Positions 1 to 64,000 of a DNA stretch of 64,000 nucleotides are shown here, piece by piece. The notes beneath the pieces were generated by a model that was not told where the DNA came from, ran no database searches, and saw only the letters and a program-made list of their open reading frames with translations. Where the stretch lies: assembly GCA_905250025.1 (NCBI GenBank), contig CAJNOJ010000020.1, forward strand, positions 620,001 to 684,000, read 5' to 3'. Both the position numbers and the translations under genes were made by a program. The stretch comes from Adineta ricciae. Its lineage: Eukaryota > Rotifera > Eurotatoria > Adinetida > Adinetidae. Positions within the stretch are counted from its first letter, which is position 1; every line of letters starts with the position of its first letter.

Positions 1-264
1 GTTGTTCTCTTTTCTCGTGTTAGAGGTAGAGAGAGAGAGAAAATGAGGACGTGGCAACTGAGAGAAGAGCAAAGGTGACAAATACATGTGTCTCCATTGG
101 AAGAAAAAAAAAACCTATCGTTCATACAGAGTAGACAGTCTTCTCCTACAATTTGTTATATATACGCACCAACCGTAAGAAAGAACGAATAAAAAACAAT
201 GAGTAACCTATAGAAAAGTCTATTTTACTGTTGTTCTCCTGAGCTAGAATTGAAAGAAAACAAT
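1..264. other. 3' flank of ABCD4-like gene
   Basis: No gene is seen here. The stretch begins with GA-rich sequence (about 25-45) and is the downstream flank of the minus-strand ABC transporter. A poly(A)-signal-like AATAAA lies within the last codons of that gene rather than in this flank. Confidence 0.5.
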
Positions 265-2353
265 TTAATTTATTAAGGGAAGATTTTCGAGCACATATCG
301 GCCATTCTTAAATAATATCAATTTGATTTGATGATATTGTCGAAGACTATCCCGATGGCCAATACTGATGAGAGTCAAGTTTTTTTCGATCAAATAATTG
401 TACATTTTCGTTTCCATCTGTGCATCAAGTGACGAGGTGATTTCATCAAGAAAAATAAGACTAAGGTTCGATGAATCAGCCGAAAGACGAAGAATCAATC
501 GTAAAAAAGATAGACGTTGTAATTCACCGGGCGATAAGATATCTTGCCAAGGATATTTTGGACACACAAATACACTGCATTCTACACTATCGAGAATATG
601 AGAAAGATTCCAGTCATGAAGGAGTTGTTCAATTTCTGTCTGACGCGCGATCAGTGGGACGTTCTCCACATTCGGATATTCAAGTTCATCGTGAATGGAT
701 TGATTGGTGAAATACGGACGTTGTGGAAGTAAAAAGGCACGAGATGGGTTGTAAGAAAAATCACCATGGATGTTTACCGGCCATATGGAGTGGAGAATAC
801 GGAAAAGGGAGGTTTTTCCAACTCCACTATCACCTTAAACGAGACTTTAACGTTTGAAATCAATTCTCTTCAAGTTCATACCTGTGATGAGCAATCGTTG
901 GCCTTGATATAGAATTAAATTCAAATTTTTCATAAGAACATGTTTAGGTTTGTTTGGAATCGAATACGAAAGGTTTTTTATCGAAAGAATCTCATTCTGT
1001 TGATTGATCGGATTGATGGATTTCTCTGCCCATGTTGTATCGATATTTTTCATAAACTCAACAAATGTTTGCACACGATGTGTATTCGCAGCGATGACTG
1101 TGACGCGATCAGTTAAATCATTCAGTTGACTAAAACGGTATATCAAATACATAATCATAAACGACGTTTTACTAATCTTATCCACTAAAGCCGCCGGGGA
1201 CAAATTATCGTAAAAATGAAAGACAAAGATCACTAATGCTAATAGAAGATAACTTAAAATACTTCCGATATAATCGAATAGATTCATGGATAAATTAAGG
1301 GAAAGTTCTTGGAAATTTCGGCGGTAAAGAATTGGTGTAAGACTTTGTAGAAAATAATTATCGAATCGTTTGTGTTCAAATGCTCCGCCATTGTAAAATG
1401 CAATCGATTCATTATATGTTCGCACTTGAGTGTGAAGAAAACGGAAAGTACCTTCGAAAATATTTTGAGAGAAGATTGTTCGAGACACGGCTGATAAAAA
1501 GATTTTGTTGATCGCTGTCCAAATCACAAAGTAGAGCACGATAACTAATGGACCATAGTAACCTGTTACTTCCCATGTGCGATATGTGTAGTAGACAATA
1601 GTAAATGGAGAGATAAGAACGATTGGAAGAATAACAGATAGAGATCGGCATAGAGCATCAGCATCTTGAGTTATACGTTGATCGGGATTATCAATCAATG
1701 GCTTCGTTGTGGATAATAGACGAGGAGTAGTCGGAGAAATACCATCAACAGATTCGTCATCATTGTCATCGATATCAGTACTGAAAAGAAAAGAAATAGT
1801 TCGATTGGAGATTTCATATTCAGTATAGACACATCTTTGTTTTCGATCGGTGGAATTCTTACGTTTGTACTGTCTGATTTTCATAGACGCTTGCTTGATC
1901 ATGATCCGATCGATTGTGGTTCTGTTGTGTTGTATTCAATAAATGATAATATCGTTGTTTAGTGAAATAAATGGAATGTAGATAAAGAACAAGTCTCATT
2001 CGCCATTTGACATAGAGTACCGATGAGAGAAACGTTGACAAAGATTTGAAAAATGCATTTAAAATAACTAGACCGAATGCTCGAATAACTAACCAACGAA
2101 ACAGAGAAAAGTTTCGTTGGTCAGGTGCTTTGATCAATTCAACATAGAATTGCGATGGAAGTAAGCCGACGAAATAGATCACAAACTGGAGACCGATCTC
2201 GTTGGCTAATAGTAGAAAAATAAGTACCAATGGATGTGCATAGATACCCTCCTTATAAGAATTTAATGAAAGACGAGAGAGTGGTAAGAAAATATGAAGA
2301 AGATGAGCAATACGTTTTGCAAATAGGTAATTAAAACTGTTTCTACCGCTCAT
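265..2353 (-). CDS. ABCD4: ABC transporter subfamily D member 4-like (half transporter)
   Basis: Half ABC transporter with an N-terminal multi-span membrane domain followed by one nucleotide-binding domain. Three exons (about 2353-1863, 1780-882, 833-265) join in phase over introns of 82 and 48 bp to give about 652 residues, close to the family's size of about 606. The Walker A motif GDSGVGKTS is rebuilt exactly across the second intron. The signature LSPGELQRL and Walker B with FLDEITSSLD follow in exon 3, and the ABCD hallmark NPDQRI is in exon 2. Family knowledge: ABCD4 acts at the lysosome with LMBD1 in cobalamin export, while ABCD1-3 are peroxisomal; assignment to ABCD4 rather than its relatives is inferred from general resemblance. 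The start is the ATG 6 nt after a TTTTAG acceptor. Confidence 0.87.
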
Positions 2354-3288
2354 GGTGATCTAAAACAAGCAGATGGGATGAAGAAACTGGAACATACATG
2401 CATATGTGCGTGTAATTATGTCAGGTATTCTATTAAATATATGTAAGAGAATAAAGTGCGAACTTTTAGCCGAAAAGATATGAAGAATCTGTTATTTTCT
2501 TTACTTATCTTTGTCCTTTGAATATAAAACAATAAACATTTAAAAAGACTTATGAAGATTTCATTTAGTATGATGAGACGAAAAGTTTGACATGAATAGC
2601 GATTCGGTACATCGGTAATATACCAATCAATTCTCTAGCTGAGTTGACCTCTCAGCAGATGTCATTATTGGTAAGTTACGAATCAGACCTTTTCTTCTTT
2701 CTCGCGAAAGAAACAGGACTCGTGTTTAGTTCTCATAGATTATCTGATGCTTCGTACTATTCTGACATACGACAATAACATTGAAGGTGCTGGAAATCTA
2801 AAGCGGACATGAGTGAATGTGTATATCGAGTACAAAGCCTTGAAATCTTGACTATCAACAGAAATTTATCAAGAAGATTTGTATCGTATGATGATCATGA
2901 AGTTATCTGCATACTCGTCACAGAATGTGCGTGACGGTCAAATTGTTATCATTGTACGAGTCTAAAATTAGTACGGTGTCATGGCTTGGCGTTGCTATTC
3001 GAGATAAAGTTTCAATTCTAAGACGAGCAGCAAATAGACATTAAAATCTGCCTTGTTATTATTTAAAATAAAAGTGAAGTTGAAAAAAATGTTATATTGG
3101 AAATAAACTCAAAAGAATAAGCGAAATGATTCAGAGAAAGAGAAAGAAAATGAAAAGAAGGTGACAAAAAATAATTCATTCACATCCATTGTTAGCTTTG
3201 TTGAATATAAGTACAACAAAAAAACGCTAATGGAAAGGATATTCTAATGTTTTTTGTTTTCATTGTAAATATGTCTACGAAATCTCTT
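2354..3288. other. intergenic region between ABCD4-like and alveolin-like genes
   Basis: About 0.9 kb between two minus-strand genes. It should hold the 3'UTR of the upstream gene and the promoter of the ABC transporter. No ORF with coding character or repeat was noticed. Confidence 0.4.
2360..2366 (-). promoter_or_regulatory. candidate trans-splice acceptor before ABCD4-like ATG
   Basis: On the minus strand GTTTTAG lies 6 nt before the ATG at 2353. No partner cis donor is evident, so it may receive a spliced leader; a 5'UTR intron is the alternative. Confidence 0.45.
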
Positions 3289-5216
3289 TTAAACATATTT
3301 CGAGTAAGCTGCCGATTGGCTTCCATTGTTACCACCTCGACCACTTTGATTTGTGTAAGATGCACGATAGGTTGTTGTATAGGCACCTAAAAGACAAATA
3401 TTTACATGTTGATCTTCTCGGATATATGTGAAAAGCAACAACACACTAACCTGGGTAATTGTAAGTTGTTGTACGATATTGTTGTGGTGGTTCAGTTTGA
3501 CTTAACTGTTGTTGAGGTGCTTGTTGGTATTGATCGTAAATATTTCCGGTTGATGATGACAAGCGTGGTTGACCTGTTTGAGGACGGCGGTTGTTCAAAT
3601 ACTTGGAATAGTTCACGGGTAAATCGGTGATCTTGTCAACAATACGCACTTCACTGGAAAGTCAAGCGAAGAGTAGGGAAATTTGAGAAATTCGGAAAAA
3701 AAGATTTTACCCAATGGTACTTGTTGCATTGTGTGACTGAGGATCGGCACGGAATACACCTTCATCAATGATAACTTGTTCATGATGAGCTCTGGGTTGT
3801 TCGTATTCGATGATTAAATTCTTTGGTGCTCGAATTCTAAATGGTTATTCAGGAAATTCAGTCTAAATCACTCGAACTCTCCGTATACATACACTTCAGC
3901 TGGTGGTGCTCGTTCGACAATCACTGGTCGTTCTTTGGTTTCTTGATAAGGTAACCATTTTTCATAGATTACATTACGGGGCTTTGGTGGCGCAGGTGGA
4001 AGACGTTCGACGATGACCTGACGAGGTGGAGCTGGTGGTGCTGGTAAGATTTTTTCGATAATTTGTGGTTGTTGTTGAACTGGTGGTGTTGGTGGGCGTT
4101 CGCCTAATAGTATTTTAATTGAAGAGATGTTTAGAATTCCACGTCTCAATGTTTATTCTTACGGATGATAAGTGGAGGTGGTGTTGGTGGAGTTGGCGGG
4201 CGTTGTCGAATGACTACGGGTGGTTGCGGGGGTGGAGCTGGTGCTTGACGTTCCTGGAATATTTCGTATATGAAACGACGGATAAAATCAGCGGTGAAAA
4301 CGTACCTTGATGATGATTGGCGCTGGTTCAGGTCCTGGTGGTGGTTCCAAGAAGCGAACATTCACTTGTTGTTTGTAGTGAATGTTTTGATCTGTTGGTT
4401 TAACAACACGAATCGGATCACTGTCCGATTGGATATGTAAATTTTCCAAGCGAGCATCAGGTGCAATAACTGAACAGCAAAGAAAACGAATAGTCGTTAA
4501 AGAATTACTTCGAAATCTTTTATACCTTCGTGAGTACGATATTCCGGACGTTGGTATTGATGACTTGGACCAGCACGAGCAAGAATTTCGTTGCCGAAAC
4601 GTTCATCATGAATTACGTTTCCCGTGGCACGTAATGTTGTTGTATCAACATTACCATTACCGCTTTGCCATTGTTGTGATGTCGATACATAATTGTTACG
4701 TTGTTGGTTACTAATTAACAGGATAGAATGTTATTCATTATTCATGCTTATCGATTTTTAATAGACAAGAGTATCTACTAATTTCAAGAGCAGGAAAGCG
4801 AGAGAGGTTTGGTCTTGAATCTCTTTTTTTACCTGTTAGATGTATTACACTGACTACAACTAAATTAAAAACAGTTTGGGGATTAAAACATGACTTCTAC
4901 GGTTAAGCACTGTGAGATTAGAGGATGAGCATTACTACGACTTACTTTGGATCATAAGTTGCGTCGCTATACAAAGTAAAAAGGAATTTCGTTTTCTCAG
5001 TTTAACTAATAAAAACACGCGTGCGAAGCGATTGTCCTTGAGAAACTTAGACAATACGTATGTGTGCCGATCGACTATGTTATCAACCTCTCTACTTTAT
5101 TTCACCTGTCTTATCGTGATCATATCTTACCCGCCGCGTGAATTTCCATCGGTTCGGTATTTTTCAAGGAATGAATTACCATAACCATTGTGTCCCCGAT
5201 TAGCAGATGTAGCCAT
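3289..5216 (-). CDS. proline-rich alveolin/articulin-like repeat protein
   Basis: Eight exons join in phase into about 387 residues; the first intron is unusually long (about 420 bp) and the rest are short. Residues ~1-90 are Asn/Gln/Gly-rich. Residues ~145-250 are an array of short repeats pairing proline runs with V/I-rich charged strands: PPVVIRQRPPTPP, IIEKILPAPPAPP, VIVERLPPAPP, RNVIYEKWLPY, RPVIVERAPP. These are followed by APKNLIIEYEQP and DEGVFRADPQ. The tail is Gln/Tyr/Thr-rich. The V-V/I-E-[KR]-P periodicity resembles alveolins and articulins, cortical cytoskeleton proteins of ciliates, dinoflagellates and other protists. That relation rests on repeat style only and could be convergence. 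No signal peptide or membrane span is visible. The start is the first ATG after a TTTCAG acceptor, and the first exon ends at a good GTAAG donor. Confidence 0.7.
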
Positions 5217-6020
5217 TGGTGATAGATTTCAACAACAGTAGCCTTCTATCTGAAAGAGTACGTTTGCCTTTGAATAATGTTATATCCAAATGATTTTATA
5301 AAAAGTCGCGAATACAACCAATGTTGGTAAAAGTGTTGTGGGGACTGCAATTGGTTGCTATTCAACGAAAGCATCGTTTGGAGTTTATACGGTTACTAGG
5401 CGCCGGCCTCTATTAATTTTTCAACTTTGCTACACTTTATGTCGGATTTCTTTCGTTACTAGGCAATGAAGAGGCGAGTAGCGTTTCTCTTGGTTTCCTT
5501 TTCTTTTTTCACAATTTAATTTTCAATCGAATTTTTCTTTCTCATGTGCAACCATACAGAAAGGAGAGAAGAGATCATAATTACCTTTTCTTTTTCTTGT
5601 CAAACGACGATTAAAAACGTCTCTGGCGATAGTGACAGCAAGGAAACTACAAGAGAAAGAAGAAATGTTGCTGAGCAACATCGCATACCTACTACTGTGC
5701 TGTAACTAGATACAAAATGTGAACTTGAACATATTCTCTTACGACAAATATAGAGAGAACAAAAAAAGTGCAGCGACAGAGAAAAACAATGAAATGGTTT
5801 TATTAAAACTGAATGGCGAAACTACTATTTTTAACTTCAATGACTTTATTACACTCGATGATCTTGTGATGTCTTCTTTATATGACATTAGTTGAGAAAA
5901 TTATAGTAATTTCAAACAATTTATAATTTATTTATTGTTTCTAAGTAAAGTAAATGGTACAAGCAAAAAAATACTATATAAATATAAGCATACTTTGTTC
6001 ACCGAAGAATATTATTTACT
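5217..6020. other. intergenic region
   Basis: Separates two minus-strand genes. Pyrimidine-rich stretches occur near 5500-5620. No gene recognised. Confidence 0.4.
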
Positions 6021-8215
6021 TTATATTTGACCAACAAGAATAGCCAAAGTCAATGCTAATCCCAATGCTACTAAGATATGAATAACGAGTAGGATAATCT
6101 TGATACGATCTCTTGTTGGATTATTTTCGATTTCTTTTGTTTCATCCGGCGGGACCGCGTGTCCATTTGTATTGCTTAAATCATAGGAATTTGTAGCTTT
6201 TTGCCTTGATTCTTGCCGTTTAAAGTAGAATTCTACAAATTGAAATGAACTAAATATCACTGGTAGCCAGAGTGTCCATGCTAATACAATGCCCCATCGT
6301 TTATTGCCATCAGGATTAATTGCGGATAGAAACATTCCAATAAATATTGCCACAACTGAAAGAGTGAATGCCAGAAAACCAACAGCTGCATGGACATAGT
6401 TAAAAATAAAACGATATTGTGCGTCCGGCGCACAACGAAATAGTGCCATGATGGGTTGAACAATAGCGAAACAAATAACAAGTATCCCAACGATTGAATG
6501 AGCAAATTCTCGTGTTTCATTTCGCGGTATCCATTGTCCGCTTTCAAAAACAAGAATAAGAACGAAAGCAATTATTGTCAAGATCGCCACACTAATCATA
6601 ACAGCACGATGGATCGCGAACCACACGGCTTTACCACATATTTTTCTTTCTGGCCATACTGTTTTGAAATAGCGAGCGATAAGGACACCTGTTGAAACAA
6701 ATAGTATCCAAGTAAAGATCATAATGATGCCATGTGCTTTCATTAGGGAAGTATTGCTGGAATCATCACTGTCAGCATTGTAACTAAACGATGCTGCTTG
6801 ATTCAGTTGAACAGTTTGCGAAAGTGGTGTACGCGATGTGTGTTGGATCAAATTATCTATAAATAAGTAGATCGAATGCTTTATTTTTCGACTTTATTCA
6901 TCGACTTACTCGAACTATCTAAATTTCCGATGGCTATCAATGGATAGTAAGATGTTGTTTGAGAAAGTGAAGCTATTGCACATCGGCGACGTTTGGAAGA
7001 TGTAAAACCCGAAAGAGTAAATTCACAAGAAACCACACCATTCTCAACCTTCTGTGTTGTACTATTAAACACACCACCTGTGCCTCCCAAAACGGGTGGA
7101 GAGTAACCACCTGAGTTTATACGACGTTCTACTACCACATTGTATGTCGACAAATATTTACAAACAAAAACATGATCTTCACCCTATACAAAATCGAAAT
7201 TGGCATTCATGGAATTTCTTTCTATTCTTTTTCTTTTACCATATCTTGATCAAGTGACAGACCGAATGCACACCACTGTGATGCTTGTAAATTAGTAATT
7301 TGCATTTTCACTGAAGTTACGCCAGATGTGTACGTCCAATTGACAGCAACCTGGACGCCAACAATCTGTTGGACAGTAGTTGTAGTAATAGTAGTTGAGG
7401 TAACAGTAGTTGAAGCACCAGCAGTCGTGGAACTTGCTGCTACCTATGACATAGCAAAATAGTTGTATATTAGAATGATGAAAAAAGAAACAGTTATACG
7501 AACAGTTGTTGCATTTGTAGATGTATTCGCCTAAAAAAGTATTCGAATCAAAATTCTTATTTCAAGCAAAATTCAATTCGCTCTCGTACTTGCTTGGCAG
7601 TTAATGTCACATTAAAGCAATTGACAAAAAACGTTGTATATACATTAACAATCGTTGCTCTAGAGTCGTTGTTAAACGTCTGATTGTTTAGAGTAACTCA
7701 CAAGAAAAAATTCGCTTTACTTTATCACTGTTGTCGTCTCAGTGATAGTCGATGGTGGAGTCCAGATAGCTTGTACCGACGTTTTATCAGTTTTAGAATT
7801 ATGAGTTATAGCTGAATTTGTAACACTATTACAAGTCAGTGCTTGAGTTGTTGAACTGACGACTGTCCAAGTTCCGATAATTTGATTACCATTTAGTGTT
7901 CTCGCTTGCAATAAAATTCCTCGAAATGTATTACTGCCTGTTGCACCGCTCACAGTAACTAGACGACAAGGTGCACTGCAATAATACCGATATTTTCTAA
8001 TAAAGCAATCACTTACTAAGTACAGTATCAGTTGGGTAATATTGCGTTTTATCCGTTTGAATTGTGTAGATCGCTGAACATGATTGTGCAGTATTAGGTG
8101 TGTGACCGGGTGTCATTGTTGAACAAGCATCCGTGGGCGCTCCAGTTGAATGATTGTTCCCATATTTAGTACAAATTAAAATGAAAACAAGTAGTTGATA
8201 AGTAAATAATTCCAT
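6021..8215 (-). CDS. FRRS1: ferric-chelate reductase 1-like: Reeler + DOMON + cytochrome b561
   Basis: Seven exons encode, in order: a signal peptide (hydrophobic LLVFILI near residue 10); a Reeler domain (FRGILLQAR, later IWTPPS); a short Thr/Asn-rich linker partly from a 27-bp microexon (about 7530-7504); a DOMON domain (QWCAFGLSLDQDM joined to GEDHVFVCKY); and a cytochrome b561 domain with five to six helices. Haem-ligand candidates are the histidines in KAHGIIM, IHRAV, AHSIVG and YVHAAVG. This order matches FRRS1/SDR2, a membrane ferric reductase that moves electrons across the membrane to reduce iron outside the cytosol. Two introns appear to use weak GTGAT donors. The ATG abuts a TTTCAG acceptor. 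The exon 1/2 join is the least certain. Confidence 0.87.
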
Positions 8216-8221
8216 CTGAAA
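8216..8221 (-). promoter_or_regulatory. splice acceptor directly adjoining FRRS1-like ATG
   Basis: TTTCAG is immediately followed by the ATG at 8215. This suits spliced-leader addition with no 5'UTR, or the end of an unseen leader intron. Confidence 0.45.
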
Positions 8222-9463
8222 ATACGTAAAAAAGACTCTTAGGCTTTTTCACTCAGCACGACGAAAAGAAATTTCCTAATCGATTCGATTCATTGCCACT
8301 AGCTCCATTTAAAAGGAAATTTGTTTTTATTACTCATCCGAGCACTTAGCTTTCTATGACATGTTTGGTAAAAAGTACATTTCACCATAGCTTGATAAAA
8401 AACAGCATCTCTCAATGATGTTCGTTTACTTGACAGTCAAGTAATATGCGTCGTCATACACAGACTTTCCCTCTATTCATTGTGCACAATACACTCCGTC
8501 ATTCATGATCCATTAATATATCTTTTTCTTTTCTACAAGTTTTTACCTTGAAAAGTTGTTTTTTGTTCGTAGTATTCCTGTGTTTGTCCCTTATGATGAT
8601 TGAATATTCATTTATAACGCTATTCCTATGACTCATAACGTTAAGCAACATTGAGTAATCATACCAGGCGTTTTTGAGCTGCAGAAATAAAGAAAATGTC
8701 ACGGTTGTTTACCTTGAAACACTGGGATTCGATCGCATCCTGCAGTGAGGTAACTAGTTACGTGGGTTTTGATTTGGGTTTATACGATCTGATTACCAGG
8801 CCTCCTTATATGAAGAAAAGTTTTCATATGCTTTTTTTTTCTTTTATTTTTCTTGCCTCACGAAGCGAAACTAACCTGAAAAAGTTAAAAAGCAACCAAT
8901 GAGAAAAATACCTGTTTTCAATAGTAACTGGCAAGCGTATGTCAATCTTCCCTTTAGTGTGATACTTCTCACAAAAATTTCTTCTAAAAACTTAATTATC
9001 TAAAGAATAAAAGTTTTTAAGAAAAGGTAGCTTCTGTTCTTTATAAAATATTCTCCTGAATGTTATCATCACGTTCAAAAACGCGTGTGTGTTAAGCGTT
9101 GCTATCTTTTTAAAATTCAATTCTTGTAATGTATCCATTGCAATGAGTATTTCAAGTCGTTAACGCAATCATGAAAATAAGCAAAACAGGAGATATGTTT
9201 TGTGTTGACATGTACTATAAGAGCTGACTCTTTCGAAAAGATGTCAAATGAAAAATGATTAACGACAAGAATGACGAGAGAAAACATAAAATTGTGTTTA
9301 CATACCTCAGGTGAAAAAATATCAAATAGAATTTTATGTTAATTTCTTGCACTGACACCAACCGGTTTATTTGAATACTTAAATGAAAGTCATAATGGAA
9401 TAGCAGCAAGTTGAGCTTCCCTTATTGACATCACAATTCTTTGTAACGAAGGATATTGGAGAA
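8216..9463. other. divergent intergenic region
   Basis: Lies between the minus-strand reductase and a plus-strand gene, so it should hold both promoters. Short ORFs here (for example 8499-8702 and 8696-8902) look like chance; they have no recognisable domain and AT-driven composition. Confidence 0.45.
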
Positions 9464-10495
9464 ATGTTCACAAGTCCAGTTAGTCAATGGTCGAAAGCCG
9501 AATATTTTCGCACGCTCTCCAGTCTTCGTTCCGCGCGCTTCTCTGCACCGCATGCTCAGATTCCCAGCTGCTCTAATCTGACATCTCCTTCAATTTCCGC
9601 TAATAAAAATGTCATCACAGAGACAAATCATTCTTCATTACATCCATCGCTGGAGAAATCGTATGATGCAGCAATACGCTCAACTGATGGCGATAATAAA
9701 CAAAAGCTGACCTTGGAAATCTGGTTGCCCAACACACAGCCTCACAAAGACGATGAAAATGTTCATCAAACAACAACAACGAAAGTTGATGTTGTCGAAA
9801 CTCTACCAATTCTCACTAATCCTGTACAGTCGACACCACTGGTTGCATCGCATCAGGAACGAACTAGTTGTTATCCAACAATATCATCATATTACAATGA
9901 AGAGACTCATACTTTCAAGATTGTAGAAAAATTGATGCCTTCAAACCCTTCTCCAGTCGTTACACCGAGCTTGAACAATTCAAAACCGATTAGTTCTTTT
10001 CTACGAAAATACTCTTCGAAGAGAAAGGCTGATCCTCCTCCCATGATGAGTATATATCTGCAAATTATTACTTGAAGTCGAGAGAATGCATGTCTACTCC
10101 TTTTCTTAGATATTTCAAAACAAATTCAATTACCAATCCTGCCTGACAAAGCGCCAATACACGTTTCGCGACCATCATCAGTGATTCGTCAAGCGAACAC
10201 AAGCACAACATTTCTTGCACGCTGTCCCTCATCTATTAACTCATCTCACACGGATCTTCAGCCTCAACTACGTGTATTTTCTCTGACAAATCAACAACCT
10301 TCATCTATTTTCCTAACGAGTCTGTCTAACAAAAAAACTAATGAAACATTTCACCCACTAAGACGTAGTCGAACGTTTGAAACACTCTTCGATTACACCA
10401 CCTCTGTTCGCGTACCATCATTTAATGAAACCTTGGAGCCAATCCTTTCTCTTACATCGAAACGAATGTCGTTTACCTTTCGTGCGAAACAATAA
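9464..10495 (+). CDS. uncharacterised Ser/Thr/Pro-rich protein
   Basis: Not recognised. Two exons (about 9464-10049 and 10110-10495) join in phase over a 60-bp intron into about 323 residues. It is rich in Ser, Thr, Pro and Asn with basic clusters (FLRKYSSKRKADPPP, LRRSRTFETLF), and has no signal peptide, membrane span or clear fold, so it looks largely disordered and suited to phosphorylation. The first in-frame ATG after the upstream stop at 9401 gives the start at 9464. It converges on the securin-like gene 255 bp away. A regulatory or cytoskeletal adaptor role is possible but only a guess. Confidence 0.65.
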
Positions 10496-10546
10496 TCACT
10501 TTTATTCGTTTACGTCTACAATTTATATGGTTTATTCGTTTTGGTT

Positions 10547-10572
10547 CCTTTCTTTTCTTTTCTTTTCTTTTC
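10547..10572. repeat. (TTTTC)n microsatellite
   Basis: About five tandem TTTTC units in the short spacer between two convergent genes. Confidence 0.85.
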
Positions 10573-10750
10573 ACAACATCTACACAGACACAGACATAGA
10601 AACAAGTAGAATCGAAGACACATATACACAAACCAAGTAAAAAAACCTGTACACAACATATTTTGTTTATCCGAAACTGAGAAAATAAGTGAATTTAGTT
10701 GAGAGAAAACCCTGAGAGTTAGCACGAACAAAAAAAAAACGTCCACACAT

Positions 10751-11448
10751 CTAATTGAGAATATCGATCATATCGAGTAAAGTTGGTACATCAACAAGAG
10801 TACACACAGGTGATTGACAGCGAATTGTATTCTCCAAACCACCATAATAAGAAAACATATTCACACCATTCGTTTGTTTCATAATCATATGTTCAATACG
10901 TTCGTCCATTGGAATAAGATCATCAAATGTATCTTGATTTGAATGATTCACATGTGGAAGATCATCTTCCGGATGAGAAGGTGCCGTTTTCGAGATTGGC
11001 TCTTCTTGTTTAGTATTCACATTCTTTAGTGCATTCATTCGGGTGAAATCATCACTTGAGACAACGCGAGATATATGATTACTATTGTGATTGACTAAAC
11101 CTAAAGCGCGACGACGTTGAGTTGAAACAGGTGTATCAAATTTGCTCTTATTAAAACGAATTGGTGTCGTTGTGGATTCTGAACACATTTGTAGATCATT
11201 CATACTTGTTGCATTAACAAATTTCAAGTGTTTATTGGGATTATTATTGGAATAAGAGGCTAAGTCGTTCAATGTTGCCGAGGATAACATACCATTACGT
11301 ACTGAAAGTTAATTCGTTTGATTTGATTTACTAACTTCTTTCCGAGATGTGACTTACTTGGTGTTCGTAATGGATTACGAAGTGGTGTTTTGAATAAAGA
11401 AAAATCGCAACCATTCTCTTTTGTTCTTGCCGCTGCTGTCGTCGTCAT
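10751..11448 (-). CDS. securin-like protein with KEN box and D box
   Basis: Two exons (11448-11358 and 11301-10751) join in phase into 213 residues, near the 202 of human securin (PTTG1). Residues 10-12 are KEN (TKENG), and residues 94-101 are RRALGLVN, a full RxxLxxxN destruction box closely matching the vertebrate securin box RKALGTVN. A run of Ser/Thr-Pro sites (TPLR, TPIR, TPVS) separates them, the middle is acidic (DTFDDLIPMDE), and the tail is hydrophobic/acidic (LVDVPTLLDMIDILN). Family knowledge: securin inhibits separase until the anaphase-promoting complex reads its KEN and D boxes. Securins diverge so fast that short motifs, layout and length are the usual evidence. The alternative is another APC/C substrate with the same degrons. 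Confidence 0.6.
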
Positions 11449-11778
11449 TCTGTGTTTTCAACTATTATCTAAATAACGCTCAATCTAAAACAATAAAATC
11501 GTCTCGATCAACATCCAAGTTCATACTCATATTCAAACGAGCATAGAGAAAAAAATCTAGTTAGTTTCGAAATGATTTACAGTTCTTCTTAGTATGAAAT
11601 TTAGATTAATAGAAAATAACTGTTTGTCTAACGAAATTTACAAGCATAATATGTTCAATCTCGTTTCTTTAATGAAAAATACAATAGTTGGGTATTACAA
11701 GTAATCCTTAGACATAGATACACACACACACTCTCTCAAGAAATCTTTTTAGTTATTTCATCGGTAATTCCCGTTGAT
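11449..11778. other. spacer between SKP1 and the securin-like gene
   Basis: Both flanking genes are on the minus strand. A TTGTTTTAG acceptor lies about 38 nt before the securin-like ATG. A short CA-rich tract occurs near 11724-11735. No gene seen. Confidence 0.45.
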
Positions 11779-12650
11779 CTAGTGATTCATGGGATCTGGC
11801 TGCGGCGAAGGGCCGGTGGCATCGGAATTTTGTGTTGTTGGAACTGTTCCTGCTTGTGCTTCGATGGCTTCTGGAGCGTTGATGCCTTCACCAGGTGGGT
11901 CGTATGAAATGTGAAATAATTCTCGAACTTCAGTTGATGATTTTCCACGAACCATATTGGCAATTGTTTTACAACCAACAGCTAACAATGTTTTGATACC
12001 TAAGTAGTTAGCCGCCTATACGAAAAACAAAGATGAACTCGTTATTGCAGAGCAAACTTCAAGTTTGAACGTACCATGATAACATCGAATAGTGTACCTT
12101 CGGAGACGGTGAATTGTTTGATAAAGTTTTGGTCCCATTCGCTGATGTCGTCGGAACTAAGAAGAAAACCAATGTTCACATATGTCCTAGGTAAGGTCGA
12201 AATTTAGTACCGTTTTGGTTCATAGATATCTTTGTTTGGGTCGTCATCCTCCTCTTCTTCAGCTGATTCTGGCGTTTGATCGTTTTTGTGATGGTTGCAA
12301 TATTCAACGATCTAAAGCACGATTGAAACGAGCATTGACACGAAAATCAATTGAGAAATCAATACGAACTGGGCCCAGGATGGATGCTTTCACGTTAGGT
12401 AGAGGAATAGGTACATCGCCAACATCCACCACTGAAACAGTCAATCATTGAAATTAACACTTCCTTGGAAAAAAAGAAATATTTACTAACATTCAGCCAA
12501 CGTTTTTATAGTTGATGACTGCTCGACTACGCCTTGATCGATTTCGAAAATTTGGTCGTCATTTGACTTGATTTTGATTATTCTCGACGGTGCATTTTCC
12601 GCAGCATTTGTGGCATTAGTCGATGCATTAACGTCAGTAGTCGTTGCCAT
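11779..12650 (-). CDS. SKP1: SKP1-like SCF ubiquitin ligase adaptor
   Basis: Five exons join in phase (coding lengths 160, 62, 101, 82 and 237 nt) into 213 residues. An N-terminal Ala/Thr/Asn extension of ~22 residues precedes the SKP1 fold: [12 protein letters not shown], then [27 protein letters not shown], an acidic loop, [28 protein letters not shown] and [12 protein letters not shown]. These match SKP1 strand by strand. Family knowledge: SKP1 bridges cullin-1 and F-box proteins. The oddity is the C-terminus: the conserved ending with WCEEK, which packs on the F-box, is replaced by about 45 residues rich in Pro, Gly and Thr. It may therefore be a divergent paralogue. An acceptor TTGTAG lies shortly before the ATG. 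Confidence 0.92.
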
Positions 12651-13636
12651 ATCTTCTATTTAGTCTACAATAGAATAGTGAAAGAATACGAGACGTGACG
12701 CTTCTTTTATAAGCATTTGGCTTTTTCCGCTGAGTCAAATTAAAAGAAGGTGACGAAGAAAACGGACTCATACGTCGAAAGAAAAGACAAAGACATGGAC
12801 ATACTTACTCGTTATTGATGAAATTACAAAAGGAAGAAGCCCGTTTAGCGAAAAAAGGTAATGACTCAAAAACAAATAGGACTGATGAAAGAAACCGTGC
12901 AACGCAGTGTACATTTAAATATAATAAGCATTCATAGTCGAAACAAAGCGTATACCGTGGCCCTGTGAAATAGACGAATGATATTGTCGTATAGTATGAT
13001 TTATTTCTTTATCTCTTCTTTAACCAAATATAGCAACATAATCGACGAGAAAAGTCACATAAAAGCAAGGCAAACATTGGAAGAATTGCGAGCCGTGGCT
13101 TTATAAAAATACTTAACAGAGAAAAACAACTATATATTTTTGCGCAATAGATGGCGCTAGACAGCATCATGACCTTCAACAGATGCTATATCAAGGAGAC
13201 CGTCGGAAGGAAAGTCAGTCGGAGACACCCTTCAGGAGTTCAAACCGAAAGAGTCTTCTAGAGAAACGAAGCATGAACGAGAGGCCGTATGTCTTTGAGT
13301 GAACGTCGCCCGATCGAATATCCGTCGTGTTTACTTTTCGTATCCATAAATAAAATGTACACGTTATTTTAATCGGTGACAGAAGAAAACAATAGACATA
13401 CAAGAAAAGATTCATTCACTGTCTTACAAATATGAGGCGAAACAATAAATCGTTATTTTTATTCTTTCGCTTAGTTCCATCGAGAGAAAAGACAAGTAGA
13501 AGGAATAAAACGAGACTATTTTACAAAAAAATAAAATAAAATCCAAAACGAATAAAAAGTTTGTTATGTTGAAATAAATCGTTAAGGAATGTATTTATAT
13601 ATGTAGATGCGAAAGAGTTTGGATCGAGCGAATCTG
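12651..13636. other. intergenic region with one compositionally distinct patch
   Basis: Holds the SKP1 promoter and the Raf 3' flank. Most is AT-rich, but about 13150-13330 is visibly richer in G and C and has a 30-codon open frame on the plus strand starting near 13170. No product recognised. Confidence 0.4.
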
Positions 13637-16600
13637 TCATGAAACATCAGCGTTGAATCGTCGTTGAATGGATACGGGAGTTTTGGGTACGCCGAAATTG
13701 ATCGACAGACCGAGTAAATCGTCTTGAGGATTACGAATTAAACATGGCTCTGATTGTGAACGTTGTGTACGTGGAAATATGAATTCAAATTTTGATAAAA
13801 CATCATCAATCTAAGATAAAAAGCACAAGTTTTATCTGCACAAATATTTTATATGAAAGTGTACTTCAGGTGCAAAATCCGGCCGTTGTTCTCGGTCAAA
13901 TTCTGTGCATTGACGTATTAAATCTGTTATTGCTTCCGGTGTATCATCACGACATTGATCAACTTTGATTTTCAATTTACCTTTGCCAACAAGCCACATT
14001 ATCTAAAGACGAAAATGATCTCAAGGTCGTTTCTCGGTACAACTAACCTGTTCTTTGTTATTGATTGGTGCGTGCGGTAGTTTTCCGCTAAACATTTCAA
14101 ATAAAACACATCCGTACGCATATACATCCGAGCTAGTTGAGTAACAATTGGGATCTTTCTGTTGAATAACTTCAGGCGCCTACGAAACAAAGCAGTTAAA
14201 GTAAAAAAACTATCTCGAAGAACAAAATAGAATTTACCATCCATAAAACTGAACCCGTAGGTTGAAATTGTTGATTAACACCTTCGGCAAGAACGGTTTT
14301 AACAGCTGCCAAGCCAAAATCACCAATCTTAACACGCCAACAAACACCCGCATCGTCAGGTTCAGCACACATATCAAGAAAGACGTTGCTCGACTTCAGA
14401 TCTCGATGGATAATGCCGCGATCATGTAGATATCTATGGAAAACATTGTCCGGTTCTGTCTATAATGAACTTGCTTCATAGTACTTACGACATTCCTTGA
14501 CAAATTTGTCGAGCAATATCAATGAGTTGATTGATTTTCCAATGCCGATCGAGAATGTGAATATGTTTGTACAATGTTGAGCCCTTGCCAATGAAAAGTC
14601 ATCAAACAAACGTGAGAAGAAAAGGCTTCATCTCAATCTTACATCACACCATTGTGTTACAATGGCGAAACGAGGTGAAACGATATATCCATAGAAGTTC
14701 AATGTATTCTGATGTGTAATTTTTCTAAATAATACCCGTATGTAATGTCGAATATGTGTCAGCGAAACGGAGATACAAACTTTAATGCAAAAACTTCATT
14801 ACGAAATGCTTGAAATTGACTCGGAGTCGGTGACACGAAATTCAATTCTTTCAAGGCCACATCACCTATTTCGAAAAACATTCAATGATGATCAGACATC
14901 TCCCTCCAATTTAGTATCACTTCCTACCATGTAATCTCACTTGAGCTTTATATACAGTTCCATAAGTACCTTTACCAACCATTCGGCCATGGTCAAGTAA
15001 ATCTTCCGGTCGAATTTTCCATTCACTGACATATTTCTAGCGAACGAATGAACATGAATATTGTTGTTTCTGTTAAGCAAAAAATAGGAAAATCACACTT
15101 ACAGGCGAGGCTTTCTTTGCGTCCGCGAGAATGTCACTATTTGGCTTGATCAAACTCGGTCGAAGCTTCTCCGGATTAGTTACAATCGATCCATTGACTA
15201 CTACAATGAATAAGAAAAGAAATGGTTAAAAATTTGTTTTACGGATGTAAATTGTAAGTGACAATGAAAACAAGAAGAAGACGAAGAAGAAGAAGAAAGA
15301 AAATCATAAAGAAGGTGATGATCGATGTCAATCAGTGTAGCTAATCAAATCACGTTCGGAAGTCTTACTCAGTAATAACTGAGGAATGTGAAGTATGGGT
15401 GATTCGGTTGATGGCAATGATAATGACAGAAGTGTTGTAGACGGTTGAAAAAGTGTGTTCGATGATGGTGATGACGATATGTTGATCGTCGACAGAGTAG
15501 TAGTTGGACAGGTGCCAACATTTGATGCTGTTGTTGTTGGGAGTGAATCTTGACTAATGTCCTTTTGTGGACCTGTCAAGGTACAAATGGGTTTATTGTA
15601 GGAGGGAAAAACGGGAGGGAAAGCATGTGAAAGAAAACAAAATAGAAACCATGAGAAATCGAATGCACTTCTTTTCATCGAAATAAAGCCAAAACTGCAT
15701 AGATCTACCTACGCCGCATATGCAGCTATATCTGCAAAGACGGCCAAATATGGAATATGGATGGATAGAGAGAGAGAGAAACGAAATCAAAGTCACAAAG
15801 AATCGAATGCATCGTACATACCGACTACTTGGTTTGTTGCAATGCCTTGTCTCTATAAGAAGACGAAGAATAAAAGTTTCCAATGTATTTTTCACGGTTA
15901 TTTCTTACGGGTAGTGGAATTCGTGGCAAGCTACGTGATTGTTCCTTATTTCGTGCTTGAACATTTGGTCGATCGGCGTTAAAACGATCAGGACCAAGAT
16001 GTTTAATATGTCTACGATAAAGATCAATTTAAAAGAACATCGAAACCATCAATAGATTGACAACATACTGAAGAATCGGATGAGAACAAACAGGTGCTTT
16101 GATACAACACTGATTATGATAAGTATTTCCACATGAAACACAACGTTTATACATTTCACGAATACGATGATGACAAAACACACAACGTACACCCATAAAT
16201 GCGCGAAAACGGGGTGTTGGAAGCGTTTCCTAGATGAACACATAGACGAAAAGCTGGACGACACATAGACAAGATATATCCGAAAGCAGACAACAAATTA
16301 AATACCGATAGAAATCTCGTCTAACAATGGTACATATATGTAATTTATGTATACATCGAGTGTGTATACGAGAGCCACACACAAGACATCGAAGTCCTTG
16401 CAAGAGGATTTTATGACAACTGTCACAATAGGTTAGAGTAAAAAATCTTTTTCGTATCTACAGAAACGAAAAGAGATTTTGTCGATACAAATCTTTTCGA
16501 TGCATTTTCCACACTCAGAATAGAGTACTTACGAATGAATGATCAAAATTTGGTTTTTCTTCGAGTTCGATTTCCGTTTCTTGCAGACGATCGAGAGTGA

Positions 16601-17546
16601 TATCCCAAGGGCATGGTTGTCTATGCACATATGTTGATTTTAGTCCGAAAAAACGAGTAAGTTTTATGAAATACCTGGATATCATATAGACTGGCGTATA
16701 TGCACGTATATTAGTCACCGAATGTCTTGAAGCGCGTAATTGAAGTGCCGTTTCAAGTGTTTCATCAGTACGTGGCGCAAGCTAGAAAATTCAAAGTGAT
16801 GGAAATAAATATAGAAACTAATTGATTTACCGCAGTTGTGTGTTTATTAGGAAAATGAACACGGATAAAGTTGTTTGACATCATAGTTGGACTACGCGGT
16901 CGTTGAGTTGAGTGATGCTCGTTGGCTGTTGAATGTTCATTGTGAGAATTATCTTTTGAGTTCGAATATGTTGAAGAAATGGATGATGTATGCTGATGAT
17001 GAGATTTTTCCGATGGAGACGAACGGGGAGAGTGGGACATGGTGGGAGAATATTGTAATTGTTGTTGAAATTGACTATGCATTGTCGAAACATCATTAAA
17101 TGATGACGAATGAGGGAGATTTGTATCGATTGTTTGACCTTGAAGTTCACGAAGATATTCCGTTAGTGTATCTCGCGCTTTTGTTAATGTATCAATTCGA
17201 TCAGTTAATCTTTGAAATTCCTGAAAGGAGCAATATTAAACGTGCGAAGTTTTCATCAGTTAAATCGAGTTACCTGCATATAGAATGAGGGTCGTGTTTC
17301 ACGAAACGCTAGGTTGTAATTATTCACATCTGTTGTCAAATGTTTGAGCAGTTTGAGAAAATCATCAAGTATCTGTTGACTTTTTTCAACATTTCGACAT
17401 TGTTTGGCTTCTTCGATCTTATCAAATATCTTGCGATGGAAACTATCTTCTTGATTGTTTGATTCATGCAGCTGATTATAAGAATCCATAGGAACCGTGC
17501 TGCTGTTGCCGCTTGTTGCACGATTCGCTTGAAGAACCATAGCCAT
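13637..17546 (-). CDS. RAF: Raf serine/threonine kinase
   Basis: Seventeen exons join in phase to 821 residues. Order: BRAF-specific helical region ([19 protein letters not shown], ~85-105); Ras-binding domain starting [13 protein letters not shown] and ending at [11 protein letters not shown]1 zinc finger ([21 protein letters not shown]); Ser/Thr linker; kinase with [46 protein letters not shown] and WMAPEV; then the C-terminal 14-3-3 site RSQSEP. The catalytic Lys, HRD and DFG are intact, and the glycine loop plus VRLHGDVALK correspond closely to BRAF. Family knowledge: Raf is activated by Ras-GTP at the membrane and phosphorylates MEK. The RBD separates it from KSR. One 31-bp exon (about 15852-15822) lies in the linker. 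The ATG is fixed by an in-frame stop just upstream. Confidence 0.96.
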
Positions 17547-19330
17547 CCAAACAATGCTCCTCTACGGTCTGGTCACCTGAATCCACGCAAACAAAAGCAG
17601 AAATAACTCTTTAGTTTTCTAAAAATAAAAAAATCCTACCGTTTGAAGCAAACTATCATTTATATGTGTATCTAAAATAGAACAACAGTATCGCGTAACA
17701 TATGGCAGGAACAACAGATCAAGCATTGAACGATAAAATAATAGAATATTCTTCTTCTACCAGTTCTCTCTCCTGTCGCAGTGCAAGTTCATGACAGGCA
17801 AAAGTACATGAGACTGACGTTCACAGAAATTACAAAAGTAAACGACATAAATATGTTCCTGATACTTTGCAAACGAAGAAAACAAAACAATGTCTGACGT
17901 CGTAATCGAACTATCAATAAAGTCTACTTACTTGAATTTCCTTACTCCTCTGTGTGAACAAGTGTAATAAGTGCCTGAAGTTGTCGACAAAGTTGTTTTT
18001 TTTTCTCTACTCTAATGTAAGCCTGTCAGTTTTTTCTCTTCTTGAAAAGGATGAGAATACGTAAGTAACAATTGCTAATTAATAATTCATTATTATATTG
18101 AAGAAAAAAACAACATTCATGCATACATTTGTCTTTCTCTAACGAAGAAAGTCTAAATACTTGAGAAAATAACATCGAATCTTTGTGAAAACATCTCGTA
18201 AGAAGATCAATGGAAGGCCGTCGTTAAAAAAAAAGATTCATCCAAATTTGCTTGTCATGAAATATACAAGCGGTTATTTCTTTTCTTTTTCAGCACGCTC
18301 TACTCTCTTTTTCTCATCAAACAACTACTAATAGCGTACTGATGTTTTTTCGTTCTTTTCGAAAATATAAACGACAATTTTTCTTTCCTCCATACTCTAT
18401 ATTTTCTCCTATGATAATTGTACAACATACTCGGCAATATCGGACTGACACGTGACTGACGAACATTTAGTTACTGAAAGGTTGGAGTAATGACCTGTCA
18501 GCCATCCAGGGGTACTCAAAAGATGTTATTGTTCTATCCTTTCGAATGAATCATAGACGTACGGAGCCAACACAGTGTCTCGGCAAAGTTGTTTTATGTC
18601 TTGAAAACTGATTTATATTTTAACTAATTAAAAATAAAGGAAACTTTCTAAGGCGATTTGAGCTCATTTCCGATAAGTTAATAACATGTTATTCAACGAT
18701 TAGAAATCAAACTATCTCCCGCAAGAAGAGCAATATCCAGTGAAAACTTACGGTTGATTAGACATTTACAATAAGAAAAACGAAAAAGGAAAGTAGGGAT
18801 CTAGTCATGATTTTCTCAACTGGTGCTTCAGTTAATTAATTATAAGCTCACGGATGAGGAAAAAATAATAATAACAACAACAACAACAACATAGACAGCA
18901 TAACAACACTATTCTTCAATGATTGATTAGTTTAAAAAGAGACACCAATCGGAATGGAAAGAGTCTAGAGGTCGTGAGTGAATCAAACGAAGGAGAGTCG
19001 AGGAACCAGTCTTTTCGGTGAAAGTGACTTACATAAATTGTTGCGAGCAGCAGTTGTTTGAAAGTCGACACTGGTAGAAACGGTTACAAAGTAATCGATA
19101 GCTATATCTCAGCACAAGATAGTATTTAATTTGCTCGCTTTTTTCTAATCTGTTTTAATCGAATGGTTAGTTTCTTTTTTTTCTATATGATAAGGATTAG
19201 ACGGGAAGCCAGTGAAAAAAAACTGATATTTCTTTCTGAGAATATATATGTTGTTTTCGAACGATATGCGATAAGAGAAGAAATAGTAGATCAGATCGTT
19301 AATTTATTTTTATGAAATGATGATTCAGGA
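17547..19330. other. intergenic region upstream of Raf
   Basis: About 1.8 kb between two minus-strand genes. It should carry the Raf promoter. Long A/T runs, pyrimidine tracts (around 18000-18040 and 18280-18400) and one trinucleotide repeat are the only structure noticed. Confidence 0.45.
18865..18890. repeat. (AAT)n(AAC)n trinucleotide repeat
   Basis: Short tandem AAT units running into about six AAC units, between Raf and the esterase. Confidence 0.85.
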
Positions 19331-20618
19331 TTATGGAAATAACCATTTGATAGCTGTAGGAAATTCACGTCTCCAAAACCATTCTTGGTGTTGACCGTCA
19401 GCAGCAACGACAAGTTTTAACTTAGTTGGATTTTGTTTATACTCAACGGTTGTATTTTGCAAAACGTTGATCATTCGTTGCATATTACTAACCATTGTTG
19501 AACTCTCCAATTGACCTCCGACAAAATAAAGTCGTGGCGGAGAATTTCGGAACGTATGCTTTGCAACATAAGTGTAAATATCATCAGAAAACCAGAATGA
19601 TGGACTGAATATACCAATCAATCCAAAGATATCTTCATGTCGAATACCGGCATAGAAACTACACAGACCACCAAGTGAACTACCTAGGATAGCAGTATTC
19701 TCACGTTCGGGTTTCGTTCGAAAGTGGCTGTTGATATACGGACGAAGTTTGTCTACAATGAAATCCAAATAAAGATTTGCTTGGCCGCCACCGTAGTTTG
19801 CATTTGAGTATGGTGTTAATTCATTCAAACGTTCGGAGCCTCCATTGTCAATACCGACAACGATCATTTCTTGGGAGAGATTATCTAAACTTTCGTCTAC
19901 ACCCCATTCACCTGAAAATGATGTGCTGGCATCGAACAAGTTTTGAGCATCATGCGCGTAAACCACTGGATAGCGTCGATTGAGATCAGTGGAATAACTT
20001 CGAGGAAGATAAATCCAGATACGACGTGTGCGTGGAAGATGATTCCACATGGAAAAGTTCGAATCTAAGATGTAAACTTGATTCGTAGCAGTGTGAACAC
20101 GGCCAGCTGTATCCGACCATTGTTCAATAGAAACATCAATTGACTGAGGATTGTTTGACTAAACATGAAATAGAAAATCCTATCAATGGTTATTCGATAT
20201 CAAAATAAAAATATTTGAAAAATGATTAGAACTAGATGACCTCGATCGGGGCACATTTTCACATACTGTAGTTAACTTTCGATTCGCTCGTGCTGTTCCA
20301 TCTCCCCAGGTTTCAGCTGTCGACCAACTTCCTCTTGTTATCTTGAATTCCACTGTAGTCGATTGCGGCAGATCAATTGTTAACGATTTCGTAATACTAT
20401 TGAATTCATATCGTTGATCATTCGGTATCCATTGATTAAATGATCCAGCTAAGAAAATCTTATCATTTAATGGCGTAAAGAATCTCGGTAGCTGTTTCAA
20501 ATTGAATCGAACAGTTACACAGTGAAGAGAGTTGAAAACTAAAGTATTGGAGACATTCTACTGCAAAGCTATCGAACGATGACTTACGTGCGCATAGGAC
20601 AATGATGATTCGAAACAT
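19331..20618 (-). CDS. secreted alpha/beta-hydrolase esterase with N-terminal carbohydrate-binding-like module
   Basis: Three exons (20618-20588, 20538-20267, 20158-19331) join in phase into 376 residues. A signal peptide (MFRIIIVLCALFNSLHC) leads to an Ig-like module (IFLAGSFNQWIPNDQ, VEFKITRGSWSTAE) like starch/glycogen-binding CBM20/48 or E-set domains. From residue ~150 comes an esterase of the bacterial enterochelin-esterase/esterase-D type: RRIWIYLPRSY, YPVVYAHDAQNLFD, the nucleophile elbow GSSLGG, and a late DGQHQEWFW giving the probable catalytic His. The acid residue is not pinned down. Substrate is unknown; a sugar ester is suggested by the binding module. This architecture is commoner in bacteria than animals, so horizontal origin followed by intron gain is plausible but unproven here. 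Confidence 0.85.
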
Positions 20619-21059
20619 TCTCCGTTGATATTTCGTATCAAAATAGAACTAATCCTTGGTTTTACATGCAATATATATACTTTTTTATTTTTGTTATTCA
20701 TTTGATAATGGAAGAGAGAAAGGAAACAGAAGAACAGAAAACACGAGTTGATCATCTGTTAAGGATTCGTTTTCTATTGTTTAGGATAACAGATTAGACA
20801 TTGTTTGTGTTTGATAAATAGAAAGAAAGGAAAAGGAGAAGAAGAAAAAAAAAGCAGAAGTCTAATTGATTAGATATGCTATTCAATAGAGAATTGATCT
20901 CGATATACTAGAGAAATGAATAAAGTAGGTAAAGAGATAAACATACACCTGAGTAACATTGTTGGCTCTTTGATTTTACAAATACAAGAATATATACACA
21001 TGAACTCGATAGATAGCCGTCGGCGTGTGTGCGAGCGCGAGAGATAGATGAGTTCGTTT
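20619..21059. other. spacer between esterase and CDC27
   Basis: Short intergenic stretch with purine-rich tracts near 20820-20855. No gene seen. Confidence 0.4.
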
Positions 21060-24000
21060 TTAAAGGATCTCTTCACTTGAATCCATCGGTTGAATATCTT
21101 GAAGTGAACTTTGAGATTGCATTTGACTATTATCATCTTCAGTTACTGACGAAGCGATGTCTTCCATGCCTAGCAGAAGATCTTCATCTTTCGAATAGAG
21201 TTTATCGGCATTTTCTTTCAACTGATTGTTAGCACCTAGGAAAAATAAACAGGACTATCGTATGAAACTGGTCGATGACAGACAACTTTGTTTTACCTTT
21301 AGGGTCAAGATCCATACTCCATGACATGTACATATATGAGTAATGGAAGTTCTTCAAATGTCGATGAACCTGAACGAATTAGCATGAATGAAAACCTTTT
21401 GAATCAAAACTTCGCTTACTTTACTAAGTAAATAGTAAACAAGTGACTCTTTCGGCGCAATTTGCCGCAATTCTTCAAGTTCACTCAATGCTTCGTGATA
21501 CCGCTCGAGGTGTAATAGAAGGCCAGCTCTAAAAAACAAAAAAAATCCTCGAATAAATCATTCTTTCCTAGAAAGTATTTTACTCACTTGTGAAATTTAC
21601 ACAGCGCATTTTTCGAATCAATTTTCAATGCATCATTCAATAATGCTAGTGCATCAGCGGATTGATTACATTTATGTTGTGCCTAAACGAATGTTTCTCA
21701 TCAGAGAAAATATACGAAACAAATAAAAAGTATTCTTACCACTGCTAAATGACAAATTAGATCTGGATTGGTACGATATATACTCGTAGCTTTCGTGAAA
21801 TGAAATGCAGCTGATTGAAATTTTTCTTGTTTCAAATAAATCATCGCTACACCATTCCTATTCGAACAGAAGCAACAATTGACCAACAAAATCATGTCAG
21901 TAGACTCACCAAGCTTTGTAACTGCGTGGATTCAATTGTATAGCTTTGCGAAAGCATGCCATTGCTCGCTCAAGTTCATCAATGAGAGAATATTCATTGC
22001 CTAACAGTGTGTATGCATAATCAGATTCAGGTGCTAGTTGAATGGCACGTTTAAATGCTTGAATTGCTTTATCATATTCATGATTCAAACTTAGACAATT
22101 GCCCGACGCACACCAACTCTAAAGTTAGGAAAACGAAACGTCACAGATATCCTATCACAGATTTCCTGAGAGTGACTTACAGCTGGATGCTTTCGATCAG
22201 TTTCAGTTAATTCGTGTGCTAACGTTGCTAGAGCAATATCGTCTTTCAAATGCCATAGGACAGTACTATAATATTCTAGTCCATCGATGTGATATGGATA
22301 CTTTGTACGCAATTCTCGATAGATCAAAGAAGATTTCTGATAATCATGTAAATGATAATAGCAATTGGCTAATCGTAATAGAGCCCAGGGTGTATTAAGA
22401 TGCTTTAGAGATATCGACTCGAATAATTCAATTGCCTGTCGACATTCAAATTGGGATAAGTATTGAAGGCCTTGGCCAAGGAGTTTAAACACGTTGATTA
22501 TATTTTCGATAATTTCTGCAAAAGATAAAAACGAAACGATCAATATTTTCAATTGATGACTAAGGAAAAACGAACCAGATATGCGTGGAGTTGATTGTGA
22601 TTTCTTTTGTCGCTCACGTTTATTACTAATATCTGTTTCCATCGAGGAATTCAAACTGGTATTACTTGACCGAACTTGCGATCGTGTTGTCATTTTATTT
22701 GGAGACTCGGACGATGATATAGGAGTGATACTCATATCAGCACAGGGTGGACGCGGCTTTGTGATGCGTGTCGTACGTTTCGTTGGAGCACGAATGGATT
22801 TGTTCTCCTTCAATTCCAGAACAATCGTTCGAGCATATCAAATTTGAGCGAACAACAACCTACCTTTCGTGTACTCGCTGTTTTCTTCGCCTCACTAATG
22901 GAAGTCGATGCCATATCATGCTTATGTATAAGCGTAGCTGTTGAGATAGGTGTACTCGTATCATCAAATCCATACTGTTGCCTAGAAAAACAAACAAACT
23001 GATAGTTATTCAAACTGATGTTCATGATGAATTCATACAGCATTCGCGTATTTTGTCGTTTGGGTGCTAAGGGTGGATTACGTAATGTGGGAATATTATC
23101 AGGTGGCTTGATAGTGGGTGGAGTGTATTTATCACCATCTTGCAGTTGTTCAGAAAGTAAGCCAATAGGCGTTGATGTAATACTTGCTGAAATGTTCGCT
23201 GAATCAACATTTAAAATCGAATCTGTTAATTTCATAACATATGCCGGTGCTGGGAATAGACGTTGTTGAGGTCGTTCTTTGATAGGAAGACTAGTACTTG
23301 TATTTATCGACTAAAACAAGAAGAAAGATCAACGATTGTTTCAGATGAATTTCAAATCGAAACGAACATTTTCTATAGTTTGATTTTCACTTTGGATATC
23401 TTTTATAGACTCTGCATAGGGAGTGATACATATGGGTGATTCTGATATAGATCGAGCGGATTTGATCGTAGATGAGCAGAATATACTTGTATCAACACGT
23501 TCGCCTAGAAAAAAAAAGTGAAAATTAAACCTGTGTTTTGAATAAACAAACATTTGTTACCTAATCGACAGAGAGCTTCGAAGGACGACCAGAGAAATGG
23601 ATTGATTTTCAATGATTTCCGATAGCATTCACTCGCCTTTTGATGACGATCTGATTTTCTACAATTAATTCAATGAAATATTCAAATCTATCCATCAATC
23701 GTTGACTTACTCGCAAATTTTAGCTAGTAATTGTAATGCAAATGCTGCTTGATCTCCATGATCAGTGGTAAAATCATCAAGTACAACTGTACTAATTGAC
23801 GAACAATTTCCCAGTAGCACTGATTCTGCTTCATGCAATCTTCGAAAGCGACAACGAGCGTTTTGTTATTTCGTCGTTTTCGAAAATTCTCTCAACTTAC
23901 TTGTCTATATCAAAACAACATTTTGCTAAAAGAAGTTTAGCAGTGGGTACATGTTCAATCGATGAATGTCGCAATAACCAATAAGATTTGTTAATATCAC

Positions 24001-24202
24001 CGCTGAGATAATAAGTTCGAGCTAATAAATAAGTTGATTCATCATTTTTGACTAAAAGAAAGAAGATTGCTTTTGGAATTATTCTTCGGTGTGCTGTACC
24101 TTCGGCATAGAGACGTTCAGCAAGAAAGATCGCATCGACATAATCGAAATTTTGGATAAATTGATTGATATAAACTCGAACAGAATCGACTGTGACCGAC
24201 AT
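21060..24202 (-). CDS. CDC27: CDC27/APC3, TPR subunit of the anaphase-promoting complex
   Basis: About fifteen short exons in phase. The N-terminus has the APC3 opening with YVDAIFLAERLYAE and ARTYYLSGDINKSYWLLR, then AKCCFDID and YRKSLKINPFLWSSFEALC. A Ser/Thr-rich disordered middle (RLFPAPAYVMK, STPRISG) follows, then the C-terminal TPR superhelix: EYYSTVLWHLKDDIALA, YAYTLLGNEYSLIDELERA, VAMIYLKQEKF, ELEELRQIAPKESLVYYLL and SWSMDLDPKGANNQ. These align in order with human CDC27. Family knowledge: APC3 binds CDC20/CDH1 and the IR tail of APC10 and so recruits substrates such as securin. The ATG lies downstream of a TTAATTAG acceptor, 239 bp after the DNAJC22 stop. Confidence 0.96.
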
Positions 24203-24441
24203 TCAAAGAAGATTTTATCTAATTAAGACATTAAGAAGACTTCTAAAAACCAAAACAAACAAATATGCGTTATTATTCACTGAATTATCGCGAAAATAAA
24301 ACTATCCATCACCAAAATTTAAAAAAAAGAAAGAACAAAATGATTACTGTTATGAAAGATCACGGCACAACGTTAAGAAAAAAAAAACAAAACAAAGATC
24401 TGTCTGAGAGAACAGAAAACGGAAGAATCAATTGGAATGAT

Positions 24442-25758
24442 CTATGGATTTTCACGTTTTTGCGTATTGATCGCTTGTCGATGTCGGCGTCCCTGAGATA
24501 AACGATCGCATGCTTGTTGAATATTCATGAATGTTGCTTCGGCTTTTTGTTTTTCGTTGGGATCCTAAAGAGTAAGCAATTGATGAAACGAACGCGAAAT
24601 GGTTGTTCGATTTTCTTACGCGATATCGATCTGGGTGCCATTTACGTGATAATGTTTTGCATTGAAGTTCGATATCTTTCTGTGAAGCATCTGATTTCAA
24701 GTTCAATGCCTGCAAAACAGAATATGTTTAACTAAATGTTTAGATTTCATACGAGAAATTTACTTCAAACGCTTTCTTATCACTTTCGGAACTCAATTCT
24801 GCCCAGATTTGCGTCCAGATTCCTTTAAAACCATAAAGTTGATAGAAGGCATACAATTCTTTCATAACATGTGATAGTTGCTGATAAAGTTGAATGAATT
24901 CTTGCGATTTGAAGAAATCTGCAATGACATCTTTGACTTTTACACGTTCACCATGAAGATCAACTTGTAAATTTTGATACACCGCTGATGTAATCAACAA
25001 TCCAAATAGAATAGCACCACATCCAAGTATTAAACAACGTTTTACTATATGACGTCGTGGTTTTGATTTCGTTTTTGATTCATCGGACACATACTCCGGA
25101 TCCCAATCGATTTTCCATTCAAATATCCAACAGGAGATGAGAGCGGCTATGTTAAATGACGGCGCTTTTTCACCATTTGTCAGAAGAAAAGGTATTCCAA
25201 GCAAAGCACCTACCAATGGCCACACGAATGAGCACTGTCGAGGACCAAGTGTACCCGCTAATTGCGTACCTAGAAAAACATTTCTAGTAGATTAGATGAA
25301 ATTTTTCAGAAAAGATTCTTACCAAACGCGATGGCAACTGCAGAAGAAACGACCACAATGAGTGATAGAAATCTACTCTCGAGCCATGTATCAGGAAAGG
25401 CATAATATGCAATAAAACCATAAAACATGGCGACAACATATTGTCCTTAAATAAAGAGAATGTTGTCTTTGTCATATACCAGGTTTTTTAGGTTACCACA
25501 AAAACGAATCAGTTCAAATGCTGGTGACTTTTGTTCTCGCATTTTCTTTTCGTAATGATCATGAACTGAATGATCATTATTTGCTTCCTGAACATATTTT
25601 TTGATTGAAAATATCAATTCATAGAGCAGTCCAACGCCGAAACCGCCCAATGTTGTGAACCATAGCAAGGCCTGTTGAGTGCGACCCAAATACAAATGGT
25701 GTAAACCAAAAAAACCTCCAATAATTGCAAAAAAATAAGCAGTTGCTGTTTTCTTCAT
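24442..25758 (-). CDS. DNAJC22: DNAJC22-like membrane J-protein (TM2 + DnaJ)
   Basis: Five exons in phase. The N-terminus is a TM2 domain (YFFAIIGGFFGLHHLYLGR, LLWFTTLGGFGVG), followed by several further membrane spans (AMFYGFIAYYAF, LIVVVSSAVAIAFG, LVGALLGIPFLL, LILGCGAILFGLL). A C-terminal J domain has ALNLKSDASQKDI and the essential HPD in KWHPDRYR, spread over the last two exons. Family knowledge: this is the layout of DNAJC22 (wurst in flies), linked to clathrin-mediated endocytosis, with Hsc70 stimulated by the HPD loop. A TTTTTAG acceptor sits about 12 nt before the ATG. CDC27 follows on the same strand. Confidence 0.93.
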
Positions 25759-28059
25759 CGATCTGTTATCTAAAAATGTTCATAAATCTGATTTCACACG
25801 ACTAATTTCGTTTCTTTCCAATTGAATAGTTAAGGTCAAAAATCAGAACGAATAAGGTGAGAATAATAATATATCTCGAGGATGATTTTGTTTCTCTTTC
25901 GAGTATCGTTGGACTAATTGAACAATTGTCGCTAGAGTTTTACTTGTTATTGACATTGAAGGTAGCGATTAATCTGTCCTTAACGATTTCTTCCTCTCGA
26001 TCACAAACGACATCTAACTGAATCGCTGTACAATAGAACAAATGTGAATACTAGACAAAACAACAGCAGTCGAATTGATTGTTTCAACCGAAGATACAAT
26101 TCTTCGATTTTTTTCCAAGAATCTAGTTAACCTTTACAAGATAATTTCGAGCCTAATCGGTTTTGGTTACAATTCTAAGGTCAGCATTTACAAGATAAAC
26201 TTCGATGACATTTTGTTTTTAAATTTATTTCAGATTATCCATCAACAGAAACGAGCATTTGGACACGCTGCTGTACATGGGAAGCGTTTCTCTTAATCAC
26301 GTCCGATAGAAACTCAAGGTTTTCGTGTATGACGCAAAGAATAGGTCATTCGATGTATACAAAGTGCCAATTCCAATAATTCATGAGAGGATAAGCGGAG
26401 CGATGCTAGTCAAAATCGATTTGTTGTAATTTTGTCTGTATAATATCCCGAGAAAAAAAAATCTTATCGACATTAATCTTTTTATATTGAAGTTGTAATG
26501 AAATACGGATTCATTGAAAGCAAAATGTCGCGATTTTGTTTGTCTAGTTATTTATTTAATGAAGTAGACAGTATGAGCACAAGAGAAGTCATATAAACAA
26601 ATACAATAACATCGAATCCCAGCAAAGAATGGCTAAAATATCGTCAGAGCAATGTGTCTGTTCGACGATTTTTATCAATGAACAGATGACGAAGTACAAT
26701 TACGTCGTCTATTATTTAACCATAACAGATTCCTATCTAAACGTTGAAATAATTAACTTTTCTTGTTTGTTTATATAAATAGCAAGTGTAAATGGCTTTC
26801 TCTCATTCATTTCATCGAACCATGTTATATGCTGTGTATAGTATCAACATACATGGCGATATATGAGCATATGCATTCGGAGAGGAGAGTATCTTTGTGT
26901 GTATGATGTATATATACATCTATACAGTTGAAGGCGTTTGTTCACGTTTAATTTCAGATTATCATTACAGTATATATGATTGAGTGGGAGATTGGACATT
27001 TATTTATGTTATTGTCGTTAAGGAGAGGGAGGGAAAGAAAAGGTTCGTTTATACAAAAAAAAAGCAACGAAGGCGATTATAATGTAACTCGTAAGTATAT
27101 TTTGAAATATGTATCAGTACATGAACGACAAGCCGATATGAATCTGTTCGATGCACACGAAAAATCTGAAGGTATGTTGATTGCATAGAGGAATTGCTCT
27201 ATAGGATACTTTTCCTCTCATGTTCATCTACAGAAAGAAGAAGTTGGAGAGAGAGAGAGAGAGAGAGAGAGAATTTCGTTATCATTAAGTATTGTCAAAC
27301 AGAAGAAAAATTTGAACTTCTTTGTCGCGTCGTTAATGTTATTAATGCTATCAAGATTGTAATCTATACTTAAATATATACTGGACGTGTGCGAAATGAC
27401 AATATCTTTCAAATGAACAAAATGTAACTATCGATTAGTTCGCATATGTCATGTTAAAATTTCTCCTTGAATAAATCTTTCATTCGAAGCCATATGTATC
27501 GAAGAAAATTTTTAATCCAACTTCTACCTTTTGTATACCTATAAATCTTAGTCCCGCCTTCTTTACTTTCGATATCATAAGGTTTCACTTCAATATATAT
27601 TATATATACATACATATTTATATCTGCACAATGCTTTTATTAACACTTGACAATTTTTAAGTGAACATTCTAGGTTTCAGTTAAGTCAAGTATTCATTCA
27701 ACTTAGCAAATCGAGACAAAATAGACGAACAGACCTTCTGAGAAATTGTTTTCTTTCCATCAACAAATCAACACATAATGAATGAATTGCTTTCGAATTG
27801 TATATGCAATAGGAACGAAGAAGAGAGCACAAGAGAGAGAGACAGAGAGAAAATGTGATTCTCTTCTTTCTTTTTCCTTCAGTAGGCGGCGTCATCACAT
27901 ATACAGTTTTGTTGCTCTGACATTTACAAAAAAAATATCATACAACTCATTTGAAAGAAGACCATCGGATCCTCTTAAAGCTAAAAGTTATTTTACTTAT
28001 ACCCCTGTTTTTGTTACAGATTTCAATCATTTTGCTCTATGCTCTGATAACCAACAGCC
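25759..28059. other. divergent intergenic region of 2.3 kb
   Basis: Between the minus-strand DNAJC22 and a plus-strand membrane-protein gene, so it contains both promoters. Apart from a GA repeat and AT-rich tracts, nothing is recognised. Short ORFs (for example 26976-27188 and 27782-28063) show no domain and are probably chance or 5'UTR. Confidence 0.45.
27247..27272. repeat. (GA)13 microsatellite
   Basis: Uninterrupted GA dinucleotide repeat in the intergenic region. Confidence 0.9.
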
Positions 28060-29043
28060 ATGACCGCCCATATAACGACCACATCTGATCAGCAACAGCA
28101 ACGGCATATGATTTACAATAATCGAACGTATGTCCGTACAATGTACACTTCGACAACAAATCAGTTCTTTCATCCATCGTCGAAATCTTTGCCCATGTCA
28201 TCAGTGAATGTTTGTGACTATCTCCTATACGAAACGAAATTAGCTGAAGACGTTGGCTCAGCTACATCATCATCGTGTATTCGTAATAATGAACTTTATG
28301 ATAACGCTTATTCACATACATATGATAATCCCATCGAATGTCTTGAAAGTGTAAGTGTATACGTGATATGACGAGAAAAACAACAAGAAGTGTTTCTCTT
28401 ACGCTCGCTCGTACCTTCTATTTGTTTTTTTGTTTTAGTACAATGTAAAACAAAGTTTAATCAACTTGCCTCAAGGTAATAGAAGTCTGAGTGATAACAT
28501 CAAGGATGAAAACATAACTAATGATGATGAGGACAAATATGGTTCATCAAATTCACCTCATAGTACTTCACCGATATTATTCTATCTGGAAAATCGACGT
28601 TTAGCATTATATGCCTGTTTAATATCATTTCTTCTCTTATTTCTTCTCGGTATTGGAATATTTCTACTATATCGCTTACTTCGTCCGGTTGTAATCACTA
28701 CGACTGTGAATAATCACTATGCGATGATGAATGCGTCTACGATATCTCCTACTCTGCTTCGAATATTAACACAATCAACGACACAGAAATCAAGTACTAG
28801 TGTACCATTTTCATATTCGATGTGTCCACCAGATCGCTGGGGGATGTATTGTAAGAATATTTGTAAGCCCTGTGGACTTGGTGTGTGTCATACAATAACA
28901 GGCCAATGTATTTGTCCAGATGATATCTACGGCGAATTCTGTGATTTAACCAAAGGTAAATAAACGAGCGGAGATCGACCTGCTAATGTATCTTTTGTTT
29001 TCTAGTCAACGATAAACCCAAACGTGGCGACATGATGAGTTAA
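28060..29043 (+). CDS. single-pass membrane protein with one EGF-like module
   Basis: Family not recognised. Three exons (28060-28350, 28439-28955, 29006-29043) join in phase. Residues 1 to ~150 are Ser/Thr/Asn/Tyr-rich with no signal peptide. One membrane span (LYACLISFLLLFLLGIGIFLL, ~155-175) follows the basic ENRR. After a Ser/Thr-rich stalk there is a cysteine-rich unit (CPPDRWGMYC, CKPCGLGVC, CICPDDIYGEFC) like an EGF/laminin-type EGF module. With no signal peptide and a basic flank before the helix, a type II orientation with the EGF unit outside is likely. The short last exon adds a basic tail ending GDMMS. It could be an adhesion or signalling ligand; this is inference. Confidence 0.8.
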
Positions 29044-29830
29044 TTCTTCTTCATTGATCGTGTACATATATTTTCCAAAAGATGATGTCATTTCGTGTTT
29101 TTTTTTATGTCGATAGAAGAACGAAAATCGAAACTAATAAATAAAACGGATAAAATAGTCGGTCTAGTTACTACTTACATTGGTTAAATACTCAATCAGT
29201 TGACCTTAATCAATCGATTATGTGAAAAATACTTCTTAGTTGGTTCGTAAAACCAACTTATTTACATCACGGGCGCATTTACAAATGATATGGATCAGTG
29301 TCTATTAGATAGGAGATGAACTTGAGTATGTCTATGACAAGAAATCGATGTGTTATGATGAATAATATGATATATCTAATAAGAACATGGCCTTGAGAAA
29401 CTAAAAGACAATTATTCGGTAATTTGAATAATTTCAGTATTATTTTGTTTAATTTTCAAATAATGATTTGCAAATTTGTGCTAAACACAAAAAGAGAATG
29501 ATGTTAAAGAGAATATTAAATTAACCTTGCTATGCTTGATTGATGTGACAGGATGAAAAGAGTGGGCACAGGAGGAAAAGAAAAAAAAATGGAAAAAAAC
29601 GAAACGTTTAGAAATGATATGGATAGTTGCACTCATTCTGACAACGTCTCATTTTTCAACCTTCCTTTACATTCGTTGATGTATAAGCAACCTTGCGACC
29701 TGAAGGTTTCATATACATTTTTCTCTTTCTAGTATTCATTTGTTCGAAACGTGTGTACGTCTGCGTTAATAGCCATGTTTTGCATCAACATAACAGGCAA
29801 ATAGAGATTGCAACGAAATAGTTTCGCTCC
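29044..29830. other. intergenic region before TTK-like gene
   Basis: Between two plus-strand genes. An AATAAA-containing stretch (about 29138-29146) suits the 3' end of the upstream gene. Otherwise AT-rich with no recognised feature. Confidence 0.45.
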
Positions 29831-30768
29831 ATGGCAGGTCGACGCATATCTGTTCGTGGTACAACTTATCGGCTTGAAAACCAGATTGGTCATGGTCTTC
29901 ACAGTCTCGTTTATGCTAGTCGAGATCCACGTACTGGCCGACCAGTAGCTATAAAGATAATTAATTTCCTTCATGGATCATATTCCGTGAAAGCTGATAC
30001 GGAATCTCGACGACAATCGTACTGGAAAGAACTTCAAATGCTTTTATACTTACAGCCTTTGAATCCTTACATAATTCGAGTTTTGAATCACGATCACAAC
30101 GATCGGCAAGGTATCATTGTCATGGAACGTGGTGAAACATTGCGTGACACACTTATCGAGCACGTTCTTGGTGGCAAACCATTACCCGGCGCAACTGTAC
30201 ATCTCTTTTGGACACAAATGGTTGAAGCTATCTACTACATGCATCAACTTGCCATTGTCCACGGCGATGTTAAACCAGAAAATTTCATTCAAGTTGGTGC
30301 GGATGGATCAGCACTGAGATTAATTGATATGGGTATTAGTTTTCGATTGCCACCGAATGTGACTAGCCGTCTGAAGACAGCGGCTGGTACACCAGGTAAG
30401 TTTGTTCAATGTAATGTCCATTCGATACTCACTGTTGCTCGTTTTCAATAGATTATGTCTCGCCAGAAATGGTCAATTCTCGTGTTGGTCTCAGCTCCAA
30501 GTCGAAATGCGGCTATAAGGCGGATATCTGGGCTCTCGGTGTGATTCTCTTCGAAATGGCGTTCGGTTATCGTCCGTTGCAATCTCTACGTAGTAACGAA
30601 GCAAAATTGAACTTTCTGGGCAAACTACGTCGCGATATATCAATACCACCACATCCTGATAAACAGTTACGTGATATTTTGAAACGTTGTTTACGTTCCA
30701 ATCCTCGTCGTCGCCCGAATGCTGAAGAAGTCTTTAATCATCCGTATGTAAGCGGTAGACGTAAATAA
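29831..30768 (+). CDS. compact TTK/MPS1-like protein kinase
   Basis: Two exons (29831-30395, 30452-30768) join in phase into 293 residues, essentially a bare kinase domain. The glycine loop is GHGLHSLVYAS, the catalytic Lys is in VAIKIINF, and YWKELQMLLYL follows. The catalytic loop is VHGDVKPENF (HGD, not HRD), the metal-binding motif is DMG rather than DFG, and GTPDYVSPEMV with ADIWALGVILFEMAFG closes the activation segment. The late region IPPHPDKQLRDILKRCLRSNPRRRP with HPYV most resembles TTK/MPS1, whose loop is HSD. The spindle-checkpoint N-terminal TPR region of MPS1 is absent, so it may be a shortened paralogue. Catalytic Lys and both Asp residues are present, so activity is likely. 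A donor-like GTAAGC just before the stop may allow an alternative 3' end. Confidence 0.8.
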
Positions 30769-31521
30769 GACAAAAGAAAGATTTTCTTTTGTTGTTCACT
30801 TATCGCGCTTTTATATTTTTGCCCTTTTTCTTGATAATTTGTTTTGAAAAATTCATATTTAACATCGTTCGAATGACGAATATTTTCCAGTTTAACTAAT
30901 TGAATGATCACAGGTGAGATAAGTAGCGCATGTTTTCTTCGTATTTTTATTTTAGTCACTAGGCTTCTTCCTCTGATTTTTCGAGCTTGTTTATCATAAT
31001 TATTCGAGCAGTGTATGAATAATTTTCTGGTGTCAACTTGTTGATATGAAGGATATATGATGATCGTTCGCGATAAGACCTTGAAAAGAAAATTAACTAT
31101 TCCGAAAGAACAAGAGGAAGATTCATTAATGAGTTCGGAATGAGTAAGTCTGTTCTTAGTAGCAAAGATGCGTTCGTAGACAAGAAAATATGAATGATCA
31201 GATAAAATATTGATTTTGTTTTAAATAAGAAGAAGAAAAGAAAAATACAAGAGCATCATTGAGAATAAAAAAAAAGACGAAAACGTTCGCGCACACCATA
31301 TTTTGAATAATAAGTGAAACAATTTACAAAGTAAAATAGAATATGGTTAAAAATTTCATTCACACAAAACAAAATAAATAGATTCATTTCTTTTTCTTTT
31401 TTCATTCATTCCAGATGAGATTAGTCTAGATGATGATAATCGACTAGAGTCAATCGACAGCATCAATGAGTAAGAGATGTAGAAATCTTATCACAACAAG
31501 AAAGCGAATCAGCTGATATTT
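30769..31521. other. convergent intergenic region with possible orphan exons
   Basis: Between the TTK-like gene and the 3' end of the GRAF-type gene. Mostly AT-rich. Two exon-like plus-strand pieces (about 31077-31143 and 31415-31473) are discussed as a finding. Confidence 0.4.
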
Positions 31522-34500
31522 TCATACACCGCTTGTAAAACTTATGTAATTCTCAGGGATCAGACCAGTTCGACCGTTGATGGTACCGATTAACTAAAGA
31601 AATAGGAAGGAAAGTGAAGTCATTTCGTATAGAAAAAGAACATTTACCCATCCTGGCTCACGCGAGGTCCGAACTAAACATATAGAAGTAGTTGGGATAA
31701 AATTATTGTGGAAGTTCATGGAGAGCTTACCATCGGTAACGATTTCATTGGGATTGAAAGAGAGTTCTGTTTCGTTATCAGCCACACACGGATACAATGT
31801 TATCGCTCGTGTTGGCCTATATATAAAGATATAGGAAATAAAGATTTCTGCTGAAATAGTTTTTGTTAGTTACGAACACTTTGGGTGTTGGATGGGTGAT
31901 GGGTGTTGATCGTATAGAGGACGATGATGGACTTATAGGTTCGATGTTTGACGATGTTGATAGACTTGTCGATAATCGACTTTGACTTTCAGGTAGCGAT
32001 AATTGCTTTGTAAACGAAAATGACGAAATTGAGCGCAAATGGCTACTGATACCACTGAATGGATTGGAACCTTGACGAATACATCGCCAATCAGATACTG
32101 TAAGACTGATAATAGTCTAAACTTACTGTGCACCGATTGAGTGTTGGCAGTCGAGACATTACTTAAAGATTCTAAACTACTGCTTGAACTAGCTATAAGA
32201 GCAAACGAATAAATTGGAATAGTTTGAAAGTGAATATGTTTTGATAGTTACATTCTTTTCTTAAATTGTCTTCGGACATCGGCGGGAAAAGATGCTTGTT
32301 AGTTTCGGTGATGTAATAATCTGGATTGTATAAACCTCGTCGTCTTGCATCGGCAGTAGTTTCGAGCATTTCACTTGTTGGCGGTGGTGCTCGTCTTGTA
32401 ATTGACTTGAAGAAAGAAAAGGGAGGAGAACATTGATGGTGCAGGAAGGAAAGAAATTTTCTTACAGTCAATGATGATAGTGAATTACTCAAATTCACAA
32501 CGGCAGATTGATCATTTTCACTTGAACCAACCATTTCATCGATATCTTGCTGTTCAAGTGTCGCTTGAAACATTTTATCATAATGTTCAATCAGTAGTTC
32601 GACAATTGCATTACGAAATTTGATATCATAAATCGATGAAACAGTTTCAAATTCAGGTCGAAGTAGTGACGGACCGAAACAAACACCTAAATTAACCGGT
32701 GTCATGAGATTCTTGTCTTTATGTTCTGAAACACTGCAAAAACAAAAATAACAGTCAATTTATGTGACTAAAATATATTCAATCAACAAACTTATATAAA
32801 TGTCGCATTAGAATATGCAACAAATCATAGTTTTCTTTTGGCAATTCTTTCATTAGACTATGAATCGTTCGTATACGTTCGGCTTTGTCATCCATCACTA
32901 AAAACAATCGAGTTTTAAGAGAATGGGATATTCATGAGAACGAATTATCATACTCGCAGCTTCGATAAATCGATTATGAAGTTTAAATGTAAAAACTGGT
33001 TCAGTTAACGTACGTAAGTAAAGTTTAAGTGCTGAACAAATTGTTTTTAGTTCCATATCTTCTTCAACAGGTGTTGCTAATCGTTGAGCAAGTGTTTTGT
33101 GAGCATCTGACAAGATGATAACAAAGAATGCTTTGTTCTTTTGGATTCGAAACGGGAAGAAAATTACCGAAATGACCAGCAACGAGAGAATTGACCTTCG
33201 ATTGCATGCCAACGATACGATAGAGACCTTGCTCATCAAGACCTCGTCGTTCGATAACTTGAATGCATTTTTTAACGAAATCGATACCCGAATCATCCAA
33301 TTCGTCTATACAGAAAGCAAATTTTGCTATGATTGTTTCATTTTCAAGTTCACTTTACTTTGTAGTTCTGTCTTCGATGACGACTGTGGTTTCGAAACAT
33401 GAATCTGTCCGCCACAGATCGCTACCCATCCTTCGAAGTCTTCCTCGGTCGTTGCTTGAAAGGTAAACAGGATCATTTTATCTGTTGAACCACCTTTCTC
33501 AATCGCATGCGCATCGAACATAAAACGTTTATCTAATTTTTCATCTGCTGGATGAACAAAGCAATGCCGGACAAATACATCATACGGAATTAGCTAAAAT
33601 TCGAAATGAGCAATGTAGAAACATATATGTTTGTCAATGCTGAACAAAACATTGTCATTAGGCAAATCGATTCGACATCATCTGTACCCTGAAGACTAAA
33701 ACTAAGTAGAAGATCGATAACTCGACAGCAGAAGGTCGCACATCCGACCGACTCGAGGGCATTCGATAACTGAATAAGATTTATCATTTACATAGATACT
33801 CAGTCCTGAAACGACGAAGACATTTCGAGGTTTGCCTCTTCATATACCTGTTTTGTACTTGTCTGCGTAAAACTAGTCATTCGGAGTAAACCGATATCTT
33901 TTCGATATTGACAGTAATGTTTTGTTGTTGCCGTTGTGCCAATGAGTTTGTCTAAGAGAAGAAAAAAACACATTTTCATACTAAATAGACTTGTTTTCGT
34001 TTCGGTATACTTCGTTCAATAAGAAACAGGTAACCTTCACGGTCAAATTCTTGATTTTTTAATAGATGGTCTTCTGGTCTCTGAAGGAGTAAAGAAAAAT
34101 ATGTAATTATGTTTTGATAATGTCTGTTTTGCATCTCACCATTAACATTTTCCATTTCAATTCCTCCCCTTCGCGTTGAAAACAATCGAAATTCTCACGA
34201 CACTAAAATCACGGAGGAAGATGCGTGAAAAAATCAAGTTTTGTCGTTACTTTCAGAACACGATGATGTAAAAATCGAATGAAATAATCGAATTCTTTGT
34301 AAATTTCTTGTCCTAAACAAAACCCAAATCATTGTGAACTGGGTTTTTTTAATTCGTCACGCATTACCTGCATGATAAAATGACAAGAAATTGAGCATCA
34401 ATGCCAAAAGCTAAATAAGTCAATTGTTTAACAAAGAATTCAGTCAAAGTGAATGATTTTACTGTTTCAACAAAATCAAATTTTTTTCTTTCTTGCACTT

Positions 34501-35324
34501 GTTGCAATAAGAAGACATATTCGAGTGTTTCTTCACGGAATTTTTTCGTTTGCATTTGAAGATTTGCATCTGCCTATGGAAAAACTCGAAATTCATTACG
34601 ACAAATAGATTATCACCAACAATTTTCTACCTCTTGAAATAAATCGGATCGCTTTGTCGGTATCTTAGCATTATTTTCAATCATGGCACAATAACGTTGA
34701 GTAGTCTTGTCGAATTCTTTCTTCTTATTCTAAATTAACATGATTATCAATTGAAATCGTTGACGTAAGCGACTAACTTTCGCTTTGCCAATGGTTGTTT
34801 TACGGAATTCATCCAATTTTTTCAAATATGTTTCCGATGATGCATTCTAATCGAAGAAGAGAAAATCAACGAGAAATTTATTGATTACAACGTACAAGTG
34901 CATCTCGTGCTTCTTCGATTCGATGTAAAACCTCACCCATGTATGAAAGCGATGATTCTAAAGTCACGATGTAATGTTTAATGAGATTTTTATGATAGAT
35001 AACGAACCGATGTCTCGTTCTTCTTCGGTTTGTTTGCTGCCAACAATAAAAAATTTGAAACTTTTCAATGTTTCAGCAACACTTCTCGATGCTTTCGACA
35101 AAGCTACAAAGAAAATGCGACTTTGCTCGATTATTTTTGTATGGAAAAAAAAAGTGTAACGTACTCTTATTGGCTACCATGACTTCATTAAGTTTTTTAA
35201 TTAAGGTTTTGATCGCATTTGATGTATTCTCGAGTTCATTCTCGTGTTGCCGTAATTTTTCACGAAATTCAGGCGAATCTGTTAGAGCTTCAGTGAATTC
35301 GAGTGGCGGTAATTTAAGTACCAT
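31522..35324 (-). CDS. ARHGAP26: GRAF/oligophrenin-type RhoGAP (BAR-PH-RhoGAP-SH3)
   Basis: Many short exons. Order: BAR domain (MVLKLPPLEFTEALTDSPEF at the start; later EETLEYVFLLQQVQERKKF as in GRAF); PH domain (DREGYLFLIE, then RFMFDAHAI and EEDFEGWVAI); RhoGAP domain with the arginine finger in GLDEQGLYRIVG, plus ICSALKLYLRTLTEP and LMTPVNLGVCFGPSLLRP; a Ser-rich linker; and a C-terminal SH3 (ITLYPCVADNETELSF, REPGWLIGTINGRTGLIP). The final SH3 segment matches GRAF closely. Family knowledge: GRAF proteins sense curved membrane through BAR-PH, inactivate RhoA/Cdc42, and bind FAK or dynamin through SH3. OPHN1 lacks the SH3, so ARHGAP26/42/10 is the better group; which one cannot be said. 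The start is the ATG opening the BAR domain. Confidence 0.93.
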
Positions 35325-37930
35325 ATTTGTTCGTGTTCACAGATAAAATCTGGTATTAATTAAAGAATCTTGAATGATAAATATAAGATATCAATAATAT
35401 CGAAGAAACAGAAAAGGATAACGAGTAATCAATTAATTCGTCATGCTCTCCTTTTTCTTCTCTCTCACGTTTCTTTATTCAATACTAACATCCCGAAACA
35501 AAATAAGCTTCGTACAGTATGCGAACAACTATTATTGATGCAAAAAGAGGAAAGAAGAGTAACAAGTTGGAAGGAAGGAGAAGGAATTGCGCACTCTCTC
35601 TCTCTCTTCGTGCTTATTTCTATGCGTATAACCCTACAACTCGTCATTGTCTCGCAACGACTGCTTGTATTCGCGTTATCAGAGAGCCCGCTTACAAAAC
35701 GAGAAGCGAACAAATGGCACAGTAGTGTTCCTCTGTGCGTACAGCAATTATGGACAACACAAGTCGTTTGTTGCCGACCTACCACGATCACCTCTTTTTT
35801 TGCTTAAGTTTGCCTCTTGATAAAAGCAAATCTATATACACATATCCACTAGTATTATTCTATGTCAAACTGTGTCGAGCTGATAGTATCTCCTCGAAAT
35901 TCTACTTGTCTTGGTCTTACTTTAATCGACATGTCATGTTGATCTCACGCATACATCCGAAATGATTATTAGGCGACGATGGTATTATCGAACGGCAAGA
36001 AAAAGATTTCCACAAGTTTGACTCCCACTACTGTTGCTGACGTCATCCATGGCCTCGAAATATAAGTTAGATGCATACGATCTGTCTTCTACTCCTTTCT
36101 ATCTAGTATAGCAAGGCCATTGAAACTATTAGATATATATATATATATATTCTCTTGAGTTGTATAAATCAAGATGAGGAAGACTTTTGCAGGAGATTTG
36201 TTTTCGACATTAACAACATCTTATATGATCTGTGTTATCAGCTAATCAAATCGTTTACTTTTCTCGATCAAAAGCATTGAATTGCATGAGAGATAAACAA
36301 ACAAATTTGAACCTCGTTTTATTTAGAAATAATAAAGCTATTAAGAAAGAAAGAAAAGAATCGACAATGCTAACTCGTTCTAATTTAGATAAGCAAACTT
36401 CGTATTATCCACCTAAAACAATGTATTTCTATAGGACAACTAACCGGGTAATTGGCATGTAGTACAGCATCTGAAACGTGATGATAGAATTGCGCAGAAC
36501 ACTTTTCGAATTTATGCAAAATATTCTCTTGATAATCATCAACTTACTGAGAATATCGGTAAGAATGGAGAACAGGAATATAGATGCGTTAACACGCTGA
36601 TACATTCAATCAATTCCAACAATAAACCTTTTACAAAAAAACAGAGTTCAAATAATGAAAAGTTCAATAGTCTTGTTTTCGTTTGACACTTTCACATAAT
36701 TGTTCATGAAAAACCACCATCGAATAGAGTAACCACTATACTCAATGATAATATCCGTGTTTTTGTTTATTTGATAGATAGCGATTATGATTTTATGAAT
36801 GGTCGACTTGATAAGTAAACATTTTTTCAGCATTTAACGTAGTCGGTTGCGGTCAAATCAAGTTCTCAGAAGGTACTTCATAAAATGATTAACAATGATT
36901 ATATTTTTCACTTGCACATATTTCTATATTTATTAGTTTTGATCAATTAACTACCTCTATTTCTTTGTTCATTGAAACACATAGGTACAATCTAGTATGA
37001 TGGATTTCAAATCAATTTCCATAAGTCAATGCAAAGAAAATATTATGTCTATGTACAATTCACATAAATCTCTAGAAAATTCGTATAGAATCCTAGTGGA
37101 AACGATAGATCACTGTGATCGATGTATTAGCTAAAAACTTTTTTACTAAATAAATCTCGTCTCGGAAAATTATACCATTCGACTCACGGGACAAACTTTG
37201 GGAAAATGTTTACCTATATCTTTGTTTCTTTCCTATAGGTCTATTTACGATCCAAATAAAATTTTTTCAAAGTTCGTTTCGTGAGTAGAAACATCGTCAT
37301 TCGATAACAGTTCGACACTTTTCGCTTGGTTCAAATCAGACGTGATTGTTTGGCAATTCATTTCGAATTTCATTCAGACAAATCATAATGATCGCTTTGA
37401 ATAGACTCAATAGCTTCGAGACTAATTGATTTCGAAAGTATAAATGAAGATTGTAGCAGAAGTGTTTTGCCAAACAAACGAATAAATAAATATCGAAACG
37501 ATCGGTGTAATTAACTCTGCTTTAACGTTTTCATCAACTTCATTGGTCAATTCAGTTTTATCTCATTCTGTCTATTTGAGCTCGAAGCGTGATATAGATG
37601 ATTCACCCATTGAAACAACCAACCAATACGAGAATTATTTTAGTTTAGATACAAAATAATCCATTAAAGAGAATTCTTTCAATTATATTCATTGATTTAA
37701 ATTTTTCCAAAAGAATTCCCAAAAATATTTATTATATTGAGACACATGTTCGTATAACACTCACATCTGATTGGAGGATTATTATACCTTCCAAACTGTA
37801 TATATGTAAACATCATCAGATCCATTCTTTAGTTGTTTTCTTTTTCTTTTTGATGATTAAAATTGAATTGTTCAGAAGAGAAACCAATGCAACATGTTAT
37901 CTTTATCTTTTAGAGAATTGAAATTCAATC
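35325..37930. other. divergent intergenic region of 2.6 kb
   Basis: Contains the promoters of the GRAF-type gene (minus) and eL6 (plus). Short overlapping ORFs on both strands at about 35370-35965 lie in more GC-rich DNA but show no domain. A run of A/T dinucleotides and AT-rich sequence fills the rest. Nothing else recognised. Confidence 0.45.
36133..36150. repeat. (AT)n microsatellite
   Basis: Nine AT units in the intergenic region. Confidence 0.85.
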
Positions 37931-39203
37931 ATGTCGACGCCATCGGCCAAGACTGCAACATCAGGTGGTAAATCAACAACCAAAACGACAACTACAGTTG
38001 TTAAAACAACAACCACCACCGTAACAAAAAAACAACCGCAACAACTTTCACTAACACCCCGTAGTGTTAGTTCAAAAACGAAAAGACCAAAAACAAGACC
38101 AAATGGAAAGAAAGCTATTAGTTCACACACAAATCGTGAATTAAATGCTGGTGGTCTGATGCGCTTTTCACGTGGTCGTATGTTCCAGCGACGTGCATTA
38201 CACCGTATAAATAAATGGAAAGGCGCTCAAGCTAAATTACAAGGAGATAAAACAAAGAAAACTGCTGGTAGCATTCAGAAGAAGAAACAACGCAAACCAG
38301 CATCGGTTAAGAAGCCTGTTGGTGGTGAACGTAATGGCAAACAACGTACCGTATTGGCAAAACGATTTGTATGACCATTAGAGCCCGTACTGATTGATAT
38401 ATGATGTTATATATTTTTTCTAGCCTCGTTATTATCCAACAGAAGAACGACCAAAGAAGTTCAGTGCTAAACGTAAGACATTCGGCAGTCATGCACGTCG
38501 TTTTCGATCAACACTTGCGCCCGGTACTGTTGTTATTCTTCTCGCTGGCAAACATGCCGGAAAAGTAAGAGATCATCCGAATTCGTTCATATTTACAAAG
38601 ATGGATTTTCTAGCGCGCTGTGGTTGTTAAACATTTGGCATCTGGACTTTTATTGATCACTGGTAAGGATTTGATATTGATGATTCTTTCATTAGAACTT
38701 TATTCAGGTCCACACAAATTGAACGGTGTACCCTTACGTCGTATTAATCAAATTTACGTCATTGGCACAAGCACCAAACTCGATTTATCAACAGCTAAAT
38801 TCGATAATTTAGATGATAAATACTTCAAACGTGTTCGCCCAGCTAAGAAAAATGCCGAGAAAGATATTTTTGATTCAAAGAAAGAGGTAAAGTTGCTTTT
38901 CTTTTCTCATACGATTGCACAGAACATCGATCTCGAATGACGAGAAGTCAATGTCAGAACATGACGTATATTTTCATGTGCTACCGAATCGCTTTTGTTG
39001 TTTTCGAAGCATAACAACGGATATTTTCTTTTCTTTTTCAGAAAACACCACTTAGTGATAAACGTCGTGAAGTTCAACGTAGCACAGATGCCGTGGTTCT
39101 TAATGCCATCAAAGCAAGCGCTGACCGACGTCTCCTTCGTCAATACCTTAAGAGCCGTTTTCAACTTTGGAATGGTGTTTTACCACACAAATTGAAATTC
39201 TAA
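37931..39203 (+). CDS. RPL6: 60S ribosomal protein L6 (eL6)
   Basis: Five exons (37931-38368, 38424-38564, 38614-38662, 38708-38886, 39042-39203) join in phase into about 322 residues. The long N-terminal tail is Thr/Lys-rich (residues ~10-40), as is usual and variable in eL6. The conserved core begins [10 protein letters not shown], continues [21 protein letters not shown] and [26 protein letters not shown] in neighbouring exons, and ends with the VNDK-equivalent region [15 protein letters not shown] and a basic tail. It is a structural protein of the large cytosolic subunit. Pyrimidine-rich sequence upstream would fit the 5'TOP control of ribosomal protein mRNAs, though the start site is not known. 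Confidence 0.97.
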
Positions 39204-39611
39204 GAGAAAAATCGCTGAAACAAAAGAAAAGTAAAAAACAAAGAAAACAACAATTCTTAACCATCTGTAATAGAATCATCGTTTTGTTGTTTGTTTGTTT
39301 CGATTTCATAGGAAAACTATGAAAAAAACATAAAATAAAACTATGGAAAAAAAAACTTGAAATATCATTTCGTTTCATCTTTTGGACAATTATTTCTTCT
39401 CTTCATCGTTTATTTTCTTAGAGACATTAGTCAGTGCTGAATGAAGTAAACACTTTTTTACTCCGGCTGATTTCTTTTTTTTTCTCCTTTCATTTTCTCT
39501 CGTTTCTCTTTCTTTCTCCCTTTTTATTCCATAGTCAGAATAGAGTATTTAAGTGAATTTCGAAGGTTAGAAACATCAACACAGACAGGTTACTTTTCTT
39601 TCAATTCAACT
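39204..39611. other. spacer between eL6 and ankyrin gene
   Basis: Two AATAAA-type signals near 39330-39340 fit the eL6 3' end. A strongly pyrimidine-rich tract (39470-39530) precedes the next gene. No ORF of note. Confidence 0.5.
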
Positions 39612-40904
39612 ATGGATGAAATTTGCCCTTTTATATCTCTATCAAAAACTTCTTCGCTTCGTTCACATCCAACCTCTAGCGCTGTTCTTACATCATCGAG
39701 TAAAACTAAATCTGAACGAGGTCTTCTGCAACGTTCACTTCTTTACTGTCTTGGAAAGGGGTATTTTTGTTTGATTCGTCACTTACTACAATCCGGTATA
39801 GCCGATGCTCGAGAACGTGACTCTGAAGGACGCACCGGCCTGATCTACTGCTGTTTTATCGATGACGACTGTTGGGCAAAAACGACAGCTATGACCTTAC
39901 TTGAAAAGGGGGCTCAAATTGCTGATCAAGATCACCGCGGTCTCAATGCTCTGCACTACGCGATTATCACACAACGACTAGTTCTCATTCGTCTCTATTT
40001 GGATTCGATTGACTTCGATTTTAATCATTCAGTTGACATTCATGGAAATACATGTTTACATTATGCATGTGCGACAGGAGATGCCAATATTGTCCGAGCA
40101 CTTCTCAATGCAATGAAGAGATATTCGGTTGATTTAACGCTGCAAAATCAAGCTGGTCTAACTGCTTTTGATATCACATGTCAATTCAATTTTGAACGTT
40201 GTCAGAATCTTCTACGAAATGAAATGGCATTGCAGCAACATACAAATTCACTCAAAGGATTAACGAAACTGAGAACTCTCCAACGGTGCTCGTCCACGTC
40301 CGGCCGACTTCAATCGTTAACTTCGCCTGCGGATTTAGGTGAATCAATTCTATCGCTTCCTTATTTCGTTCCAAGTTCAATGAGTCAACGTCAACGTTGT
40401 AAAAGTACAACAACAACAACACCTAAAACTGAGCTTCGCCGTTGTCAATCGGCCAAATTGATCGACCTAACAGAATCACGTACAATGCTCTTTAAACGTA
40501 ATCCACATTTGGATCAAGTACTTGTTAAGCAAGCAAAGAATCGGGCGGATTTCACTCCATCAATATTTGCTAGTTCAAGTGAAATATTTAATTCTACATC
40601 AACATTGAATAGCCCAACTGATGCTTTTCATTCGGCGTCGACGACATGCTGGCGCGAAAACGTTCCGAAACTCTTCGATCAAGTACAAATCTTACGTTCA
40701 CGCTCGTATCGAAAAACTATTCGTCCGCCATTGAGTACAGAACTATCGCGTGAATTTCTCGAACGTTTAGCTAATGAACATGAAAATGAAAGAAATAGAT
40801 CGCGAGCATTATCAGCACACCCAAGTGATTCTGTACAAAAACTTGTACGCAAACACAAAGCGAGCATGAATAGTGTCAGAATGTTTCATAAAATGAAAAA
40901 ATAA
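39612..40904 (+). CDS. ankyrin-repeat protein, intronless
   Basis: Single open frame of 430 residues with no intron, unlike most neighbours. Residues ~35-215 hold four to five ankyrin repeats: RDSEGRTGLIYCC, EKGAQIADQDHRGLNALHYA, DIHGNTCLHYACATGDANIV and QNQAGLTAFDITCQF. The C-terminal half (~220-430) is Ser/Thr/Arg-rich and disordered (RSRSYRKTIRPPLS). No enzymatic domain is present, so it is probably a scaffold or adaptor. Its resemblance to named ankyrin proteins is only through the repeats. The stop codon TAA is part of an AATAAA, a poly(A)-type signal, and the next ORF starts 85 bp on, suggesting a shared transcript. Confidence 0.88.
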   Translation: MDEICPFISLSKTSSLRSHPTSSAVLTSSSKTKSERGLLQRSLLYCLGKGYFCLIRHLLQSGIADARERDSEGRTGLIYCCFIDDDCWAKTTAMTLLEKGAQIADQDHRGLNALHYAIITQRLVLIRLYLDSIDFDFNHSVDIHGNTCLHYACATGDANIVRALLNAMKRYSVDLTLQNQAGLTAFDITCQFNFERCQNLLRNEMALQQHTNSLKGLTKLRTLQRCSSTSGRLQSLTSPADLGESILSLPYFVPSSMSQRQRCKSTTTTTPKTELRRCQSAKLIDLTESRTMLFKRNPHLDQVLVKQAKNRADFTPSIFASSSEIFNSTSTLNSPTDAFHSASTTCWRENVPKLFDQVQILRSRSYRKTIRPPLSTELSREFLERLANEHENERNRSRALSAHPSDSVQKLVRKHKASMNSVRMFHKMKK

Positions 40905-40960
40905 AATGATTTCGTTTCACTTCTTCTTGATTCTCTTTGTTTACTGAGTACAAGAACTCT

Positions 40961-40970
40961 TGTGTTTTAG
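40961..40970 (+). promoter_or_regulatory. candidate trans-splice acceptor before sterol reductase
   Basis: TGTGTTTTAG stands 19 nt before the ATG at 40990 and 56 nt after the preceding stop. The gap is too short for an ordinary promoter plus intron, so spliced-leader addition is the simplest reading. Confidence 0.5.
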
Positions 40971-40989
40971 ATAAACTTACGACAGAAAG

Positions 40990-42093
40990 ATGTCTACAGA
41001 GACGAAATCGATCTGGGATCATGTTCAACCAATATCGATTGATGCACTCATCAAAACATCCGGTTATCTTCTCAGTTATCTTGTTTGTCTTTTCCTTGCA
41101 TCAAGATTTCTTCCGAGTATCGAAGCCAAAAGTCCGAAGAAAACCTATCAACTAACTGGTCTTCTCATTTACTTATTATTAACAGTTTTAATACCAATTG
41201 GTTACTACACGAAGAAGCTCTCTCTCTTAGTCATCGTTGAAAACTATGTGTCATTTTTCATTGTGATAAATATCTTTGCAATTTTGTTCAGTTTTTATTT
41301 ATTCAAGCGATCAGCAGCTGTTCGAGCTGCTCCGAATGCCAATCGTCCAATCGATTATTGGCACGGTCGAGAAAAAGATCCCATGCTCTTCGGAGTCGAC
41401 CTAAAAGTGTTCTTTTATCAACCAAGTCTCCTAGGATTAGCATTGATCAATTTAGCTTTGGCCGAAGCGCAAATCACATATCATGGCGGCTTAACTCCAG
41501 GCATGATTTGCTATCAATTATTTTGGTATTTCTATCTGTTAACACATTACATCCGGGAAGATTTTATGCTATGGACGTTTGACATTATCGAAGATCATTT
41601 CGGATTTATGCTTGTTTGGGGTGATATGATTTATGTTCCGTTTCTTTACAGTATCGCCGGATGGTTTGTCGCTGACAATTATCGTGAACCCCTGTCAATC
41701 CCGTGGGTGATTGGTACATTACTGCTACACTTTACTGGTCATTACATATTTCGCGAATCGAATTGGCAAAAGTTTGATGTGCGAAAATATGGTTCGCAAG
41801 TGACTATCTGGGGCAAAAAAGCAGAACTCCTCGAAGGAAAACTTCTCATCTCAGGCTTTTGGGGCATTGGCCGACATTTAAACTACACTGGTGAAATACT
41901 TCTCTATTTATCAATTGCATTATGTTCTGGTACATTATCATTTGTGCCTTATATCTTACCATTTTCACTTTTGATTCTTCTCTCGCAACGTGCTAGTCGC
42001 GATGATCAACGCTGTCGAAAGAAATACGGTGATAAAACATGGAATCGTTACTGTAGCATCGCTAAATTTCGTATGATACCATTTATTTACTAA
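40990..42093 (+). CDS. ERG4/ERG24-family sterol reductase, intronless
   Basis: Single 367-residue frame with about nine to ten membrane spans (LLSYLVCLFLASRF, LLIYLLLTVLIPIGYY, ENYVSFFIVINIFAILFSFY and others). The C-terminal signature of the family is clear: GKLLISGFWGIGRHLNYTGE (family core RHxNYxG), then RDDQRCRKKYG and WNRYC, with a hydrophobic end FRMIPFIY. Conserved FRESNWQKFDVRKYG fits the NADPH-binding side. Family knowledge: members reduce delta-14, delta-7 or delta-24(28) sterol double bonds in the ER. Which bond is reduced here cannot be told. It lacks the N-terminal Tudor region of LBR. The lack of introns and the RHLNYTGE form suggest checking for bacterial or protist origin. Confidence 0.88.
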   Translation: MSTETKSIWDHVQPISIDALIKTSGYLLSYLVCLFLASRFLPSIEAKSPKKTYQLTGLLIYLLLTVLIPIGYYTKKLSLLVIVENYVSFFIVINIFAILFSFYLFKRSAAVRAAPNANRPIDYWHGREKDPMLFGVDLKVFFYQPSLLGLALINLALAEAQITYHGGLTPGMICYQLFWYFYLLTHYIREDFMLWTFDIIEDHFGFMLVWGDMIYVPFLYSIAGWFVADNYREPLSIPWVIGTLLLHFTGHYIFRESNWQKFDVRKYGSQVTIWGKKAELLEGKLLISGFWGIGRHLNYTGEILLYLSIALCSGTLSFVPYILPFSLLILLSQRASRDDQRCRKKYGDKTWNRYCSIAKFRMIPFIY

Positions 42094-42178
42094 ATGAAAT
42101 ACTAAAAACATAAACTTTCATTTTTTTTTTTACAAAACTAATCCAGTGATTTTTGCGATTGATTTTCCTTTTTTTTTC

Positions 42179-43218
42179 TTATACAAAATAAGCTCCACTG
42201 TTGGGCCGTAACAAAGTAATTATAGATAATGAACGAAAAATAAAAATATAGATAATCGGATCGATGAGAAATGTTATCAACTGTGTATACAAAACAGTCG
42301 TTCGAATTTGTACCTGTGTGCTTGGTATATGAAAGCATATGGTCAATACAATAAGAAAGAACGACCAAATAAGTAGGACATATGATGTGCATTGAAAACG
42401 TAGTTTTTCACGTGTAAGATTGGGATCATCGATGGTTAATAAGGCTTTCGCCAAACGACAATGAATTTCTTTCATATGACGACGGTGCGATATGAGCAGG
42501 AGAATAAATGGAATTAAACAAGTCAATGTGAGCACAAAAAATGTGTAGGAATAATTGAATGCGTAATTGACAAGACAAATTTGCAAAACTTTATCGAAAA
42601 CAACCGATGCCCATTCGTTGCTCATGCTTGGGAGAGTAAATAAACATAAACATATGAAAACAAATATAAGTAGATATGAAATTCGTCGATAGGTGAGTGT
42701 CTGCCAAGATTTTTCAAATATAAAACAGAAATGCCAGAATAGTCGTAAGCCGATTGTCAAATGTAAATGAAATAATGTAAAAACATGGAGGAAAAAACTT
42801 TGTATCGTGCAGTATTTTGCTGACGCACTTGGATAAAACTTTGGAAGGAAATAAATCAGTATTAAACATAGCCAATTTGTTAGAAATGAACATGTACATA
42901 AAAGCACACTGAACGAGCGAATCGTATGATTTAGAGTCAACTTCGTTTCCAGACTATCTTCGGATGTTAACGAAGAGCACGATGAATGTGTCTCATCTAA
43001 AATATGAATTTTCTATATACATGGAGAAGTATCGATATCTTCTTACCTAAAGTCACTGGTTTTTCATCCGTTTGCTTAAACCAACGAGTGAGTAAGTTTC
43101 GTTTCGAGTTGACGAAGATGGTTGTGAAAAACATGATGTGAAGTAGAAGATTGACAATCAGATACGATAAACCAATCGTTATGATTAATCCATCGTCGTC
43201 CATCTTGCCTGCATACAT
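42179..43218 (-). CDS. rhodopsin-like seven-transmembrane receptor (orphan)
   Basis: Two exons (43218-43047 and 42996-42179) join in phase into 329 residues. Seven hydrophobic helices are visible: IITIGLSYLIVNLLLHIMFF, FSVLLCTCSFLTNWLCLILI, FFLHVFTLFHLHLTIGL, SYLLIFVFICLCLFTL, TFFVLTLTCLIPFILLLI, YVLLIWSFFLIVLTICF and YTQLITFLIDPIIYIFIF. The last has DPIIY in place of NPxxY, typical of many invertebrate class A receptors. The TM3 end reads GLRLFWHF, so the usual DRY is missing. A Cys near TM3 start could pair with a Cys in loop 2. A 50-residue first intracellular segment with acidic/Ser-rich TSEDSLE is longer than usual. Ligand unknown. Confidence 0.83.
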
Positions 43219-45961
43219 CCTAATGTTGACGATAAGTTCCTATCTAAAAGAGATATGAAGAAAAGAAAACATCTCGATTTTGACCTAATACCAAGTGTTC
43301 CCATATGAGACAAGATATAGCGATTTCTTATGTGGGCTGTATATCATTCGCACGCCTTGATCACAATCGATCGGAAAAAAGAGAGAAAAAGCAAATTCAC
43401 TCGACGTGATGTCCTATTATTTATGACGTGCTATTGTTTAGAATCAATACGCACACATACACACATATCGATCGTTATTGTCAAATGAAACGTTTCCCTT
43501 TTATTTATAATTATTACCAATTGACGGAGACGAATGAAATTTGTAGGAAATTTCACGCACGACGAAATGTTGCACACTCCTATGCCTTTCGTTCTTTTTT
43601 TTTGTACATTTTGCATCTAAAGAAAAGAACCAGGGTGTAAAAGTTAAGGATGAAAAGATTTGTTTATCTCGGCTGGTATTTTTTTTTACCAGTAGACCTC
43701 GATTGCAAAAAAAGATGTACTGCCTGTAGAAAGAAGGCAAACCAATCAATAAATACTAAGGGAATTACACCTTTATTATTAATTTATCGATAGATCCTCG
43801 GAAATGCTCAGAAGAGGATGAAAACGAGAAACGGTTAAGTCGCGGAGTGCATCTTTCTGTCGGTCGTAGTGACTCATCACTGCATGTAGAGATGGAATAC
43901 CTGCGAGAAGAATAAGGTTATATGATAGATTTATTCTTAATGTCATTAGGACGAGAGCATCTATAAATAACCTTTTATTGCCTATTCGATGCATGATAGT
44001 GAGCTCGAGAGAAATGAAATTTATGTGAAATAATAAAAAAGAAAATCATTTACTTCCATGTGTGTATATATGGGCATGTTAATGTATGTATTTTTTCCTT
44101 CTATTTGGTCCAGATGACAAGAAAAATCAATTGAAAGAGAAAGAAACTAAAGTAGACCTTCGGGACACTTGATGAACCTTGAACTGCGAGGAAGAAAAAT
44201 GTTGCACGACTTCGATTCTATGCTATATCATTACCCTCTTCCATCATCATTAGCACGCCCTAGAAATGATACATATTGTTCAACACTTATACATTAATTG
44301 AAGATGTGCGTACAAGAACAAGGAAACGTTTAAGTTGATCGATGATGTAATCGCAGAGAAGAAGATTTCTTCTAGTAAGCAAGAACGACAGCGGATTTTG
44401 TAATGACATATATAAATGGAAGAAAAATATGACGCGAAAAACACACTTTTTTCAACTTCTCATTTGGACGAAGGAAACATTGCAAATGTTCGAATTTAAC
44501 CTAGTCATAGTGGTTGTTGCAACTACCGATTGCCTTCTCTCTTTCTCTGTTTCGTTGCCAGTCGTGTAAACAGCTGCTTAATTAAAATGTAACATTCTTT
44601 CCCATTAAAACAACATCACTCTACGTGTTTATAAGTTAATAATCTCAAGAGTTTTGTTTCATAAATAAAATTCGATCGTTTGTACCCATACTTCAACATG
44701 TTTTTATTGCTCATCGAATGTCTTGGGTACTTCTTCGTGTGACATGGCTGTTGGAAGGTTTCATCTGAGTTCATACCGATGATTTATCGTTCTTTCGTTT
44801 TGCCACAGATCCTATTCAAATAAATTTGTTTATCGTCATTGTCGTGACGACATTTTACAAGTATTCTTTCTATCCATATGTCATTTTGTACTACTGAATG
44901 TCATGTGAATGTACTTACATTTTCTTCCTACTATCATTTAGCAGATTCTTCGTCTGACTATGAAGTTCTAGTGAGCTCTTTTCGTTTCTACTCACGCAAA
45001 TCATATGCTTAGCATTTAATAATACATAAACTTGATCTATACCACTTCCGTTTACTGATCTGCATAATTATAATCTAGCGGCAAGCTTAAAACACTTTAT
45101 GCTCACATAGACTGATATTTAGTATTTGTATGTCTTTAGATGTAGAGCAAAGCAAATATCTTCGCTATTTTCGTCAATAATACTTACCAATCGTGAAAAA
45201 TATGTCACATGTAAGGTAAAATAGAACGTCAAATTTTCACCCTCAAGTGTTATATTTCAACGTGTTTTCGAAAGAGAGTATAATGATGGATTTTCTTTTT
45301 TAATTCTTTGTTAGTCGAACGTGAGCAAAGCATATTCACATGCGATTCTCATCAGAAATAGAAAACGACAATAACACAACGGAATCAAATAACTTCAAGG
45401 TGATTCAATCAAACAAGAGATAATTTTTCAATTGATAAGATCTATTATCTCGATGCAGACCGAAAACTACATAGAAAATATCAAGAGAGACCCGTGACGT
45501 TTTTCCTACAATCTAAATATCTCGCATATCACCAACCATTTTGAAGTGTGCGAGCTGCAGCAGATGGAATAAACATAACTTTAATTCGCTGGTATGGATT
45601 CACAAGTTTTTAACGATTTCAAATGCTTGAATTTTAACAGAAAGTAAAACGACTATGTATGACATCTAGGCAATCTCTATTCAACAATTGGCTCCAATGC
45701 TGCGTTACATATTTGCATTTTTACTCTATCCTATCCTATCGTTGCCAAGGGGAATTTCAATGTAATTGCTTATCACATCTGCATTTTTGCTTATGGAAAC
45801 ATATTGATATCTTCCACTGCGTACTCGATTATAAAAAAGCCAAAAAAAAACAGTCGGTTTCTACATTCAGTATTTCTGTATCCGTTTGTTTTTCAGATCA
45901 TAATAACTCATAACCAGTTGTCAAAACGGGTTCCATAAAATCAAAATCGAAATCTCAACCG
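43219..45961. other. divergent intergenic region of 2.7 kb
   Basis: Upstream of the GPCR (minus) and the phosphatase (plus). A minus-strand exon-like piece (about 43779-43953) preceded by a CAG acceptor and followed at once by AATAAA is discussed as a finding. The rest is AT-rich with no recognised gene. Confidence 0.45.
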
Positions 45962-46718
45962 ATGGCAAAGTCTACATCTAGCGATGAACAGTCGCCCACA
46001 TGGATCTTAGGTTCAGCATTGAATTTCATGGAAGATTATCTACGCAAATCATCCAAAGCGACTGACGATGAATTAACTTATCTGAAATCGATCTTAGATC
46101 TTCGAATCAAGAAACGTCAATCAACCGAAATCGGTCGAGCATCGTACGGGTTTCCGTCGGTAGTCATTGATAACTTTCTTTATCATGGCGATTTAGGCCA
46201 TGCATCCAACATCGGTTTACTAAATCAACTCGGTATTCAACACATTATCAACATATGTGACTGCAAACTAGATCAAATCATTGTTGATAAATACAATGTC
46301 CTATGGATAAACTTATACGATGAATTACAAGCTGACATCAAGAAGTATTTCGATCGCACGAATGAATTTCTGTATAACTGTAAACAGAAGAATGAAAAAG
46401 TGCTGGTTCACTGTCAAATGGGAATCTCTCGCTCATCATCCATCATTCTTGCATATTTAATGAAGTAAGAAAAGAAGTATTGCTGATTGGATCCAATTTC
46501 CTTGTCTTTTCCCATTCTTATGTAGATACCATCATGATTCATTGTATAAAGCATACGATTATCTATTGGAGCGACGTCGAATTGCTGCTCCGAATCTTTC
46601 GTTTTTTCTGCAATTGATTCGTTACGAGAACGAACTACGTAAGACGAAAGAAATCGATGAGACGAAAGACCAAGACGACAAACAAAATCCCATCGAGAAA
46701 CTCAATTCATCTATCTGA
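45962..46718 (+). CDS. atypical dual-specificity phosphatase
   Basis: Two exons (45962-46464, 46526-46718) join in phase into about 231 residues. The catalytic P-loop is HCQMGISRSSS (Cys and Arg of HCx5R present), and the general-acid Asp is probably in NLYDELQ. The upstream part (YGFPSVVIDNFLYHGDL, LLNQLGIQHIINICD) is the standard DSP fold. After the P-loop, IILAYLMK and YDYLLERRRIAAPNLSF complete the domain. A ~55-residue N-terminal helical extension has no known motif. It lacks a MAPK-binding rhodanese domain, so it belongs with small atypical DUSPs, and its substrate is unknown. ZMYND10 follows 127 bp downstream on the same strand. Confidence 0.93.
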
Positions 46719-46845
46719 CTTGTGCAATTTTTGAATTTTTATGTTTTGTAAAATGTGCGAATATGTCTGGTGCTAGACATACAATCTCTCGATGTTTTTG
46801 ATTTATTTTTGTTCACAATTCTGTCTACGCGTACATCTATTTCAG

Positions 46846-48747
46846 ATGAGCGACGAACAAATCGTTCTACTTTCCACAGAAGTCGACGCCTTCGCTGAAG
46901 CTTTAGAAGCAGTTGAACTCGAAGATATCGGCAAAACAAGGTAGAGAGATATGTTCTTTCGTATTTTTCATACTATTGGTTATTCTGGCAGATGGCAAAC
47001 ACAACATGAGTACGTCAATAAATTGAATATGCAGGCAATTCTTGAAGCCAGTCGAAATATACATGAATATGTACGTGAAGCGATAGTCAATAACGATAAA
47101 GTAAGTAGTGACTGTGTGTTGAAGTGAGAGAATAAATCGATTTACTTTCAGCTTCCAATTCTTGTTTCTCATCTGATCACAACGGAGATTTGGCGAGAGA
47201 AGATCTTTCGTGAATTAATTGCAATGAAGTTCGAACCACGTGTGACGTTTTCTATTTACATAATCGTAGGAGAAGATGAGTCGTATTGTTTTGATCAACC
47301 GAGTTCATTCTAGTTTTATCATGAAGCATCGCTGGTTAATCTATTGGAAACGTTGATGTATCATGAAGATGTTTGTACAGCATTTGATGATCAAATACTC
47401 GATCTAGTCGATTATTGTTATCGATTATTGACAGAGGTGATCCGGAAAATCAAGCATGAGTAAGAATACGAAGATAATTATAAATTTTTATCAACGACGA
47501 CTCGATCTATTTAGAGAACAGCGAGCGCGTCAGAAAAAATCTGATGGAGATGGGAATTCGACGAATGATCTTTCTGAGAATATCAAAGTAACATATTTGA
47601 AAAGATACAATTCTCTTGTTTCATCTAACTAGTCTCGTCTAGGAACTATTAACTCAAGAAGAAACTCTTCGGTTTGACATGGCAATGAAAATGTTAAGTA
47701 TCATTCGGTACATCGCTGATTGTTTACATAAGTACGAATGGATTGTCTTCTTTATCATCTGTTTCAGCTTGTTTTCTTTTGTTAGACTACCGATTAGTGT
47801 AACAACACGTTTACTGGATAATTTCGATTTCATCTTATTACTTGTTGATTATATCGAAATGAAGCCATGGGAAAAGATGCTCGATGATGGTAGGAGATCT
47901 CAATTATCTACTCGAACAACTACAGAATGTCTTTCTAATAGGAACGTTCATGCGACATATCGATGGGAAGTGGCAAAGAATCTCCCCGGAAGATCGATAT
48001 CTGATGCCAAAAATAGAGGGACAAGTTTGGCTTGCACTGTATCAATTGCTACTCAGTCCTCATTGTTTACAAAAGTATGAATATACTGATTTTAATAAAA
48101 ATCGTATCACGAAATTACGGGCTCATCTCAACGAAGTGGTTCTTGATCAAATGCCTCATCTTGTTCAACTGCAACGTTTTCTGGAACAATTGAGTTTTAT
48201 GGAACCACCAGCTGTAAAAAAGCAACTCGTTTTAGAACAGGTATGTCAAGTATACATAGGAAGAGTTTCACAACGATTAAAATTTTTCTCAGGTAGCTGA
48301 ATTATACGATCGAATAATACGTAAATATAGAAACCAATGGCGTGATGTTGCCGAAAAACAAGCGAAAACTGTTTTAAATCCGACAAAAGCTGAAGCACAA
48401 CAACAAGCAGCACGGTAGATCATTTCATTGTTTTCCTTTATAAATCACCATTAAAAACGTGCATTAGATGGGCAAATACGATGAACTTCGATATCCTCGA
48501 GACGTTTATGAATGAAGCGCCCAAATGTGCAATGTGTGGTGAGCAAGCAACAAAACGTTGCTCACGATGTCAACGTGAATGGTACTGCCGACGGTAAGGG
48601 ATAACTAGTATTGGCTCTCGGTTATATTCTTCGCTGTTATTTTCCTTATCTAGAGAATGCCAAGTGAAACATTGGTCGAAACATAAACCCATGTGTGAAA
48701 TGCTAGTAGAAATGGTCAAAAATGAACAATCGATTAATTCCAAATGA
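46846..48747 (+). CDS. ZMYND10: ZMYND10 (BLU), dynein-arm assembly factor
   Basis: Eleven short exons in phase reproduce the whole ZMYND10 protein: HEYVNKLNMQAILEA near the start, YHEASLVNLLETLMYHEDVC, ILDLVDYCYR, then IEGQVWLALYQLLLSP and LVLEQVAELYDR. It ends with the MYND zinc finger whose seven Cys and one His are visible in CAMCGEQATKRCSRCQREWYC and CQVKHWSKHKPMC. Family knowledge: ZMYND10 is a cytoplasmic factor needed to preassemble axonemal dynein arms, so it marks an organism with motile cilia (a rotifer's corona fits). TTTCAG directly precedes the ATG, so the mRNA may be trans-spliced with almost no 5'UTR of its own. Confidence 0.97.
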
Positions 48748-48930
48748 TAATATGTCTGATTATCCGTCCAATGAATGTTTTGTTCTCTAGAAAAATCCAT
48801 GTCATTTTACTGATTTTTTTATATTGTTTTGTTTCAAAACACATGCACTATCGAATAAAAAAGGCGTTAAAACGCACTAAAATGCGGTATGAAAGTCTTC
48901 TCAGAAATATGTGTAATGTGTTCTTGCTAT

Positions 48931-51900
48931 CTACATAGCTTCTGGTAGAATGTAAGAGATATCGTCCCATGGATGACGATAGAGACCTTGTCGAAGACGT
49001 TTCTGGTCGAGAAAATGACCGATGAAGCCGAGACTTCTTCCAAGTACAAAGAGACCATTTAATGCACCATTCTCAATAAATTCCGTGGCTTCTTCAAGAG
49101 TGAAACAACCACAATGACGAAGAAGATCAACCATCGCTACACCGATACAACCATCAACATTGAGAATCAAGTTTGGTTTCTAGAGAAAGACAATTTTCAT
49201 CACAGGGTATGATTTGATTAGTGAGCACATACCTTGCTAACAGTAATCTTTTCAACTTCCAATGCATAATCAAGTAGTGGAGATGCTGGAAAGTGTTCTT
49301 TAACATATTCTTTGAGAAGAACAACACGCATATCCGGATTGTTTAGCTGAAGACAAGAAAACAAAGTATAGATGAGACAAACCCACTGTTGTTCATTACC
49401 GATTTAACTCGATGGCCAATACCCATAATCAATTGTCCTTCTTTACGCATCTTATTCACAAAGTCAGCTGGATGTAAACCAGTATCGTATGCAGCACTAA
49501 ATTGTCTTGCAGCATCATCAAGTGCACCACCAAATCGATCACCCTAAACAAACGACAACATCAACATTCTTATGGAGGTACTCATTGTTTTTTATCTTTC
49601 TCACAATGGTTAGTAATCCTGAAGCTAAGCATGAAACTAAATCTTTTCCAGCACGTGCGCAGACAATGGTATTGTGTGCACCGCTGACAGCTGGACCATG
49701 ATCAGCTGTGACCATAAGGACCATTTCTAAGAATTTGGTTGCATATTTCGGTAAACTAAAACACAATACTCTTTCTCGATTTTCCTACTCAAGATATAAA
49801 ATTCAGACAAACCGTTTTCGGAACCAGAGTAAACTGAGTACACCTCCGATACCCATATCCTCTTTGATAACATCAGTGATAGGCATGCCGGCATACAATA
49901 ATTCTTGACCTCGATCGTCAACAATACTTGTCATAAAACTGGCAGGTTTTCGGATCAAGCCAAGTTCCTGGAAAGACAAAAGTATACTATGACTAGTTGT
50001 TAGTGCTATGTTTTCTTCTATACTCGAGCCCAATCATAATCCATCGGTACGGATGGTGGCAACAGATCAGGTTTTGGAGTTAATTGTCCAGATTGAACAA
50101 GATCGACGAACACCGAACTAAAATATCGCAATCAATCTGATGTAAGATTATATTTCTTTTCTCATACTGAATTAAATCTCCAAGCTCATCGAAACTGTTT
50201 GGTACGAAAGCTCCAGCTGCTTTCAATGCCTTATTTTTCGCTACTGCTGTCTCTCGATCATTATCAGCATGCGAGCCAGCGTGACCAAATTGTACTTCGG
50301 AAGTGAACATCGATGCGCATGTGCCAATACACCAAGCGATCAATGGTTTAGTAATTCGTTTGGATTTCAATGCTTCACAAATATAATATTCTTCAATACC
50401 ACCCACCTATCATCAAAGAAAAACTGTAGACAAGTGGTTTCTATCAGAAAAGTCAAACCTCGCCCAGAAGTACGATAACTTTCGCTTCGGGATCCTTTTC
50501 GTAACGAAATATGTGGTCTGTAAATGTTGTACCTGGATAACTGAAATGAATTGGGAGCATTTTTCAGTAATGACCTATGATAAAACGCGAATAGATGCTT
50601 ACCGATCACCACCGATTGCAATACCTTCATAAACACCGTCAGAATTACGAGAAATAATGTTGTTCAGTTCATTGGACATGCCACCCGATCGAGAAACGTA
50701 GGCAACACTAAAACAAACGCAATTATGTGTTCTACTGTTTCGAATACGAGTTAGCGGATACATTACCTTCCAGGTCGATAGAGTTTCGACATAAGAATAT
50801 TGTCCAACATACCACCAGTATGACCTATCTTAAAACAACCAGCTTTCAAGCCACCAACCTGAAATGATACGAAAATCGAGTACGTAATTAGTGCATTCGA
50901 AGAAAGTATGACATACTGTTGCTGGTCCAATAAGGTAGACACCTTTCTCATTTGCCAATCGTATCATGCGTCGTGTGTATTGTTCTGGAATGCCTTCAGC
51001 AATGATTGCAATCGAACGAATCTACAATCGAGTTCATTTTCACAACGAATACCACCACTACCAATTTTGATTTACTTGTGGATATTTCATTGTTTCAATG
51101 GTACTTTCATAAGCTGATCGTAACGATGCAAAATTGATCAAAACGTCCGCATCGGGGTGTCGTTTCATACAATCTGCCATATTTTTATAGCATGGAATAA
51201 GAATTTCCTCATGACCCCAGTAAAACTTCTGTTGATGGTCACCAGTGAATGGATAGATCATAGCGACCACCGATGGCTTTGTTCGACGGCAGACATGATC
51301 GAAATCAAGCATACCTTGCACAGCCTAAACAATATCAAGTCTTGCAGTTATCTGATGCTTTCTATTCAGATCGCTTACCTTAGTTTGCATACCCCACACA
51401 ATTGCTCTGGTTGTATTTGTAAAAAGTGGCCGATTCATATTCTTTTCAACACCATTGGATAGTTTATGTGCGGGTGTGGAACTGACACCATTGACATGAG
51501 CATCTTCATTCTGGTAGAGTAGAACAGATACTGATTTATACTAAATAATCAATGATGAAGTACGAACCGTAACTGGCGGACGTTCCTGCGATGTACTTGA
51601 ACTTCTGGTGGTTTTAAGTTGTTCATTGAAGTTTGTTTTTGGTTGCTATACAAACATTAGATACAGCTCTCGAACATTTTCGTGTAGTAAATCTACTTAC
51701 ATTAACACTCGTTGAAAGCAAGAAATTTGCTGTTGTTAATTCAGCTTGTTCAGGTGGAATAATCGGACGTTTACCTGCATAGATGGAAACTATGTAATAA
51801 AGGTTCATAAGAATCATTTTTTACCGAGCGCCATTCCAACAATAGCTGTCATATGTGTTTCAGGTCCAAAGACATGGATAGGTACACCTAATGATGCACC

Positions 51901-53398
51901 AACTTCGCGCATAATACGTAAACCTTCTTGATAGTTTGGACCAGCTCGTCGTACAAAAATCGATATTTTATATTCAATTAGACGTTCACGATACTCTTGC
52001 AAAGCTTTGACAATGCCCTGAAATAGAATCGTTATCACTCATACTGAAAACTACGTCTGTTTTCTTTCTTCCACATACTTTAAACGTTGCTGCTACGTTG
52101 GTGAAGTTAGCAATACCACCACCAATGATTAGAATCTTTCCATCAGCATTCTTGTCTTTTGTCATCAATGATAGAATTGTTTTGGCATATTCATAAGTCT
52201 GCTGTTCACTTGGCGCGCCTGAATATTCACCGTAATTGGCCAGTTCTGCGGAAAATCCAAGATCACAGATAGTATCACTAAAAAAAAAGAAAATAAGCCT
52301 TTCATTATTGAACAGTATTCAATTAACCTGTAAATGACCGATGCACCACCACCGGCAACCATAGTCCATACACGACCTTTGGGATTTAAAACAGTTAGTT
52401 TTAATGAGGCACCTGATTTAGCATCAAGTTCAGCAATGTAAGCTTCCTAGAAGTCTACTTAGGATCAAGAGAATTTGAATATAAATTCTTCGTACTTCAG
52501 CATAGGCATCTCGACCGAATGGTGGTGGAAATTCGATTTTACCCCATTTCGAAGCACATAAATAATCAGCTGTTTGATCGAGTCGACTTGCCAAATCCAA
52601 AATGTGAACTGACTTGGATGTAACTACTAATGGATTAACTTCTAAGTACGTAAATTGTAAATCCATATAAACTGCATATAATTTAGAAATAAATTCTGAT
52701 AAAAGTCTAAAATCGCAACAAAATAGTCAATGAAATGAAAAGATTCTCGTTTGCAAACGTACGTTCGTCGATCATTTGGTACATTTTTCAAAAGAGTGTT
52801 TTCCATAGTTTTATCATCGAATGGATCATCGATAGCAACTAAATATTGCAATGCTTTGGAATCAACATCACCAATGTCGATACCACCTTCATGATGAAAG
52901 AGTATAACTTCACCTTCGCGATTCGAGTAAATACATATGTACATTTCATCCGCATTTTCATGACTAAGATACGGTTCAATAATAAAATGTTTCAATTTGC
53001 CTGTTGTGTGTCCAATCTGCATTTCAAACATGTGGTTTTTTTTATTGTGAGGGATGGAATACAACTACTTACAGATATCTCTTTGTTGAGATTTTCTGCA
53101 ATAAACTCTTTCGCTCCTTGAAGGTCTACATTTGCTTTGATTAAACCAAGTTTTCCACGTCGTTTGATCAGTTGATCAGGCTTGGCAACCAATCTCTACA
53201 AAGCAAATCAATATGTTCGAACTGCCATCAGCGCGAATCTTTTCCTACTTCTGATTTTAACCAGGCATTGCTTGCAACTAGCTCATTCCAGTCCGTGTCA
53301 GCATCAATACCAACACATCGACATTCGGCTGCTGTTGAACCGAGATATTTATTCAAAATCTTTTTACCAGTAACTTCGTAAATTGCTTTTGTTGACAT
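48931..53398 (-). CDS. ACLY: ATP-citrate lyase
   Basis: About twenty short exons encode the full-length animal-type fused enzyme. The N-terminal ATP-grasp half starts [19 protein letters not shown] and contains [32 protein letters not shown] and [11 protein letters not shown]. The CoA-binding part has [10 protein letters not shown] and [12 protein letters not shown] Ser/Thr linker ([11 protein letters not shown]) follows. The succinyl-CoA-synthetase-like part includes [28 protein letters not shown] and the phosphohistidine loop FGHAGS. The citrate-synthase-like part ends [24 protein letters not shown] and [12 protein letters not shown]. It makes cytosolic acetyl-CoA and oxaloacetate from citrate, CoA and ATP for lipid synthesis. 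A TTTCAG acceptor lies 16 nt upstream of the ATG. Confidence 0.97.
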
Positions 53399-53737
53399 TT
53401 TAGTCGATTATCTGAAAGTCAGTTTCAAAGAAAGAATATTTTCGTGAGTGATATATAGTCAATTGATTCGGTAGTAACAAACAATGCATTTGAATCCATC
53501 TGTCGCCAGACCCACTGTAAATAACCTTTACTATTTTATCTCGAGGAAAGAAGAAAAAATAACGAAAGGCGGTCCATTTTGACTTCGACTATGATGTACT
53601 TATATATAATCGACGCAGAATGAGGTGATCGTGAGGTGAGCGTTAGGGGAAGCGTATGATCTTGGGGGTGATGTGTATTTGAATGTGCGAATGATAGCAG
53701 AAAGTCAACATTTGTTTTTGTACGTGAAACTGATAAT
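53399..53737. other. divergent promoter region ACLY / F-box gene
   Basis: 339 bp between oppositely transcribed ATP-citrate lyase and the F-box protein gene; probably a shared bidirectional promoter. No repeat or ORF of note. Confidence 0.5.
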
Positions 53738-55394
53738 ATGCGTACATTCAAACGCGATCGTCGACTGATGCCATCTGTAAGGAGAATCGGTTGTCAACGA
53801 AGAAAACAGAGAAATGAAGTAGAGAAACAAAAAAGTAAATTAATAAAGCACTCATCGCGTGGATGGAATATGGCAAGTTCAAAATCGAATCAAAATCGTC
53901 AATCTTTGACTAAAAAGACGACAACTGTATTTCCTTTACCTAATGCAACCAAACCACGTTATAGAGTGGTGCATAAGACTGAAATCAATGAATTTTCTGA
54001 TGATTTAATTTTGAGTATTTTTCGTTACCTGTCGCCCATCGATTTGCTCAATGTAGGCATTATCTGTCGACGATGGTAAATTTCACCTGCAAACCTTGCA
54101 CATGCCATAATTCTTTGTTTTGCATCTTGTTAGGCATGCCATTTCTCAAGATGAAAGTCTCTGGCGTTCATTAGTTCACTCCTATGGCCTTCACCAAACT
54201 GTATCGAATCTAACAAGCAAACAACTAGTTCAAAAGTATCTCAATCGTCAAATTAATATTCAATTACAAAAGCTTTTTCCGGTTAAATTCGATAAATACA
54301 AATCGTATACCGGTGTACTTGATTATGAGACGATATTCCAAAAATATTCCGATCGGTTTCAGTTTTGTCTCGCGTTTTGCGATGACAAGCATAACGTCAT
54401 CTGGTCACAAAAGTATGAGACAATTAAGTTTTTCGATATCAGTATGTCAGTCCGTTGGCTGGAGATAACAATGCCAGATTTATTAACTCGTATACATTTT
54501 CTCCGACTTTTCGTCAATGTTTCCATCAAGATTAACACGCGACCGAATCGTACTCGTTTACCGCAAGGAAATGAACAATTAGCAGATGTCACGGAGAAGC
54601 CAATTCAGTGCACTCAAACGATTCAATCGTTGTTACGCGAATATAAATTCGAATGGAATTTGTTTCGAACTCGATCTGTTCCATTAACAAAAGACCCTAA
54701 ATCTCCTATACTTATATCCAGATTAGCAAATGAAGATGATCTTCTAATTGGTTACTACGAAAAAGATAAATCTATTGCTTTTGTCGTCTTCAATATTAAC
54801 TACTTGTCATTTCGCGAACTTTTCTTTGCCGGTCTTCGTACAACAGATTCCACGATGTATCGTTCGTTGTCGAATCATATAGTTGGCTCACAGTTTCCAA
54901 GACCAAACGATATGGAAGTGTCTGTGTTCATCTGTCTTCGAAATATGACCACCAAATTCCTACGGCATCGGTTTGTTAACTGTCGAATAAAATATTCCCC
55001 ATCGCCAGTCATTGAAATGATACGTATCACCGATATGAACAATGAATTAGGACCTGAGTTGTCTGAATTACCCAAATTCAACTGGAAAACCGGTATTTTC
55101 AAAGGAACAATCACTGATATCTTTCTCATTGATGTTATTGTATTAAATGAAGACAAAAATGTTTCATTTAGTGTCACTCTCCCTGCCACATTAACTGCAG
55201 GCAACGTTGGCGAGGAATCCAGTCAAGGAAGCGATTATATTCTTTCATCAAATGTATGGAATATCAAAGCAGCATCTCAGTGCAATAATACCATTCAACT
55301 CAACGGAACTATTATGCGGCTTGACAGTGAATATTGCGCCTTGGGACGAGATTCACAATCATGGCATTTACAAAATATGACTTGTTCTTTTTGA
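53738..55394 (+). CDS. F-box protein, FBXO15-like
   Basis: Two exons (53738-54075, 54134-55394) join in phase into about 532 residues. A basic N-terminal tail (~1-80) precedes the F-box, INEFSDDLILSIFRYLSP then DLLNVGIICRRWHAISQD, which is split by the intron at its conserved RRW. The remaining ~400 residues show blocks in the same order as vertebrate FBXO15, such as LLIGYYEKDKSIAFVVFNI, NWKTGIFKGTITDIFLIDV and a late strand-rich region; that link is moderate. Family knowledge: F-box proteins dock on SKP1 to bring substrates to the SCF ligase, and an SKP1-like gene with an altered F-box-contacting tail lies in this window. The first ATG is used; a later ATG at about residue 45 would also keep the F-box. 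Confidence 0.83.
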
Positions 55395-55553
55395 TTCTCT
55401 GTTGTATGAAATGTTGATTCATTGCGTGCGCTCCAAGATTTATTGCTTATTTTTCACTTTGATGATTCGGTACTTGCACAACGTTGAGTAAAAGAAATAC
55501 GTTATAAAAAAACACATTTGTTCTGTCTTGTAACTTTTGAAATGGAATGAAGT

Positions 55554-56841
55554 ATGTCGATGGCATCAGATCAATACATTGCATACTTTCCCGACTACGC
55601 ACACAGTCTTTGTCAACGATTCGTTAAAAATACAACACGACGTGATGCACTTCCAGATATCCAATTTTTCCTTGCTCACTATCGAGCATTTCCATGTGTA
55701 TTAAAATGCACCGTTGGAAAATCTAATGATCTATATCACAACGCATCCATTTTACACTACTTGCACAGCGAATTCAATCATGAACCCAAAAATGACGTCG
55801 TTATACAAAAATTTCATCAGAAATCGAAGCAGTTCTATGCGACGTAAGCATTTCTGAAAAGGAAGATCTAAGTTCATTCGTTTCTTCATCTAGTCTTCGT
55901 CTTTGCGACCTTCAAAATGGTATTATAATATATATGAAACATGCAAACTTAGTCTTCGATGTTGACAATCCGAATAATTGTATTCCAGATCTTATGGATG
56001 ATTATTTTCTCGTATCCAAACAAATTTTGGTCTATCACCTTCCAGATGTCGAGAAGCAAGCGCATGATGTCGCTCGTGAGATTACCAAACGAATTGTATT
56101 CCTTAGAAAAACGCTGCGATTGCGTTTAATTTGCAGTCGACCACAAGCAGGATTGTGTTTGAAATGTATTCAATTAAGGAAACCCTTGATTTATGACTTG
56201 GCATTACATTATGGAGAAAAGTTTGTACAAGTTCACGAAAGTATTCTGAAGAATTTGAATAAAACTGACGGACACGGCATTGTTCTTCTACATGGATTAC
56301 CTGGTAGTGGTAAGTGACAAGCACTATGTAATGTAGTCCTACGTAATTTCAGTATTGTATAGGTAAAACGCATTATATTCGTTATTTGATCGGTGAGATA
56401 GATGATAAATCACTAATTTATTTACCCCCGGACATGGCCAAAGATCTGACGAAACCGGAAGTATTAACTTTTTTACTTGGGCATCCGAACTCGATATTAG
56501 TTATCGAGGATGCTGAAAATATTATCGGCGATCGGAGTGAACAAGTTTTGAATATGAACCAGGCTGTTGCGAATATACTGAATTTATCCGATGGGTTACT
56601 AGGTGATGCGATACATATGCAAATCATCGCCACGTTCAACTGCGACTTAACTGTGGTTGATAAAGCATTGCTACGCAAAGGAAGATTGATTGCACAGTAC
56701 AATTTCGGCAAACTCGATGTAAATAGTGCGAAAATTCTCTCGACAAAATTAGGTTTCGGAGTGGAAAACATCACCGCACCGATGACTTTAGCCGAAATTT
56801 ACAATCAAGAAAAAGAAGAGGAAAACGATACTCTTGTTTGA
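55554..56841 (+). CDS. AAA-family ATPase of bacterial type
   Basis: Three exons (55554-55843, 55894-56309, 56363-56841) join in phase into 394 residues. The first ~260 residues have no recognised domain. A single AAA ATPase core follows: Walker A HGLPGSGKTHYIR (completed across the last intron), a loop YLPPDMAKDL, the Walker B region SILVIEDAEN (ED in place of the usual DE), the sensor ATFNCDLTVVD and the box KGRLIAQYNFGKL, then PMTLAEIYNQE at the end. This pattern matches my recollection of soluble AAA ATPases of Bacteroidetes and some amoebae more than animal AAA proteins. Substrate unknown. Introns show that the gene is nuclear and settled, not contamination. It lies 159 bp after the F-box gene on the same strand. 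Confidence 0.86.
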
Positions 56842-56990
56842 AGTGACATAGTTTTGTATTAAAAAAGAATGAAAATATATATTTTAAAAAAGATCATTCT
56901 AAAATATAATTACAATTGATATGATAAGCGGAATAAGAAAGATATGAGTGTATGTCATTCGGTGAGAATCTTTGATCACAGATAAGTTTA

Positions 56991-58426
56991 TCAGATCCAT
57001 TTTTTCTCAAAATTGAAATTGAATGATTGTTTTACCGCTGTACGTGGTGTGTATGAAGCAGGACCAGGCTGTTCAGCAGCTGTAGTGGTATCAATGGCCC
57101 ATCGACTGGTGTTAGAGACAAAGGCTGCTGAGGACATATATTTCTTTTCGACTTCTTTAAAACCACAAACTTCATAAGCGCCCGGACCAGGGAATGGTGC
57201 TTCAGGTGCCGGTGGAATGGCTGGCGCTGAAATGGTTAAATACGGATGGCGTCTAAAGGAAAATATAAGTTTAAACGAGCTTGTGTGATAGAACATACGG
57301 AAAGATTTGTCGGTTTGGTTCTTCAGTCGGCTTCTGAAATGGTCGGTAATCAGCTGGTCCTGGCAACTACAATAATAGAAGGTCGATGCTTATCTAACCT
57401 AGGTGTGAATTAGACATATACTTCAGGTCCGGATTGTGATCCGAATGCATCTCGTTTTGAAGTTGATTTAAAGCTGGATTGATGGATAGGTCGTAATGTT
57501 CGTGTAGCTGTATCGTCGACATTGTATGCATCTACAAACGAAAACTTCGTTCTTTGTTCACATGAAGCAAGAGCCGACACGAACCAGGAGCTGGTGAAAT
57601 AAAGTGGTTGTTTGTTTGAGCGGATCGTCTTGTATGTGAAAGGAAAGCTGCTCTTGCTGCAACGTTGTTTGCTTTTCCCGTTCGCTTTAAACCTCGTGTA
57701 ACCTGCAAGAAACAATGGAAAATAAATTTCTCTTGACAAAAAAAACGGTATGAATAACCAACATCATATTGATTCGGTGCAGGAAGTGATGTTTTTGATG
57801 AGAGTGGCCGTTCGGCAATGGGCTTTTGAAACATACTGGAATATTTTGCTCGATTGAAATCATGGTAATTATTGCCGAATCTGGATGAAATATTATAGGT
57901 TGTAGGCGCTGGAGCGCTTGACACACCATTTGTAAAACCCTCTCGTCTACTCTATATTAAAGATGTCAATACACTAACAGACATTCATAGTATTTCAACA
58001 AACTTTCGAAGCGAAACCGCCGGAGCCTTTTTTTGAATCGGACGTTTTCTCCAATTGTTTATCGATCGCCTGTACAGTTTGATATTGGCCAGGACCCGGT
58101 GTGAAGCTCTGCAGTAGAAAATTATATCAAACATGCAGTGGAACAATTGAATGTTTTGTTTTACCGTTTCGTATTGAAAACGCTTAGCAGTCTGGTAAAA
58201 GCCTTTTCTCTCATTATTTTTACTAACAATTGTTAGATAACGTGATGGAATCGATGCAACACCAGCAGATGCAACAGTGAATCCTATGAAGAAATTTCAA
58301 TTGAGAATACTATTTGAAAAAAATCAATCTTCCACCTCGTTGAACTTTGGCGCCTTCCGATTGCACTCGTTGAGGTTTCTGAGGCATCTCACCTCTCACG
58401 ATACTATCCGTTCCTGAAATGGTCAT
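56991..58426 (-). CDS. STPG1: STPG1-like sperm-tail PG-rich repeat protein
   Basis: About seven exons. The protein has the PG-rich repeats of the STPG/ODF3 (SHIPPO) family: SFTPGPGQY, APAPTTYNI, LPAPNQYDV, SPAPGSY, LPGPADY, FPGPGAYEV and EQPGPASYTP, each followed by a basic stretch. Repeat number, length and order fit STPG1. Family knowledge: such proteins bind microtubules of cilia and flagella, some as inner-lumen proteins, and STPG1 was also named MAPO2 for a role in apoptosis. The ATG is 2 nt after TTTTAG, and the stop of the CENPV-like gene is only 27 bp upstream, so the two are probably co-transcribed. Confidence 0.88.
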
Positions 58427-58428
58427 AT

Positions 58429-58435
58429 CTAAAAC
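58429..58435 (-). promoter_or_regulatory. candidate trans-splice acceptor between CENPV and STPG1
   Basis: GTTTTAG sits inside a 27-bp gap between a stop codon and the next ATG and is followed by AT-ATG. Such a gap leaves no room for a promoter. Confidence 0.6.
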
Positions 58436-58453
58436 AGCAACAGGAATATCATT

Positions 58454-58861
58454 TTATTTAATATCAAATGGATTCTTTTCGCCTGTCTGAGCACACTCAT
58501 CCATCGACTTTTCCCAATTTTCGCCATCAAAGTCAAGATATTCAATCGATTTTATCGTATCACTATCGATACAATGTGGCATAACACCATAACAATCGGG
58601 ATTACTTCGTGGTTGATAGAAGCTCTGGACACCACATACTCGACAAAACATATGTTGAGCTTTATGCGTATTGAACGTGTATGTTGTTAGATGATCCGCA
58701 CCAGTTAACAATTTGAATTGCCGTTTTGGAATAATAAAATGATTATTTTGTTTCTTACGACAAATGGAACAATTACATCGAAATACGCGTATATCAGCAG
58801 GTGCTTCGACTTCAAACTTAATTGCACCACAATGGCAACTGCCTAGATGTTTAACTAACAT
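58454..58861 (-). CDS. CENPV: CENPV / GFA-domain zinc protein
   Basis: A single-exon 135-residue protein made only of the GFA (glutathione-dependent formaldehyde-activating enzyme-like) fold. Zinc ligands are visible in SCHCGAIKF, FRCNCSICRKK and FCRVCGVQSFY; TYTFNTHKAQH and PRSNPDCYGVMPHC follow. The match to the C-terminal half of animal CENPV is close and unbroken, but the Pro/basic N-terminal region of vertebrate CENPV is missing. Family knowledge: CENPV acts at centromeres and microtubules, while bacterial relatives are linked to formaldehyde metabolism; activity here is unknown. The stop TAA is embedded in an AATAAA. It lies 74 bp after mL40 and 27 bp before STPG1. Confidence 0.95.
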   Translation of the reverse strand: MLVKHLGSCHCGAIKFEVEAPADIRVFRCNCSICRKKQNNHFIIPKRQFKLLTGADHLTTYTFNTHKAQHMFCRVCGVQSFYQPRSNPDCYGVMPHCIDSDTIKSIEYLDFDGENWEKSMDECAQTGEKNPFDIK

Positions 58862-58863
58862 AT

Positions 58864-58870
58864 CTAAAAC
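58864..58870 (-). promoter_or_regulatory. candidate trans-splice acceptor before CENPV
   Basis: GTTTTAG followed by AT-ATG, the same layout as in front of STPG1, 74 bp after the mL40 stop. AATAAA lies in the gap. Confidence 0.6.
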
Positions 58871-58935
58871 GGCAAAACAAACAATTAATTGACTAGTTAG
58901 ATGGTATGTGTATTTATTAAGAAAGAAATCATGTT

Positions 58936-59718
58936 CTATTTATCGTCATCTTTTTCTTCCTTTTTAGCTCGACGTTCAGCACGTATCTCCGTCCATTTCT
59001 GACGTTCCATTGTTTTCATATGCTCCATGAAATTCACACCGAAACCTTTAGTAAAATAATTCGTTGTATCGAAATAATCACCATCAGGTGCATCATAGTT
59101 CGGATTCGGAAGACTATAGAGAGGTCCACGACGAATAAATGGAATTAACTTTTTATCTACCTGAAAATATAAGTTATGTATCATCGATCTGTATAGAGCA
59201 TTTATTCATTCATACTTGTATTGCTTGTTCGTAAAGTTGTTCACTTTCTTGTTTCAACTGTTCTAATGCACTTTCTTGGGATTTGATAGCGCGAGAGATG
59301 AAAGTGATCTCTTGTTGATGTTGTTTATGCTTATGTTTAGCCCAATCACGATTTAACATCAGTCGACGCGTCGTTTCTTCGGAAGTCAATTCAGTAGGTG
59401 CACGTTTTCGAACGCTAAAAGCAAAGAATTGATACAAACCACTTTTCTGATCGTTCTTTCATACTCAAGTTCCTTGAGAATTCGTCGTTCGGGTTCGTAC
59501 TCATGAACAGGTTTTAATTGAAGTTTGAATTTTTCTAATTTACTAATCACTTTCTCATACCGACGTCGTTTACGATCTTCTCGAATCTTATCCGACATTG
59601 GATCGGCTTTCTTCTTCGCTTTGGTCGGCATGGCATAGTTGATCGCTGTCGTATGAATAGAGCGGGTCCATGTATTTCTTAAGAGAAATATTGATGTCGA
59701 GAGAATATTCCTATTCAT
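58936..59718 (-). CDS. MRPL40: mitochondrial large-subunit ribosomal protein mL40
   Basis: About 225-230 residues in three exons. The N-terminus (MNRNILSTSIFLLRNTWTR) is a mitochondrial targeting peptide, followed by a basic DKIREDRKRRRYEKVISKLE and EYEPERRILKELEYER. The middle exon has APTELTSEETTRRLMLNRDW and SALEQLKQESEQLYEQAIQ, and the end LIPFIRRGPLYSLPNPNY with a final acidic/basic tail. These blocks follow human MRPL40 in order. The first exon join (about 59420-59445) could not be made phase-consistent with an ordinary GT donor; either the boundary is elsewhere or there is an assembly error. It is divergent from SNRPA1 and is the first gene of a probable three-gene operon. Confidence 0.88.
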
Positions 59719-59903
59719 AGTTAAACTAAATATAACAAAAAAGCGTCGCTTACGATGGTATCTAGAGGAATTTTGTCTGCTGGTCGTTATGCACCAATCA
59801 AAATAACATTGTATTCGAATATTTGATTGGTTAAGCGATTGCGCAATACGATTACACGAAGTTGAAATAAAATGAATGAAAGTTTTTTTCGAAATTTTCA
59901 ATC
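59719..59903. promoter_or_regulatory. bidirectional promoter mL40 / SNRPA1
   Basis: Only 185 bp separate the two divergent start codons, so both promoters must share this DNA. A TATTTAG acceptor lies 7 nt before the mL40 ATG. Confidence 0.55.
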
Positions 59904-60961
59904 ATGGTTCGTCTGACACCTGAAGTTATCGAAAATGCTCCTCAGTATCTCAATCCCGTCGGACAATATGAACTTTGCCTGCGAGGTAAATACAACAAAT
60001 CGATCGAACACACTTTTCAATGTTGCATCTTTAGATCTGAAAATTCCACTGATCGAAAATTTAGGTGCAACATTGAATCAATTCGACACACTCGATCTGA
60101 CCAACAATGATCTTCGGAAACTCGATGGTTTTCCATTTCTACCCAAGATTAAAACACTCTATCTGTCGAATAATCGTATCACGTATGTGATTTAATCAAA
60201 TGCCACTAAAATCATGAATTGTGTTCTAGTTCCATTGCACAAAATCTCGAAGAATACATTCCGAATTTAGATACGGTTATCTTAAATAACAATTCCTTGC
60301 AAAACTTAGCAGATATTGATCCGTTATCAACTTTACCAAAACTTGCACATGTCAGGTATGAGTTTTCATAAAACTCAAAGAAAAAGATATATTTCTCTTC
60401 GGCAGCTTTATTGGCAATCCGATTGCGATGACGAAAGATTATCGACTTTATATAATTCATATGCTACCGAATTTACGTACACTTGATTTCAATCGGATCA
60501 CTAACAAAGTAATGTTACAGTAGAAAAGTTTATCATACTTTTGTTTTTATTTCGATTTTTCAGGAACGTGAGTCTGCTAGTAAAATCTATAAGTCCAAAT
60601 CAAGTAAAAAGAACAAGAAGAAACAAAATCAGACGAATACGTTTGTACCCGGTGAACAGTTAACACAACGGCCAGCATCTCGATTGACAAAGAAAGATGC
60701 AGAAGCTATCAAAGTTCGTACATCGCTCGCCGTTGTTTTCTTATCTCAATTTTATTGTGATCGTTTAGAAAGCTATCAAAGAGGCAAAATCTCTTGAGGA
60801 AATGGAGAAGTTAACAGCAATGTTACAAGCCGGTCATATGCCGAATCTAAATAATGATGGAAACAATGCAAATTCGAATACTTCAGGTGAAATTTTGTTA
60901 AAAAGAAATGAAAATTGTTAATAATTCTTGTCCCCTAGGAACGAATCTCATGGAAATTTGA
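59904..60961 (+). CDS. SNRPA1: U2 snRNP A' protein (LRR)
   Basis: Seven exons in phase. It starts MVRLTPEVIENAPQYLNPVG, as U2A' does, and continues with leucine-rich repeats: KIPLIENLGATLNQFDTLDL, NNDLRKLDGFPFL, TLYLSNNRIT, VILNNNSLQNLADIDPL and FIGNPI with YRLYIIHMLPNLRTLDFN as the C-cap. The lysine-rich tail, FVPGEQL and DAEAIKKAIKEAKSLEEMEKL also match. Family knowledge: U2A' pairs with U2B'' on stem-loop IV of U2 snRNA in the spliceosome. POP1 follows at 122 bp with a TTTTCAG acceptor in the gap. Confidence 0.95.
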
Positions 60962-61068
60962 GACAATATGATTTTAACTACCTGTTTATGTTTACTACGA
61001 TTGTTTATTTTTATATAAATAAATCGAGATAATGGAATAAAGAGTCGGATCAGTTGATTACGTTTCTA

Positions 61069-61077
61069 TTTTTTCAG
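61069..61077 (+). promoter_or_regulatory. candidate trans-splice acceptor before POP1
   Basis: A pyrimidine run ending in TTTTTCAG stands 6 nt before the POP1 ATG, 108-116 nt after the SNRPA1 stop. AATAAA-type signals occur between. Confidence 0.5.
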
Positions 61078-61083
61078 ATAACA

Positions 61084-63607
61084 ATGGCAACTGAGAACGA
61101 TATTGTTTCGACACCCGAATGTAGGTGAACTGACAAACGAACTAATCTTCTCAAATAACATAGCGGGCACATATGAGTTCTGTTTGTTTTGTAGTGATAC
61201 ATATTGCGGATTTAGCCCATGCTCGAGCTCAGGAACTTCAGGCACTTTTACACGAACTCGGACAGCGACAAGATAAACATCGAACTGCTCTTCAAATTTT
61301 GCCACGCTATATGCGTCGTCGCGCAGCAAGTTACAATATCAAACGTTTACCACGATCACTTCGTCCATTAGCTGATCCGAAAACCGTAATTTAATTCGTG
61401 AAAACATTTTTGCTTTTCTACTCACTGTTTGTCAAGGGTACAGCCAAGACCAAGCGACCCTCTCGTCGTTATCGTCGTCGACCTCGAGATCTCCTTTCTT
61501 CGTATACAAATCGACAACGAAAAATAAAATGGTTGAAAACGCATATTTGGCATGCAAAACGATTTCATATGAATACATTTTGGAATTATCGTCTTGCGGA
61601 AAGATCGAACTTGAAATCTATTCGACCAACTTATAAATCTTTACATGAACGTTGTCTGATACATGTAAGCTTCATTCTCTTGCTTCACAAAACGTTCTTC
61701 AGTAGCACTCATTCAGGATATGTCGTATTATGGATGCATTGAATTAGAAGGTCAAGAAGACGAAATCGTTGAAAAGTTAAAACCGCTATTTTCATTATCG
61801 AAGACTAATCTAACACCAAAAGCAAAAATGTATCTCAATGGACAATTTGAAGGCCAATGTCTTGTCTATAAACCGAATACTCAAGAATGTTTGACACCCA
61901 TTAGTTTCATGTGGATGCCGGCGAACGACAAACAACGTCGAAAACTGTGGCTATGGTGTCATCCGGCATCATACGATGCATTAGCTGAAATTCTCTCTTC
62001 ACTCTTCAATACGTCAGTTGATAAGTCAACTGATGAACCACCGACAAAGAAGCAGAAGAATGACGATGATGCAACTATTACGCTGCTAAGAGATCAACAA
62101 AAATTAGCTCGTTTTCGTCTTATTGGTCCACTTGCAATGACTATTCTAAAACATGCATTACACCCGAGTCTGTTACCTGGCAATCCCATTGAACGAAGTA
62201 CAGCTCCAATAGCATGGTGGTGTACTGATGCTCATTCATCTGATATACATCAGCAGCAACTACAGTTTTGGAATAGCAATGCAGGAAACACATCGACTAT
62301 GATGCCCAATCGAATTGTTTCAATGGTTGTCCGAGATCCACGCGTATTTACACCGACCAAGCCCAAATTAACAATTCATTCAAAGGCGAATATTAACAAA
62401 TCAGATGTCACTCCTCCTCCAGCAACGGATCTTGCTAGTTCACCTCTATGGAATGAAAAACATCGCACACATTGTTGCGAACATATACTAGCTACTTATC
62501 AAATTAACCTTCTACGATCAAAAGCAACCGCAACTGATAGTAAATAGCCAGTATACAGTTTGATATTCGCACATGCCTTTGAATTTAGATAATGAATTGC
62601 AGTTAAATGAGGAAGAATCACAAATTCCACTGATATTGATTCATCATCATGATTTACTTTCACCGACCGCAAAACCTGGATCAATGCGGAACGATTTAGG
62701 TAGTGGATGGGATATTATTTTGCCCAATGATTGGGCACAGATATTTTGGATTTCATTCATTTACAGTGGCGCTAGACCTATTGGTCAAAAAGAACTCTCG
62801 CTAGTTGCACATGAAACAGGTATACTGAGCTAACAATGCACTCCAGTTGTAAGCAATCTAATTCTTCTAGGAGAATTTCAATTTCCCCAAGAATATCCGG
62901 ATACAGATGCTGGTATTAGTTGGACATCGAAACTTGAATCGGAACAATTAGCTCACTTTTCTAAATGTCCACCTTCGAAACGACCGAATTTCTTTCTCAA
63001 TGGTGTTGTTAGTCCATTTCGTCCGCTCTGGTCAAATATCGTACGCGATTGGGCAAAGGAACACGATCCAACAAGCACTTCAGCACCTTCGGATCGATTC
63101 TATGTTTTACGCGACCGTCAACAACACTCAATTGATTTTCTCCGACAACATCTTCATTCCTTAATACCCATTCGCATTAGTACGAAAGGTAATAAAGGTG
63201 TCATTGATGATACAACATTGATTTATTTACCAACCAAAGACGATTTGAAGAATAGTCAGATACCAGTGGTCGAACATCAACATCGTGATCAAGCTCGAAT
63301 TGAAGAACGAAAAATGGAGAAGGCCAAGCGACCATTTCGGCGAGGACAAACAATGGTGAAACTGATCGAAGAACGAGCGAAAAATGTCGAAAAAGACATC
63401 ATTCACGAATGCGATCGAAAGTTACTAGGTTCAATAACAAGTGGAGCATTTCAATTATCTCATGCCTACTGCACAGGAAAGGGTTTTATCGCAACTGCTG
63501 GATTGTTGACACTTTTACAGATACAAGAAGCGAAAAAACAATCCGTTCGTGTACTTATCCGCACAACTACATCGCAATACTATCGATGGGCATTGTTAGA
63601 ATTTTAG
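61084..63607 (+). CDS. POP1: POP1, RNase P/MRP protein subunit
   Basis: Six exons in phase. The first exon codes only about twelve residues. Then follow the POP1 N-terminal signatures: ALQILPRYMRRRAASYNIKR, the basic SRRYRRRPRDLL, THIWHAKRFHM, and RCLIH joined to DMSYYGCIELEG. The POPLD domain comes later (IPLILIHHHDLL, GSGWDIILPNDWAQIFWISF and GARPIGQKE), and the C-terminal end has GAFQLSHAYCTGKGFIA. Family knowledge: POP1 is the largest scaffold protein of RNase P and RNase MRP and binds the RNA specificity and catalytic regions, serving tRNA 5' processing and rRNA maturation. The start is the ATG 6 nt after TTTCAG; the upstream stop and acceptor agree with it. The 24-codon C-terminus ends at an ordinary stop. 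Confidence 0.95.
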
Positions 63608-64000
63608 CATCTAGGAAATCAATGCTTGCTTTTCTTTCATAAGTTGTAGACAATTTTGTTAATACTATACTACCGTGATAGGATATCTAACGAAAATAAA
63701 TTTACACTGTTATTTCCCAGTATTCGTTTGTATGACAGCGACGCCAACCTTATACAGGTACGTTTTGGTGAATGCGAAGATCTATAAATAGATGTAACCA
63801 AAGAGCGTCTTTCGTTGAGAGATTAAAACGTGATATTTTCGACTATATCGATATTGATTGCATTTATCGAAGCGAGAAAGTGAATAAAAGGTGTGCATTG
63901 CTTGTTTTTTTTTCTATCCGTGGAGTATAGAAAATGGTCTACACAATAATTGTCGTAAGTAGAATGCAGATTATCGAAGAATTGGTCTTATGAATTGATT
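63608..64000. other. 3' flank of POP1
   Basis: AATAAA-like signals (about 63694-63702) suit the POP1 3' end. No gene recognised to the window edge. Confidence 0.45.

Follow-up and report, generated by a model that had tools for sequence, protein, structure and literature searches.

A candidate securin gene in the bdelloid rotifer Adineta ricciae

Known securins and the rotifer candidate

Securin restrains chromosome separation until it is itself destroyed. Because securins change rapidly, searches by homology tend to overlook them. In passages of PMC10317155 and PMC6858450, securin is described as lying antiparallel on separase with a large hydrophobic residue in place of the substrate's P1 Arg, separase substrates as following (S/D/E)xExxR, and the key motifs of human securin as EIEKFFP at 113 and LPE at 130; according to a passage of PMC6858450, LPE is kept in vertebrates and some lower eukaryotes and reads VPE in budding yeast. 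Part of PMC10003635 states that vertebrate securins have "no sequence homology to Cut2 or Pds1", and a passage of PMC7943633 records that PANS1 was shown to be the Arabidopsis securin. We take yeast Pds1 and Cut2 and plant PATRONUS as precedents for securins recognised by behaviour and not by homology. A Daphnia meiosis study omitted securin as poorly conserved (in a passage of PMC2680839), and searches of an open-access library turned up no report of a rotifer securin.

The window analysed here is a 64,000-nucleotide stretch of an A. ricciae contig. Judging from its sequence, the protein under study is probably a genuine securin, a member of the known kind. It shares with human securin (PTTG1, PF04856) an N-terminal KEN box, a similar length (213 residues here, 202 in human), a D box (RRALGLVN here, RKALGTVN in human) with a common TP-RF-K-FD-P flank, an ExxPhiP motif after the D box, an acidic C-terminal third, and an acidic/hydrophobic tail. 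It differs in that KEN and D box lie 32 residues further apart and in being without a Pfam match, a literal LPE, an NxLxPhiE motif, or an acidic P6 residue, and the likeness of the tails is weak. The Pfam mismatch is not defining, because yeast and plant securins have been accepted on function.

A two-exon gene in four copies

The two-exon, 213-residue gene model of the first-pass annotation proved exact, with two open frames on the minus strand joining across a 56-base intron. The parts of the gene, in window positions, are as follows.

11358..11448, minus strand: exon 1 (91 bases, ATG at 11448-11446), encoding residues 1-30 plus base 1 of codon 31
11302..11357, minus strand: phase-1 intron of 56 bases, GTAAGT...TTTCAG, across which the open frames are joined
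10751..11301, minus strand: exon 2, from the remainder of codon 31 through residue 213, with the stop codon TAG (10753-10751)

A protein search of the 130.46-Mb assembly (1033 contigs) yielded four copies of the gene, on contigs C20 (the window), C69, C61, and C152; the seventh match of that search lay on C21 with an E value of 0.17. The C69 copy is 98% identical to the window copy overall and is presumed to be its allele, and the copies on C61 and C152 encode 206 residues and are 53% identical to the window copy. Two near-identical pairs, mutually diverged, are the pattern of copies expected in a bdelloid rotifer. A telomere-type repeat, TGTGGG, taken as a possible bdelloid mark, gave 38 matches on 10 contigs, but its reversed control is identical to the repeat in a shifted phase, and these matches carry no weight. 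Exon 1 was recovered on C69, C61, and C152 as well, and all four copies carry the intron in phase 1 after a Pro codon, with lengths of 56, 56, 52, and 58 bases. By the Nei-Gojobori method, dN/dS was 0.06 and 0.12 within the near-identical pairs and 0.26 to 0.31 across them, where dS (1.2 to 1.4) is near saturation. These low ratios indicate constraint at the protein level and mark the candidate as a real gene on which purifying selection acts.

When the window protein was compared with one diverged copy (L003), 104 of its 213 residues were identical (48.8%, counting gaps as differences). Taking blocks whose boundaries were picked after the alignment had been viewed, identities amounted to 3/3 in the KEN box, 7/9 at residues 14-22, 19/26 at residues 76-101, 6/6 at residues 142-147 (EDDLPH), 12/17 at residues 154-170, and 17/22 at residues 187-208, against 40/130 outside all blocks. 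KEN box, D box, and C-terminal core are kept in all four copies, and the retention of both degrons together with the C-terminal core in the diverged copies is as expected of a securin. With the 53% copies standing in for orthologues, the KEN box, D box, and tail, whose conservation the first-pass annotation had proposed as a check, are indeed among the conserved parts. Each diverged copy is followed by a 139-residue frame (L003 2285-2702, L004 2277-2694), which by eye may be MSS4/RABIF-like (a Rab factor).

Degrons and the D-box flank

The N-terminal half carries the following degron features, both boxes being present exactly where they had been annotated.

11413..11421, minus strand: KEN box, residues 10-12, with R-x-KEN invariant in the four copies
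11090..11113, minus strand: D box RRALGLVN, residues 94-101, found in the sequence and by a genome pattern search
11114..11167, minus strand: D-box flank, residues 76-93, TPIRFNKSKFDTPVSTQR, with two TP sites and a resemblance to human TP-RFGK-TFDAPPALPKA

The D box is invariant across the four copies except at its sixth position. The arrangement that characterises securin degrons, a D box, usually with a KEN box, N-terminal of the separase-binding part, is found here at the level of sequence. Length and degron order (KEN, then D box; 213 versus 202 residues) fit a securin as annotated, whereas the spacing, said to be similar to that of vertebrates, is 81 residues here versus 49 in human securin. 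The annotated acidic middle is likewise not borne out: the middle third carries a net positive charge (11 K/R versus 7 D/E), and it is the last third that is acidic, with 3 K/R and 12 D/E.

We gauged the degrons against chance in two ways. Among 200,000 composition-matched shuffles, KEN appeared in 7,993 and RxxLxxxN in 20,230, RxxLxxxN downstream of a KEN in residues 1-20 in 79, and RxALGx[VI]N in 2. The window and 200 kb of the same genome gave 292 stop-to-stop frames of 100 residues or more, of which 22, including exon 2 of the candidate, had RxxLxxxN and 7 had KEN; the single frame with both is another one, the candidate's KEN sitting in its other exon. The degron pair is thus weak evidence genome-wide, so that the weight falls on the exact form of the D box and its flank, and degrons alone are unable to identify a securin. 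The whole genome was searched, allowing zero mismatches, with a 24-base pattern for R-[K/R/H/Q/N/S]-A-[L/F]-G-x-[V/I/M]-N, whose first codon also admits Ser and which is blind to intron-split sites. Six matches were obtained, four of them the candidate's copies and the other two with Phe for Leu; the reversed control gave two. This pattern detected no other securin-type D box with Leu in a single exon, and to that extent no second securin came to light; one whose D box differs would escape it.

Two complete degrons might also serve as decoys in an APC/C pseudosubstrate inhibitor of the Emi1 or Acm1 kind, a reading to which the full consensus quality and the conservation of both boxes lend something. 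Such inhibitors feature a zinc-binding region and a C-terminal Leu-Arg tail. Both are absent by eye and no Pfam model reached cut-off for the window protein or L003, and we regard this identity as very improbable.

Similarity to human securin centers on the D-box region

Chain 7nj1_B (202 residues) served as the human securin sequence. The full-length end-free alignment scored 26.0, a value reached by 1 of 1200 shuffles, by 14 of 1200 when KEN and D box were held fixed, and by 174 of 1200 when KEN and human residues 41-68 were fixed. When a profile was built from the four rotifer proteins, human securin scored 5.3 bits, a value reached by 3 of 5000 shuffles. The score was -2.2 bits with the degrons masked (1830 of 5000), -2.7 bits for the human C-terminal half alone (2963 of 5000), and -1.3 bits for reversed human securin; in these counts 3262 of the 5000 shuffles were given a score and the remainder were taken as lower. 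By segment, with boundaries likewise picked once the alignment was known, the stretch from the TP sites to the D box was matched by none of 500 shuffles, glocal or local, and the flank without the D box (residues 71-93 versus human 41-60) by 2/500 glocal and 1/500 local. The segment from pseudosubstrate to LPE was no better than chance (278/500 and 262/500), and the tail bore a weak likeness to the human tail (4/500 glocal, 31/500 local). BLASTP gave an E value of 0.020 in a single comparison, and hhalign an E value of 0.035 with a probability of 1.5% over residues 79-104. The signal lies mainly in TP-x-RF-x-K-x-FD-x-P...RRALG-x-VN and is weak elsewhere. Taken together, these comparisons support homology to human securin at the D-box region and do no more than suggest it elsewhere.

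The likeness is specific when set against two controls. Against human securin, z was 4.7 glocal and 6.2 local, with 0/500 local shuffles reaching the score, versus -1.3 and -0.7 for sororin and -1.0 and -0.7 for the cyclin B1 N terminus. When the 1135 frames of 60 residues or more from the window and 200 kb of genome (264 kb) were ranked by similarity to human securin, the exon-2 frame came first with a score of 57; an unrelated frame of 370 residues scored 56.

The sororin control also bears on another identity. Sororin (CDCA5), a cohesin protector with a KEN box, is marked by an FGF motif that binds Pds5 and by a C-terminal sororin domain. Set beside an unverified human sororin sequence, the candidate has KEN and then an LFKTP segment, of which KEN and LFKT are common to both, but neither the window protein nor L003 contains an FGF motif, the score of the alignment to that sequence was reached by 486/500 glocal and 386/500 local shuffles, and no sororin model was among the Pfam matches of the two proteins. 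A rotifer sororin is therefore a reading to which we give hardly any credence.

The Pfam scan of the window protein returned 0 families, and Pfam Securin (PF04856) matched neither it nor L003, although the human control scored 202 bits. L003 had sub-cut-off matches to K1377 (E value 0.0054, 15.4 bits versus a cut-off of 27), Peroxin-22 (0.1), and Drc1-Sld2 (0.12), which were set aside as chance or compositional because the window copy shows none. A clear match to a different family, which would have spoken against the annotation, was thus not seen at cut-off for either protein. In the PDB, neither the window protein nor a profile of rotifer sequences alone retrieved a securin, and all chains returned were unrelated; a rotifer profile that included human securin did find human securin in the PDB, which is circular. 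Genome searches with Pfam Securin and human securin gave no match, and their controls were silent too, so that they carry no weight. A peptide-pattern scan of prokaryote genomes returned 68 matching stretches and 0 relatives.

The main alternative to a securin is a short APC/C substrate, a regulator of the cell cycle or cohesion, that carries degrons without binding separase and whose D box is convergent. The concentration of significant similarity at the D box and immediately N-terminal to it is what such a protein would show, since D-box flanks may converge on meeting the same receptor, and an ExxPhiP motif arises by chance in about 11% of cases. However, the flank exceeds shuffles even without the D box itself, and degron order, length, and the acidic C-terminal third match securin. 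The C-terminal blocks are moreover conserved between the diverged copies, indicating that the protein's role exceeds being degraded. We consider this alternative unlikely, and the securin interpretation of the first-pass annotation is the one we retain: it has gained from the copies and from the specificity of the D-box likeness, and has been weakened by the missing Pfam match and by a similarity largely confined to the D-box region.

A putative pseudosubstrate and the C-terminal half

The C-terminal half carries three segments of note.

10955..10969, minus strand: EDDLP, residues 142-146, the proposed separase pseudosubstrate, invariant in the four copies
10883..10933, minus strand: block DTFDDLIPMDERIEHMI, residues 154-170, aligned with human ESFD..LPEEHQIAHL (the LPE exosite segment)
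10754..10834, minus strand: acidic/hydrophobic C-terminal tail, residues 187-213, conserved, ENTIR-x-QSP...VDV-x-TLLDM

EDDLP was chosen because three unguided alignments (MAFFT, local, and BLASTP) place it on human E115-K-F-F118-P119; the segment statistics give no support to the choice. In this assignment P4 is Glu142, P1 is Leu145 in place of Arg, and P1' is Pro146 as in human, and Leu145 would be the blocking P1 residue. Both the window protein and L003 have EDDLP as their sole ExxPhiP, and such a motif occurred within residues 102-213 in 5723 of 50000 shuffles. P6 is His140 (Tyr in the diverged copies), so the Asp or Glu (or Ser) that the pseudosubstrate rule calls for at this position is missing. 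Neither protein contains an ExxR cleavage site. Two other segments were set aside by eye, TFDDLIP for its Asp or Asn at P4 and RIEHMI for having no Pro after it.

In the same alignments Phe156 falls on human Phe128, which a passage of PMC8280194 describes as one of two phenylalanines without which mouse oocytes do not destroy securin early. Neither the window protein nor L003 contains a literal LPE or NxLxPhiE, the human LPE position being occupied by IPM in the window copy and MPT in the diverged copies; this is not disqualifying, because LPE is not universal in securins. As for the hydrophobic/acidic tail that had been annotated as securin-like, its conservation holds (17/22 at residues 187-208) but its likeness to the human tail is weak.

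Separase and a proposed model of control

The genome contains a separase gene on contig C156, with Peptidase_C50 matches of 2.1e-19 and 1.1e-13. Its locus carries YMGHGSGSQ, LMGCSSARL, and TDRDID, and the exon that encodes its active site matches separases of known structure (best E value 6.4e-7; human 3.3e-4). A query with the C-terminal part of separase retrieved the C156 locus and a weak place on C55 (E value 0.055, 32%). Further C50-like matches, at two similar places on contigs C50 and C33, were below cut-off; they may represent a cilia protein that contains a domain like that of separase. One clear separase locus was thus located in the assembly, versus four copies of the securin candidate, a difference that may reflect collapse, loss, or divergence.

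In the scheme that we infer for the candidate's disorder, separase binding, exact pseudosubstrate, and degradation, the protein, probably disordered, would bind separase through its C-terminal half, where EDDLP, with Leu145 at the position at which substrates carry Arg, would act as a non-cleavable pseudosubstrate blocking the active site. At the metaphase-anaphase transition, APC/C would recognise the N-terminal D box RRALGLVN and the KEN box, and the candidate would be ubiquitinated and destroyed, leaving separase free to cut cohesin.

Bdelloids are thought to reproduce without ordinary meiosis, and the candidate bears on how chromosome separation is controlled in them. A rotifer securin and its diverged copy would reveal which parts are fixed, namely the KEN box, a D box extended by a flank with TP sites, the ExxPhiP motif, and the tail, and these offer a handle for seeking securins in other spiralians. 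It is conceivable, though we hold it only tentatively, that this rotifer branch, invisible to Pfam, has two diverged securins (53% identical, dS above 1, each a near-identical pair) acting on one clear separase locus and possibly dividing the work, for example between oogenesis and embryonic mitosis where there is no conventional meiosis. Whether two securins hold separase in one animal is now a directly testable question.

Genomic surroundings

The Rfam scan of the window found no RNA family. On the plus strand, two consecutive Ser/Thr-rich frames (9404-10495) leave 256 bases between their end and the stop codon of the candidate and are perhaps one convergent gene; the first of them had no match in a Pfam scan. 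Upstream of the candidate and on the same minus strand lies a SKP1 gene (12659-11779), whose Skp1_POZ and Skp1 domains are encoded by different exons. An exon of CDC27/APC3, an APC/C subunit (22091-22837, minus strand; E value 6.9e-22 to human CDC27), is situated about 10.6 kb away, and its presence near a candidate APC/C substrate is probably a coincidence.
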